Assembly (NCBI GenBank): GCA_027596075.1
Contig: JADGJC010000020.1
Location: forward strand, 124,001-188,000
Reading direction: 5' to 3'
DNA: 64,000 nucleotides
DNA from: Rhizophlyctis rosea
Taxonomy: Eukaryota; Chytridiomycota; Chytridiomycetes; Rhizophlyctidales; Rhizophlyctidaceae
Both the position numbers and the translations under genes were made by a program. Shown one piece after another: positions 1-64,000 of the stretch. Below the pieces are notes generated by a model. That model did not search any database and was not told the DNA's origin. It worked only from the letters and a program-made list of their open reading frames with translations. Within the stretch, counting starts at the first letter, position 1. The number at the start of each line of letters is the position of its first letter.

Positions 1-893
1 ACCATGACGTGCACCGTGTTGAAGAGAGCTACTACTTTATCTCCGACGTCTGGAGGGTAGGTTATCTTTTCCTGTGCAGGGGCAGAGGTCGACGGTGGCT
101 GGGATTCCGCGCGGGGTTTTTTGGATGGGGTTTCTTCGTTGGGTGGTCCGGGCGGTTGGGGATCAGGAGAAAGGTTATGAGGTGGAGGCGGGTGTCTGGG
201 GTTTTGTCTTGGAGGTAGTTGATGAGTTCGTGCTTGTCACGCAAAGGGATGGAGTGCCATGAACTTGTACGTACTTTATCCATGTCACATCGAAATTGGT
301 CTTGAAAACCACGTGTAATTCGCGTAAAGATGGACAGCGAACCGCGCGTTTAAGGAAATCACGGTCGGAGAAAGCGTCTGAGAGGATTTTTAGGACTCCG
401 AGACGGCAGTGGGATTCGCATAGCAAAATCTTTACTGCTCGCACAAGCTGCAGGTAGATGTAAATGGATGTTCCTTCACTAGACAGCAACTTTGTTTCTT
501 ACTTTCTCGGCCCCTTCCGCGCGTTCACCTTGAATCACAATCTGCGAAACAGCAGTAATCGCAACATTTTCCGTTTTCTCCGTTCCCGATGCAGCGAGCA
601 TTTGAAGCCATTTAGCGGGCTCGGTATCAGTTCGGATGTCCACCACGCGCAGGCGGCCGATGCCGGGCTACACAACTTGGTTTAGTCTTGTGAAATTCAT
701 GTAAGAGTTCAAAATATGAACTTCGGCGGGCCGAATAGAGGGAAGGTACTTCTCTTCGGAGTCGGGGTCGACCACGTGTAGGTTATTCAAGTGGATTGAG
801 AATAGACAGGGGACCGACAGGAGGGATTTGAAGGCCGGTTCTGAGAGGTGGGATACGGTCGGTCCACCGCCGTTGATTGTTATTACAACATTC
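1..893 (-). pseudogene. LRR-like family gene, partial and probably broken
   Basis: Runs off the left edge. Read on the minus strand, about 893 down to 1 aligns with the LRR-like region of the gene at 6482-8040: the VVITING block near 890, a block ending LNQVV, PGIGRLRVVDI, AKWLQML, then LKILSDAFSDRDFLKRAV and VFKTNFDVTWIKY, and finally an ELINYLQDKT block after a 38-nt intron (233-270). One exon is probably 271-447. At about 680 a TAG stands in frame where the paralogue has a serine codon. No exon like the paralogues' 5' exons precedes it; the DNA upstream encodes a carbohydrate-binding domain in another frame. Function of the family is unknown. I favour a pseudogene, but an unseen intron around the TAG is possible. 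Confidence 0.5.
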
Positions 894-1205
894 TAAAGAT
901 GTGAGGTCAATATTAGTGATGGGTTCATCCTCACAGTACTTGAATTCAACCCTTTCCCCAACGGTCAAGTCAAGAGAAACAGTCATATTCCCATCATCAC
1001 TTCGTCGCATCTCAACGCCCCTCGTCCAATTATCGAAAGATCCCTTCAAAAATACACGACCCGGTGCCGCCTCCGTCCAGCGGAACTCTACAAGCATTGT
1101 TTGTCTGGATGAGAGGGAGCGTTGAGCTTTTGTGAGCGAGCGTATTAAATCTATACTAGGAAGCGCTGAGGTTGGATTATATCCGTGGGAAAGCTGGTGT
1201 GACAA
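783..1205 (-). CDS. AMPK-CBM-like (glycogen-binding, early-set fold) domain, short ORF
   Basis: The 140-residue reading frame (ATG at 1205; a likelier domain start is the ATG at 1097, MLVEFRW) contains the hallmarks of the AMPK beta glycogen-binding / CBM48-like module: FRWTEAAPGRVFLKGSFDNW, then a charged strand, then VGERVEFKYCEDEP and a TNIDL segment. Proteins of this kind bind starch or glycogen or serve as small scaffolds. The domain ends near 880, exactly where homology to the LRR-like family begins in a different frame. It is therefore either a short stand-alone gene with an unseen last exon, or the 5' part of a chimera with the broken gene at 1-893. Domain identity is fairly sure; gene structure is not. 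Confidence 0.5.
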   Translation of the reverse strand: MSHQLSHGYNPTSALPSIDLIRSLTKAQRSLSSRQTMLVEFRWTEAAPGRVFLKGSFDNWTRGVEMRRSDDGNMTVSLDLTVGERVEFKYCEDEPITNIDLTSLECCNNNQRRWTDRIPPLRTGLQIPPVGPLSILNPLE

Positions 1206-3230
1206 TGTGAGGAATGGGCGAATATGATGATATATGTTCCCAAAAGTCCCAAATTCCTCTACTCAGGTCAAGGACACGACAGGAACCGGCATTTCCGACT
1301 AATGGGCGGTCCATCCAATTCATTCGACCTTCGCCCAAAGCTTCAGAAGCAGGCCTGCACTATCCTGCGGTGACTCACAATGCTCACTGCCACTGTCTAT
1401 ACTGTGGGAGACTCAGTTTCGATCCAGATCCATCGACACATCAAATTTGGGTTGGGCACACCATTCCGCATTCCCTGTTGCATCGAATGCTTTGCGCATG
1501 ATGTCATTTCAGTTATTTGGCGTCCTGTTACCCACTTCATGTTCCTATCCAGGTCGAGCACCATCTGACACATGGGCCACGCTTGCCGTTTTTTCAGATG
1601 TGAACCCAAATCTGGGGATCGAGACAAACCACTGGTACAACGCGTACTGCGCGTTTGTTTCAGGGAGCATTGGGCAGGAATCGAGTCGCGCCATCATCGG
1701 TACTCATCATGCTTCATTTGCGGCTGCATTGGGGAAAAACTGTGCCACGAAGCTCGCCTTTTCACCCTCGGTGAACCAGAGAGAAAAGGGGCTTCTACCA
1801 CTTCTCACCACTTCCAAAGTCTTGCGCAGTCTCTATATGTAGCATGACTTCTTCTTGTCTTTCTCTCTTCGCTCCAAAAGTCTCAGTACGAACGGCAAGC
1901 TCCGTTTCGAATGGTTGAACGGAGCGCTACACGCAAACGTTCTGCCCTCGTCCGGTGTCTTTCCACACTCTACTATCCTCCTAGGTACGTGGTCTTTGAC
2001 AAGCCGGAGGATCTGAGAACAACACACGCGACAGTAGGGTGCGAAATTGAGTAGCCAGAATCGACGGGAAATATGGGCAGAGACGAAACTACTACTGCTG
2101 GGAGGCAACTGTATGGTACACGAAAGCACGAACAGTTTCTTCTTCGGACTAGCTGCGAAAATTGTTTTGCCCCTGAGCACGTACTCACTGTCTTCATCAA
2201 GCAGTCACCACATAGTAATACCACAAGCCTAGTACCTTTGTTCGACAAAATAATCAATCATATTTGTGATAAATCAGAAGAAGATTCACTTGACGGTTCA
2301 TTTTCGTAGTCGACGGTTTCGTTGTGCGCCGCTGAAGTATGCTCAATCCTTTCCAACTGGCATATATAACAAATATGGGAGGAGGTACATTGCAGATGCA
2401 CGTCATGCAGTTGAGCGATTGTTCTCCCGAAGGCTACTTTCCAACTTTTACGGAGTACTCCAACATCAACATCTGGCCCAACCTGCAACCGGATTCGTAT
2501 CGTAGGCACGTGCCGCCGCAATGATGGCCAGCCGTAGACCTCCTCCTCCCTTCAAGGTTATCATATGTTCTCTCAAGGATAATAGATTTGAAACGGCACG
2601 GAACATCATTGGCCAAACATTCCCTCCAAAAAGATTCTCGAAGCCAGAAATGCTATGCGTCGGAGCGTGAGACATGTTCGGTGCAACCGCGAAGAAGGAT
2701 TTGAATAGAGCTTTTCGCCATTACGAATGAGATATCATTTCCGTCCATTGCGAGCATAGTGAGATACGTTGTTCTAACTCATGCCCCATTCACACTGTTG
2801 TCAAGCATTGAGGTTCATTTTTGTTTTCCACCTTATCATAAAGTCAGGGTCCAACCAGCTTTGGGTCCAGCTTAGTCATGCACTCGATCCATTCCATCCA
2901 CTGGCTTGTAAGATTGCATCCAAAGGCTTGTGAGGCTGACTAGCTAACAGGCCGACTTACATAATATAGCCAGATAGCTAAACCGAAGTCGAGATCTGCA
3001 AATCACATCAATAGGGAATGCACGAATCAATACTCCCTCCCACTCTTCTTGTCCCCTCACACTTCTTTCTTCACTCGCACACCTCATTTCCACCAACGCT
3101 CAACACACGCTCAACACACACTTTTTTTCAAGTTTTATCTATCAACGCCTACTCACCTTCGCGAAACACACACTATCTCGTCTGCTCACTCTCACATACC
3201 TGCTCAAGTATTTCTGAGGTAAGCCGCCAT
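1206..3230. other. intergenic, no recognisable gene
   Basis: Only short reading frames with no family resemblance that I can see. A minus-strand frame at 2258-2521 and cysteine-containing plus-strand frames at 1447-1847 were examined and not accepted. Confidence 0.5.
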
Positions 3231-3240
3231 TATGGATACT

Positions 3241-3350
3241 TTTCAACGTCATCCATCCATACAAGACACTAATCGGATATTCCATCCACTTTTTCATCCA
3301 TCCAGCCTGCCATCCATCCTCTCACCGCATCCATCCATCCATCCATCACT
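3241..3350. repeat. imperfect CATC tetranucleotide repeat
   Basis: Runs of CATC/CATCCATC recur between about 3247 and 3350 (for example 3331-3350), interrupted by unrelated bases. It is microsatellite-like and non-coding. Confidence 0.8.
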
Positions 3351-3713
3351 TTCCGCGACATTTCAAGACTACAACCACTTCGACATGTGTCAGTGGGAAG
3401 TATCTTCGGTCTTTCTCGTTCACAAGTCAGCCGAAACCGGTACTGAAGCACTTCCATTCAGATAAGCACGAGGTCTTCACTCAAGGTAATGCTTTGCCAT
3501 ACTTTTCGCCATTCTGCATTCAAGTTACTAACTCTGGGGAACGCGGAGTATCACTCTCCGCGTTCCTTTGCAAGCAGGTTACCGGTCAAGGTCGTGTCTC
3601 GGTCGTGTTTCGCTCCGCACAAGGGCGCTCCTCTCCCTTCGGGGTTTGGTTTCACTACGGTGCACAAGTCCATGAACTATTGCCTTAGGTTCAATATACC
3701 ATGGCATTGTGCA

Positions 3714-3992
3714 ACAACCTGCGGCTCTATGGGCGGGGGGATTCGCGATAGGCGGTACCGACAACCTTTAGCTCTATGGGCGGGGGGACGGGAAACCGAA
3801 CTGGATCTTATAGCTCGCATACCCGGCGTGGCTATGGGTGGCCGCTTTTTTCTGCACTCCCAACAACCTTTAGCTCTATGGGCGGGGGGATGGGAGTGTT
3901 TCAAGCCCGACAACCTTTAGCTCTATGGGCGGGGGGACGGGTGGTACTTTTCTTCTTCCTCTCGACAACCTTTAGCTCTATGGGCGGGGGGA
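3714..3992 (+). repeat. hairpin-repeat array A: five 28-nt cores with variable complementary arms
   Basis: Five copies of a 28-nt core (ACAACCTTTAGC... CTATGGGCGGGGGGA) start at 3714, 3761, 3863, 3910 and 3965, at uneven spacing (47, 102, 47, 55). The flanks differ between copies but pair with each other: CACTCCCA at 3855-3862 with TGGGAGTG at 3891-3898; GCCCG at 3905-3909 with CGGGT at 3938-3942; CTCG at 3961-3964 with CGAG at 3993-3996. Copy 2 pairs weakly and copy 1 has no clear arms. Inside the core GCTC can pair with GGGC around TAT. The TAGCTCTATGG part resembles a Pol III A box, and a tRNA-like sequence follows at 4015. Confidence 0.85.
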
Positions 3993-4014
3993 CGAGGGGG
4001 TTTGGCCTGGCCCT

Positions 4015-4082
4015 GCTCCTGTAGCTCAATGGTCGAGCACCTGCTTCGGTAGGAGATGCTGGTTCGAATCCGGCCTGGGGTA
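4015..4082 (+). other. tRNA-like sequence (tRNA pseudogene or SINE head)
   Basis: It has an A-box-like TAGCTCAATGG and a B box GGTTCGAATCC. It folds into a D arm (GCTC/GAGC), a T arm (GCTGG/CCGGC around TTCGAAT) and an acceptor stem with one mismatch (GCTCCTG with CTGGGGT). The stretch between D and T arms is only 19 nt, about three short of a normal tRNA, and the anticodon stem has mismatches. It is not a standard functional tRNA. It directly follows hairpin array A. Confidence 0.65.
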
Positions 4083-4089
4083 GTAATTA

Positions 4090-6480
4090 TATACATGCGT
4101 ACGACTCGAAGTGTTTTGATGGTCTTTAGACTTGTAACTTGATCAATAATAGTGCTTTTCATGTCTCCGATATTTTGTTCGAACCTCTGAGTGTCCCTAA
4201 TGAACATGCCGTGAACTGGAAGTGCAATGGTAGACCCATCACCCTTTACAGGTTCTAGTTCTTGGCTATTATATCCCTAACACCCTGATATATGATCATG
4301 GTCTAACTCCGTCCACAGTTTGTTATTTGATATGCACATGTCATTTCTTGAATTTGCATGTCCAATAAGACTAACGGAGCGATGAATACGCGCGGGTCGT
4401 TGTGGGACTCGTGTGGGTGTGAGACAGGTGAAGTCGGGTGACATCATGGGGCCAGGTGGCGGCTTTCACATCTCATCACAACAAGAACCTTCAATTGCAT
4501 ACCTTCGTCTCCCCATCTTTTTCTGAAAGTTCTCATCTTGTTCTCTGGCAACGGATAACGGGCTACAAGCCTATCTTGCTATTCCCGAATAGGTGTGCCT
4601 TGCGCACTATAAGGTTAGTGCTGAGGTAAAGTTCGTCAGTCCATGGTGCTGATTGATTGTTAAGGGTGCGGGTGAGGTTGATTGGCGATCAAAACCAATC
4701 TCTTGGAGCAACCTTCTCTCCGTTCTGTCTGTGAGGATGATGCTTCAGCATTGGTTGATACTAAACACCTCATCTACATCACCCAGCAAACATCCACTTG
4801 ACCGCGAAGGCGAAGAACATAAAGCACATACGCCGAAACCGACTTCACGCCCTCCCTCGACTCAAAAACCCAAATGCAACGTCGAATAAGACATGAAACG
4901 TTGCGCACAAACCCAGTTATGAGAATTCGAGCAGTGTAAGGATCCGCAGAGCGCGGAACTCTCCGTAGGATTAGAGGTACGCGATTTTTCAAACGCTGCT
5001 CCATACAAACAAACTCGTTCTTGGCAGCATGTGACGGGCAAGTGAGCTGCAATCTATCGGTCAGCAGGGACATCTGTCGACAAGATCTTTCCGGCATTGA
5101 CAACCCGCTTCAGCCTTCCCAGACGTGCGCACAGGCGAGCTTCACTGCACCCGACTCTAATTCGCTGGCGACAAATAATGCAAATAAGCGTCAAACGTTA
5201 ATATTACCACCACCCTTATCCCAAATCCGTTCCCCCCCGAAACAGTCGTTAGAAGCGCGAAAGGCATTGTGATTGGGCGCCGATATTATCATTTTTCTGG
5301 TGAGTTTCAAGAAACGTTTTTCGGGTGTCGTTTTGATATGATAATCAGAGCTTGAATGGCGTTGTGCTTTGGTGGGTGATGGTGGTAAATTCCAATGTGT
5401 ATTGCGTGTTAGCACTTTTTTTTTCGGACATTTGAAATAGTCCAACGCATGGTGAGTTTGATGTGTGGATGAAATATAACGATGCGAGGCAGAGGGAAGA
5501 GATAGAGCTTGCGGAAATTTTGCCATGATCGAAATTATCACGCAATCATTTGATAGACATATGGTGACGCACCTTCTGATTCATTTATGCAAAAAGAATC
5601 CTTCCCTAAATACCGGTCACTGCATGCTTAACCCTCACGTCGCTCCCCTCTAAAACGCACGTCCGCAACCGTGCTTCGTCGTCGGGAAGTAAGTTGTAAC
5701 GTTGTCGTGAACGCAGCAGGTAAGGCAGCCAAGCTTGTTTGAAGGACTTCTGTAGGCGAAAGTTGAAATTTCGTAATGGTGCCATGGCTGACGTTAACTG
5801 TCCTCCCTGTGATTTTAGAGTGTTGCAATGTCTTGATGTTTCCGAAAATCTCATCTCAAGCCTTCATCTTGAATCCTCATAAAGAAAGAAGGTTTAAATG
5901 CCAGCGTTATGCGGCGTGATGGGATTCATATGTTGGGAGGAGGATCGGTGATCCGTTGAGGACGTGGACATTGGGGGTAGAAGCTCGCGTAGGATGTCGT
6001 AAATACATGGGGATGATCCACACAATTTGCTGTTGAAATTTTGATCGATGATGGTTTGGAGGGGACATGAGGTGGATGAACAATTTTAGCCACCACCACC
6101 GAAAGAGAGATAGGACCCCTCACCGAGAATATTGCTCTGGGAGGGGCATACAATCAAAGTTTATTACAGCATATACGTCGACGCAAAAGTACATAACAAT
6201 AAGTAAAAAGCACAAACAGCAATCAACCCCTATGTATCGTCCCATACCATGCCCGATGCGCAAAATAACCAACCCATAAGTAAAAAAGATCCCCGTCAAT
6301 AATCGGAAACGACTATGGAACGTCCGCGAAAGAAAAACAAGAAACAAAATACAGAACCCTATTTAGACAGCGACCTCAAAGATAACCGAAATGCGTAAAC
6401 GTCCCAATCCAAATACTACCCCTCCAACAGCACTAGCTAGCACTACCCACACCACTACCCTGCTGCACAACAAAATCCGC
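4090..6480. other. intergenic, nothing recognised
   Basis: Short frames only. Minus-strand frames at 4774-5103, 5191-5541 and 5606-5854 show no family match I can identify. The last 300 bases probably include the 3' UTR of the gene ending at 6482. Confidence 0.4.
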
Positions 6481-6481
6481 C

Positions 6482-8040
6482 TCACTCCTGTTCGTCTACC
6501 AACTCCGACACGGCCGCATCCTGAATGCGGATGGAGATGGGTGCGATGGTGGGCTCGTAGCGGTCTTTGAAAGTTACAGTGCAATCGACTTCTTCGAAGA
6601 TTTTTTTGATAGCTTCGTGTCTTGATCACAGAAGTCCGCGTTCTCTGATGGCTGTGCCGGAGTGTCGGAGGAGCCGGTAGCAGGGGTGCTGTCGTTACGC
6701 CTTTTGTTTGGGCGTTGTTCGGGCACACGGATCTGAAGGAAATTCATCGATTTCAAGGAGGTAATGGCGCCCGGTGCGGAGTTTTCGGGGATCTTTCCCT
6801 TCTTCTTGTCGTCCGAGGATGACGACTCCATGAAGCGTTGTTTGAGGATTTTGATGACGTCCTGGTGGTGAAAAATTAGACTTCATGAAGTACATCGAAG
6901 CCGCAAGAAGTATTTGACAGACGTACTTCATGATGGTGAAAAACATTCCCTTGAATACAAGCTCCAAATCCGTAAGCGTCGGGCACTTGACGGCGGCGAG
7001 AAAGACTTTGGATGTGGACATGGCGGGGGATTGGATACGGAGGGAGGTAAGACGGCAACACGGGTTCTCCAAGTATTTCGAAATGGCATTGAACAACTGC
7101 GGCAGGGATTGTGAATCAGTTGTCGTCATTTTGTAGAGATTGAAAAAATCATGCATTACCTCTTCAGAATTTTTTTCCTGCGTTTGAATGAGTAAACTCT
7201 TCACGTCCGTTTTCAAAGTCTTCCCGTTCCCCTGAACTTCACGCGTCAGCGCCGTCTGCCAGGCTGCTGAATTCATATTCGACTCAGTATGGACGTAATG
7301 GAGGTTCACCAGGCTGGGTGACACCATTTGCTTCAGACGGGAGGCGTCGATGGTAACGTTATGGAAATGGAGGTCTTGGAAGGGGGGGCACGCTGTCCAT
7401 GACTCGTGGATTGCCTCGGGGGGTCCGATGTACAGATTTGCCAGGAAGATGGAGACGGTTCGTTTCATGACCATTATCCGACGCCAGGCTTCGTTGGAGA
7501 GACAGGACTTGTATTTGCCGGCACCGTTAATCGTGATACCGATGAACTGCAACGTTTGATTATTGCGTCAGCAAAACCTTTTGTGCCACCCGAAGTTCAG
7601 TCCAAACATACCTCTTCCGTTTGAAGTTCCGGACTGTGGCTGATTGCTGGATCTCCAACAGCCGTTTAGCAAGCGACGCGGCATTGTAGATGGGCTCGTT
7701 GGTGATAGGAGATTGCCAGTAACCCTCCTTGTAAATAGACACTTCGAGAGAGAAAATATTGCACCATTTCATTCGGCAGAATGACTAACGGCTCCAACGC
7801 TCCAGCGGGGTCGCGAGTCCACTGGTATGTAAGTGGTTTCTCGCCGTCACAGTTTGCGAATATGAGTCCTCGGTCACCCTCTTCCTCCGTCGCTTGTCGC
7901 CGACGACGCTTTGAGGGCGTCTCTTCGTTGACTTTTTGGCGCTTGGGACGAGGCGGGCTTTTTTTGAAGTACGTCAACTCCATGGGTGAGTTCTCATTTG
8001 GAGGCGATGGTGGATTAGAGGTCGGTGGATCGAAGGACAT
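6482..8040 (-). CDS. LRR-like expanded-family protein (no RanBP2 zinc finger seen)
   Basis: Start ATG at 8040 (MSFDPPTSNPPS), followed by a proline-rich and a basic stretch (KRRRRQ). Around 7770-7600 comes the family block EVSIYKEGYW ... YNAASLAKRLLE. The exon read from about 7552 begins QFIGITINGAG and continues through repeated hydrophobic strands to FKGMFFTIMKY at 6923. A 61-nt intron (6862-6922) leads to DVIKILKQRF, and the C terminus is IFEEVDCTVTF ... VDEQE ending at 6482. The frame changes twice in ways I cannot fully assign to introns (near 7780 and near 6600), so small indels are possible. Closest relatives in the window are the genes at 15873-17572, 20784-22419 and 33251-35059. Function is unknown; F-box/LRR-like is a guess. 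Confidence 0.6.
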
Positions 8041-8342
8041 TGTGACTGTGGGTGTGTGGTTTGCGAAAGAGTAGAAAGTAGCGTTTGTGTGTTGCGTCGT
8101 GTAGTACGGGACAGGAGGCTCAAAAATACTATGACTAGTATATATTCGAAAGAGAAGACAAAGGAAGGCGGCCATCGGGCTGTGGGAAAAGGGGAACGAT
8201 ATATATAGAAAAGTCAGTCTGTCCGTCCGATGCATTTGGTGGGTGGCGTGTTTCATCAATTGCAAGCGTGTCAAACATTCAAATGTTACTTGAGTGAACC
8301 GGGAGGGAATTACTCCCCAGGAATTCGGATAAGGTGAGGTTG

Positions 8343-8400
<58 letters not shown>
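8343..8400. repeat. (CAT)19 trinucleotide microsatellite
   Basis: Uninterrupted CAT repeats fill 8343-8400. On the minus strand this would read as poly-aspartate, but it lies upstream of the ATG at 8040 and is probably non-coding. Confidence 0.95.
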
Positions 8401-8620
8401 GTGCCTCACACACCCCATGCACCAGGTGACTCATGTGCCACCCCCTCTCACTCATGCTTCACAACGATTGCTTTGCCTTTCATTTCGAGTGAAACATGGA
8501 AGCAAGGGTCTTATCTTTTCCATCACTCACCATCCTCTCACACATAATACCTCCTCTATTACACTCGTGGAGGACGGACACCACCCTCATAGGTTTCCCA
8601 CACTTTAGTCCCCAATTTGA

Positions 8621-9490
8621 CTATATCAGATAATAAGGAGGCATATTTTCTGCCGTCGTTTTCCACTCCGCTTGTTCCGGGGTTGCCTCTCCGCTTTCGA
8701 CGAGCCGACGGCAGTTTTCCCAAGGTGTGTAAACAAACTGGCCCTTACCGGCAGTGCCGGCTTCTCCATGGACACACTGGGTGCAGTTGTCCGCTATAAC
8801 TTGCGGTGAGGAGACCAAGTGCCTCGGTTGCAGGTGTGGGTAACAGCGCACTAGTGCGCAAACGGACAAACGACACCCATAACAAAGCGCCGACACTGCG
8901 CTCTGCGTTCCACCCATTATCAGCGGCGACACTAACTGAAAATCGTTTCAGCCACAGTATCAATCATTTCTCCCACATAAGTCTTTCATACAACGGATCC
9001 AATCATAAACTATCAATGCGTAACACCGAAACCGTTGCCTTAGCTGTATGTCCATGTAACAATCAGAACGATGCTGGTCGCGGGGGACTGACTGGACATC
9101 TTCATACACAACCTCATAGAACCCTGACGCGTCGCACGACAACCCAATGCCGATTTAGCACCGTAAGGCCCATCGCTCTGCAATTCATTTTCGGAAGGGT
9201 TGGTTGTTGCCGTAAGATTCTGGTACAAGGTCCAAACGCTGACGGGCGTCCACCAGGGTCATAACTTCCCGATACAATAATCTCCCAAACTGACATTCTT
9301 CGGCATGACGACGCACAATGTTTGAGTCTCGCAACTCGTTACTGCGCAGTCTTGTGATTATGTGTTGCAGCAGTTGGGTGGAAGTCAGAGTCGGTGCACT
9401 TGTGGTACGGTATTGGTGATGATCATAGTTCTTGTGGTATGCACTTTGCTCGGCCTGTGTTCTTCCTCTGATCACAAGTTTCGGTGACAT
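8621..9490 (-). CDS. uncharacterised minus-strand coding region (doubtful)
   Basis: Two plausible segments on one strand: 9490 down to about 9200 (starts MSPKLVIRGRTQAEQ, contains REVMTLVDARQRLDLVPES) and 8932 to 8621 (contains QFVYTPWENCRRLVESGEA, ends MPPYYLI). They could be the first and last exons of one gene with further exons at 8960-9140. I recognise no domain and could not establish the splice sites. It may be spurious or degenerate. Confidence 0.25.
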
Positions 9491-10062
9491 ATTTGCTTTT
9501 TTTCTTCAACTTAGGTATTGACGTGTTTGGTGATGTCGCGGTTGCAGTCATCCGTGCTCGTCATAGGAGTGCTGCTGTTGCACCTACGAGCGTAGATGGT
9601 ACGGCTTGTGAATTCGTTGATCAATGCATGGGTGCAGTTCGGGTATGTCAATTTACGAATTGAGCTTTGTTCGATTGAAAGGTTTGTTTACAAATATGCA
9701 CCTGCTCTGATTAGACGGCTTGAGCTCAAAATGTCGATATTCTCTTAGCTTCCCCTCTTATTTCGACGAGCAAGCTCGTACATCGCGGGTAGAAGAGAAC
9801 CGAATATGGCGCATTCTGGCGGAAATCAGTTTGGTAGGGAATTTCTTTAGCACCTTCTCGTCCGTATCCAGAATGAACTTAAACTGAACTTAGCAGCAAA
9901 ACGTCGTTTCATGTTTTCTACAACGTCTGAAACATTTATACATAGGCCACACCTGGTCCCCTATAAAAAAACACCAGCGTTCCACCTCACCCCTCCGCAC
10001 CAGCGTCAGCAGCGACACCGACCCCTAAGCCACCCCAATCCCGTTTTTCACAAACGATAGGA

Positions 10063-11838
10063 ATGGCCGCCATCAGCGGCACGCGCCGCGCGCATCTGAA
10101 GGAAGAAAACCCGGAACACCAAGGCACATATCACGCTCACTCGTCTCTGCTTACGACTTCGACGGCTGCTGCGGCGAAAGTTGGAGAACGGTTCATCAAG
10201 ATCGACTGTAGTGAGACGGACGTTAAGTTTCCGCGTGATGTTTTGCAGCATATGCTGACGCGTCTTAGAGTATGGGGAAGCAACGTCAGTTTGGGGCTGG
10301 GATTAAGTAGTGCCCGCCCAGCGACATAGACTGCTTCGTCTCAAAAGCCCAATACACAGTCCCCGGTACAACATTCTCAACAAACCAAAACCAAGGAAAC
10401 TCGACAACCGCGTCATCGCCTCCGCCCAAACTACAACGCGACACTCCAAATCCAATGCGTCTACGCTTTCACAAACCCAACCGGCTAACGACGGCTCCTC
10501 CATCCTCAGCCAACAAGTCACCGTCACAGGCTTCGGCTCCCCGCGCTCGGCATGCACAAACGGTGGTGGAGCAACAACCACCTCCAACACCAACACCATC
10601 TTCTTCCTCTTCGTTTCCAACTCCCCGCCCAAAGGCCAAATACCCATCCTCTCCGTCTTTGACATCTGCACCGGCGGCGTGTCATACAACAATGACACAT
10701 TGCGCGCGTCGGGCAGATGCTCGCGCAAGAGCCCGCAGCAAGCGTTCTATGGGGCGAGAAGCGGGTCCTTCCAGTTGCACCATTCCGGGCTTGTTCACCG
10801 ATTCCGCACCGCCCAACACGGCGACCGCGACCAACGGACCGGGAAGCACGGCCAACTTGCCGGGTGCCGGTCAGAATCTTGCTGTAGAACGGTCGATCTT
10901 GGTGGGAATCTTCGGCGGGTCTTTTGGCGATTGCTGGTGCCAGTATCTGGGTGTGAGTGTAGTTATGTACAAACCGTAGGGCTTGCAAAAGTAGGCGGCA
11001 CATGGCGATGGACGGTGACAAGCCGATGCCTGTACGTAGTATTTATAGTATGCTCGCTTTGCGGGTCATGGAAGTGCGGGGGTGCCGAGGCGGTATGGGG
11101 TGAAATTCTTAGAACGGTCTTCGCATGCGGTTTGGTTGGTGATGACGAATGGTGTGGTTCCGGGTGTTTTTGCGGATGTAAGTGGGTTAATTGGGAAGTG
11201 GTGTTGATGGCTCGAGTCGGCCAACTTGTTTACATTCTTCATGGGCCTCACTTTCCAACTAACAGCGCTTTTCCACTACACGACGCTTCCATCCGCCGCC
11301 ATCCGCGGCATCGCCACAGCTCCAATCTTCATAAGTACTTCCTCTCAGCTCATCTGGTCGCTCATCCGTCGCCGCAGCCTTGCTCTCACGGATTCAGTCG
11401 GTTTGCTCATGCAGGCTTGTGAGTTTCATTAGTTTCTTCCAAAAATGCGCAATATCTCATCACCTCCATTTACATAGTCCTGACCTCCAACATCCTCCTA
11501 ATCCTCCTTTTCCCGCACCTCTCCACCCCCCCGTTCGCAACCCTCATCGCAATCTCCACCCCCTAGCGCTAACCCTCCTCCTCCTCCTCCTCCTCTCCCT
11601 CCTCCGTAATTTACAATATGTCTCCTTCCCGCACCACGTCGCGCGCGACTTCCTCACCGCGCGCAACGCGGTGGTGAAGAGAGACTGGGACGAGGTCGTC
11701 GCTGCTCACCCGGGCGTCAGGCGTGGTTGGAGGAAGGTTGCTTGGGTGTGGGTGGTGGGGACGGGATTCGAGGCTGTTGGGAGGGTGAAATGGTTGCGGC
11801 ATGCGACGTGTGGCAAGTCGGCTCATAATTACAGGTGA
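10063..11838 (+). CDS. multi-pass membrane protein of unknown function
   Basis: Proposed exons: 10063-10269, 10311-10952, 11049-11177, 11217-11418 and 11478-11838. The first introns are 41 and 96 nt; intron 3 is only 39 nt (GTAAGT ... CTCGAG). The N-terminal half is low-complexity and rich in proline, serine and threonine. The second half is hydrophobic: ILVGIFGGSFGDCW, VWLVMTNGVVPGVFA, LFTFFMGLTFQLTALF, and a helix pair around SNILLILLF and LALTLLLLLL. It then ends in a basic soluble tail (VARDFLTARNAVVKRDW). The frame must shift by one base near the C run at 11558-11565 to join the last two helices, so an indel, an assembly error or an extra intron is needed there. No family recognised; a membrane location is well supported. 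Confidence 0.55.
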
Positions 11839-11839
11839 G

Positions 11840-12690
11840 ATTATGAACTCAGATTAGAGGGTTGCTCTTTGCTGTGAGTGGCCCCAGCGCCTAAGTGGGC
11901 GCCAGCAGCTCTGTTCCTGCCGATCGTTCCGCCATTTCAATCAGCCAACCATCCATTCTTATTTCATAGATAGAATTCTGTTACCGCAAGATCGAGCGTA
12001 TCTTCCCTGCGATCGTAACGGAAATCTATCCGTTCTCAAGAACGGGTCGGGCGGAAGGACATTTTTTCATTTGAATAGATTGCCATAATATTTTACAAAA
12101 GTGGGCACCATTCGCGTCGATAATGGGATGGGCGAACGCTCAGCAACCAAATGAAAATGTTATGATAGGATTCGGCTATGGTCGCGTCAGTAGGTTGTCT
12201 CGCGTGAATTTGAGGACACCACTGTTGCATGGATGATGACAGTTGTGGAGGTTTCGCAAACTCATTTACGTATCGTCATTAGCATACGGCATTGATAGAA
12301 TCTGGACGAACTCATGCTTTATTCGTGGGATCAAGTTAATATGCCACTCCAATCGTATTCTGTAAAATTTTGCTTCAACTCAAGTCTCAACAAGGAGCTT
12401 GGGAAGGCTTCGCCACATCATGATGACTCAACGCAGGGTCCCAATTAGGAAACAGTTGAGGAAATAGTACTTGGTGTTGGCTCTGTTGGGGCCTGAGGGA
12501 GGATGAGGTTTGTCGGAATGATCGACACCAAAATTTGCATGGTTTCAAGACTTGTTCGACAGGGCGAATGTCATTTCACATCCTTTCATCAAAGAATGCT
12601 TCAGGTGCAATCCCTATTAAAATGATTCTATTCATCGAAACCCCACAACCATACTCCCCATCAACGGCGCAAGCTAACACTAATTCAAAG
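11840..12690. other. intergenic
   Basis: Lies between the tail of the membrane-protein gene and the 3' end of the ankyrin gene. I see no coding or RNA signal. Confidence 0.5.
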
Positions 12691-12694
12691 GAGT

Positions 12695-13909
12695 CTAAAC
12701 CACCGGCCCATCGTCCTCCCAATCAACACACCACAGCTTTTTCCACGTCTGTTTCTTCCGCCTACAACTAGTCTGAGACTTCTTCCTACGAGTGCCCTTG
12801 TGCAATAGCTTCATCATCTCCCCGTCCCTTTTCTGCACCGCAACCTGCATAGCTCTATCATCAAACAACTGAACATCGGCCCCAGCATCCAGAAGCAACT
12901 GCACTGTCAAAACGTCCCCTGATTCGACCCCTGCGACAAGTGAGCGACGCGCTGCGTGCGGGCTATATCCCGGATGTCGACGAAAATCGCTTGCACCCCA
13001 CCGCCTTCGAGAAAGTACCCCCTGAGCATTGGGATTCGCGCCGGCTTCTAAGCAGAAATCAACCATTTCGTTATCGCCCTTTCTAGCTATGTTGCACAAC
13101 GCTGCCTCCGCCAACACCGACATGGACTCGACCGGCGGTTCGTAGCATGTGCTGGCATCTAAGATGAGTTCGACAATCTCCATGCCGCCCCATCTGGAAG
13201 CCTCCCTGATTCCCGACAGAAAATCATCACTAAAGTCGCGCCCGCTGTCCAAAAGCGTCCTCACAACTTCCGTATGACAAAGCTGTGCAGCTACGAAGAA
13301 GGGGGTGTCGCCGTGACTGACAGTAGTTGATACTCCAGCTTCCAACAGAATCTTGATTACTTCAATCCGCTTATGCAGACAAGCCTCCCGGACAAGTTGT
13401 TCCTCCGTGTCATGAATGTCCGCTCCTAAGGCTATCATTTCGCGAAGCACCGTGGGCTGGTCGTGTTTGACAGCAAGAGATGCACCATACGTGATACTCT
13501 GTTGACCTCTTCCCATGATTTCGGGGTAGAATGCGTGCAGAATACGCAGGTGTCCCTTCGCACAAGCCCAGTTCCAAAGACATTTGTCGCAGTCTTTTCG
13601 ATGAGCTGGATACCACCATTTTGTGTTATGCCAGTCGTCATAGGCCAGCGGAAACTTTTGGAGTCGCCAGCAAGCTTCTGCGAAAGCGACGTCATAGGGC
13701 GTGATGACTTTGTTACAGGTTTTGCTGGTGCTGCGGAGGGCGTGGCTGCCGCGCGGACCGGCATGTCTGGCGATTGCGATTATGAGTTCGTTGGGGAGGA
13801 CGTAGATGGAGAAACCGGACGACGAGGCAGGCTTGTGTAGCGAGACAGCGGGTGGGTTCCTACAATTTTCCTGATACAAGTTGTGCAAAGAACAGTGAGC
13901 GTTGTGCAT
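12695..13909 (-). CDS. F-box-like ankyrin-repeat protein
   Basis: A single intronless frame of 404 residues, ATG at 13909 (MHNAHCSLHN). Residues 36-75 look like a degenerate F-box (VLPNELIIAIARHAGP ... LRSTSKTCN). From about residue 110 ankyrin repeats follow; clear ones are EVIKILLEAGVSTTVSHGDTP, EVVRTLLDSG, MEIVELILDAS, EMVDFCLEAGANPNAQG and LTVQLLLDAGADVQLFDD. It ends in a lysine/arginine-rich tail. By analogy with other F-box/ankyrin proteins it could recruit substrates to an SCF ubiquitin ligase; that is inference. It shares design with the frameshifted gene at 42181-44258. Confidence 0.85.
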   Translation of the reverse strand: MHNAHCSLHNLYQENCRNPPAVSLHKPASSSGFSIYVLPNELIIAIARHAGPRGSHALRSTSKTCNKVITPYDVAFAEACWRLQKFPLAYDDWHNTKWWYPAHRKDCDKCLWNWACAKGHLRILHAFYPEIMGRGQQSITYGASLAVKHDQPTVLREMIALGADIHDTEEQLVREACLHKRIEVIKILLEAGVSTTVSHGDTPFFVAAQLCHTEVVRTLLDSGRDFSDDFLSGIREASRWGGMEIVELILDASTCYEPPVESMSVLAEAALCNIARKGDNEMVDFCLEAGANPNAQGVLSRRRWGASDFRRHPGYSPHAARRSLVAGVESGDVLTVQLLLDAGADVQLFDDRAMQVAVQKRDGEMMKLLHKGTRRKKSQTSCRRKKQTWKKLWCVDWEDDGPVV

Positions 13910-14174
13910 GAGCGGATGGTGGGAACTTGACTAAACTGCAGTACCATGTTCTCCTCTTTTTAAAAAGTATCCCCAAACAAGTACGGAGTGTAGCGGGTAC
14001 AAATACTGCCGTGCCGAGGATGGCTGTTGTTAGAAGGTTCTGAGATCTTACTGGATTTCCGTTTGTTGCAAACGGACTAATGGAGGAGAGCAATCAATGC
14101 AAGGTTATTTACTTAGGTCAGGTTTAGGTCAGGTTTATAACGTTGCCAGTGGGCGACAGCCCGCTCTTGCCAAC

Positions 14175-14242
14175 CTCCCTCTAGCTCAAGCAGAGCGCCT
14201 GTCGGCCGACAGGAGATACTGGTTCAAGTCCAGCGAGGAAGT
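14175..14242 (+). other. tRNA-like sequence with palindromic anticodon arm
   Basis: An A-box-like TAGCTCAAGCAG and a B box GGTTCAAGTCC are 38 nt apart. The acceptor CTCCCTC pairs with GAGGAAG at six of seven positions, the D arm is GCTC/GAGC and the T arm nearly pairs. In place of an anticodon arm there is a perfect 16-nt palindrome, CCTGTCGGCCGACAGG (14198-14213), which leaves no usable seven-base loop. It looks like a tRNA-derived head of a repeat rather than a tRNA gene. Array B begins about 100 bp downstream. Confidence 0.6.
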
Positions 14243-14344
14243 TTTCTACCCCGGCGACACGAAGAAGATAGCGAAGATTTGCCCGACATCGGTTGGGTAC
14301 GGCCAGAACGACTGGGCAGGACCGACAACAGCAAGAAGGAAAAT

Positions 14345-14870
14345 CTTCACAGCCTTGCACTTTTGTGCCTGGTGAGGGGGTTCGAGCCGCACAGCCTTGT
14401 ACTTCTGTGCTTGGTGAGCGGACAGCTGCGACTTCGAAACCAACTAAAACAAAAGCGGTCCGACAGCCTTACACCTTGGTGCTTGGTGACGGGACACCAT
14501 CGACTTCGACAACAACAAGAAGGAAACCTTCACAGCCTGGTACCTAGGTGTTTGGTGAGGGGGTCGAGCCGCACAGCCTTGTACTTAGGTGCCTGGTGAG
14601 CGGATCAGCTGCATCGCCGACACCGACTACGGCCCGACAGCCTTGCACTTAGGTGCTTGGTGACGGGACACCTTCAACTTCGACAACGACAAGAAAGAAA
14701 CCTTCACAGCCTTGTACTTAGGTGCCTGGTGAGGGGGTCGAGCCGCACAGCCTTTTACTTAGGTGCCTGGTGAGCGGACAGCTGCATCTTCAACACCGAG
14801 TACAGCACAGCGGCCTGACAGCCTCGCACCTTGGTGCTTGGTGACGGGACACCTGCAACGTCAACAATAG
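14345..14870 (+). repeat. hairpin-repeat array B: nine units in three higher-order triplets
   Basis: The core, approximately CAGCCTTGTACTTAGGTGC followed by YTGGTGA, recurs near 14350, 14391, 14464, 14534, 14572, 14638, 14708, 14749 and 14819. Units come in three types that repeat in order, giving a 174-184 nt higher-order period. The outer arms differ by type but pair: CTTCAC with GTGAGG, CCGC with GCGG, and GTCCG or CCCG with CGGGAC or CGGG. The inner stem also varies while staying palindromic (GCAC/GTGC, CACC/GGTG, ACC/GGT). Non-coding. Confidence 0.85.
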
Positions 14871-15230
14871 TATCAAGTACACCACGCGGTGTTGTGTCTC
14901 TGTGTTCGTGTGTGTGTTCTGCGTCTGCATTCATTTTGGCCAAGTTCTAATGGCCAATGTCCTCGTCGGAGTTGCTGGTACGTTGTCATTCGTTCATCCC
15001 AGCTCGGCCATTACTGATTCATCTTTTATAGGAATCATTCAAGTCGACTAACACGAGACGAGAGAGGATGGGCTTTTGAAATGGAAGACGGCAAGATGAT
15101 GGACATTTTGGGATGGGGATGGAGGTTGGATAGGTTTGTATGGACCTGTACTATAAACACATTGAGTCAATGTGTACGATTCCGAGTTGGAATCTCTAAA
15201 TGAGGTGACCTGATTGGTCTGCCTCGCTTC
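14871..15230. other. intergenic between array B and the dispersed repeat
   Basis: I see no gene. It separates array B from the dispersed repeat starting at 15231. Confidence 0.5.
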
Positions 15231-15335
15231 CATTGGAGGTGGCCCGGTTGGGTCTGCCTCCCCTGTTTTTAATGCCGCTACACCAGTCCAAAGCCTGGGG
15301 TTCCGCTCTCGAGTGGAAAAGCGCAGATGGGAAAC
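15231..15335 (+). repeat. dispersed ~110-bp repeat, copy 1
   Basis: Closely matches the reverse complement of 36332-36448: shared blocks include CATTGGAGGTGG, TCTGCCTCCCC, GTTTTTAATGCCGCT, CCAGTCCAAAGCCTGGGG and GCAGATGGGAAAC. It contains a hairpin (GGAGG with CCTCC, enclosing CCC with GGG). It lies downstream of hairpin array B. Confidence 0.85.
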
Positions 15336-15870
15336 AGTGCTCCAATAAACTATACATAATCTACACATCATTGTACCAACAGTGGTCCTTCGTCGTGGTT
15401 ACTATTGGCAGTCTCAAACGAGGGAGTATCCACCCTGACGAGTTTAAAGTCATTCACAGGATGAACAGCTGCCATCTCAGTAGCAGAGCCACGTAACTTT
15501 CCGAATCCTTGCGATCAATTATCCAACCCTTATGATTTATGAGGATTTTTCCCTGCGCATTCTGTTTCATGGTCTCGCGTTCCTCAAGTGTGAACCTAGA
15601 CGGCAACGGTGTCCACAATTGATTTACAATTAAGCAAACTACTCACGTACACTTTACGAGGAAAAGAGGACATGGGGTTTGGATTTTTGACAGAATGAAA
15701 CAAAAACCAACTACCCTCGCCGACTACTGCTACACGATATACCGAAAAATCATACAACGCCAACCCAGAAAAAAAAAAAGTAACCAAAAAATACTATCTG
15801 GATGGAAAAAAGTCCTCGCGAAAACACACAACTGAAGAGGATACTGCCGGTACGGAGTTTTGGAGATTGC
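15336..15870. other. intergenic / 3' flank
   Basis: I recognise nothing coding. It probably includes the 3' UTR of the minus-strand gene ending at 15873. Confidence 0.5.
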
Positions 15871-15872
15871 TT

Positions 15873-17572
15873 TTAGGAGGATGCGGGAGCTAGGATGGTG
15901 ACGCGTTCGGGAATGGAGATGGGAAGGGGGTCGGAATTGACGCGAAGAATGGCAGGATGGAACGCGGTTTTCAGAAAATTCTCCTGCACCAACGACGGTC
16001 CACTGCCCGCCGTCACGTGAAGGGTGACTTCTTGAAGGTTAGGGACCGCGCGGGTATACTGGCTGTTACAAGGAAGCAATTGTCATCATCAATATTCATA
16101 TACTCCAGCTATAATGAAATATAACGATCATTGCAAAAACTTACTCCCACTTCTTGACATGATATGGCCATTGTAATCCAAATCCATAATCCGCAGAGCT
16201 GGAAATCGGATTTTATCTAGGAGCTGCGGTTTGATGTGGGGGCGGCTGCGGATACGAAGCGTGTGAAGTGGGTATGAGGATTCACGTTCCGCGAGGTGGG
16301 ATATGACCTGGAGGGACAATCAGACAGGGTCCATTTTGACTGATTGGAAAATTTCGTACACACCTTTCCCACAACCGCCCTCTCGAACTCCTCGGTGCCC
16401 TCCAGATTCAACTCCTCCAAACGCATCTGATGCGCCCCCAACAGTTCGTACCGAAAATCACAATCCGTGTTCATGATGGTGAGCTTTTTGAGGTGGTCCG
16501 ACAATAGCTGTTGAAGGCTGCGCCAGTCAAGACGGGTTCCAACAAGTTGCAAATCACGCAGCTTCATATACGGGCCAGACGCTGTTGGGGTCGCTTGACG
16601 GCCTTGAGGGGTCGGCTCGCGATTTGGAGGTGGAGGTGTTTCGATCGTGATATGAGATATCTTCAGTGTAAGGGGTTCCAAAGCCTCCGCAGCGGTGCGA
16701 ATGGCGACGAGGGCTTGGAGGTTGTCATGAGAGAGGGTACAGTGGTTGCGACCATTTCCGGTGATCTCAATCGTGACGTGATGCTAAAATGAATAAGAAA
16801 TTGTCAGCTTTGGATACTGTGACAATGGCATAAGTGAATGAAATTGAGAATGAAGGAAGACTTACCAGCAACTTGTATGCATCTTCCTTCAACTGAACAG
16901 CAACACGGCTTTCATTATTGTACAAGAACTGAGGGTTCACGCCGGACCAGCAATCGACACCACGAGGGAATTGTTTGAATACCCTAACCCGCATCCACCC
17001 TACGGGAGCGCCTTCGAAACTTGCGTCACTAGGGAGTGTGGTCGAACTTCGCGTATTGTTGAGAAACTCTGGGTTGAAGGTTGGTATCAGGATTGATGCG
17101 AGGGGTTTCAGGTGTTGTTCCGCTGGTGGGTGTAGGAAGTGAGGGAGTCATACGGGGAGGTGCACGGCGGTTGTTGGCGTCAGCTATGGGTGTGAGGTTG
17201 CGATCCGGAATGGGGCCGTCGGGGTTGCTATACCAAAGCCTTTGGTTCACTCGACTATTTACCAATCGTTCCTGCTCCACTCTAGCCTGACGAGGGGAAA
17301 CAGCGCCTTGAGGGGTAGTATTTTCACCATCGTCTGCGGGGGGTGGAAGTGTCGGGAAGGGTGCTTGTGGGAAAGTATTGTGTGTCTTCTCGTTCACTTT
17401 CACAATCGAAACACAGTCTGCTGGTTGAACGGTTTTTGGCATAACCGCACTCCGTGCAACGCCAGTCTCCGGGCAAACCAGAGCCGGACCTGGAGCGTAA
17501 GGTGGAGCGTGGGGCGTGTGGACGGGAAGCAGAGGATTGGGTGGAGGCGGAGAGGGAGCGGCGGTGGGCCAT
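15873..17572 (-). CDS. RanBP2-type zinc finger plus LRR-like domain protein
   Basis: Proposed exons from the 5' end: 17398-17572; 17154-17333 (64-nt intron, GTGAAC ... CCGCAG); about 16866-17011; 16364-16783; 16145-16307; last exon to 15873. Residues 36-56 form a RanBP2-type finger (WRCTECGYAKN ... CFDC: W-x-C-x2-C, N, C-x2-C), a fold that usually binds ubiquitin or RNA. A low-complexity linker with TPQGA follows. Then comes VGWMRVRVFKQF and, after another intron, HHVTIEITGNGRN and LRR-like strands (LRDLQLVG ... LKKLTIMN ... LEELNLEG). Same order as the gene at 20784-22419. The second and last introns are the least certain. Cellular role is unknown. Confidence 0.65.
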
Positions 17573-19040
17573 GTTTGTTAGACGATGTCAATGGAAGTTT
17601 TACCCGTGCTAGCGATATTCGATGATTTGAGAGAAGAGGGTTTCAGGGATGGATGATGAGAAAGGTTCTTTTATTATTTCCGTGCAGAGAACTTTTCCCA
17701 CGGTCAACGAGCTCCATCGACCTTTCAGCTGCCGAGGGCCAACTTCTCTTCGCAGGACTTTAACCAGCGCGCTTTCCTTGCATCCACTCACTCAAACCAG
17801 TGATTTGTTTCGCCACCCGGCATCATCCCATCCAATCATTGGGCGCGTCACCACGTCATGCGGCATGAGTGTCAAATGATGCAAGGATGCAAGCTGCAGA
17901 TACAGATGTGCGATTCCCTTATGCACCCCAACAGGAAGAGCGTGAACTGCGTGGTTTTTTGCCCCATTATGAAGCACTCCTGCTGCTGCGATTACATGCA
18001 GATTCCGTGAATTTGCTATCAATTAAAATATGTTGAACCAATATCAGGAGTCTGTAGTAGAAATGCCAGCGCATGATTGCACTAAAGGTTTGATGTTGGC
18101 ACTGTACAGAATGAGATCATAGCAAATCGTCTTATCACTTGGTCCCTCCTCCATGGTGCAATAGTATAGATGCAACTTGGTGGGATGAGTCAACATCTGA
18201 CCACATCACACCCCTTAATACGCGGCGTGGAATCCAACTTCCATTAAAAGGCACCATCATGACAATTGTCTCTGTGTTTCGTACGAAGGGGACGTCGTGA
18301 TAGCTATGGACGAGAATGACCTTGAAGTGCGCATCGCCATCATTCCTTTTCTCACCCATCGAGACAACCGATGGACACTCGAAGCAATACTTTTCATCAA
18401 CGGCTCCCCTGGTGATATCCCCCATTTTCCGCAGGATTCATGCAGATTCTGTTTCACAACGGTATGCACAATCAACGATGGGTAGGAGGAAGGAGGAAGA
18501 GGTCCGTCAAAAACGCGTCTGCTGCGCCACGTGCATCCTCCTTTTTTCGACCTCACCTGCATGTGTTTGGCCCTTTTTGTGGGCATGACTAGTAGAGCCT
18601 TACCACTTTCTCCCTGTTCGTAAAACCAGGTCTTGGTCAGTTGAGCTTCAAATGAGGAGGTATTAGTCTTGTTCTATGTTTAAATGCATGAAGCTTACCA
18701 GCGTTCTAAATGGGTTAAGATTTAACGGGCGCTACATAAAATCATTGCGTTTGGTCAGGATGCACCTCGTTTGCAGGATGCATAGAAGCGAAAAGCCACG
18801 AAATCATGCGTTCCAACCAATCACAATGCTTGAGAGGATCTTCAATTTCTTGAGTGGGATGCCAGGGTCCTTCCGAAGGTCTCGTTGAGATCGGTGGCCA
18901 TTCCCGCCAAATTGGTTAGCTTTGGTTTTGTAGGGTTGAACCATGGTGGAACACCCCAAAGTCCTTGCGGGTTCATTCGTGAGGATGAGCCGTTACCCAA
19001 TGAGATTCAACCATCATGCAATGACCAATCACCAATTTAC
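17573..19040. other. intergenic, nothing recognised
   Basis: Minus-strand frames at 18135-18425 and 18257-18586 overlap each other and match no family I know. Some of this will be promoter of the zinc-finger gene and 3' flank of the gene at 19044. Confidence 0.4.
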
Positions 19041-19043
19041 TAT

Positions 19044-19889
19044 TTACACAGTGATCATCCTCAAAAACTCCGAGCTGCTGCCCACCTCACCAATGCCCTC
19101 GCTGTCGTCAAGATAGAAATCTAATACAGGCCCCTCTTTCGAAAGCTCAGTCATCAGATCCACCAAACTCCCACCATCCTCCTCCATCTCCTCATCCTCC
19201 TGACCACCCTCTCCCTTCCCACCCTCCTTCATCCCACTCTCCTCAACACCACCCCCTCCCATCCCTTCCTCCAACTTCCCTTTGTTCCCTTCCTCCCCAT
19301 CCCCCTCATCCTCATCACCTCGAAGCCCTTCCAATATGGTATTGAGCATGGTGATTCCCTGCAAAGGCACATGGCGTAGGGGTGAGGGGTGCTTCCTCAT
19401 TTTGGCCTTTGAGGGTATCACACTGCCGGGGATGAGGATGAGGTATGAGTTTTCTGGGTAAGGTGGAGAGGTGTAGGGTGGGAGGAGAGGGAGAAGTTGG
19501 TTGGGACGGAATGGGTTTATGGTAGAGGCGGAAGCGGGTAGTAACAACCGCCCAAGAGTTTGCTTGTCCGGAACGGAAGAAGGGAGAGCGATATCGTCAA
19601 TCTTCTTATTACCAAAGGATGAGAACAGAAGAATTGTGACCCGTCCAGAGATTGGCTCTTTCGCGACTACCAAAACGGAATGTTTGCTGTTCGTGATTTT
19701 GAGGTGTATGGGTTCTGGTTGGAGAATCGGTGTGGAGGGATGGGACGTGCTCGGACTGGAAGTTCCTGACGAAGGGGTGGCGGGACGGGATAGGACGGCG
19801 TCCCATCCCCCACCAGATGCCACTTTCGCTCGGTATACGGATCCCACAACAAGGTCCTTAAAAGAAACATGGGGTTCTACGGCGGACAT
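19044..19889 (-). CDS. uncharacterised 281-aa protein
   Basis: Intronless frame, ATG at 19889 (MSAVEPHVSFKDL). Residues 1-170 look globular, with beta-rich segments (SVLVVAKEPISGRVTILLFSS, NSYLILIPGSVIPS) interrupted by a serine/proline/threonine stretch. Residues about 185-250 are strongly acidic and glycine rich (DEDEGDGEEG ... EDEEMEED), followed by a short leucine-rich end. No known domain seen. The continuous frame and a compositional layout unlike background support a real gene. Confidence 0.65.
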   Translation of the reverse strand: MSAVEPHVSFKDLVVGSVYRAKVASGGGWDAVLSRPATPSSGTSSPSTSHPSTPILQPEPIHLKITNSKHSVLVVAKEPISGRVTILLFSSFGNKKIDDIALPSSVPDKQTLGRLLLPASASTINPFRPNQLLPLLPPYTSPPYPENSYLILIPGSVIPSKAKMRKHPSPLRHVPLQGITMLNTILEGLRGDEDEGDGEEGNKGKLEEGMGGGGVEESGMKEGGKGEGGQEDEEMEEDGGSLVDLMTELSKEGPVLDFYLDDSEGIGEVGSSSEFLRMITV

Positions 19890-20780
19890 TGTCGAATTAA
19901 ATTGTTGGGAGGGACGGGGTCAAGAGAGCTGCATTTCAAAGCTGCGCATTCACATCCATTTTTGGCATTTACCAAAATTAGTATCCTGTTGAAACTTGGA
20001 AATCCCACACATCGCACCACAACCCAGCACCGCCTTCCCGCCACACATTCCCGCCATGCGGCCACGGACACGTTTTTTGTAGAATCGTAAAAATACAAAA
20101 TCCAATCATGTTCGCTTAGAATTGCGCAAAGAATTCAGCAGGAAGAAGGTAATCAAATCGATTTACTATACGAATACACAACCAACAGGTAAATACAACA
20201 GTACTCCAAACAATGAAAAAACAAACGGGAGAAAAAAATAAAAATAAAAGCGAATCAAAGAGAAGAAGGGACACCAGAGCAGAAATGTTCCTTCCCCATC
20301 CTGCGCCGAACATACTACAACAGAAAAAATAGCAAACCAATTACAACAATAATGTGCCAAGCGAAACAAAACAGACTAAACTTTCCCACCAGCAAAATAT
20401 TCCCCTCCACTATAAAAAGAAAAAAACAGAAAACAACCCACCAACCGGGTCGCAAAAACGAAAAAAAAATCAAAAGCTAGATGACATTTTACGACCGGGA
20501 AAAACACACCCCCCTCCCCCCAAACCACCTCACAACACCCTCCGTATAAATCCCCAAACTTCCCCCAATTGTTATGAAGGTAGCAGGAATCAACGGCGGA
20601 GTTTTGGAGAGAGGAAGTAGTTATCGAGGAATTTATGGACGAGTGTTTGGAATGAGCCTGGACATGTCCTCGTTCCTGTGGGCATGGGTCCGGGCCCTGT
20701 GGGTGGGTGTTGTGGCTGTTGCGGGGTGGGTGGTGGCGAGGGTGGGAGTTGGTGCGGGTTGTGCCGGGTTGGTGGGGTGC
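19890..20780. other. intergenic, A-rich
   Basis: 20200-20480 is rich in A runs on the plus strand. It lies between the 5' end of the 281-aa gene and the 3' end of the zinc-finger/LRR gene. No gene seen. Confidence 0.5.
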
Positions 20781-20783
20781 GGG

Positions 20784-22419
20784 TTAGGCGGGTTTGGGTT
20801 TGTGTGGAGGGGAGGTATTCTGGTTTGCTGTCGGAGCAGGTTGCGCGAGGGCAGCGGCGAGGGTGGCCATGGAGGGGCGGGGGGCAGTGATGTCGACTTT
20901 TGCGGGAGCTGGGAGGGTGGGTGATTGAGAGGTGAATGTAAGGGAACCTGCGAAATGTGATTTGATTTTATTCTCCAAATGTCGAGTCAACCCATGATTT
21001 TTCCCGCGGCGAAGTGTAAGGTCTCTCAATCCACTGCGTCGAGCTGCCTGCCCCAGTTCGCTGTATAAATTGAGGACCGTATTAACCAAAACCCTTTTTT
21101 CTTTCAAATGGGCAGATGGTAGATTTAATAATACACACCCCCATTTCTTGTGGTCAGTCATCGGATAGTAGTTGAAGAACAGTTTTCGCAGGTGTCTGAA
21201 TGTGCAAAAGGTTTTCAGGTCGGGGTATCCGGCGAACGAGGGGTGTTTTAGAAGGAATTCTTTGATCGGGTAGTCGGCGCCGCAGGATCGTATGTAGGTT
21301 AGCACCTTGAACGAAAAATAAGTTTCCAGCAAGAGAATCACAGGACTGCACAGAACTTGCATATCTGAGAAACCACCGCCTCGTCATGACTCCTACAAGT
21401 TGAACTTTTTTGTACTCCAATGTCTTGCCCCTCAAATTGGAATCAAGATCAATAAAGGTTAGCCCGCGGAGATGCCTCGTGATCAATTGTTGTAATTGCC
21501 GCCACTCGATGCGGCATGAGACGATTTCGAGGTGACGAGCGGGAATATCTTCTTCCGGGCAGGTGGGCTTTACACCTTTGTCCTCCGGTCGTGGAGGAGG
21601 CAGCGCGTCCAAGCTCAAATGGGCGAGTTTGATGGTATCCGGAGGAGGACGTAATCGTATCATAGGATTCCAAGTTTCTGGCCGCAAATTGCAAATGTCT
21701 CGACCGTTTCCCACGATGATAATACTGTATGGTGCCTAACAATGATGGGCATATGAGTATTGATTGATGCACCCAAATGATGTGATGCAAATGTCTCAAA
21801 GGTCCACAGCATACCTCGTGGGTCCAAAAGGTATCATCATACAGTTCTTCCAATCCAAATTTCAACGAAACATCATTGTAAAGCAAGGCACTGTCGAAAC
21901 CGTCCCAACTTTCCGTTTGGTGGTTGTTCAAGGGCTTCTCTACTCTAACTGCCATCCACCCAACTTGTTCATTGGCGGGGGTACACGCGGGTCAGCTGTA
22001 GACGGGCGGGTGTTGCGGATGAAGGTCGGATTGCTAAAGCAGTGACCTGGAGGGAGAGGAGTGTCGTCTGCAGAAGTTTGTAGGGGCCGTATGCGGACTT
22101 CTGGAGGAGTTGTATTCGCCCATGCAGAGGTTTCTTCTGCTAAGTGCGGCCTTCGGACCGTCTCGTCAGGGTCTGTCCTCTTTGACGGGTACGCGTGACG
22201 ATGTTCCCATGCCCGGTAGTTGCGTTCTTCAAGCTGAAAACTAGTTTGAGCCCCTTGTGGTGTTTGGTTTTCGCCGTGGGAAGTGCTCTTGAAGGAACTT
22301 CCCACTACTAGGCTGTCGGGGGGTTTAACAAACTTCGGGGTGCGGCAGTGAAAGCAAGAAATCGGTGCCGCCGAGTTGCGGCCGTCGCAGTGACCGCACT
22401 GCCAATTCTTACTTTGCAT
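20784..22419 (-). CDS. RanBP2-type zinc finger plus LRR-like domain protein
   Basis: Exon 1 22047-22419 starts MQSKNWQCGHC; residues 6-25 are a canonical RanBP2 finger (W-x-C-x2-C-x3-N-x6-C-x2-C). An 83-nt intron (21964-22046, with a CTGAC branch-like site) joins to exon 2, 21815-21963, creating PVGWMAVRVEK, which matches PVGWMRVRVFK in the gene at 15873-17572. Exon 3 starts at 21735 (APYSIIIVGNGRD) and holds the LRR-like part (RHLEIVSCRIEW ... LRGLTFIDLDSN). An intron ending before VLTYIRSCGADYP and another at 21061-21138 precede the last exon, which ends at 20784 with a proline/alanine-rich tail. The intron before VLTYIRSCG is uncertain. Ubiquitin or RNA binding by the finger is inferred from the family. 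Confidence 0.7.
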
Positions 22420-23320
22420 GCTGAGCTGATGGTATGAGTACAGTTTCTACAGTGAAGTTTCTATTGTAAAACTGAAGTTCTACTAAAGGGGTGTGGACTG
22501 CGACGAAAAGCACTGCGAATGATCTTTTTGTACGCCAGAGAGACCGTGGGAAAATGCTTTTCATCCATTTAGCGCCACAAACCCCCCTGGTCGGGAAACC
22601 AATTTGCAGTCGTGTAATTCGAACTGACATCTTCCCCGATTGGCATGTGACCGCGTCATCCAGCATGAGTGAAGAATCGATGCATGCATCAACAAAAGTG
22701 CGTGGGATGCCAACTCCAAAGGTCGCCTGAAAATCTGAAGCACTAATCCCAAACACATTCTTGCTTACAATCTTTGCTATTGGTGTGCCTGTTTAATTTA
22801 AATTCGCTGTCACCTCATCCAGAAATTCTCCTTGAAGACCCCATCGTGGATGTTTGTGAACTTGATGACAAATCATGTACATTCCTGAGGATGACTATGA
22901 TGTGGATCTCGTGAATATGTTGTTGGGCGTTAGGAGTGTTAGGGGTCCAGAGGCGTTAGGGTGCGCTTGTTCACAGGCAAAAAGAAATGAATATGTGTGA
23001 AAGGAAAGACATTTTTTGCAATCACGGCGATTCCTTTCGGAAATAAAATTCTTTCTAAAATCATTCAGATAATTGCAAGTTCTGACGATATACATCCACT
23101 TTGAATGCATGCACCTGAGGTCCCGTTCAAGTTGGAAGTTTCGCTTGGATGATCATGGCTGAAACGCCAGGGTTCAAGGGTCCTATTCGATCAATGATCG
23201 ATGATCCGATGGTTTGGCTCCCCAAACTCTGCAACATGACCGTTATTTTCACCCTTTTCGTTCACTTCTGTGTCCACATCCTCTTATAGCATAGGCCCAT
23301 CATTCGAGGACACGCTTAAT
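22420..23320. other. intergenic
   Basis: Minus-strand frame 22409-22756 overlaps the 5' end of the zinc-finger gene and matches nothing known. It includes the upstream region of DRC2. Confidence 0.5.
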
Positions 23321-23321
23321 A

Positions 23322-25648
23322 ATGCCACCGAAGAAAAAAGGCAAGAAGGATAAGGGGTCCAAGGACCCCATGAAGGATGAGGAGACGCGGAAGATGATGA
23401 TGGCAATTATGAAGGAGCAGGCGAAGGTGTGTGCTTATTTTACGATTCATGTTCCCACGATCTGCTCTTGCACAGTAGTCAGATTCTCGCCACTACATTC
23501 TCACGCTACCTGACTAATAACGCATACTACCATCTTAGCAAAAACAAGCACTTGAAGAGAAAATGACGCACCTCAACCAGCTTAAAATCCAAAACCGATG
23601 GCGGGAAATAATGAAAGCCGGTAAAACATTCCATCTTCCCAAAATTTCAACCACGTGCATTCGTCTGAATCTTGTACCTCCCGCAACATCATCACACAGC
23701 AAAATCTCGCCACCTCCTGACCTCCCTCCAGACCCTCCGCCAAATTCACCACCGCCACATGGACCACCGTAACGCGTCGATAGACAACCTCTCCCGTGAT
23801 GTCTCGGAAGCCGAAGAGCAGTTCGCGACCGCACTGCAAGCGCATTGCATGAATGTGGACACGCTGATTGACTTGCAGAAGGGGCGGTTGGGGATGTTGC
23901 AGGGAGTGTTCGAAGAGGAGTTGGGAATGTTGGAGGGCGAATTCGGGCATGAGAGGTCAGTGTGTTACAGAGGGTTGAAGATCTTGCAGGGTGGTGGAAA
24001 TGGAAGGCATTGAGCATACCGACTGGGGGGATAATGCTGACATAGTGACATGTCTGCCCTCGTACTGAACATTCTGACTTCCATTCTTCCCACTGCTTAA
24101 ATCGACAGAATAAAACTCCAAGCCCAACATGCAAAAGAGAAAGCCGACATTCTCGGCATCATGGCGCGGATGGAGCAGGATTTTCAGGAGACGGAGGCTG
24201 ACGCTAAACATGAGTATTCGAGTATGAAGGATGATGTGAAGAATAAGGTGGGGGGAATTGGTTCCCTCATTTCCGATGAAGCGCGACAACTAAATTATCT
24301 GACACTGTCTTCACTCAATACATCAGAACTTGGAAGAGAAACACGCTCTGAGAATTCAGTTGGAGGGCACTATAGAGGATTTGTGGAAGCAGTTCCAGAC
24401 GGTAGGGTTTGATTGTCTAGTTAGTGCTTCCCGCCCATCTCAATCTCATACCGTTGATATGCTTCAACTAGGCGCTCAACCAATACAACGCCTCAACAGA
24501 AGAACGCAAAAAGCAATTTGAGGAGCTGAAACTGAAAGATTCCAAGAACGCCAAGGAAATTGAACAGCAGATGAAGAAACTCGTCAAGCTGCAGGTCAGT
24601 CTTGAATCAAATAAGCAGAAGCTCGTCTTGCGGCGGCGTCACTCACGTCTCATCTCTTGTCTTCCTGTCCGATCAATGACCAAACCAGGAAACAATCTCC
24701 CACCTCAAAGCCCGCCTAACAACAAACACAACAACTCACTCCTCCCGCAACGCCCAACTCCGCGACGAAAAAGACGCCATCGCCGCGCACTTCCAATCCC
24801 TCAAACGCAAGATGAATGCATTTAGAGATGGGGAGAGGAAGAAGTTAACGGAACTGACGATGCTGAGTAACGGGGTTATCAAAGGGTTGGATGGGAAGGT
24901 TAGGAGGGCCGAAGGGATATTGAAGTTAGCGGAGATGAATAGGAGGATGGAGACGGAGGGGGAGAGGGTGGGGGTGGGTGTTGGGTGGGGTGGGGATGAG
25001 GTGGGTCGTCGTTGCCTTTGATGTGGGAGGGTCTGTGCCAACATAGCGTTGGGGGCGACTAGAGGAGGATACTGAATCAACACTGACCCCGCTCCATTGC
25101 TTTTGTCGAAACCCAGTCAACCCCGACACTCACGCCTACCCATTCAACTCCTCACCTCGCACCCCTCGACATCCCCGTCCCACAAGAATTCACTTCCATG
25201 CACCAATTCCACAAACGATTCAACAAGGTGAGCATACCATGTTTGAAAGAAGCGATGATTGGGCACAAAAGTTTCCCTAACAACTTTGGTTCCAAAGGTC
25301 GCACTGGATCGCTTGGCGCTGGAGCGCCGTCGCGCCCAATTGCAGGAAGAGAACGACCATCTGCGGAGCATTTTGAAGCAATATTTGGATGGGATCAGCG
25401 TCAATGAGGGGGTACTGGAGAGGCTAAATCCGTTGGTTGTCGTCAACGGTAAGTTGGCCTGTCATTGGAGGAGTCGAAGAGGATGCGCATTCGACGGCAA
25501 AAATGATTGATAATCTGACGGTTTCGGCATTGGCCAACCCTGTCATACAGGACGAACAAATGCACCACTTCGACATCCGCAATCCCAGTTGAACGTCACG
25601 TACGTCGAAGCGGCACATCAGGCTCAGCGGGTTGGGATTCCTTTGTAG
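23322..25648 (+). CDS. DRC2: dynein regulatory complex subunit 2 (CCDC65)
   Basis: Ten exons: 23322-23426, 23539-23620, 23700-23955, 24109-24247, 24327-24401, 24472-24594, 24689-24967, 25117-25227, 25298-25448, 25551-25648. All phases agree and give 472 residues, close to the human protein (484). It starts with a lysine-rich [12 protein letters not shown] and is almost entirely coiled coil. Family signatures are [46 protein letters not shown] and, near the C terminus, [20 protein letters not shown] and [18 protein letters not shown]2 is a core part of the nexin-dynein regulatory complex between axonemal doublets and is needed to assemble it and regulate beating. It converges on thymidylate synthase (209 bp between stop codons). 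Confidence 0.96.
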
Positions 25649-25857
25649 AGATACTACCGTCACAAAGTACCACTTCCCCTCGAACAGATTATATTATGTA
25701 CATAAATACCCCCGCACACGCGAAAACCAGCCAAATCAGTACTCCAAGCCCGACACCAAACCTTTTTGTCAGTCCTACCTCCCATGCAAAGTAGTCCGAG
25801 GAAAAGCTAAAGTACTAACTTTTCAGGAATATCATATCCAAGACGTGAGTCCAACCA

Positions 25858-27155
<1,298 letters not shown>

Positions 27156-27740
27156 CTCTGGCTTGGGCTTAGACGTTGCTTTGAATTAGTCAGATGGTCG
27201 TGCATCTCATCACAAAACAGCATCCACGAGCATAGAGCGTCTCAGCCATACCTGAAGTGAAGGGATGATACTCTCTCCTGTTGCGTTTGCCACTTGTGAG
27301 ATGGCTATTGGGACAAATTGAATTGAGATGGACTGCGTGACGGGAATATTTGTCACGATGAAATGTCCGGATTGTGCGAGTGACCAAAGTGTGTCCCTGT
27401 CCACCCGCCAGTTTGACCCAAAATGTCTATATTTAGATCTCGTCGGATTATGTCAGCATGTGGTGCTTGGCCCTCCACAGCACAAGCCACTCACCACTGC
27501 GTTGGTCTTGTTGTCAAAATGCTGAACCCGTCAATTCGTTCATTCCATTAACTCGATCCCCTGTGGCTGTCCATCACTTACTGTGCAGGTATTTTTGATG
27601 CTGCCCTCCTTTCTTGAGAAGCACTGACATCATATACTGGTCTGGGTCATATTATACTTAGTCAGCTTGGTATCCCAGTCCTGGTATCGACTCTACATCA
27701 TCCAAGTTGGGCAGCTTCTCGTGCACCCGCATAGTCAACG

Positions 27741-30700
27741 ATGGAAGAAGCGGACCAGAGTGATGATCCTCAACCAATGAGCAACACATCTGGAACGCCT
27801 ACAGCATCCCATCAGCCTGTACCAGATCCAACCGGTGAAATTCCGATTCAACCAGAGGGGCTCGAGGAAACAACAGGCACCTATCAATTGCAAACAATTC
27901 AGTTACCTTCGGAAACTCGTGCAGCAGCGGCAGATGATGTGCCCGCCCAAAATATAGCTGGTGATGCTGAGATTTCGGAAGTTCCACCGGCAGACATGGA
28001 GACCGGAGTGGAAGGGATGTCCGCCGTTATAGGCCCAGCAGATGTGCCAGTGGAAGCAACTGCAACAAATGAAAGTGATGAAGCGGGATTAAAAGGAGCA
28101 GCAAGTGGGATAGCAGGATCTCAATTGGCTGCGGATGCACCTTTAGAAGAGGTCGGTGAAACCACAGCGATAGAAGGAGCATTAGGAGTCGGTTCACTAG
28201 AAGGAGGGGAAAGAGGCGCAGTAGATGAAGCACCGCAGTTGCGACCAGAAGCAGCCAGTGACGACAGTAATATACCAGCAGAAGCCCAAACTCCCATTGA
28301 ACCGACAGATATGCCACCTGACACAACAATCCCATCGACTCCCGAAGGAGGCATTCCTCCTACGCCATCCACGGCATCAGGCTCCGCATCAGAAACACGA
28401 GCAACCACTTCAGCAGAATCTACCGGCGAAGGTGTGGCGCCAATGACCTCAATAGGTGCTCCCAATGAGTTCCCTCCCTCTCCGACTGGGACCAGTGAAG
28501 TTCGGAGCCAAACCACTACAGAAGGTGACCTCACTTCAACGGATGTTCAACCGGTGGGAGATGATCATATTGTGCAGGAGTCTGCAACAGTCATCCAGGA
28601 AGGGGGTGGCAGAGAAGGGTCAGCGGCATCCACAACAGTCACCACCATCGAAAACGCTGCGGTGGGGATCCCTGCACCTGCGCAACTCGAAGCCCCAATC
28701 GACTCACTCCAAGTTGCTGATGTGGGGCCTGCAGACACATTAGAAGATGTTGGGGAAATTTTGACAGAGGACGTTGGGGAAGGCAGTCAGGCTAATCAAC
28801 CTGCATCAGAAGCGCTCATCGGACAACCCTCCGGTATGCATTACTGCCATCTTTCAACTTTCTATAAATTCATCATTAGGTCTGTAATACTGATCGACAT
28901 GGCCGACAGAATCACCAACACCATCCACAGACTACTCCTCACCCTCACCACCACCGCATGACCACGAACACCATCCCGCACATGCCCCAGCACCACCAGC
29001 TGCACCATCTCCTCTCCAGCCTCCAGGAGCGCTACACACCCGTCTTGAAAAATGGTATCGAAAGCGGTATATCGGGGGATTCCGGAATCGCCAAAATGGT
29101 GTGGAGTACTTCCATGCTGAGACACAGACTCCCACACCGATGGAGTTGAAGGCTATGGTTGGTTTCTGCCCTTGCCGAATTTCCATTGGGCCGATGCCAA
29201 GACACTAAGAGACTTAAACTGAAAACTTCTTCTTTTGGCTCCTTTAGACCGCACCACCCAAATACCACCGAGACACACAAACGAAGTTTATCCGAAATCG
29301 AGTAGCCCAATCCACAAAAGAAACAGCAACACAAATGGTATGTTGGGCGTATCACTAACGACGGACTCTGCGTCAACTCCCTCCCCCATTGCGAACAACT
29401 CACTAACAAACCTTCCCTTTCGAATGTCACTTTTTGCTCCTCAGCCGACACCCCGCCTCCACATCTCAACTGACACCGACGTTCACATATACCCTCACAC
29501 TTACACGACCGCCGCCGAGCATGAGGCGCATCTCATTCGGAATATTATTCGGATTCAATGTTGGGTGCGACGGGTGTTTGCAGGGCGGTTGGTCAGGACG
29601 TTGAGGTCGGAAAGGGAGGAGAGGGCTAGGTTGATGATTGAGGTGAGCGTCTCCATCAAAATTGTTCTTTGGTCACAGTCGGCCGTTATGTAGGGGTTGT
29701 AGGAGGCAGAGAGGAGTGGGCGTGGGCTACAACCTCGGGTGGATGACCTTTAGACATGTGAACCACCAACATCACAAAATCGATGAAGTGGTGATCAAGT
29801 AAGGAGCTTGGAACGTTCAAAGTCCATAAGATGAGGCTAATCGGATGAAGCGTCTTGTGTTGAGCGCTGCAATATTGCGATAGTTGCAGGGACTGGCGCG
29901 TACAGACCGTCATTTGTCTCACATTTCTGTGTCTTGCTATCCATCATCAGAAAGAGCGACGGAGAAAAGAGCTTGCAGACCGGAAGCGGAGAAAGGAGGT
30001 GGAGAGTCGGTTGCATCCAAAAAGTCGAATGGATTTCGAGATTTTGTATAACGGGTTGGAGAGTGAGTAGTTCCGATATCGGACTTTTGCTTTTGCCCGA
30101 AGACAGTGTGCGCAGCGGTCGGCTTTGTGCATGTTATATGTTGGTCAACTTTGGCAATCATTTTCTCGTCCTCATTTCTGATTTCCCTCCTCTTCATCAT
30201 CCAAATCAGACTGGCGACAGCAAGAAACGGCCAAAATCAATGCGGCGGGGTACTCTGAACCTGCGCGACTGGCAGCGCTAGCGGATTTGTTGGACCAGGA
30301 GGCGGCGCTGATCCAAAAGATTGATCGCTTGCGGATCGCGGCAAATGAGGAGAATAGGGACCGGAGAATCGTGAAGCTTTTGGATGTGGTTAGTTTGCGA
30401 CGCAGTTCACGATCTTCCCCCCATGCTTTCCCATCAACTCTGTCTTTCAACCAAACAACATGCTAGATGTCCTCTCCCCGCCTCTGGCCCGTCCACACCA
30501 CCCAACCCCACCACCCACACACAGTCCATGTCGATACACCTTCCACAATTCGTGCGCGAGAACTGAAAGATCTCTATCACGCGCTGAACGTCCCACTGCT
30601 TTCCGTTGACGAGCGCCTGCAGATCTTGTTGCACGTGAAGTACACGGTGAAAGAGTTTGATTGCAACTTGACGCGGGAGATTGTGGAGTTGATTGATCGG

Positions 30701-31712
30701 GAAGGGGATTTGGTTAGTAGGGGGAGGGAGAGTGGGAGTTTGGAAGGTGCGTGGTCTGCTTGTTGGGATCTTTGCATTCTTGAGGGGTAGATGTTGACAA
30801 GAAGAGCTGTTGTGGAGGATGATTGGTTGACATCGTTGAATGTTTCGCAATCAGGTCTAAGGAGACGCATCAGCAACCTCTTCATGCAGTTCATTCAAAC
30901 TCCGGAATTCAACCCGGAGGCCGCATCATATCAGAAGGTAATGAGTTCGTCCAGTTTGCTCGTTACCATTATCGCAGCAACCGAACCAATTGATCTGAAA
31001 CATACACTTTGTCGACTATTCAAAGTTCCCACAAACATCCGCCCTCCAAACCCAACACGTCTACTACTGTCGCTCATGCACCCGCTACCTCCCCTCTACC
31101 CAATTCTACCTCTCCACAACCCTCAAACATCTCGGTAAATGCAAAGACTGCACAGCCAAAGAAAACATCGCAACACAACGAAAGGACGACAGCTCCTACG
31201 CCGACATGCTAAAACTCATGCGAATCCAAGAAGCCAAACGGCGCATAGAGCGCGCCGCCCGCGCTTCCGTCGAATCCGGCACAGCCGACACCGACACCAC
31301 ATCCCCAACTAACCCCTACACCGCTATCTCCCTCCTCCAAGAATCCGATCTTCGCTACCTAGTCGACCAAATCTGGTCCCGCCAATCTGCCATATCAGCA
31401 ACGAAAGATCTACAATCTCTCATTCTCACGCGGTGGAATCCGGCGGAGGAACTGAGTCCGTGGAATTGTATATTGCTGACGAAGCAGGAGGCTGCCACGC
31501 ATGATGCGGTTGAGGACGCTAGGGAGATTTATAGTGAGGAGTTTGGAAGGAGGGTGGAGCAGAGGCATTTGGTGGCTAGGAGGCATTTTGGGCAGTTGCC
31601 GGGGATGGAGAGGTATTTGAGGAGGGTTTATGGGGGGGAGAAGGTTGGAGAGCGGAGTGGGGCGGAGAGGGGAGGTGGTGGGGAGAGGAGCGGGATTGAA
31701 GTTGGCGTGTAG
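27741..31712 (+). CDS. IQUB: IQUB-like protein (IQ motif and ubiquitin-like domain protein)
   Basis: Nine exons: 27741-28833, 28910-29157, 29248-29337, 29445-29642, 29951-30062, 30210-30388, 30467-30746, 30855-30937, 31026-31712; phases agree; 989 residues. Exon 1 (about 364 residues) is acidic, threonine/proline-rich low complexity. Then come YIGGFRNRQNGVEYFHAETQ, an IQ motif (IRIQCWVRRVFAGRLVR), a KINAAG coiled-coil region, TIRARELKDLY ... HVKYTVKEFDCNLTREIVEL, a paired CxxC site (YYCRSC ... CKDC) and the family end block WNPAEELSPWNCILLTKQEA. These match animal IQUB (~790 residues), a radial-spoke-associated axonemal protein. I do not see a convincing ubiquitin-like fold in exon 1. Confidence 0.92.
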
Positions 31713-33230
31713 GTTAGTAGTTTCCTTGAAGGTGGCGAGCATTTCCAGTTTGCCCAATTTGAGCTTGGTCACGTAAAGTAGTGTATCACCCTCCTTAATG
31801 TTTCTTGCCAGCCGCCGCCTGTGGAGTCCCGCGATGGTAATGATGTCAACACCATGGAGGTCAATTGTAAAATTGGGATGATGATACCAATCCCGATATT
31901 GCTCACTGATTGATCCGTCCAAACGCAATACGCAGAACCGGTCAGAATGCTGAAAGGATGCTTTCAATAAAAGAATATATGATATCAAATTGCAGCTGCA
32001 GGTTTCTCAGATGTGCAGGAAACGAGATTTGAAGTCTTAATGATTCAGCCGCTTATTGTATCGAACGGGCGGCAACATTGTGTCAAGTTATATATCATCG
32101 CCAACGCTCGTTGTGATGAGGGTATCCCGTCCGGATTTCCAGGGCATACGTGTCGAACAAGAAGCTTGTGATTCAGTCTCTGAATTACAGTCAAAATAGG
32201 CAATTTCCAAAGGTTAAAATCTGTTGCCAGTCAGGTTTGTGTGACTTCTTTGGGCACCCTTCCAGTTGGAAGAAACGCATCCTTTAGATAGTCGTTGAGT
32301 TCGTTAGACTGACGGATGCCGCCAGTGCAAGTGGTGTGGCGCAGCCGACGCGTTTGGACCGTCTCATGCAGCTGAGGTATCGCATGAAGCGCAGGATCCG
32401 CAAAACTCACTTGTGCGACCCACTTGGGAAGGATTGTGGGATAGTACGCGTCGAATGAACGATAACTTCAGAAAAAAGGGGTGCCGGTGGCGTGCGCCGA
32501 AAGTTGAGTGAGTGGGTTCCTATTGAACTAAATCAACGGGTCTTTACAGTTTACTTGCTTGGCTCGTGTTCATGCATAAACGTCAGCAATGAGCAATGTG
32601 AGATGATGTATTAGGCAATGGAGTGTGTACATGTATAATTATTTGTTCGTACAAAGGAAGTGCCACATAAGCATCGAATGATGACTTTTGGTGCTCCAAC
32701 TCGAGATTGATGTGATTGCAACTTGGACAAAGGGTGGAATTTGTATGCCCGTCCCCTACTTGCTCACAATTGAAAGATACAATGCAACAAGCAAGAAGCA
32801 GTCGTGCTTTGGATTTATTTCATCAGCAACCTTTATCAATGCGGATAACATCGTCTTCCGATTGATTCCGTATGAGTAGAATGATGTGAAATACGGAAAG
32901 TGCCGGAAACCTTTGGGGTTCATTCATGCATCCACCTATTCGAGTTGTGCCAGATGACGTTGCGCCACGCGCCCGATGTTGAACTTGAGAATGGCCAATT
33001 ATCAATAGCGGGAATTCGAAACCCAACCCCCCCCGGTCCACCAGGTTGCAGACTGTCCCACCCAAAAACGGGTTTCTCATTTGCGGCTGTGGTGAGCGCC
33101 GTGAGAAAGAAAAATACCCTCTCATTCACATTTTCAGTTTCTTACCCTGCTTTTTTCATGAGTAGCGAGAGTCAGACTTTGCTTTTTTTAGAATAGTACT
33201 GTGCAGATAATTATAGTCTATTGATATTTC
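31713..33230. other. intergenic with possible degraded minus-strand coding
   Basis: Minus-strand stretches at 31714-31950 (contains GVDIITIAGLHRRRL, EGDTLLYVTKLKLGKLEML) and 32240-32460 (contains LPKWVAQ, QSNELNDYLKDAF) look protein-like but are separated by stops, and I could not link them. They may be remnants of another gene. Confidence 0.3.
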
Positions 33231-33250
33231 TTGCGAGAGAAAACAAAAAT

Positions 33251-35059
33251 ATGCCACAAACCCCCGAACGACCCACCTCCCCACCAAACTCTTCAACGCC
33301 TTCCTCAACGACACCTGAGACCCCTTCCGGTCACCAACCCTCAAACACTGGCCCTCCGGGGCGTCCTCAGTCGCCTACCTTGCGAGAATCGCCATTTGTA
33401 CTTGGTGGCAGCTCGTCGGCAGGAGTAGCTGGTAGGAACCAGAGGCAAACTCTACCCAGCCTGACCTCGACACACCCACCCGTGGCCGCTTTCCTTGGAC
33501 CTCCTTACGCTCCATACCGTCCAACCGATGACTATGACCCCTGGCCGCTCATCCGCCGTCAACCGCCTTAACCAACACCGCAAACCCATGCTCCTCCGCC
33601 TCCACCCCCACCTCCTATCGCCCCTCCCCAGCCCGTTGCACCCCCACCACCACCACCACAACACCAACCACCACAACCCACCGCCGCCACTCAGAGTCAG
33701 AGTGCCGTCTATACCCCTCAAGGTGAATATGGACGGGCTACGATTTACAGCAGAGAGGACCTCCGCCCCAGTTCTCCGATTCGCCAGGTCAAGAAGGTTG
33801 ATTTACCGGCGGACACTTTGCGAACTTACGACGGGACGTGGTCCATGGACGTCGACTACACTTCTGGGGGAATGCCCAGAGCCGGGGCTGGGGGACGGTT
33901 TCAGGTTTTGGTGACAAAATTCGGGACAATTCACTATCCCGAGTGGGAAGGGTTAGACAATACGAAAGTCTATACTGATGCGGGCTTGAGAATATTGTTG
34001 GAAGCTCTTAAGAAAGATCAGCCATACTTTTCGTTGGTCAGTAAATTGCTCTTTCAAGCAGTCAAAGTCTGCAATTGGAACTTTTATGCTGACATCACCA
34101 ATTAGCCCCAGCACAAAATCATTATCAAAATCCGAGGGGAGGGCATAGGCCGCTCCTTTATGTCGGACGCAACGTACGAGCAACTGGTGGCCGTGACGGA
34201 TAAAATCCTTCTTCGGGTAGATCTCTCCCATTTCAGCATTCAGACACCAACGACCGCGCGCGAGCACCGACGTGATGGAAAACTCCGAACTGAAGAACTT
34301 CAAATCACCTGCATTAGCATTGATTGGAACAAGTTCCAACAACTTTTGACCAAGTCTGGCAACACAATCACGTTCGTCCACGTCGAAAGGGATATGCGCG
34401 CTCTGGAACTACATCGTCATTTGGTAATTTCTTCTGGGATTCCGCAATTGACGGATTTGACGATGGTTGGAGAAAATGACTTTGCCAAGCAGGTGAGATA
34501 CGGTGCTTCATGTTTGTTATCATAGAGTGCCATTGACTTTTTCTTGTAATAGATCGCGGATTTCATCGTAAAGCACATCCCAAACGATTACCCGCTGCGT
34601 CACGTTGACATCGCGAGCGATGCGCCTGCTTCTGTCGATCTTCTTCATGCGCATTGCGCGAAGCGCGACATCACTTCGATCAAAATGGCCTACATGAAAA
34701 TGATGAAGAAGGATAGCATTAGGTGAGAATACATCAACCCATCTCATCTGTTCCTGCAAAGGGTCCACACTCCGACTTATTGAGGCTCACTTATGTTCCC
34801 CTTCTTTCTTTTTCCTCCCCACAAAATCTAATTCAGGGCTGCCCGCGTTCACATAAGCAGCCGCACACCTCCCTTTCGTCCCGTTGAATCCCTTCAACTT
34901 TACACTGGTACCACGCACCCTGGCCGTAACAACCTAACCGAAACGTCCATCCGCGATATCCTCTCCCAATCCAACCGCGCGTCCAACGTCCAAGTGTCCT
35001 TCCTTGACAACATGACACATTCCCTTCCTGTTGCTTTAACTCTGCCGGATCAGGAGTAA
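33251..35059 (+). CDS. LRR-like expanded-family protein with proline-rich N terminus
   Basis: Start ATG 33251 (MPQTPERPTSPP). A first exon ends near 33484 and a second begins near 33634 after a pyrimidine-rich acceptor; that junction is uncertain. The second exon ends at 34036, then 34106-34492, 34553-34722 and 34837-35059; these later junctions are in phase. It has a long proline-rich region, then TYDGTWSMDVDYTSGG, VLVTKFGTIHYPEW ... YTDAGLRILLEAL, KIIIKIRGEGIG, and LRR-like strands ending SIRDILSQS and MTHSLPVALTLPDQE. Order and intron positions match the three minus-strand relatives, but no RanBP2 finger is present. It is the most complete plus-strand member of the family. Function unknown. 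Confidence 0.75.
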
Positions 35060-36330
35060 CTTCAGGATGGGTATTTCGCGACAACGCTAGGGATGCGATT
35101 CGGTCTGTGCGAATTTGTTGTTTTACGTAGGGTTGTGATTCTTCTTTGTCGTTCTTTTGAATTTGCATACTTTTGTTCCGTTGTTTGGGGGTTGTATAGT
35201 GGGTTTTGCATATGGCTGGGCGGAGGTGGAGGGTTTTTCTTTTGTCGTTCCGTACGCTTTGCATTTTATTGTGCTCTTTGGAGGGTGTAGATTAGGTTTT
35301 GTACTTTTTTTCGGCGGTGTGGTGGAAGAGTGGTAGGGCGTCTCTCGTAGGAGATACCTTTGTCCTTTTTTCATCAGTGTTTGGTCGTCCATAGGAGAGG
35401 AGGAAGGCAGTGGGGGGTGGGGACGATGTATTGGTTCTTATTGTGCAAATCTGTTTGATTCTTGTTAAGTATTTGTTTAAATGTAAGTAATTTATCATCT
35501 GAAGATGTAAAACCCTAAAATCTCCTCCTGGTGGTCTTCCGTCGGTCGAATATTATTTCGAATGTATTCGACACAACGGTTCCTCCATCTCTTGGGATTC
35601 GGGGTCGCGCTATAATCTGCGCTTTCGTCCATCGGCGCATCGACAAATGAGGCAGAGAGGAATTTTTTTTCGTTTTCCAGGTTGTATCATCCCTTTAACT
35701 TCCAAAATGCAGATGTTTGTTGATCACAGTCCAGTTCCCGGCAACGCCGGAGGAAAAATCGTTAGTATGAAAAATCTTTGAGGGTTTGTGAAACGAACTT
35801 ATAGTTTAACCAAAAAAACATGTCCAATACCGAGCACAAGGCTTGAGTAAGACATCTTATCGGTAGGTTCTCAAGCATTAAATGGGGATCATGCCATTCC
35901 ACCTCTTACCGTTCCACCAACCCTCCTTCCCCATTTTGACTTACTTCCTGGACATGTGAATGCCAGGGCAGAACCAGTTGTTGGGGTATCAAATGAAACT
36001 TTATGAAATCGATGGATGGTTGCTAATGCCACGACCGCTTTGCGGATTTCTGCATGTGTTTCTGCATGACTGCGACGCTCTACCTGCGTCTATGGGGGAG
36101 GATTGGAGAAGTCAGCTGAGGCCCAGAAATCATCTTTTGCCTTTTCAGAACGACTTGACAGCCACGTCGAACGGAGGGTTGACGGAAACGCAATACCATT
36201 TCCTTTCTTTCATCATCTCTTGTTATCGCACATCGATCGTTCTAGGATGGCCATCAACAATAATTCACTTGAAATGTACTCTATCTGTAAGAAGCTCAAA
36301 TCTCCTGAACATACTGAAATATCACATCAC
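35060..36330. other. intergenic
   Basis: 3' flank of the LRR-like gene, T-rich to about 35500. No gene or structured RNA recognised. Confidence 0.5.
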
Positions 36331-36331
36331 A

Positions 36332-36448
36332 GTTTCCCATCTGCACTATCTTCTCCCCCTCTCGGGATCATCGAAAACCCCAGGCTTTGGACTGGCGAAG
36401 CGGCATTAAAAACTGGGGAGGCAGAACCAACTAGGCCCACCTCCAATG
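36332..36448 (-). repeat. dispersed ~110-bp repeat, copy 2 (inverted)
   Basis: Reverse complement closely matches 15231-15335 (shared GTTTTTAATGCCGCT and CCAGTCCAAAGCCTGGGG blocks). It sits just upstream of hairpin array C. If this locus is flipped, the order array then repeat is the same as at 14.3-15.3 kb. Confidence 0.85.
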
Positions 36449-36578
36449 ATTATTCCCTTCTAGGGTTACCACGCACTATGTCGGTTGCACAAACACACAG
36501 CCATCTTCAAGGAGAAGTCGTTCGAGGAGGTGTCTTGCCCATCACCGTGCTGTAAACAGACACCGGCAACAGGGGGTC

Positions 36579-37347
36579 AAGGCCCACTTACGCTTAAGCC
36601 GGAGCCCATCATCCCCTTGCGAGTGGTCCAAGATGCGTCCAGGATGTTGCTGTTGGAAGCCTCCGCCGAAGCTGCCAGTTAAAGTCGCCGCCGACAAGAA
36701 GGCCGAAAGGGAGGTGTCTTGCCTGTTGCCGAGCTTAAAAGCCACAGCTCCAGGGTGGTCAGGACTCACTTACGCTTAAGCCGGGGTCCATCACTCCACT
36801 TGCGTAAAACCGTTTGCACCGGAAGCGTTCCACTTGACGTTGAAGTTGTGAAAAACCCACTTACATCCATAAGGACGGGGTTTTCCCTTTTCCCCGGAAT
36901 GGGAAGCGTGTCTTGCCATTTCCCCAAATGGGAAGCGTCCGTACGTCCGTGTTGAAGTTGTGAAAAAACCCACTTACAACCTTAAGGACGGGGTTTTCTC
37001 CTTTTCCCTCGGATGGGAACGCTGGTGTTGATGTTGTGAAAAGCTCACTTACAACCTTAAGGACGGGGCTTTTCCTTTTCCCTCGTTAGGAAGCGTCCGA
37101 TGTCTTGTTTTCATTTCCCCCGTGGGAAGCGTCCAAGAAACCTTGAAGTTGTGTTCCCTCGTATCGGAATAGTCCGTAGTTGATGTTGAAAAGACTCGCT
37201 TACACCACAAGGAGGGGGTCTTTCTTTTCCCTCATGGGAAGCGTTCAACTGACGCACGTACACCTTGAGGACGGCGCCGGTTGAGGTCTTGCCAATCGTA
37301 GTAGGTAGAGAGGATCAGGTCGCGCTTACACCCTGAGGATGGCGACC
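36579..37347 (+). repeat. hairpin-repeat array C: about eight cores with covarying arms
   Basis: Units carry a core near ACTTACAACCTTAAGGACG. The arms differ between units but pair: AAAACCC 36852-36858 with GGGTTTT 36878-36884; the same at 36965-36971/36991-36997; GAAAAGCTC 37038-37046 with GGGCTTTTC 37066-37074; AAAGACTC 37190-37197 with GGGTCTTT 37216-37223; ACTGACGC 37248-37255 with GCGCCGGT 37274-37281 (one mismatch); GGTCGC 37318-37323 with GCGACC 37342-37347. Two variant units at 36579 and 36762 have GCTTAAGC in place of CCTTAAGG, so the inner palindrome also covaries. Spacers carry a recurring GGGAAGCGT. Confidence 0.85.
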
Positions 37348-37747
37348 ATTATGCCTTGTTCTTGAGAGCCCGTAGTTGTGAGTGTGCGCTTGTCTGAAGT
37401 TGTCGCGGAAGGTAGGATCTTGTATCGGCCGTCGAGAAGAAAGACAATGTTATGGGACTTGGATATCCTCGAAGTTGTGAAGGGGCGAGTTATGTGAGGG
37501 GTGGAGTATTCTGTGTCAATGAAGCCGAGAATTAACCTGTTAGCGAGAAGTGCGGAGGGAAAGAAAAGGAGTATCCAAATAGTGACACGACACATACCTG
37601 TGTACTGACGGCGAAATGTCCGACATTTCCGAAGTTGAGAAGTGGGAAACCGACGATGAGGGGGTGCGTGGGAAAGAGCGCAGAGGAAGACAGAGGATGA
37701 GAATCGCTGAATGAGAAAATATGGAGGACGGTGCACCGTCTTGGCAC
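37326..37747 (-). pseudogene. possible gene fragment running into array C
   Basis: A frame from ATG 37747 contains HPLIVGFPLLNFGNVGHFAV; then, after a likely intron near 37540-37600, LILGFIDTEYSTPHITRPF and FLLDGRYKILPSATT. The FGNVGHFAV segment faintly recalls the GNVGQLAIDLLI motif of proteasome assembly chaperone 2. The splice phases do not fit cleanly, and the 3' end (37326-37347) overlaps the last hairpin unit of array C. This could be a gene truncated by the repeat or chance coding-like sequence. Confidence 0.25.
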
Positions 37748-38590
37748 TCTATGTCAATGTTATCAAACAATCTTGCTGGCTGACCAAGCAACCCATTCAT
37801 GAGTTGGTGGCACAGTCAGACCCGTGGCTTGTGATTGCCGTCATTTGCCGAATTGGGGACGGGGACATTGGGCTCGGTGACGTATGACGGCTCAAACCGG
37901 CAACTCTGCCATAAATCCGCATACCACACAATCATTGTTTACAATCATCACCTCTGGGTCACATAATCGGACAATCTGTTCCTTTTCAATTCCACTTCTC
38001 CAAGCTTCGTTTTCGGCATCCTCTTCTCGCTCCGCAGCGCATAATTCGGACCTCGGTGAACCCTGTCCTTGATCACATTGGGCAGTAATATCGGAATGCT
38101 TGCTGTTTCGCACTGTCGTATTTCCCGCCTTTCCTTACAGTCCTCTCCTTCTTCTCCCAAACTGTAAAGAACCTAGCGCTTCGGCGCCGAAGCAGTACAT
38201 CTCGGCTTCGACGTAGTTGACAATTTGCACCCTCAGCCAATCGACAAAGTTGGGCGACAGGAAGTTCAAACAGCGGTGGCCGAGGCATATCGGAATGGTT
38301 GTCAAAATAGCATAGCCGCGGTTTGGACGATTTCGGGTTTTCAGTTTACATTGAATTCAATTTGAGGGATATATAGTATTGCAACTGCTGAGCCAGGTGT
38401 TAAATCAGAATGCGGGACAATATCAGATATTTCACACTGCGTCAGTCGTGGGCATCAAACTTGGGATTTGCGATGAAAGAAGTGGAAGAGCCAGAAAGTG
38501 CATCTGCGATGGATCAGGAGGCAACAAAATCACTCCGGAGAGGGGTATCAAAGGTCTATAAGTTATGCGGGATATAAAACTGGACACATA
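37748..38590. other. intergenic with weak minus-strand coding signals
   Basis: The minus strand at about 38180-38330 reads ICLGHRCLNFLSPNFVDWLR and continues VNYVEAEMYCFGAEALG; 37948-38100 reads VIKDRVHRGPNYALRSEKR. They may be exons of an unrecognised gene, but I could not assemble one. Confidence 0.25.
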
Positions 38591-39950
38591 TCACATCTTA
38601 CTCAATTTTGGGACCCGCCCAAAACTGAAAACATCTATGCCTCGCTGCGCCGTCACACGGATGCATGCCCCTGTCGACATATAAGATCAGCCCCTGTACA
38701 TGGGCTCTCAACAAACTCTAGTCAAATCCAACCTACCCGCCAACGACTCATCCTCAATAGCCTTCTCAAACGCATCAATGACCTGCGGCACCGGCACAAG
38801 TTCCTTCTCAATAGCCTTCGCAAATGCCTGTCCATGCAGATCAACTGCTCCTTTCACAATGTTGGTGGGGGAGAAGGACGGGCAAATTGCGTTTACTCGG
38901 ATGCCTTTAGCTTTGCCGAGGAGTGTGAAGGAGCGGGTAAAGTGGACGACCTAGTTAGTACAGTTGTGAATTGATGCTCATGTGGAAATGCTGCGAGCTG
39001 AACATGCTACTCACACCACCCTTCGTCGCGGCGTACACTGGCTGGCCCGGTTGTGGGTACAGGCCAGCTAGGGAGGCGGTGTTTACAATCACACCCTTAC
39101 GGCGTTCCTTCATGAACTCAGAAATGGCAATCCGAGTTCCAAGAATGACTGAATATGGAATGGATTCAGGTTTCGAAACTCTGCGTTCGGACAAATATGG
39201 ACTGCTCACCAGCGGTTAGATTAATGTCCACTACTTTGATCCAAGCGTCTGCAATCACGAAATGTAAGAGAGATTGATAGAGCGGGGTAATGACAGTTGC
39301 CGCTGTTGGAATGCTCACCCTCATGGTCGTCAGCAAAGTGCTTATTTTCCGCGATTCCTAAATCAATGTTAAAACGTGTGTTCAGCACCTGCAACCATTC
39401 TGACCCTACCAGCATTGTTAACTACAATCTGTCAATGGAGCCGGGCTTGATTAGCAACATGCTCATTGTAATGGAAAATTAAGGGGGTGATATCTCCACC
39501 AAAACCTACATCAAACTTTCCGAACCGCTGTTTAGCGGTTTCGAATAGCCGCAAAATGTCTTCCCGTCGAGTGACGTCGCATTTGACGAAAACCGCCGAT
39601 CCTGATCTCCTGTGAAGCCCTCTTGAGCAAACGTTCGTCGCATCTCATACAGCGCCACTCATGGTTACGTACTTCTTGTTTAACGACTCCTCCAACGCTT
39701 TTCCGGGTGTCTCTGCGACATCACCCAAAACAACCTTCGCACTGAACTTGCGCATGAGTCTGGGGCTTGTGGAAGCTGTTCCTAATTGTCTTGCAACCTT
39801 ACCCCTTCCCCACTAGACGTTCCGCTAGAGCCAAACCAAACCCAGATGAGGCACCTTCAGCGTAAATTCTGTCAGTGACTCGCCCCGACTGGATAGGCTA
39901 ATGGAAGCCATCTCACCAGTGATAAGTGCTACCGCGCCGTCAACCTTCAT
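38591..39950 (-). CDS. short-chain dehydrogenase/reductase, 15-hydroxyprostaglandin dehydrogenase-like
   Basis: Ten exons from the 5' end: 39917-39950, 39803-39854, 39673-39741, 39506-39606, 39410-39421, 39319-39357, 39210-39248, 39015-39148, 38737-38950, 38591-38670; phases agree; 257 residues. N-terminal Rossmann motif ALITGGASSGFG, then VVLGDVAE, FVKCDVTRRED, VVNNAG (partly from a 12-nt exon), IVNTASLAGLYPQPGQPVYA with the catalytic S and Y (YAATKGG), IRVNAICPSFSPT, and a GIDVF end block. Classical SDRs use NAD(P)(H) to interconvert alcohols and ketones. Similarity through the C terminus is closest to HPGD-type enzymes; the substrate here is unknown. Many very small exons are unusual for the window. 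Confidence 0.9.
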
Positions 39951-40381
39951 GATGAATATGGCGTGAATAGTTCTTCGTTGCGTGTGTGAGAGTGGTTTTC
40001 GTTTATGTGTTTCTGATGACCGTGATGGGTGGAAGATGAGCAGCAAAATGGAGGTGGTGGGCAAGAACGTTCGTTGGGGCCGTTCGGTGGAACCTTTTCC
40101 CGTTTCCCCGCAGGGGTTACGTCAGCACCCGCAAGGGACTTGATCCGCTGCCTGATATCAGTAAACCCATCGCGACTTTGCTTACACAACCTTGCCTCTC
40201 ATCTCAGCAAAACGCGCTCCAAAGATTTACTTGCATGCCCACCTCCTCTACTCCCCCTGTTTTCGGGCCTAGATGCCGACCTCTCCTCACCAGATGCCTC
40301 AACTAGAATAAACGCATAGATCTCTCGGAACAACGATAGCAACAAAATCCTCCCCTCTCCGCCATCGCCATCCTTCTTCTC

Positions 40382-41833
40382 ATGACGGCTCTTCCCGTTG
40401 ATACCCATAACATCTTTGAGCTGGCGCGCTCGGTGGTGACGAATGGCATATTCGATGTCGTCATCTCCAGTGCCGCAACATTTCATGCGGCTGAAGATAC
40501 GCCTTGGCATGGTCGAATATGGTGCGATCTGACGGGCATACATCCCTTTTCGACTACTGCGTTGAGAGAGTTTGCGCCTCAGGTGTATCCTGGCATGCCA
40601 TTGGTGGAACCGCCTGCTGTAGAAGGGAGTTTGGAACGAGCTCTACAGGTATGACAATAAACTCCATCTAATGACGCATCCCTCCATAGACCATCACTGA
40701 CTAATCGTAATATCAGACGGTTTTCACAAAGTATGCTGTGAGAGAATTTGATGAGGGTATCTTTCTGATCCGTGGGGAATTCGGTGCTGACTGGTGAGCG
40801 AAGCTACTGTAATGCTGAGACTTGAACAACTTAAAATGCCACTGAGCTCATCTATGCCCGATATCTCCATCAGGTTTACACCCATATTGCAGGTATGATC
40901 TGTTTGGGCATAAGGGTGATTCTACATTCGGTCAGATGCACTAATGTCCATGTTACATTTCCAAAGCACCCGCATTGCATCCTCCGTCACATAGAACAGC
41001 ACCCACCTCATCCTTTCCCCGTAAACCAACACACAATATCCCCTCTCCCCCTACCAGACACCTCAGAACCTCATCACGGCCACGGAATGGCCGGCATCCA
41101 CGTCCCCACAAATCTATACCCATCACATCACCCATCCACCGCACTAGCAGCCGACGCTCACACATTTCACGATCTTTCCGCATACTCGTCAGATCTAGAT
41201 CCCCCACCACCATCTCATTTCCTCCCACCACATCATCACCACGAGTCATCACGACCGTCATCACGCAGTAGTACCCATCGCTCGGATATGAGTTTGATTC
41301 CCCTACCGCCATCTAAAAGGCAGGCATCGAAAAAAGCGGCAGCAGCAAATGCAAGGGCGGCGGCAGCGGCGGCAGGGATGGCGATGAGTGGGGTGGAAAT
41401 GGGCGGGACGGGAGGGATGGGAGGGACGGGGATGGATAATGGGTCGATAGGAAATAGTTTTGAGAGTTATGTGGCGTTTTATTTGGGAGATAACCATAGG
41501 GAGTTTTGCGCGGCATTTTACTCGATGGGGTTGATCCCTGGATTGAATTGTTGGTAAGCGCATCATGATTACTTGTCTGGTTCCCTTGCGAAATCGCTGG
41601 TGAAGAACTTGGACTGGACCAGATCAGACTCGGTAACGCATCATGCATTCTGCAGGTCAGCCGTCACGCCGCCCGCAATCGAAAACATGATTTCCCGTCC
41701 ACAGCCCCCGGATATTGGTCTGCCAGATGAACCCCTTTCATCCGCATTTTTACCCGAGTTCTTGCTCCCTCATGATCTGGACCTTACTGATACAGAAGTA
41801 GCAAATGTACTAATGAGCGTGCGGAATCAGTAA
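40382..41833 (+). CDS. uncharacterised protein with His-rich and Ala-rich segments
   Basis: Proposed exons 40382-40648, 40717-40793, 40874-40892 (19 nt), 40967-41553, 41656-41833; phases agree; 375 residues from the ATG at 40382. The first part looks globular (HNIFELARSVVTNGIFDVV, TKYAVREFDEGIFLIRGEF). The middle is low complexity with PPHHHHESSRPSSRSS and a run of alanines, then SFESYVAFYLGDNHREFCAAF and SMGLIPGLNCW, and a conserved-looking acidic end (LTDTEVANVLMSV). An upstream frame at 40029-40319 could belong to it but is not connected. I recognise no family. Confidence 0.6.
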
Positions 41834-42180
41834 CTTTTTTGGAGAGATTGGTCATGAGGATTGAATGTCGGTTTGGGTTTGGTTCCTGAACAATGAATGG
41901 AGAACTTGTCTTCCAATGGCCACGTGATTAGAGATAACATGCTTCGTCATCGTTTTGTATACTCTTGCATACCCTAGCAAGATGAGGACACGTTTCCTAA
42001 TTGCAATCCCATACAGAAAAAAGCTGACGTCATACCCGTCTACTATATCCGCTATGTACTGCTACCCTTACAACTAAACAAAGTCTTAATCACCTTGTGC
42101 AAAACCCCATCCACCGGCCACTTCCCTCCCCCATACCCCGGTCCTTATGCCCGCCCCGCCCCTCCCAAACCACAACACCC

Positions 42181-44258
42181 TCACCTTATCATAAACCCTC
42201 CCCGGTCTTCCCCTGCACCTCCCAAATAAATCAGCAACTTCCGCGCAATCCCTATATTCCCACACTCAACCGCAACCTTCAATCCCAACGCCGCCAACCC
42301 CATAAGACCTCTCCGCCAACGCCCTACATGAAACCCAACCTCAAAAACCTGCCCCATCCCCACCGCCACAAGGAAGGCAGCGCTCGACGGATATGTAACA
42401 ACCCCACTCCCTTCCAGCACCCGCTGGACCTCGTCCACACGGTTGCCGGAAGCAAAGGCGATGAGGGCGGAGTCGTCTCGTTCGCGGATGGAGGAGTAGG
42501 CTTCGATCAACATTTTGAGAGGAGGGAAGCGGTCGCTGGTAGCCGGAGCTGTCTGGTTGGCAGAACAAGTTGGAACAGCGTTCAGTAAGGTGATGAATGC
42601 ATCGTCGGTGCCATTACGGGCGTTCTGCAATAACGCTCTGTAGTTTTGGGCTTGCACGTTCGCACCGGCTTCCAGTAAGATTGTGATGAGCTCGGGGGAT
42701 TCGGAGGAGTCGGATTGGGCTGTCTGGATGAGAGCGGTTCCGTCCTCCGCGTGCACATCTGCTCCAGCTTTGAGGAGGACTTTAACGACGTCAATGCGAC
42801 AGAACGTTGCGGCCATGATGAGAGCGCTTTCGTTCCGGATATGCACGTTGGCACCGGCCTCTAGCAGGAGTTTGACGATGTCCGTTCTACCGCTTATGGC
42901 GCTGAGAACTAGTGGGTCTCCGTCCCGAGCGTTGACGTTCGCACCCCTTTTCAGCAAGATTTTGATCACTTCCATGTCCTCAGATCTGACAGCGGAAATG
43001 AGTGCCGATGAGTTGAACCCGTTCGTATTTGCACCGGCCTCCAACATCTCTAACACTATGTGTCTACCGTGGCTGACGGCCATGCTTAGAGCTCTATCTG
43101 ATACCAACTGACGACCACCCGTCACCATGAGCCGCAGGAAAGGGAGAAGGTCTTCTTTGAGGACGTAGCGCAATGCCCTTCCTCCGGATGCCATTGGATC
43201 TGCACCAGCTTCCAGTAAGACTTCAACCACAGAAATATGGCGTTCCTCCACCGCACGAAAAAGTGCCAAAGAGTCTTGAGCCTTTGCATCCCCACCTGCT
43301 AATAGTAATTTCCGTACTACCCCAATGTGTCCCCTTGTGGATGACCATACAAGTGCTTCATCGGAAAATGCATGCACGTTTGCCCCCGCCTGCAATAAGA
43401 CGCCGACGGTGAGATGATGCCCCATTTGGCTGGCAAGCCTCAATGACATATCGCCCCGAGCATGCACGAGGGTGCCCGCTTCCAAAAGAGCAGTGACAGT
43501 GAGTATGTAACCATCACGAGATGCTGCTATAAGGGCCTCGTTGTTTCGCGCATGGACATTAGCGCCTCTCCTATGAGAATCCGGACTACACTTGTATGAC
43601 CTGCTGATGCCGCACTCCGTAGTGCTTCGTCCGAGTCGAACCCCACTTTGGCACCAGATGTCAACAACAACCTCACAACCGCACTTCGACCCCTACGAGC
43701 CGCCCAACCCAAGGCCTTGTTCCTTGCTTGCAGCTTCGCTCCCCGCTCAAGCAAAAGGCTGACTATATCAATATTGCCTCGTGCCGCAGCTGCACAAAGG
43801 GCCGCGGGGCTCATTTTCGGAACTTTCACAGAAGTACGCAAGATCAACCGTGTGAGGAATACATCGTTCGTATTTGCAGCAGAGCGAAGCGTGCCCATCA
43901 AGAGTTTTGTCTTCTCTTTTTCGACTTCAAAGAGATAAGCTTCGAGGACTTTGAGGTGTCTGTGTCGCACCGCCCATTTCCAGCAGTTTTTGAGACCGTG
44001 GATGGAGTATCTCCAACCGCCTTCCGCCCATGCTAGGTCTTCGGCGGTGATGAGTGCGCGATAGGCCCTGCACGTGCAGCGGAAAGAGCGAGCGGGGGAA
44101 GTGGTTGGTGGTGTCGAAAGCCGCGCGATCATCAGTATGAGTTCTGGTGGAAGCGTCATGGCGGGAAAGGGTTCTTTGGGTAAGGGTGTCGGTTTCCTTA
44201 TCGAGTTTGCAGAGTGAGTAAACTCGGCAAGCGAAGACTTGACTCGCGTCTTTTCCAA
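42181..44258 (-). pseudogene. F-box-like ankyrin-repeat protein with a one-base frameshift
   Basis: ATG at 44258. Residues 35-75 are F-box-like (TLPPELILMIARLS ... FRCTCRAYRAL), then ankyrin repeats (NIDIVSLLLERGAKLQARN, SAVVRLLLTSGAKVGFDSD). At about 43572-43575 the frame breaks inside a repeat: reading on in the next frame restores RRGANVHARNNEALIAASRD and the array continues without loss to the stop at 42181, about 12 more repeats (for example DVVKVLLKAGADVHAEDGT). A single missing base explains it. Either the gene is recently inactivated or the base is a sequence error. If intact, about 690 residues; possible SCF substrate adaptor by analogy. It shares its upstream region with DBP8. Confidence 0.85.
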
Positions 44259-44626
44259 GTTTTTGAGGAATTACCTGTGAAAGACGTCACACTATACAGT
44301 TAGGTATTGGATCTTGGACGTTGGGGAACTCGTACAGAAGCAGCAGGGAAGCATGTGAAATCGTAAGTAGATTTGCAGAAAAGCACCCCATTGGTGAGCC
44401 TTGACTTCTTGAGGCAGGCGATAGGGCGATTGTGTGTTGGATATACTATGACCAAATTTGGACAGATGGAAATTGCGGACATTGCGGGTGTCATTGGGGC
44501 CGCTTCGGAGGGCGCATGTGGCTTGCTCGCACCAACTTCGAAGTCCAAAATTCAAATCCAATTCAAATCCAAAGTTTCTTCCTCACAATTCCCAAATAGC
44601 ATACTTAGTACTATTTGCAGACACCA
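44259..44626. promoter_or_regulatory. shared divergent promoter region
   Basis: 368 bp separate the divergent start codons of the F-box/ankyrin gene (minus) and DBP8 (plus). It must hold both promoters unless there are distal start sites. I see no clear TATA box. Confidence 0.5.
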
Positions 44627-46648
44627 ATGTCGAAACGCAAGCTTAACGAAGGAGAACTTTCTGACTCCGTGGAGGACCAGCTGGAGGACGGAGCTTTGTC
44701 AAATGGAGCGGAAGACGACTCGGACGACGGTTTGGTGGGAGACGAGACGGTCGACTCCTCCCCTTCCACCACCCCAAAACTAGCGAAGTCCTTTGCCGAC
44801 CTTGGGCTAAATAGTTGGCTGGTCGACGCTCTAAAGGCTTTATCCATTCGCACGCCAAGCGAAATCCAAACGGCCTGTATTGGGCCGATTCTGAACGGTA
44901 TGGGAAATCAAAAGCCTTACACTTGAACTCACGCTTTAACTAAAATGACAGGACGAGACGTTATTGGCAGCGCGAAGACGGGAAGCGGAAAGACAGCCGC
45001 GTTCGCTCTTCCCATATTGCAGAAGCTGGCGGAGGACCCATATGGAGTGTTTGCCGTCGTCTTGACGCCAACCAGGTGCGATATATTACCACGTGCATAT
45101 CGTCCACACTGATGCTCATCCAGCCCTTCCCAGAGAGCTCGCATTCCAAATTGCTGAGCAGTTCCGCATTCTGGGTACTGGAGTGAATTTGAAGCAAAGT
45201 ATTGTGGTGGGAGGGCTAGGTACGTTGCGTTCATTTTCATGAGCGGGCTTTACAACTTTCTTAACTTATTTTTCCAATTCAGACATGATGACACAAGCCC
45301 TGGAGCTATCACGAAGACCCCACATCGTAGTAGCAACTCCTGGACGATTAGTTGACCATATCAACAGTAGTCCGAACGCAGTCAATTTCAAGCGGGTGAA
45401 GTTTTTGGTGTGTACAGGTTGCCACTTCTACATCAATCAGTGGCTTATTGTTTCCACAAGGTACTGGATGAAGCCGATCGCTTATTGGACGACAACTTTG
45501 CGGACGACCTCGCGGCTATCATAGAGCACATGCCGAAGAAGAGACAGACATTGCTGTTCAGTGCTACCATGACGCCGGAAATCAACGCACTACAGTTTTC
45601 TGCAAACGAAAAACCTTTTGTATATCAGTGCAACACTCGGTATGAGATGTGTAGAGATCTCAAAAATCTTGTGTTCCGCCGATTAAACGCAAAACAGATT
45701 CGATACAGTTCAAAAGCTAGATCAACGGTATTTGTTCATTCCGTCCTCAGTGCGGGACGCATATCTTGCCTACCTCCTCCGAACCGACTACGAGGAAAAG
45801 ACGATTATTATTTTCACCACCAAGTGCAGGTATGCATCCATCTGGCTTCATATCAAACCACCTATGGACTGTTTACTAACAGATTTCACAGAACATGCGA
45901 AAGACTACGCATCATGCTGCGAGAATTAGGCCTAAGATCGACTGCGCTTCACGCGCAGATGTCGCAGAACGATAGGTTGGGTTCGTTAGCGAAGTTCAAG
46001 GGTGGGGTGGTGTCGATTTTGATTGCGACGGATGTTGGGAGTCGGTAAGAATCATTTGTCCCTTCTTCGGTAATACTCGGACCGCTAATATGGCTCGCAG
46101 TGGTCTCGATATTCCAACGGTGCAGGTGGTGCTAAATTACGAGCTGCCAGCGGACGCAACGGATTATATTCATCGGGTTGGTCGTACCGCGCGTGCTGGT
46201 CGGGGTGGTCTCTCGCTGTCGGTTGTGACGGAGCATGATATCGATATCTTGTTGAATATTGAGAAGAAGACGGGTGAGTCACTCTTCAACTGTGATTCGC
46301 CGTCACCAACATATTGATTTTTTGCCGTAGAGAAAAAGATGGAAGAGTATAAAGTAGCGGAGAAACCGGTGCTTGAGTTACTCAATGAAGTTGCTTTGGC
46401 GAAGCGCGTTGCCAATATGGTATGTGCTACATCCATCGTAATTGTGACGAAGTGTCATCTGATCGTTCATTGCAGCACCTGCTTGACACCAATTTTGGCG
46501 AGAAAGTACGGATTAATAAGGAGAAGCGTCAGAAGCTCTCGGTAAGATCGTCCTTTTCCGTATGCATGTTGGATGATCATGAAGTTCTGACGACCGTGTT
46601 CAGGGAGAACCGACTGGGAAGAAACAGAAACGTAAGAGGAATACGTAA
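44627..46648 (+). CDS. DBP8: ATP-dependent DEAD-box RNA helicase Dbp8/DDX49
   Basis: Eleven exons: 44627-44897, 44952-45075, 45134-45219, 45283-45407, 45461-45639, 45698-45829, 45892-46044, 46101-46273, 46331-46419, 46476-46541, 46604-46648; phases agree; 480 residues. An acidic N terminus precedes the Q-motif region ([15 protein letters not shown]). Helicase motifs: [13 protein letters not shown] (I), TPTREL (Ia), TPGRL, LDEADR (II), LFSATM (III), [10 protein letters not shown] (IV), [16 protein letters not shown] (V), [11 protein letters not shown] (VI). [34 protein letters not shown] and [10 protein letters not shown] identify the Dbp8/DDX49 branch, which acts in 40S ribosome biogenesis in the nucleolus. 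The short basic tail ([10 protein letters not shown]) could be a nucleolar signal. It converges with the F-box gene at 46821. Confidence 0.96.
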
Positions 46649-46820
46649 GGAGGGACTCGGTAGTGTAGGTTTGTTTAATTCCACCATGTAGATAGCATTT
46701 CATGTAGATCAACTCATTTGTGCATAACTCATTAACAATCATCACGATGAAATGATACCGTCTGTTTATTGCTCTATCTTTTCCTTGGTTTGCATCACAT
46801 CAGGCTACATTTTGACGAAA

Positions 46821-48116
46821 CTAGCCCGACAGCCCAGCTTTACGTCTAATCGTGCCACGTTCAAAGCGTTCATTCCCATCTCCCACCCAACAATCACCCT
46901 CCCTGCTCCGCTCCTCCGCTTCCAACAGCAGCGCCGCTTCGGGCTTATCATTGAACGGACTACTAACCCACCAAAAGCGACCCACACCCGGTCGCCCCGT
47001 CCTCCTTCCCTGACTATCTACTTCCCATTCCCGCATCTGCACCACACTACCGCTCACATACAACTTATAACCGCTGAACTCCATCCCCTCAAGCACCAAT
47101 TCAGTTCTCTGGATAGGATCCAAAATGCCAACAATCATATCTGCATTACCAGAGAAGGGAAAAGGACGGAATGCCTTCTGGGATGCTGAAGACTGTGTCG
47201 TTGTTGTGTTGTTGTATGTTGTAGTGGTGCTGTACAGGAGGCTAAGATCGTAGAGGGAGTAGATGTTTAAATTTTTGTTGCATTGTCGACCAATGAGGTT
47301 AAATCGTGTCAATTGCAAATCGGTTGCGTCCAGCCACGCACTGGCCAAGAGCGTCGAATCGGATGGCCGAAAAAGGTTGACGCGACGGCTTCCGGGATCA
47401 CGTGCATTGCTTATATGTACGGCCAGAGTCTCATTGCAAAAAGTTGTCCAACCAAACCGCATAGAGTGGCAGCCGCGAAACTCCATACGCTCTGTAGGTT
47501 CCCCAGAGTTGTTCAGAGGACTGGCCATGTGGAGCACACGTGAAAGGCCAAACGAAGTTTGAACGCAGTAGTCTCCACAAAACTGCAAATTGTACAGGTG
47601 TGTTTTTTGAGGGAGGTCGGCGTAAAGGGGTGCTCGTTGGTACTCTATGGTGCAACCGGAACCGAGCCCTGGGTACGTTTCGTCAAAAGATAAAACACCC
47701 TCCGGCTGACACCCCATGACATTCCGGTTGTGGGAGTAAACATCGATCACTTCTCGTTCTATTTCCACACCCAACACCGTCGCCCGCCCCGCCAACCCGT
47801 GTTCCCTCCCATACGGGTTCCTTTCAGGTCTAATCCATTAAAGCGACGGCGTCCAAGGTCTCGACCAAGCCCACCACAAGCAGACGACGTCCCGCCAGTT
47901 CTCTCTACCGAAAGGAACGGGTAAGCAGCCGGAAGGGAACGCGGTGAGAAGCTTTGGTTTCCAGATTGACACAGTCTCGGTGCGGATGGTGTGGCACCAC
48001 TGACGGCAGGCTTGTTCGCAGCGGAGGAGTGTGGGAACGGAGACGAAGGCGAAGATGGTATAGAGGATATCGGATAACGGGAGTTGTTGGGTTAGGTGTG
48101 GGTCGTGGGAGGGCAT
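46821..48116 (-). CDS. F-box protein
   Basis: ATG 48116 (MPSHDPHLTQQ). Residues 12-50 are an F-box: LPLSDILYTIFAFVSVPTLL, then CEQACRQWCHTI and WKPKLLTAF. A short intron (about 47846-47893, probable GTGGTG donor and GATTAG acceptor) joins to PERNPYGREHGLAGRATVLG. The rest, to 46821, is one long beta-rich region (TIEYQRAPLYADLPQKTHLY, FGWTTFCNETLAVHI, RTELVLEGMEFSGYKLYVSG) without a repeat pattern I recognise. The F-box suggests an SCF E3 ligase adaptor; the substrate domain is novel to me. The exact splice site is tentative. Confidence 0.75.
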
Positions 48117-48673
48117 TTCGTTTGGTGGGGAGGGATGTGTGGAAAAGTGTGGGAAAGTGTGGGAAAGTTCTGCCAGCAGAAGAGGATGAGGTTCGCGATG
48201 GTTCCAGGCGTGAACAATGCAGATTACCTTATTCTACGGCCAGCAGGAATAGTTCTTTTACTTTGAGTCGAGTGGGGAATCGCACGCGTTTCGGTGCTGC
48301 GTTATGCTAGGCAATGTAACGAAACGGAGGTATGGTCTGGTGATTGACTGCTCAACCAGTAAACAAAATAATTGAACCCCCTTCAACAGTTGACCACATC
48401 AGATGGATGCCAAGCCACTTTTGCACACCACCTCGCATACGTCCGACTTCCCGGACTGGTGGAATATCTTCGGGCCAGCATGTCGTTGTCAACCCTTCCT
48501 GCTCGGATCCACCTTCCAAACTTCTCCACCAGCCAAAAAGTGGGAACTTTGAGTTCGGGACCTTTCGTCATGAACACACAAACGGGCGCTTGGAATGTGC
48601 TTCTACTTCAAACATATAACAACGGCTGACTTTGACACACACATCCCCCACCATCTTGCAAATTGACGATAAA

Positions 48674-49866
48674 ATGACCACTACCATTACCATCGTAGGG
48701 GCAACCGGCAACACCGGCATTCCTCTCCTTTATCTTCTTGCGCGTCATCCCAGTCGATACACTGTTCGCGCCTGCACCCGCGACCCAGCAAAGGCAACTG
48801 AGACATATGCAGGGCAACTGCCAAACGTGACATTCGTAGCAGTGGATGCGGAAGGAGATGATTCACAGCTGCTCGATGCAGCTCTTCAAGGGTCAGATGA
48901 GTTGGTTCTCTTGAAACCGTTCTTCCCGGATTATGGCAAGGTCTATTGCACCAAGTGGGTTGCAGCTGTCAAACGTATGGGGACTGTGAAGAGGATCCAT
49001 TTGCTCTCCGGCTTGGGTGGTCTGGGTAAGTTCAACAACTGGAAGAGGTCGTTGGCTGCATGTGACTGGGGGAGGTCACAGTGATAACCATTGCAACATG
49101 CGATTGCTTCAGGCATGCTCCGTGGCACGAGTCCCACAGCCAAAGTGGTCTTGGATGCCGAAACTCCCATCATTGAAAGTGGCCTTGACTACACCATCAT
49201 GCGTCCGCCTTTCTTCCACACCAATGCGCGCGCTTGGGCCAGAGAGATCAGAACAAAAGGTTCGAGCCTGCTTTCTCAGTGGTGCCAACGCTGTGCAACT
49301 CTTTCTGACTACCTCGTAATGGTCAGGCACCTTGTCCATGCCGTGGGGATATCGCCGTTTCTGTGCTATTGGCACGGATGACATTGCTGCTGCCTTTTTC
49401 CAGGTTATCAAGGATGGCCCTGGGAAGCACAAGAATGCCATCTTCCACTTGACTACCAAGTATGTTGATGTTTGTGCATCAGAAGGGCTAGGATACCATA
49501 ACCAAGTCATTCCGACCACAGTGAACTATTGGACGGACCAAAGATTGCAGCAGCCTTCTCCCGAGCCCTTGATCGTCCAATCCAGTACCAGTCGGTAAAT
49601 GTTGAAGAATACATCAAACTTCAAGGAGAACTAGGTATTCCAGAGCCTGTCGCTCGGTTTAGTGCAGGGCTTATGCAGATGGTATGCGAGCGTCTCGTCA
49701 TTCCTCTTGCCCTTCTGCATACTAAGATTGGCTCTTATTTGTGCAGACACTCCTTGGGGAATTCGAATTCACCATGACCGACTTGAAGACATTGACTGGA
49801 CGTGATGGTGTTTCCTTTGAACAATGGGCGTTTGAAAACGTTGAACCATTTAGGGAGCGCAATTAG
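48674..49866 (+). CDS. NmrA-like NAD(P)-binding protein
   Basis: Five exons: 48674-49025, 49113-49259, 49327-49459, 49522-49681, 49747-49866; phases agree; 303 residues. N-terminal TITIVGATGNTGIPLLYLL is the glycine-rich dinucleotide motif of atypical SDRs. Further features are VRACTRDPAKA, an ELVLLKPF strand, VKRIHLLSGL, YTIMRPPFFH and LDGPKIAAAFSRALDRPIQY, the pattern of NmrA/quinone-oxidoreductase-like regulators. Such proteins sense NAD(P) or act on quinones; the specific role here cannot be told from sequence. Confidence 0.88.
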
Positions 49867-50730
49867 CAATCCGATTGTAGGGCGGACCAGGTTTTAGCTG
49901 GTCTTGCACTTGGCGAGTTACCTGGACTGGGTTCTATTTAGACATGTTTGTACAATTAAGAGAATATAATGGCGATGCAATCAACTCTGGGATGCCTCTG
50001 AAACTCTATCTTCGTGGGGGGAAGAGCGAGATGACATACCGGTAGGTGTTGATCATTAAACCGAACCATCTCAACGTGACCGGAGCCCAACACGTTAGCG
50101 GAGGATCATCTCACCGCACGCTCAAGATAGTAGATATGAGATTTGCACTTGATAGGTTTTGACAGGTTTTGATAGCGGATTGTCCATCTTCAACTTTGGT
50201 ATGGTGGAGGAACATCCGCCTCCGCGACCTCCGATAGTCCGATGGGCCGAACCCTTTCACATGCAAATGTGGCATGCTAAATTTACAAGCCCCCGATCAA
50301 CTTGCCCGTCCCTGCCTCCACCGACTCTGTCCCCCTTCAACTCGCTGTACTCACGCCCACCATCGGCAGGAGGTGTCAAACTCATTCCCATCTGAACAGA
50401 AGTGGCCCGACATCAAATATTGCACCAAAGCGCTAGTGATCGCTATTATAACCACGCGTGCATCGACGTAGCTGCTCCGGGTCACGTCGCTGCACAATCT
50501 GGAGACACGAGAATAACGTTGTTGGGCAGGCAGGAGTTGGAGCGTGGGAATTTTGACAGGTGAGCGAGTTGGGGAGCATACGGACATCCCACATTGGGGA
50601 ATCTCTGGGAACTGTACTGACGGGCAAGTGTTCCAGCAGCTACAGTCGCTTTCTCAACGGAGCCGTTGACCCTTTCCTTTACTCTTTCCTCGCACCCAAC
50701 GCCACCATTTGTAAATCATTACGGCCGCAA
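49867..50730. other. intergenic
   Basis: I see no coding signal. It probably includes the promoter of the J-domain gene. Confidence 0.5.
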
Positions 50731-50732
50731 GG

Positions 50733-51695
50733 ATGGCCCGGTCCTGTACACTATTTGTCAATGGAAAGGGTGGCACAGCGACCGCTGAAGTCTCCTTCGG
50801 TGCCGAACGGTTAAAACGGCCCTTCCCCCAAGTGAAATGCGAAAAGCTTCGGCGCCCATCTCCCTTTCCCACACCATCCACACCACCAGGGCCTTCATCT
50901 GTCAAATCCTCAAGCATAAGCGTTAGAACGGACTCGAAGACCGAATCGCCACCGGCCAGTCTAGAAAAGAGCGATGCTTCTCACCGTCCGTCAGTTAAGG
51001 AGGAGAAGATTATAAAAGATATTTTACGCGCAACATGCCTGTATGAAGCCTTGGGAGTTCAACGCGACGCAACTCCCAGCCAAATTAGAAAAGCATATCT
51101 TGCGAGATCGAAGGTCTGCTGAATCAAGACATCGTGGCTTGCTGCAGAAAGTCGAAACCCAAATTGCTAACCCATATCACGCCAGACATGTCATCCCGAT
51201 CGCATTAGCCATCCTCGCGCCAAGGAGACATGTAAGGCTACTCGCTCCTTCTGAAATTAGGCTAAAATTAACATCTATTGTTATTTGCAGTTCAAAGTAT
51301 GTGTTATTGGTGTACCAAATCAGGCTGCCTGTGGACCGAATGATGAACTCAACCGCCGTCCGCAGAGCTTTCCGACGCTTACAATACCTTGAACCACCCA
51401 GACCGTCGACGAAATTATGATTGGTTAGCCTTGTATCGACTGTGCGTTGAGACGAGCTAAGGATTGATGATGTTGAATGTGCAGGTACGGACAATCCGTC
51501 CCCTCCACCGCCACCGAAGTAACGTATTGGAATTCCGTTTGTGAGGTAAAGAAGGATTGGTATCAATTACCCGTCCTGTCGAGAAGACTGAACTTGTCTT
51601 TTTTGCAGGCTTTCGAGGAGCTTTGCGAAGGGAACATCAACCATCTTCTGGGTGATTTTGCAAGGTTGGAAGCTGCGTATCCCACCACCATGTGA
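50733..51695 (+). CDS. J-domain (DnaJ/Hsp40) protein
   Basis: Six exons: 50733-51113, 51186-51231, 51291-51296, 51366-51423, 51485-51545, 51609-51695; phases agree; 212 residues. The J domain covers about residues 105-165: CLYEALGVQRDATPSQIRKA, then TCHPDRISHPRAKE (HPD motif), FQKLSDAYNTLNHPDRR and NYDW. The phenylalanine-glutamine pair comes from a 6-nt exon. Upstream is a serine/proline-rich region; downstream is a short acidic tail with EAFEELCEGNINHLL and no Cys-rich or C-terminal DnaJ domains. It is a class C J-protein that should stimulate an Hsp70. Subtype not determined. Confidence 0.85.
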
Positions 51696-52600
51696 AAATC
51701 CCTGACACGTGATTCACTTTTTTAGCGATGACATGGCGGGCTTTTTCGGCGTCTCCACAACAATGATGAGGTGCTGATCGCCTTTGCAATTAGTGATGGC
51801 AGATACGCATTTTGACAAATTGTTCATCGATAGAAAACTATTCCTACTTCTTCGCCAAGGCGTTCTCTGGAGCAGCGCATCCTGGCCAAGCATTAAACTG
51901 GAAGTCATCACGACCATAGATCTGTACCACGATCTGATGGACGTATCCCTGTGGAATATTCCAAAGCGGATCACACTGACAGCGGCGCTGGCACGGAGGG
52001 TGTTCTCGCTTTTGAGGATGGTGCTTCCAGGTGGGAGCTTGATGAACGAGAAGCTTACCATGTGGTGGTAGTTTGCTGGGAAGCGCAACACATTAGCCTT
52101 TCACACGTGGTGCTTTCCTTCAATGGTCATGCTTTGTTATTGATTTGTACAGGGTCTTCAGCCTTTTCTCTTTTAGTTTTAAATTTCTGATTTATATCTT
52201 GACGTTGGCCTGGGTTACTCCCCATTTCGATTGTAGACTTGTCTCCCCTTTACTTCTTTATACCTATTTCTAAAGTGCGTCTTGTACAGTCTTCACCACT
52301 TCCACCATGTATTAGTATATTGCTCACTATCCTGTTCTTACTTTGTATTCCAATATTCTTGACCCTCGGACGTTTGACCATGAATGTTTTGTTTTGCGTA
52401 TACTGGAGTCCGTAACTCGGTGGTATAATTCTATTTTTTACAGGATTGATATCCCCCGTTCGAATACAAGATGGTGATGACCCAGTGCAGTGACCCAGTC
52501 CGCCAGGGCCATCTGCTTAACAGAGCACATACATGCATCGGTAAGGCTCGCCATCACGCAGCAATGCCACGTGCTTTCAGTGCAGCACTGAGAGTGTTGC
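51696..52600. other. intergenic, possible small ORF
   Basis: Overlapping frames on both strands at 51714-52091 have no clear homology, so I cannot choose between them. No other signal seen. Confidence 0.3.
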
Positions 52601-52607
52601 TAGGCCT

Positions 52608-52651
52608 CGTGACATTGCTGCTAAGGCTCATTGCCGAGCAGCAATGTCACG
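52608..52651. repeat. 15-bp perfect inverted repeat (hairpin)
   Basis: CGTGACATTGCTGCT (52608-52622) and AGCAGCAATGTCACG (52637-52651) are exact reverse complements around a 14-nt loop. A related GCAATGCCACGTG lies at about 52561. It is upstream of the MBOAT gene and could be a cruciform or regulatory site. Confidence 0.8.
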
Positions 52652-53052
52652 TGAACGCGGCCAGCAAACACATATCGAGTCTTTAGAAGAGGTCGATGAT
52701 ATCTTTTCAGGTCATCACGCCTTAACTGTAAGACTCCACTCTACTGCAGCATTGCATTGGGGCCATATCTTGCTACGTAACTGGACTTTGGTTTGGACCC
52801 TCGCGACGCGTTCCGCAGCTCCGGTTCGGCATTCCGCAACCTCCACAAACCAGCCTCCCGCACCTCCGCACAGTCGCACATGGCTGTTGCAAGTCTCATG
52901 GCACACATCAGTGAGCTGATGCGGGATGCTTGTCAGCATTCTCCTGCACAATCAAGAACTTTTGTGAGATTGGCCTCTACAGACGTACTGGATGACAAAC
53001 ATCGTCATTCTAAATTCCCGCTTCCTGTCAGATTGCGAACACAAATGCAGAA

Positions 53053-55040
53053 ATGACGAATCTGCTTGAGACATACCTCACTGACCTATCCAAGTTTACA
53101 GGCGTCCCCATTGACAGTCTGAAAGCGGTCACTTTACTGCTACTTGCTTTCCCCTTGGGTCAACTCTACATCTTCATCCCACGCAATGCCCCAACCGCGC
53201 GTCACATCTTCTCCGTGGTGGCCTCCGCTTCCCTCTTCTGTTCCGTATTTGAGTTGTCCATCTTCGCACAGCTGATTGCACTGTCCTTGTTCACTTATGT
53301 TGTTATGAGTGTGGAAGGGTGGAGGAAAAGTAAATGGAGTGCGGGTGCAGTCTTTTTGGTCTCTATTGCCGCTTTGTCGATCAAGTGAGTTCTGGGCGTT
53401 CTCATTGTAGTTGCTTTGATGGTCCGTTCTACATCATCAATTCAACAGTCACTTCCACACCCAATTTTTTGAGAAGTCCGATGCCGGATTCGAGCATACT
53501 GCCCCCATGATGATCCTTGTCATTAAATTGAGCTCATTTGCTTGGTCCGCCCATGATGGTACCTTGCCCGACGAGAACCTGTCAGACAATCAACGCAACA
53601 GAGCAATCAGGACCCTTCCGGGGCTCATTGAGTTCTTTGGATATGTGTTCTTCTTTCCGGGCTTTCTAGTTGGACCTGCTGTGGCCTTCATGGACTATAG
53701 GCGGTTCACTATGGTGGTGGTGAGTCTCGTCCGCTATAATACTCGCAGGCTGGGAGGGCCTGGGCTTAACAAGCGCGGACAATGTGGGAAGCAGTACTGA
53801 TGGGTCTTTCTCCTCCTCCTCCTCCTCTGCCAAACAGCCCCCTTTTGACCACGTACCCCATCATGCCATTCCAACTTTGAAAACTCTTGCAGCAGCAGTA
53901 CTGTGTATTCTTGTACAGGTTGCATACGGAGGCACATACTCCTTCCATCAAATCTTGGAACCCCAGTTCCTGAAACTTCCCTTCTGGAAAAGGTATCCGA
54001 CAGAAGTAGAAGCATATTGGTTGAGTTTGTGCGCGATCCTAATCATGCATTGCAGGTTCCTGTTCTTGAACTTCGCGGGCTTCCTGGCTCGAACACCATT
54101 ATACATATCCTGGAAACTGGCCGAGTCGGCTTGCATCCTGACAGGCATAGGTTGGAATGGATACGATCAGTCTGGCGGAGCCAAATGGGACAGAGTGGAG
54201 AATGCGACCATACAGAAAGTGGAGTTCGGGGCTAACCCAAAGATGATGATTGATAATTGGAATAAGAACACAGCTGTATGGTTGCGAGACTGCATATATG
54301 TGCGGATTGTCGAGGCCTTTGACAGACGGAGGAAGGAGGAGGCGGAGAGGAGTGAGGGGAAGGGCGAGGGGAAGGGGTCGGGGAAAAGCAGTAGGTGGGG
54401 GAGTGGGAGGAGTTTGGCTACTTTGGCGACCTTTGGGACAAGTGCGTTTTGGCATGGATTTTGGCCGGTAAGGTGTCGAGTGCGCTTTCGGTTGGGTTCC
54501 ATTCTGCTCGGCAGTGTGGGGTCTCATCTGCTTCTTCACCTTCCACGCACTTAGGGCTACTACCTGACGTTTATATCAGCCGCTCTGCTCAACATTCTGT
54601 CCCGCTCTCTTCGTCGAACACTCAGACCCTTGTTCCTTCAGCCCTCTAGCCTTGCGCCCATCAAACCCGCATATGACGTTCTGGCTTGGTTCTTCTCTAT
54701 AGCATTATTGAACTACCTTGGGGCGCCTTTCATTGTCCGGGATCTGGATAAGAGTTTGGAGGTTTGGAGAAGGTTGGGATGGTTCGGGCATTGGCTAATC
54801 TTGGGGGGTATTTTGTCCTGGAAGGTATTGGGTGTTGGGGAACAAGTTAGGAGAGGGGTTGGGAAAGTTGTTGGGGCGGAGGTTGTAGAGGTTCGGGCAA
54901 GAAATGAGGAAGTGAAGGGGAAGGGCGAGATGGGAGGAGGAGTCCTTGTGAAGGGGGATCTGGATGTGGGCATTGTTACGGGAGTGTCCGATAGAAATGG
55001 GGAGTCTGGAGTCACTTTGCATAGGAGGAAGAGCCAATGA
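53053..55040 (+). CDS. MBOAT-family lysophospholipid acyltransferase (LPCAT/ALE1-like)
   Basis: Exons: 53053-53384, 53449 to about 53719, about 53794-54467, 54555-55040; the second intron boundaries do not phase cleanly as I read them. Multiple hydrophobic helices start at residue 20 (VTLLLLAFPLGQLYIF). Diagnostic ALE1/LPCAT segments: MILVIKLSSFAWSAHDG, FFFPGFLVGPAVAFMDYRRF, YWLSLCAILIMHCRFLF, the invariant WNKNTAVWLRDCIY (catalytic Asn region) and TSAFWHGFWPGYYLTF with the catalytic histidine. It should re-acylate lysophospholipids in the ER membrane. The cytosolic tail is rich in charged residues and lacks an obvious KKXX signal. Confidence 0.88.
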
Positions 55041-55684
55041 TACTGTTAATGTTTATTGACGTAGGCCTCCAAGAGTGGTGGGCCGACTTCCATTCATTTA
55101 CAAGTTCAACTTACGACCATAACATTGTTCGTTCATCATGTTCAATCTTTAAAAATTAGATGGGAGAGTGCCACCGTTTCATTTGGGAACATCAGCGGTG
55201 GAGATACATTAAATCGCTAATAAGTGAATGGTTGTCATTCCAATAGTTATCTATTCATCAGAGTTGCCTTGAAGTTTCTGGTTTCATTGAAGGCTTCGGA
55301 CAGACAGCTCCGGGTCAATCGCGCCACATCATTAGCGCGCGATGGGAAGGCTGATGGCGGTTGAACCAATTTGCGGACAAGGCGAATTTATTTACCGTTT
55401 ACATCTTACCTGCATTCCTTCTCCTCACCCACCGTCTTGGTACATGAGATCGAGTGACGTCCGCCTTTGGTGGTTCTTGTTCAGAGTAGAATCTTGAGTC
55501 CAAGTGTGCGTTCTCCGTCAAGTTGGCTCGCCCTAATATCAGGTATGTGACGATGTGTCACAGTGCAACTTTACAACGCCGTCAAGGATGGACCTGTTCA
55601 CTAACAGTGTTTCGGTTTGTAGCACACGCGATTAGCGTCCTGATGCACTCATAGCGAGCGCTCTATACACACAAACATACGACC
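55041..55684. other. intergenic / promoter of the Ase1-like gene
   Basis: No coding signal. It ends at the ATG of a 6-nt first exon. Confidence 0.5.
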
Positions 55685-58600
55685 ATGCTGGTGAGTGGCC
55701 GTTAGCTTTTCTTCCATTGAAGAAGCCCAGAGCCGCGGTAGCTTATATGCCAGGGGCACTATCTGAGATATGTCTTTTTATGCAGACAGCTGCAGCCACG
55801 CAACCGTCAACACGACGGGTATCGGCTCGCTTCTCCAACTCAACAACGCCAAAGGCTTCCACTCCACCGTCGGCAGCTTTCACAACTCCTACCACTCGCA
55901 ATCAGCCTCGGTCATCCCTTTCCACACCATCATCCCCTCGCCAAACCAAACGACCACCGCTTACCAGAAGCGTGTCACTCACCTCCCTCAAAAGTCAAAG
56001 TTCCGTCAAAGAATCAAAACAGAACAATCGGCGGTCATATCAGCAAACTCTCACACAAGTCTCTCATGTCACCACGCGGGTTGTCACGAAGTCCGAGACC
56101 TTCCAATCAGCAGCTGTCGTGAATGAGGTAATCACGAATGCCGAGAACGACACGTCGGATGAGCCCATCGACGCAATAGCTCCGGGACCCTCAACAGCGC
56201 CTTCACCGATTGACGAAAATCAGGCAAAAGGGACTTCGTTTAAACGCCGTCCATTATGCCCTGCCTTGGAGGAAGCCAGAAACAAGATAGCATTGTTGGA
56301 GGCATTATATCTCGAATTGGCGGGAGCTGCGGAAGATGAGAGTGACAGCGAAGAGGGGCGATCATCACTATCGTCAAAGGAGAGCGTGGCCCACCCTCAT
56401 GCGTCCAACCTCGTGGGCTCAGGGGACGTGGCTGTGGACGGATTGCACAGTACCTTTCCTCCTGCTGAAATCGAAGACCACAACTTACGGGAAGATGATT
56501 TTCCTGTGAACAGCATTGCCGAAGGGAGAAGAAGGAAGAAGTCGAAGCATTCCGCTATCAATGACTTCGAGGTGCAGCTCGAAAATATGCTACGGGTATG
56601 TGAGTTTGTTGAGGGATCCTACTTGCATCACCCGCCTGCTAACCTTATTTTGGGTATGCACATAGCCCATTATCTCCTCCTTGGGACAAGTTGTCGCGAA
56701 GGAAGAAGGTCGAAGGGAAGCCGTCCTCTCCGAAATGGATAATCTGGAGGGGGATATCGCCACAGCTGCCGATTTGCTTGGTGAATCGTGTGCATCCTAT
56801 GTGAACGACAACACAGTGCCACCTTTGGCCTCCGTGTACAAAAGACGAGATGCGCTGCTTGCGATCAAAAGTCAGCTGGATGATATCGTACATGAACGGA
56901 AGATGACAATGGAACATCTATATGAGACCGCTGGATTGATTCGACGGGAAGTTGGAGACTTACAAGACGAAGAGTTCTCACTGGTAAGCATCTTGATCAG
57001 TTTGGGCTGTAATGCTCATTTCTTTGATGCTCAAGCAATCCTTCATTATACAGGCTATGTGTAAGGACTATTCTACGGAAACTATGGCGAAAGCGGCGCA
57101 CGTCGTACAGGAGCTAGAGTTGGAGAAGGTAACTACACCGCATCACCCGGTTGGTAGTATATCCGCGTACTAATCATGCCAATGCCCTTTCAGCGAATTC
57201 GCTTTGATCAACTCTGCGAACTTGTGTCGTCACTGCACACGCTTCTACTCACACTGAACATTCCACCCGCCACCGAATACGACCTTGTCATTGCCACCCT
57301 ATTTCCGGACAGCACCGCGGAGCACCCACCAACTATCGAAGATGCTAAAAGAGCACTTACATCACCCACCCCCCAATCATCACCGTCCAAATCCTCCAAT
57401 GCATCCGATTCAAGCTACACACATCATTCTCGATACGCGCTTCCGCGTTTGTTGACACTTTCACGACATTGCGCGCAAGCGCTGCGTGAACGGAAGGAGG
57501 GCGTATTGGCGGAGTGGGAACGGCGCCGGGGGCTCGTCAGAGGTGTTGTAAGAGAGATCGGGATGTTTTGGGACGAACTCGGGGTTGACGAATCAGAGCG
57601 GGTGGATTTAAAGGAGGATGTCGAGATGTTGGATAAGTACTTGCAGCTGGCTGAAGAGCTACGAGTACGGTGGAGGGAGGAGATGGAAGCGAAAGTTGAT
57701 GGGGTGAGTTTACTGGCTCTTCATGACGCTTTTTGACTTTTTCTGACCGTTTTTCCAAAATAGCTCTTGGGACAACTAGGGGAATTGTGGGACAAGTGCA
57801 GAGTGAGCGATCAGGATCAAAGTGACTTCATGTGCTCTCTCAAAACAAGTAAGCTCTCTTTATGTTTCAAATCGCAGTGCATTGTGGCGTTCTAACATTG
57901 GCATGCGCGCGTTCCAGATCTGTATTCACCTTTGACGGTGGAACTGCTTTTGGAAGAGATATCGCGGTTGACTGCACGATACGAAAAGTACGGAACGATT
58001 TTAGAGAAAATACAAGAGAGAGAGGATCTTTTGAAGGTACCATTCGTCGCCAAGTTCATATGCAGGACCGAAACCAATTAGATTCTCTTTTCAGAAAATG
58101 CGCGAATTTGAGAAGACTGCGTCCGATCCACGGCGACTATTCCGGTCGTCCTTCCAGCTTCTGGAGGAAGAGAAGTTCCGAAAGACCTGCTTCCCGACTT
58201 TGATGCGAATCGAGAACAGTCTGAGAAGGGATGTGGCGTCGTTCGAAGCTGAGAATGGACCTGGAGCTATCGTGGAATGGAAAGGGGAGAGGTTCTTGGA
58301 TTTGCTGGTAAGATTGCTCGCTACAAGAACTGGCTACATGTTTCTAGGTTTGCTCATCGTGATTTCGTAGGAACGGGAAGTCTCTGAACGCTTCATCAAC
58401 GATACCGTCTTCGTGATCGGCCCTGCACATGCCCAGAAACTACAGCAGAATGGATCGGCGGAAAGCGACATGCTGTCGGAGACGGGTCGGGACAGGGCTG
58501 ACTCTGATACAGCTGTTCCGCCATCAACGCCGAAGCTCGAACATTCGCTGAAACGGTCACCATCGAAAAGCAGTATCAGAAGCATGCCTGGGAGGAACAA

Positions 58601-59120
58601 TGGCGGTGGAACCGGGATTTCGAATGTACGAGGCGGGGCAGCTTCAACGCCCAAATCGCGACCGGTCAGCGCGGCTACACCTCGCAAAGGCGGTGCGGGA
58701 GGGGAGGTGGGAAGTGTGAGGAAGAGCGCGAGTGTTGGGGATTTGAGGAGGAGTGCCAAGGCGGGCGGTGGTGAAGATGCGAAAAAAGTCAGGAAATCGG
58801 CTGAGATGTCAATGGCTGGCGAAACACCGCGAGCTAGTGGAAGGACGGGTGTGAATGGGACGGGCGGTATGGTTGGCACCGGGGCTGGCGTCGATGGGAG
58901 CTCAGCCCGAAAGGATACTAAAGGTGGTGTTGTGGGGAGGCTGGCTAGGAAGGGCAGCAGTCTTTTCGGGATGGGGCAGGGGAAGGAGAAGGAGAAGCAG
59001 ACGGAGGATGGGAAGGGGGAGCGAAATGCGAGCATTAAGAAGGAAAATGAAAGGGCGAGAAGCGGCTCGGGTTCAAGCTCGGCAAGGGTGAATGGGAAGG
59101 CAAATGTGGCTGGGAAATGA
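55685..59120 (+). CDS. ASE1: Ase1/PRC1/MAP65 microtubule-bundling protein
   Basis: Nine exons: 55685-55690, 55786-56595, 56666-56983, 57054-57128, 57194-57703, 57764-57848, 57918-58036, 58095-58307, 58371-59120; phases agree; 961 residues. I chose the 6-nt first exon (ATGCTG then GTGAGT) because its splice keeps the frame and gives MLTAAATQPST; an ATG at 55717 inside the intron is the alternative. The centre is coiled coil (SEMDNLEGDIATAADLL, LELEKRIRFDQLCELVSSL). The conserved spectrin-like microtubule-binding region is around LGELWDKCRVSDQDQSDF, ISRLTARYEKYGTILEKIQE and ASDPRRLFRSSFQLLEEEK. The C-terminal ~230 residues are basic and serine-rich. Family members cross-link antiparallel microtubules in the spindle midzone. 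Confidence 0.92.
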
Positions 59121-59362
59121 CGCTCTTGGTTGGAACTTGGAGGTGATTTTGGATTGCTTTTGGTTGGGTGTTATCCTGTAAATGTTTTGAATTCTTGGTT
59201 CGCAAAAGGAAAGGTATATAATACGATTGCAGTCTTCACAGTAATCGCCTTCAGATGTGTTGGGGTGAAATAGATGCTCACTTTGCACGCTCTCCCAAAT
59301 AAAAAGAGCATAGCAAATCAAAAAGAAGGAAAACAGAGCAAATCAAATCAACTAGAAAAAAT

Positions 59363-59447
59363 TCCGGCCACCCGGAGTCGAACCGGGGACCCACAGATCG
59401 CTTGGTGCACTACAGTCTGTTGCTCTACCAACTGAGCTATGGCCGGA
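59363..59447 (-). tRNA. tRNA-Tyr (anticodon GTA) with 11-nt intron
   Basis: Acceptor stem TCCGGCC pairs perfectly with GGCCGGA, D arm GCTC/GAGC, anticodon stem ACAGA/TCTGT with loop CTGTAG+A, T arm CCCGG/CCGGG around TTCGACT. The anticodon GTA is followed, one base later, by an 11-nt intron (TGCACCAAGCG), the canonical position 37/38 for tRNA-Tyr in eukaryotes. A and B boxes are intact. Confidence 0.96.
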
Positions 59448-59632
59448 TGTTGCCAACAACCCCAATTCTCTTTATATATAGTAACACCAACAACGAGGAC
59501 AAAACCATCTACTTTGCACCGACACCATCTACTTTGCATTGTCAATGCATGTGCTCCATTATTTGGCACACACCGACATGAAGGAGAAACCGAAGCTTGA
59601 TGAAGTACCTATATGATGTAAGGAATGCACCT

Positions 59633-59668
59633 GCCATAGCTCAGTTGATAGTAGCAACGTCCTGCAAG
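59633..59668 (+). other. 5' half tRNA-Tyr-like fragment
   Basis: GCCATAGCTCAGTTGATAG and the next bases closely match the 5' half of the tRNA-Tyr at 59363-59447 but on the opposite strand. There is no matching 3' half, so it is a tRNA-derived fragment. Confidence 0.55.
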
Positions 59669-59788
59669 ATGAGTTTGCACCGACAGACAGCCTATCGTCG
59701 ACGACGGGAAGCACCAAAGATAATCACGTATGGTGTTTTTGAGCAATATATACAATGCATTTGGGGACAGATAAGCAACATCGACACA

Positions 59789-61930
59789 TCATCGCATCAT
59801 TGCCCTCGCGAGGTTCTGAACAAGCGCCAACCGCACCACCTCCAGCCGTTCTTCCATCTTCTGCAACCGAACCGCATCCACCTCGTCCGCCCCGTCCGCC
59901 GTCCCGCCGCCCGGTATCCCATCTTCTCCCACCACGCCCTTCGTTCCCAGCGCCCGATACTCCCCACTCCTATGACTAGTCACAATCTCCTCCAAACACC
60001 GCATCAACTCATACGTATCCCCTACCCCAACGACAAGCGGCTCGCACTCCAACATCGGCACCGCGTCCAACAGCAACGAAGCCCAATACCGTTTCGGCGC
60101 CGTGTTGCTCGTGAACAATGCAACAAGCAACTTGGCCGCTTCCTGGAACTCCTTCTGTGCATACAACGTATGGAACTGGTTGTAGTTCGCCAAGAATCCC
60201 AACCACGCATTCGTTTGCACAATCTCCGGTGCCGCCGTCGACGCAATGTTCCGCCACGCCATGTCCCCACTCACAACGTACGCATCCATCACATTCTGTA
60301 CAATAGCCGCCACCCGTGCATGCTGTCCCGCCGCCCAGTAATGAACAATCGCCTCCCCAATCCGTCCCTCCACGTACCGTTTATGCGCCACGGAGCGGTG
60401 AATGCTGAGGATTTCGTTGTCGAGTTCATGGACTTTGCAGAAGGAGAGGAGTTTGCGTATTTGGAAGTCCGAACTCAGAGGTATGCGCGGGATGGTGGCT
60501 TCCAGCGATGCTTTGTACGATTTTGGACATGCAAGGTAATACTCGAATCCAACCCGCCATAAGCCCTGACGTTGACACAATGCCTCCCCGTACCGCAGCG
60601 TCAACCACTCAATCCACGAAGCCATATTTCTCCCTGCCCCGACTGTTGCATCCTCCGTGAGCCCGCCTTTGAACAATATGTCCGCCAAGTGAACCGCCAG
60701 CCACCAATCAACCTTCGTTGAATTGCCGATGACGCCGTCGAAATCCCTATCAAAAATGGCTGCCAGAGTGCTAGCGGCCGGGTCCGATGTGATTTCGTTT
60801 CGATCGCTGGGCATCAGTTCGGATAGGTGTCGTGCGGTGTGGGTGGGATGTAGGTAGATGACCTGTGCCACGATGCGCTCGTCCCATGCAGATGCAACTT
60901 CGTTGATTGCTGTTTCGTCTCCCGCCAGGATTTTGAACGCGACTTGGAATGGTCTGAAGAGTACTACACTACTATCCGTCAAATGACTTTGCAACCCTAC
61001 GTCCCGCGAAAATGTGGTTGCCTCCGCACGCCATTGCTCCCATACCCTTACAAATTCTTCCCTCCTTTTGAACGCCCGAATTTGCGGTCTATCCTTAATC
61101 AAATTCAGTAGTTTCTGCGCGATGTTCCCTGCTCCCGGATATTCGTTCACCAGCTTTTTTAACAGCAGAGTGGCTTTTCCTGCAGGGTTCCCACGCAGGA
61201 TGGCTTTGTGGAGAGCGGCCCAGAACGCAGGGTCACTGCCTATGGCCGTTCCTCTCAGTGCTGAGTTGACTTCATCGTTTGAAGGCGATGGATCAGCTTC
61301 ATTGATCCACTTCAGGAGATTGTCTGCAACATGTTGACTGGCATCATTGCGGACATACAAGGTATCGCATAATCCCCAGATCTTTCGCATGCTGTAAAAC
61401 AGTCGCCCTTCCGCTTCGTCGGTGTCCGGGTTCAATTTAGCCGAATGGTTGTTCAGCTCCTCAAGGTAGCGTGTGCTGGCATGATTGATGTAGCTGGAAG
61501 TTTGCGAAATTGATACATCCAACATATCGAGATCATCTCCGAACTCCTGTTCTCGCTGATGCTGTTTTCGCGCGTGTGCGTGGGAAAGTGCGACGTAGGT
61601 TCCTGCTGTAGCATTGACAAAAGGGATTCGGGTTGGTGGGACACTTCCTAGCGAGTGTATGGCGAGTATTTGGGAGTGATGGGAGGGAGGGACGGCATTG
61701 TTGGGATATAGCGCTTCTGCGGGGAACTTCGCCGCCGAAAAGACAAGGACATCGTCGTTCAAAGGTTGCAGTGTGCCACGTACAGTTGGCTTGCCGGACA
61801 TGGTAGATTCTGTTTCGATGATCGATGTATGTAACCCAGTATGCTGCTGCAAAGGCTCCATCTGGGACTGCGACAGAATAGAGCGAGCAGCTCTGGTGGA
61901 TCGTGTTGCACTCAAACTATCGCTGAGCAT
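59789..61930 (-). CDS. NUP85: nucleoporin Nup85/Nup75
   Basis: Single frame of 713 residues from ATG 61930 (MLSDSLSATRS). A CAG acceptor lies 26 nt upstream of the ATG, so there is likely a 5' UTR intron. N-terminal ~60 residues are low complexity, followed by a short beta segment. From about residue 130 it is an alpha-helical ACE1/stacked-helix protein with family motifs WWLAVHLADILFKGGL, LWRVGFEYYLACP, IPRIPLSSDFQIRKLL, HRSVAHKRYVEGRIGEAI and HYWAAGQHARVAAIV. Nup85 is a member of the Y (Nup84/Nup107-160) scaffold complex of the nuclear pore. The C terminus ends in a coiled-coil-like stretch. Confidence 0.9.
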   Translation of the reverse strand: MLSDSLSATRSTRAARSILSQSQMEPLQQHTGLHTSIIETESTMSGKPTVRGTLQPLNDDVLVFSAAKFPAEALYPNNAVPPSHHSQILAIHSLGSVPPTRIPFVNATAGTYVALSHAHARKQHQREQEFGDDLDMLDVSISQTSSYINHASTRYLEELNNHSAKLNPDTDEAEGRLFYSMRKIWGLCDTLYVRNDASQHVADNLLKWINEADPSPSNDEVNSALRGTAIGSDPAFWAALHKAILRGNPAGKATLLLKKLVNEYPGAGNIAQKLLNLIKDRPQIRAFKRREEFVRVWEQWRAEATTFSRDVGLQSHLTDSSVVLFRPFQVAFKILAGDETAINEVASAWDERIVAQVIYLHPTHTARHLSELMPSDRNEITSDPAASTLAAIFDRDFDGVIGNSTKVDWWLAVHLADILFKGGLTEDATVGAGRNMASWIEWLTLRYGEALCQRQGLWRVGFEYYLACPKSYKASLEATIPRIPLSSDFQIRKLLSFCKVHELDNEILSIHRSVAHKRYVEGRIGEAIVHYWAAGQHARVAAIVQNVMDAYVVSGDMAWRNIASTAAPEIVQTNAWLGFLANYNQFHTLYAQKEFQEAAKLLVALFTSNTAPKRYWASLLLDAVPMLECEPLVVGVGDTYELMRCLEEIVTSHRSGEYRALGTKGVVGEDGIPGGGTADGADEVDAVRLQKMEERLEVVRLALVQNLARAMMR

Positions 61931-64000
61931 TTTCCCAGTACGAAGTCTGCCCAATCTGCAAAATTTCACGTTAGGAAAGACAAGTATGGAAGGAGCTTCA
62001 TTAGCGGATATACCAGTGCTCAATGCAACCTCTCGTCCAAATTTTCGTCAATAATCTTGCTTTTTCAAACAGAATGTCTGTGTCTAATCTTTCCCAATTT
62101 CGATGGCCAACGTCGGCCCCAACATGTTGGGAGCTGAGAGCTGGAGTGGAAGTGAAGTTGCTGTTGGGAGTGAGTCGGCGTGAGTCATGTCAAGCCACAT
62201 GCACCCTTGTTTCAGTATGTCTGGGCCTTCGGACTCCGCAGGGGGTTGGCGGTCCCGCTCCGTGTACCATTTGAGCGCCGGCCCGAAGTGCCCGAACGTG
62301 GTGGAAGCTGGAAAGCTGTCTCTGGCAGACTGGCAGATGAATGCTGTTGTCGCTTCAAAGTTTGCGCGTCTATAATGGCGATAAGAGCTTCTGGATGGAT
62401 GTCCCAATAGGCGCATCCAACTGCCAACAGCGATTTCTTCATTGACCGGACCACTAATCATATGGACTGGATAACTATGCAAATGTGTAATATTGTCAAT
62501 TCCTGCAGTATGGTTTTGTAGCACCACCCACGCTACTGATCTTCACTTCGGAAATGCAGTCTATCACCGTGTGAGATAGGTCTTGCACCAATGCGCTTCA
62601 GGCGGAACAATATAAAAAATGTGTATTTCGGGCGCACTGCGCTGCCCGCCCGTGCTGCATTTCTTTGACTTGGTAGTTCGTGAGGGTGTCTATCGTAGTG
62701 TCAAGCTAGCACACGACAACCACGACAGGCTGATGACGGCTTCAGCTGCGCCCAACCGGAACACAATGTGATGCAGGAGAGGCTCCAACTCATGCATCTC
62801 AAAATGAAGCCGTTTTCGAAAACCTGCAGGGGTGCTGTTGGAAACCAATCTCCGATCCCTCTTGCCTGCGTTCGTAACCCCAAGGGGCCGCCACCCCCCG
62901 CTTTCATGCCGTGTTGCAGATCATGGTGGTTTTATCCTGGGTGATTGTAAATCGGGTGCATTTGCATATTACCAAATCGGGCATTGCGTGGCCCACTGGG
63001 CTGATCATGTCCAAGCATTAAAGTATGGTTCTATGGAAATGGCGAGTCAAGTGTGGCGTGTGCAGGTCCGTCGCTTTCAAAATGAAGGCCCCACCAAAGA
63101 TAAAGGCCTGCAGCTATATCCCGCAAGCAGATGTCCAAGCATCAGCTGGATACAGCCGTCACTCATACATAAGCTGCAAAGTGTAACCAATGTCGGTAAT
63201 TGAATGTGGCAACGCCAACCGTAGCCTCCGATGCCAACATAATCTGTTGAATTTGAAAGCTGCTCAGTCAGCTCACACGGCAAACTGTGGGCTGTGGAGT
63301 AGTGGAGAAGTGGAATCGTTCATCAATGCTTCCTGTCCCCACATTTGCACGATTTTTTCTCCTGCAAAATGACCACACACCTCACAACGCAACAAGGCTC
63401 CCAGATGCAGTCCAACTTCCGCATCAACTTCCGAGTTCCGGTTTAGCCATGCGTCAGAAATGCAGACACCCAGCATTTTCATATGCGCCAATGACTTTTC
63501 ATCTGCCAGCCTTTCGGGACCTCAGGCAAGACATGGGAAAATTCATCTAAATTTTGATTTGCGTCACCCCAGGTGGGTCACCGATGTGCATAGCGTTGCA
63601 CGATGAAGAATGTAACGAGCTGCAGATCGTGTAGACACTCTCTACAGCAGATGCCCTTTGACCTGTCATCCCCTATTTCCTACACTTCAATGCTCCTAGC
63701 AACAGGTTGAACTCTCTCATCCCTCTTCTATGAATTATCAGCGGTATGCAGACATCCATCCTGAGGCGGAGATCGCCTCCTGAGCAATCGTGCAGCCACT
63801 TGGCCAGCACGAAAAAACCGGTCGGGCCCGTTTCAATTCATTTTTCAAAAAGTGGGCATGAAATATATAAAATGGTGATCGACAGACATACCGCCCCTTC
63901 GTTCGTCCTTCGCGGTCTAGGCTTTCCTTCCTCTTGTCGATCCCAGCAGCTTGTAGCCCCTCCCTTCGTGGCTCCCAAGTGCCCAGTGTCCCATGCGGAG
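61931..64000. other. intergenic to window end
   Basis: Short overlapping frames only (for example 62084-62527 minus), none with recognisable homology. A TATA-like ATATATAAAA at 63863-63875 followed by a pyrimidine-rich stretch may mark a plus-strand promoter for a gene beyond the window. Confidence 0.4.

What the first reader, a model, noticed from the sequence alone, without database searches (positions are those of the whole stretch)
36579..37347. Hairpin repeats whose arms covary while the core stays constant (array C)
About eight units share a ~19-nt core (near ACTTACAACCTTAAGGACG), but the flanking arms are different sequences in each unit and still base-pair: AAAACCC/GGGTTTT, GAAAAGCTC/GGGCTTTTC, AAAGACTC/GGGTCTTT, GGTCGC/GCGACC. 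The inner palindrome also changes on both sides together (CCTTAAGG versus GCTTAAGC). Ordinary tandem duplication would copy the arms too. Compensatory change points either to selection on an RNA or DNA hairpin or to a mobile element that captures or builds complementary flanks when it inserts. The pattern recalls the double-hairpin elements of some chytrid mitochondrial genomes, but this is nuclear DNA with a different layout. I know no described match.
Basis: seen in the sequence. Interest (0 to 1): 0.85.

Follow-up and report, generated by a model that had tools for sequence, protein, structure and literature searches.

The report
Covarying RNA hairpin chain beside ribozyme
A chain of eight small hairpins, whose paired arms change together while the middle stays alike, looks like part of an undescribed non-coding RNA gene that may end in a self-cutting twister ribozyme, in what is probably a swimming-spore fungus.

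Summary
Array C has eight hairpin units with a similar core and different, still complementary arms. In seven units the true arm partners give 41 of 42 pairs, matched by 2 of 5,040 permutations; over six units the covariation score was reached by 0 of 500 shuffles. Core-pattern and DNA searches hit only this array, and u3-u5 share linkers: tandem duplication with compensatory change, not captured flanks.

New here: about 165 nt beyond u1, on the minus strand (36412-36333), lies a twister-like ribozyme (24.3 bits, below Rfam's cut-off). Its subclass pattern has 21 matches in the genome. In 10 aligned members P1 covaries and a pseudoknot pairing is kept in 10 of 10, in two versions. Array B has the same subclass downstream. 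Arrays A and D end at tRNA-like elements.

Best reading: array C is the hairpin chain of a non-coding RNA read on minus, its 3' end cut by the twister. Strand is the weak point: folding evidence is split, four units each way, and one arm pair is U·G on plus but C·A on minus in three units. Transcription and cleavage are untested. I propose a multivalent protein-binding scaffold as function.

The parts
36577..36613 (-). hairpin unit u1 (last before the ribozyme if read on minus; strand not settled); arms imperfect, inner GCTTAAGC
   Evidence: not found by model R1
36757..36795 (-). hairpin unit u2; arms GGACTC/GGGTCC (plus-strand letters), inner GCTTAAGC
   Evidence: (model R1, E 0.0018)
36849..36889 (-). 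hairpin unit u3; arms AAAACCC/GGGTTTT; on minus a hairpin with a 5-nt bulge UAAGU (z -3.27)
36961..37002 (-). hairpin unit u4; arms AAAACCC/GGGTTTT
37037..37077 (-). hairpin unit u5; arms GAAAAGCTC/GGGCTTTTC
37187..37227 (-). hairpin unit u6; arms AAAGACTC/GGGTCTTT
37245..37285 (-). hairpin unit u7; arms AACTGACGC/GCGCCGGTT (one mismatch)
37314..37353 (-). hairpin unit u8; arms GGTCGC/GCGACC; on minus a hairpin with a 5-nt bulge UAAGC
36889..37242 (.). second hairpin type between the units: TTCCC/GGGAA-like stems at 36889-36907, 36919-36936, 37004-37020, 37114-37130, 37226-37242 and TGTTCC/GGAATA at 37152-37172; here the stem is mostly kept and the loop varies
36333..36412 (-). twister-like (type P1) ribozyme; expected cut between U36408 and A36407, placed by homology only
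   Evidence: E 0.87; E 0.047; 24.3 bits, Rfam cut-off 67.2
36413..36448 (-). stretch directly upstream of the ribozyme, shared with the array B locus (34-nt alignment, 88%)
37511..37597 (-). possible intron upstream of the array (GTATGT ... CTAAC ... ACACAG), read by eye; no transcript evidence
   Evidence: sequence
14341..14867 (+). array B (related locus): nine hairpins, core ACAGCCT..GGTGA, three arm types in a 174-bp higher-order repeat
14175..14242 (+). tRNA-like element before array B, aberrant anticodon; ARAGORN only, not among the Rfam hits
15260..15340 (+). twister-like ribozyme after array B, same subclass as the one beside array C (30.8 bits, E 0.012)
3708..4003 (+). array A (related design): five hairpins, core ACAACCT..GGGGGGA, covarying arms
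4014..4083 (+). tRNA-like element after array A

Best explanation
Array C is the repeated hairpin section of a non-coding RNA gene read on the minus strand. The transcript starts upstream (above about 37.6 kb, perhaps with one intron), runs through hairpins u8 to u1 and their linkers, and ends at a twister-like ribozyme that would cut near 36408 and leave the hairpin chain with a ribozyme-made 3' end. The array grew by tandem duplication; the arms then drifted, and compensatory change kept the hairpins closed while the core was held more closely. Shown: compensatory arms, a covarying twister-like fold, and their closeness at two loci (B and C). Inferred: one transcript, its strand, self-cleavage, and function. 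For function I propose a multivalent scaffold: each hairpin presents a similar internal motif (on minus UAAGU, UAAGC or UACGU beside the outer stem) to one protein, so that the arms need only to pair.
For: Arm covariation in C. Twister-like fold: weak Rfam hits; over 10 aligned members, 5 of 12 counted pairs with double changes and covariation score 0.246 against 0.122 shuffled, 0 of 500; RNAalifold 10 of 24 pairs with double changes; pseudoknot pairing CCA/UGG in 5 and CAC/GUG in 5 of 10. Closeness: 2 of 2 subclass-pattern sites on contig C113 lie within about 0.5 kb of a hairpin array (noticed after the fact). Next to the ribozyme B and C share 34 nt upstream; L026 and L027 share a 251-column stretch ending about 40 nt before it; downstream only four weak matches (E 0.08 to 0.57), none beside the ribozyme (7 loci). 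Summed unit energy -94.4 on minus against -82.1 kcal/mol on plus, 8 units. CAAC against its reverse complement GTTG in 1 kb upstream of the ribozyme: C minus 16 to 5, L026 14 to 4, L027 14 to 6. No long open frame: 12-18 stops per frame over 36401-37700, longest open stretch 124 codons.
Against: Strand: outer-arm pair 10/32 of alignment A1 is U·G on plus in three units and C·A on minus. RNAalifold on plus is slightly better and keeps an inner stem (-8.34, 10 pairs) while on minus it keeps only the outer part (-7.57, 8 pairs). By single-unit energy four units favour minus (u1, u3, u4, u8) and four plus (u2, u5, u6, u7). The whole array is equal (-248.3 and -248.4), and shuffle z-scores hardly differ; 1 of 8 minus units is below -3. 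The bulged inner stem is the best fold only in u3 and u8 on minus. Ribozyme: 24.3 bits against a cut-off of 67.2; the number of further pair types does not exceed shuffles (7 against 7.8). CAAC is not clearly enriched in B (9 to 7), L028, L029 or L030. Array C's core is in no other twister locus held (26 sources). No RNA data.
Confidence: 0.52

Rival explanations
1. Array C is a structured RNA of the plus strand; the twister belongs to another, antisense or divergent transcript.
For: U·G rather than C·A at one arm pair in three units; RNAalifold slightly better on plus, with an inner stem CTT/AAG (against 73); u2, u5, u6 and u7 fold better on plus.
Against: Summed unit energy is better on minus; in array B the twister lies downstream on the strand of the array's tRNA-like element; no Rfam match of E up to 10 on the plus strand at 35.9-39.4 kb.
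Confidence: 0.25
2. The twister serves the RNA downstream of it, for example as the 5' end of a retroelement, and the array upstream is unrelated.
For: Ribozymes at the 5' ends of retroelements are known; a passage of PMC7761336 mentions truncated twisters in RTE elements, as work in preparation.
Against: Downstream of the ribozyme no conserved stretch among 7 loci, upstream conserved in two pairs of loci. Reverse-transcriptase genes were not searched for.
Confidence: 0.1
3. The hairpins act as DNA (cruciform or paired binding sites), or each is a mobile insert.
For: Complementary arms can also serve DNA-binding dimers (general knowledge).
Against: Searches hit only this array; linkers duplicated with u3-u5. 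Wobble pairs occur on either strand reading, which DNA does not explain, but they are few.
Confidence: 0.08
4. Decaying tandem repeat without function; complementarity left over from a palindromic origin.
For: Several units fold only slightly better than shuffles on either strand.
Against: At five of eight arm pairs some unit differs on both sides and still pairs; the true partners are best or equal best of all permutations; the same pattern appears in arrays A and B.
Confidence: 0.05

Closest known systems
Twister ribozyme, type P1 (Rfam RF03160)
   Same: UAAUGCCGC in most members, CCAGUC..AAGCCUGG loop, P1 stem, and a pairing between L4 and the 3' strand that covaries.
   Different: A stem of the Rfam model after GCCGC is missing and a variable hairpin is inserted after P4 (alignment); scores of 24-32 bits against a cut-off of 67.2.
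MALAT1/NEAT1-type long RNAs with a tRNA-like transcript at the 3' end (RNase P processing recalled; PMC9777231 seen as start of abstract)
   Same: Arrays A and D end at a tRNA-like element.
   Different: Hairpin arrays in a probably fungal genome; RNase P processing not tested; array C itself has a twister-like site instead.
Double-hairpin elements of mitochondrial genomes (recalled; listing only)
   Same: Small hairpins with recurring sequence.
   Different: Nuclear contig, one locus, tandem with shared linkers, arms covary.
Retrozymes (PMC4918200, start of abstract)
   Same: Self-cleaving ribozyme motif in a non-coding stretch.
   Different: No dispersed copies of array C found; terminal repeats were not looked for; hammerhead there, twister-like here.

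Membership tests
Twister ribozyme type P1 (RF03160) | Rfam gathering score of 67.2 bits | tested here: not met
   24.3 bits for the site beside C, 30.8 beside B. I therefore call it twister-like.
Twister ribozyme type P1 (RF03160) | P1, P2, P4 stems with the conserved L1 and L4 letters | tested here: met
   Alignment A3, 10 sequences; the 3' end of L028 is badly aligned there
Twister ribozyme type P1 (RF03160) | Double pseudoknot | tested here: inconclusive
   One pairing (L4 with the 3' strand of L1) kept in 10 of 10, as CCA/UGG or CAC/GUG; the other was not tested
Twister ribozyme type P1 (RF03160) | Self-cleavage at the U-A step | not testable with these tools
   Needs in vitro transcription
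Mobile element with captured complementary flanks | Dispersed copies with independent flanks | tested here: not met
   All 5 looser core-pattern hits and the only DNA match lie in this array; the pattern matches 5 of 8 known units, so diverged copies could be missed
Double-hairpin elements | Dispersed mitochondrial double hairpins | tested here: not met
   Nuclear context (Nup85 and ankyrin-repeat frames); single locus
Protein-coding repeat | Open frame through the units | tested here: not met
   12-18 stops in every frame over 36401-37700
Known RNA family in Rfam | Match of the hairpins themselves | tested here: not met
   Only the twister hit between 35.9 and 39.4 kb at E up to 10

The most novel reading that the evidence does not exclude
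This genome carries an undescribed class of non-coding RNA genes built as chains of hairpins with array-specific cores and freely exchanged arms. Each is given a defined 3' end, by a twister ribozyme in one group and by a tRNA-like element in another. If so, twister ribozymes would have a plain host function in a eukaryote: making the 3' ends of structured RNAs.
Probability: 0.38. Interest if true: 0.88.

Novelty: new variant of a known kind. Interest (0 to 1): 0.7.

Why it matters
The natural role of twister and hammerhead ribozymes is called largely speculative in the review of which I saw passages (PMC5408937). A set of 21 subclass-pattern sites, two of which stand beside hairpin-chain loci, gives a concrete test: do they make 3' ends of structured RNAs? 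The arrays are also a natural mutational scan: within one locus the arms are exchanged several times while the core stays alike, which marks the part that matters.

Tried and rejected
Model R1 from u3-u8, searched over 26 sources, found u2-u8 and one chance-level hit (L005, E 6.3); it missed u1. An array detector over contig C113 found 3 links, in D, A and C, and 0 in each of 3 block shuffles; it missed array B, so it is insensitive. A link between array C and the tRNA-like family was sought and not found: C has no tRNA hit and no BLAST match to A, B or D apart from the ribozyme stretch. Array C's GTAAGT (minus) as a real 5' splice site was considered; I saw no branch and acceptor pair within the unit (by eye). 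A hairpin core CCTTTTTGG with changing arms in L016, L026, L027, L029 and L042 has stems of only 3-4 pairs, so no claim is built on it. Fold energy is a poor guide to strand even for the ribozyme: the stretch beside B folds better on the wrong strand (-26.6 against -23.8). A protein search with the window's Nup85 frame found nothing, so the organism could not be named. Papers: searches gave listings with starts of abstracts, and one search found none; passages were seen of PMC7761336, PMC5408937, PMC10085705 and PMC5640933; PMC8216456 was searched for five terms and held none of them. No paper was read whole.

Full report
THE OBSERVATION. Array C was read directly and its units aligned. Eight units share a similar core and differ in arms. 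RNAalifold on the eight units gives 10 pairs, 5 with at least one double change. With u3-u8 and only the outer arms counted, 89.6% of cells pair and the covariation score is 0.650 against 0.199 for shuffles (0 of 500) and 0.208 for the best slid version. An exact permutation of the 3' arms over seven units (u1 left out for its bulge) puts the true pairing at the top: 41 of 42 pairs, mean 31.4, reached by 2 of 5,040; u3 and u4 have the same inner arms, which accounts for a tie, and with u4 dropped the count is 35 of 36, reached by 1 of 720. Relatedness among units is not removed by these tests, and R-scape was not run.

This points to tandem duplication and later compensatory change. The exact core is found twice in the assembly, both times here; a looser pattern gives 5 hits, all here, with 0 for the reversed pattern; that pattern fits 5 of the 8 units. 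The stretch 36800-37360 as DNA matches only itself.

THE NEIGHBOURHOOD. The same window holds array A (3708-4003) and array B (14341-14867), also with kept cores and changing arms. Their true arm partners are best or equal best among permutations: A 26 of 30 pairs in 5 units, 1 in 120; B 36 of 36 in 9 units, fraction 0.0007 of 50,000 shuffles, with only three arm types. Array D lies just outside the window in L016; its best register of nine tried gives 32 of 40, fraction 0.009. ARAGORN gave tRNA-like elements with undefined anticodons next to A, B and D; those of A and D also pass Rfam's tRNA cut-off, that of B does not appear there. Rfam gave weak twister hits next to B (30.8 bits, E 0.012) and C (24.3 bits, E 0.87). 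The two ribozyme regions are 90% identical over 73 bases, on opposite strands of the window.

THE RIBOZYME. Membership by score is not met (cut-off 67.2). Yet a pattern of its conserved letters with up to 2 mismatches finds 21 sites in the genome and 0 for the reversed pattern. Ten members were aligned: eight are among those 21 sites (C, B, L026, L027, L030, L057, L058, L059), and L028 and L029 came from the BLAST; an eleventh, L060, was left out because its 3' part was not fetched. The counted stems hold 93.3% standard pairs, five of six P1 pairs show double changes, and the score of 0.246 is reached by 0 of 500 shuffles, although the number of further pair types is not above shuffles (7 against 7.8) and P2 and P4 show no double change. 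RNAalifold finds 24 pairs, 10 with double changes. The three letters after CCAGT and three letters near the 3' strand are complementary in 10 of 10, as CCA/UGG in five and CAC/GUG in five, which suits the L4-L1 pseudoknot of twister (CCC and GGG stand at these places in the Rfam consensus shown). The genome also holds stronger twisters: 61 scored matches of 3,377 first-look candidates, each at E 7.1e-5 or better, 4 above the cut-off; at the loose setting of that search 10 of 14 control genomes also ring, none above the cut-off.

WHICH WAY IT READS. Of seven loci with long flanks, B and C share 34 nt directly upstream of the ribozyme, and L026 and L027 share a 251-column stretch that ends about 40 nt before it; downstream only four weak matches were found, none beside the ribozyme. 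This suits 3'-end formation of the upstream RNA. On minus, u3 and u8 fold as outer stem, 5-nt bulge (UAAGU, UAAGC), five-pair inner stem and a short loop. The other units do not show that inner stem in their best fold. The sum of unit energies favours minus (-94.4 against -82.1), but four units favour each strand, and the whole array is equal (-248.4 and -248.3). RNAalifold is slightly better on plus (-8.34, against -7.57), and one arm pair is U·G on plus and C·A on minus in three units. Arrays A and D, taken with their tRNA-like elements, fold clearly better on the strand of those elements (A -143.3 against -98.9; D -271.5 against -232.1), B less so (-193.3 against -181.3), but the ribozyme stretch beside B folds better on the wrong strand, so energy is a weak guide. 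The strand of C is not settled; the minus reading rests on the ribozyme.

RELATIVES. A genome search with array D found 20 matches, itself included. A pattern for an intron-like stretch (GTAATG, ACTAA, a GGAACGC/GCGTTCC hairpin, GCAAGCAG) fits A, L032, L033, L034, L037, L041, L042 and L044, and not D or L046: 8 of 10. All ten carry hairpins of one type, three to eight each by pattern, and a tRNA-like end, judged in most by similarity to D's. In 43 hairpins of this type the third base of a three-pair middle stem is C with G in 27 and A with U in 15, with one exception; the first pair of that stem is an A·G mismatch in 8 (counted; the pattern limits the letters but not their combination). L047 and L050 share an 840-column alignment at 72% of another RNA-like stretch ending in a strong twister. 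These are different sequences from array C; the common feature is a design, not shown homology.

THE ORGANISM. The assembly has 44.1 Mb in 634 contigs. IFT57 and a U11 snRNA point to a flagellated eukaryote that keeps the minor spliceosome; a zoosporic fungus is my inference.

MECHANISM. Shown: compensatory hairpins, a covarying twister-like fold, and closeness of both at two loci. Inferred: one minus-strand transcript, cleavage near 36408, and a chain of similar binding motifs for one protein. The comparison with known families comes after: the ribozyme should work like a twister and has most of its marks but fails the Rfam score; the hairpin chain matches no Rfam family. Two surveys of structured RNAs in fungi were searched for twister, ribozyme, chytrid, tandem and tRNA-like: one held none of the terms, the other held only 'ribozyme', for HDV-like and group I ribozymes in the 12 of 31 places shown. 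A search for papers with twister, chytrid and ribozyme found 0. These cover open-licence papers only.

Noticed in passing
window 3400-4085; L016 2800-3515; L032, L033, L034, L037, L041, L042, L044, L046: Dispersed family of RNA-like genes: an intron-like stretch with a GGAACGC..GCGTTCC hairpin (8 of 10 loci), a conserved stretch, three to eight hairpins of one type, and a tRNA-like end.
   Followed up: partly
L036, L038, L043, L045: Loci with the tRNA-like end in which I saw no hairpin array by eye; L036 begins at a contig edge.
   Followed up: no
L047 and L050: Another RNA-like stretch shared by two loci (840-column alignment, 72%), ending in a strong twister match.
   Followed up: partly
L030 700-1500: Repeated exon-like units with hairpins (three copies of 50 nt), separated by intron-like GTAAG..CTGAC..CAG stretches seen by eye, before a twister-like site.
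   Followed up: no
G000 whole genome: Wealth of twister ribozymes: 61 scored matches of 3,377 candidates, 4 above the cut-off, several on C624 and C59.
   Followed up: partly
L005 4316-4449; L008 3934-4151: U11 snRNA (minor spliceosome) and U3 snoRNA genes on the same contig.
   Followed up: no
window 59363-59446 (-): tRNA match of 61.1 bits over 84 bases, longer than the model, possibly with an intron.
   Followed up: no
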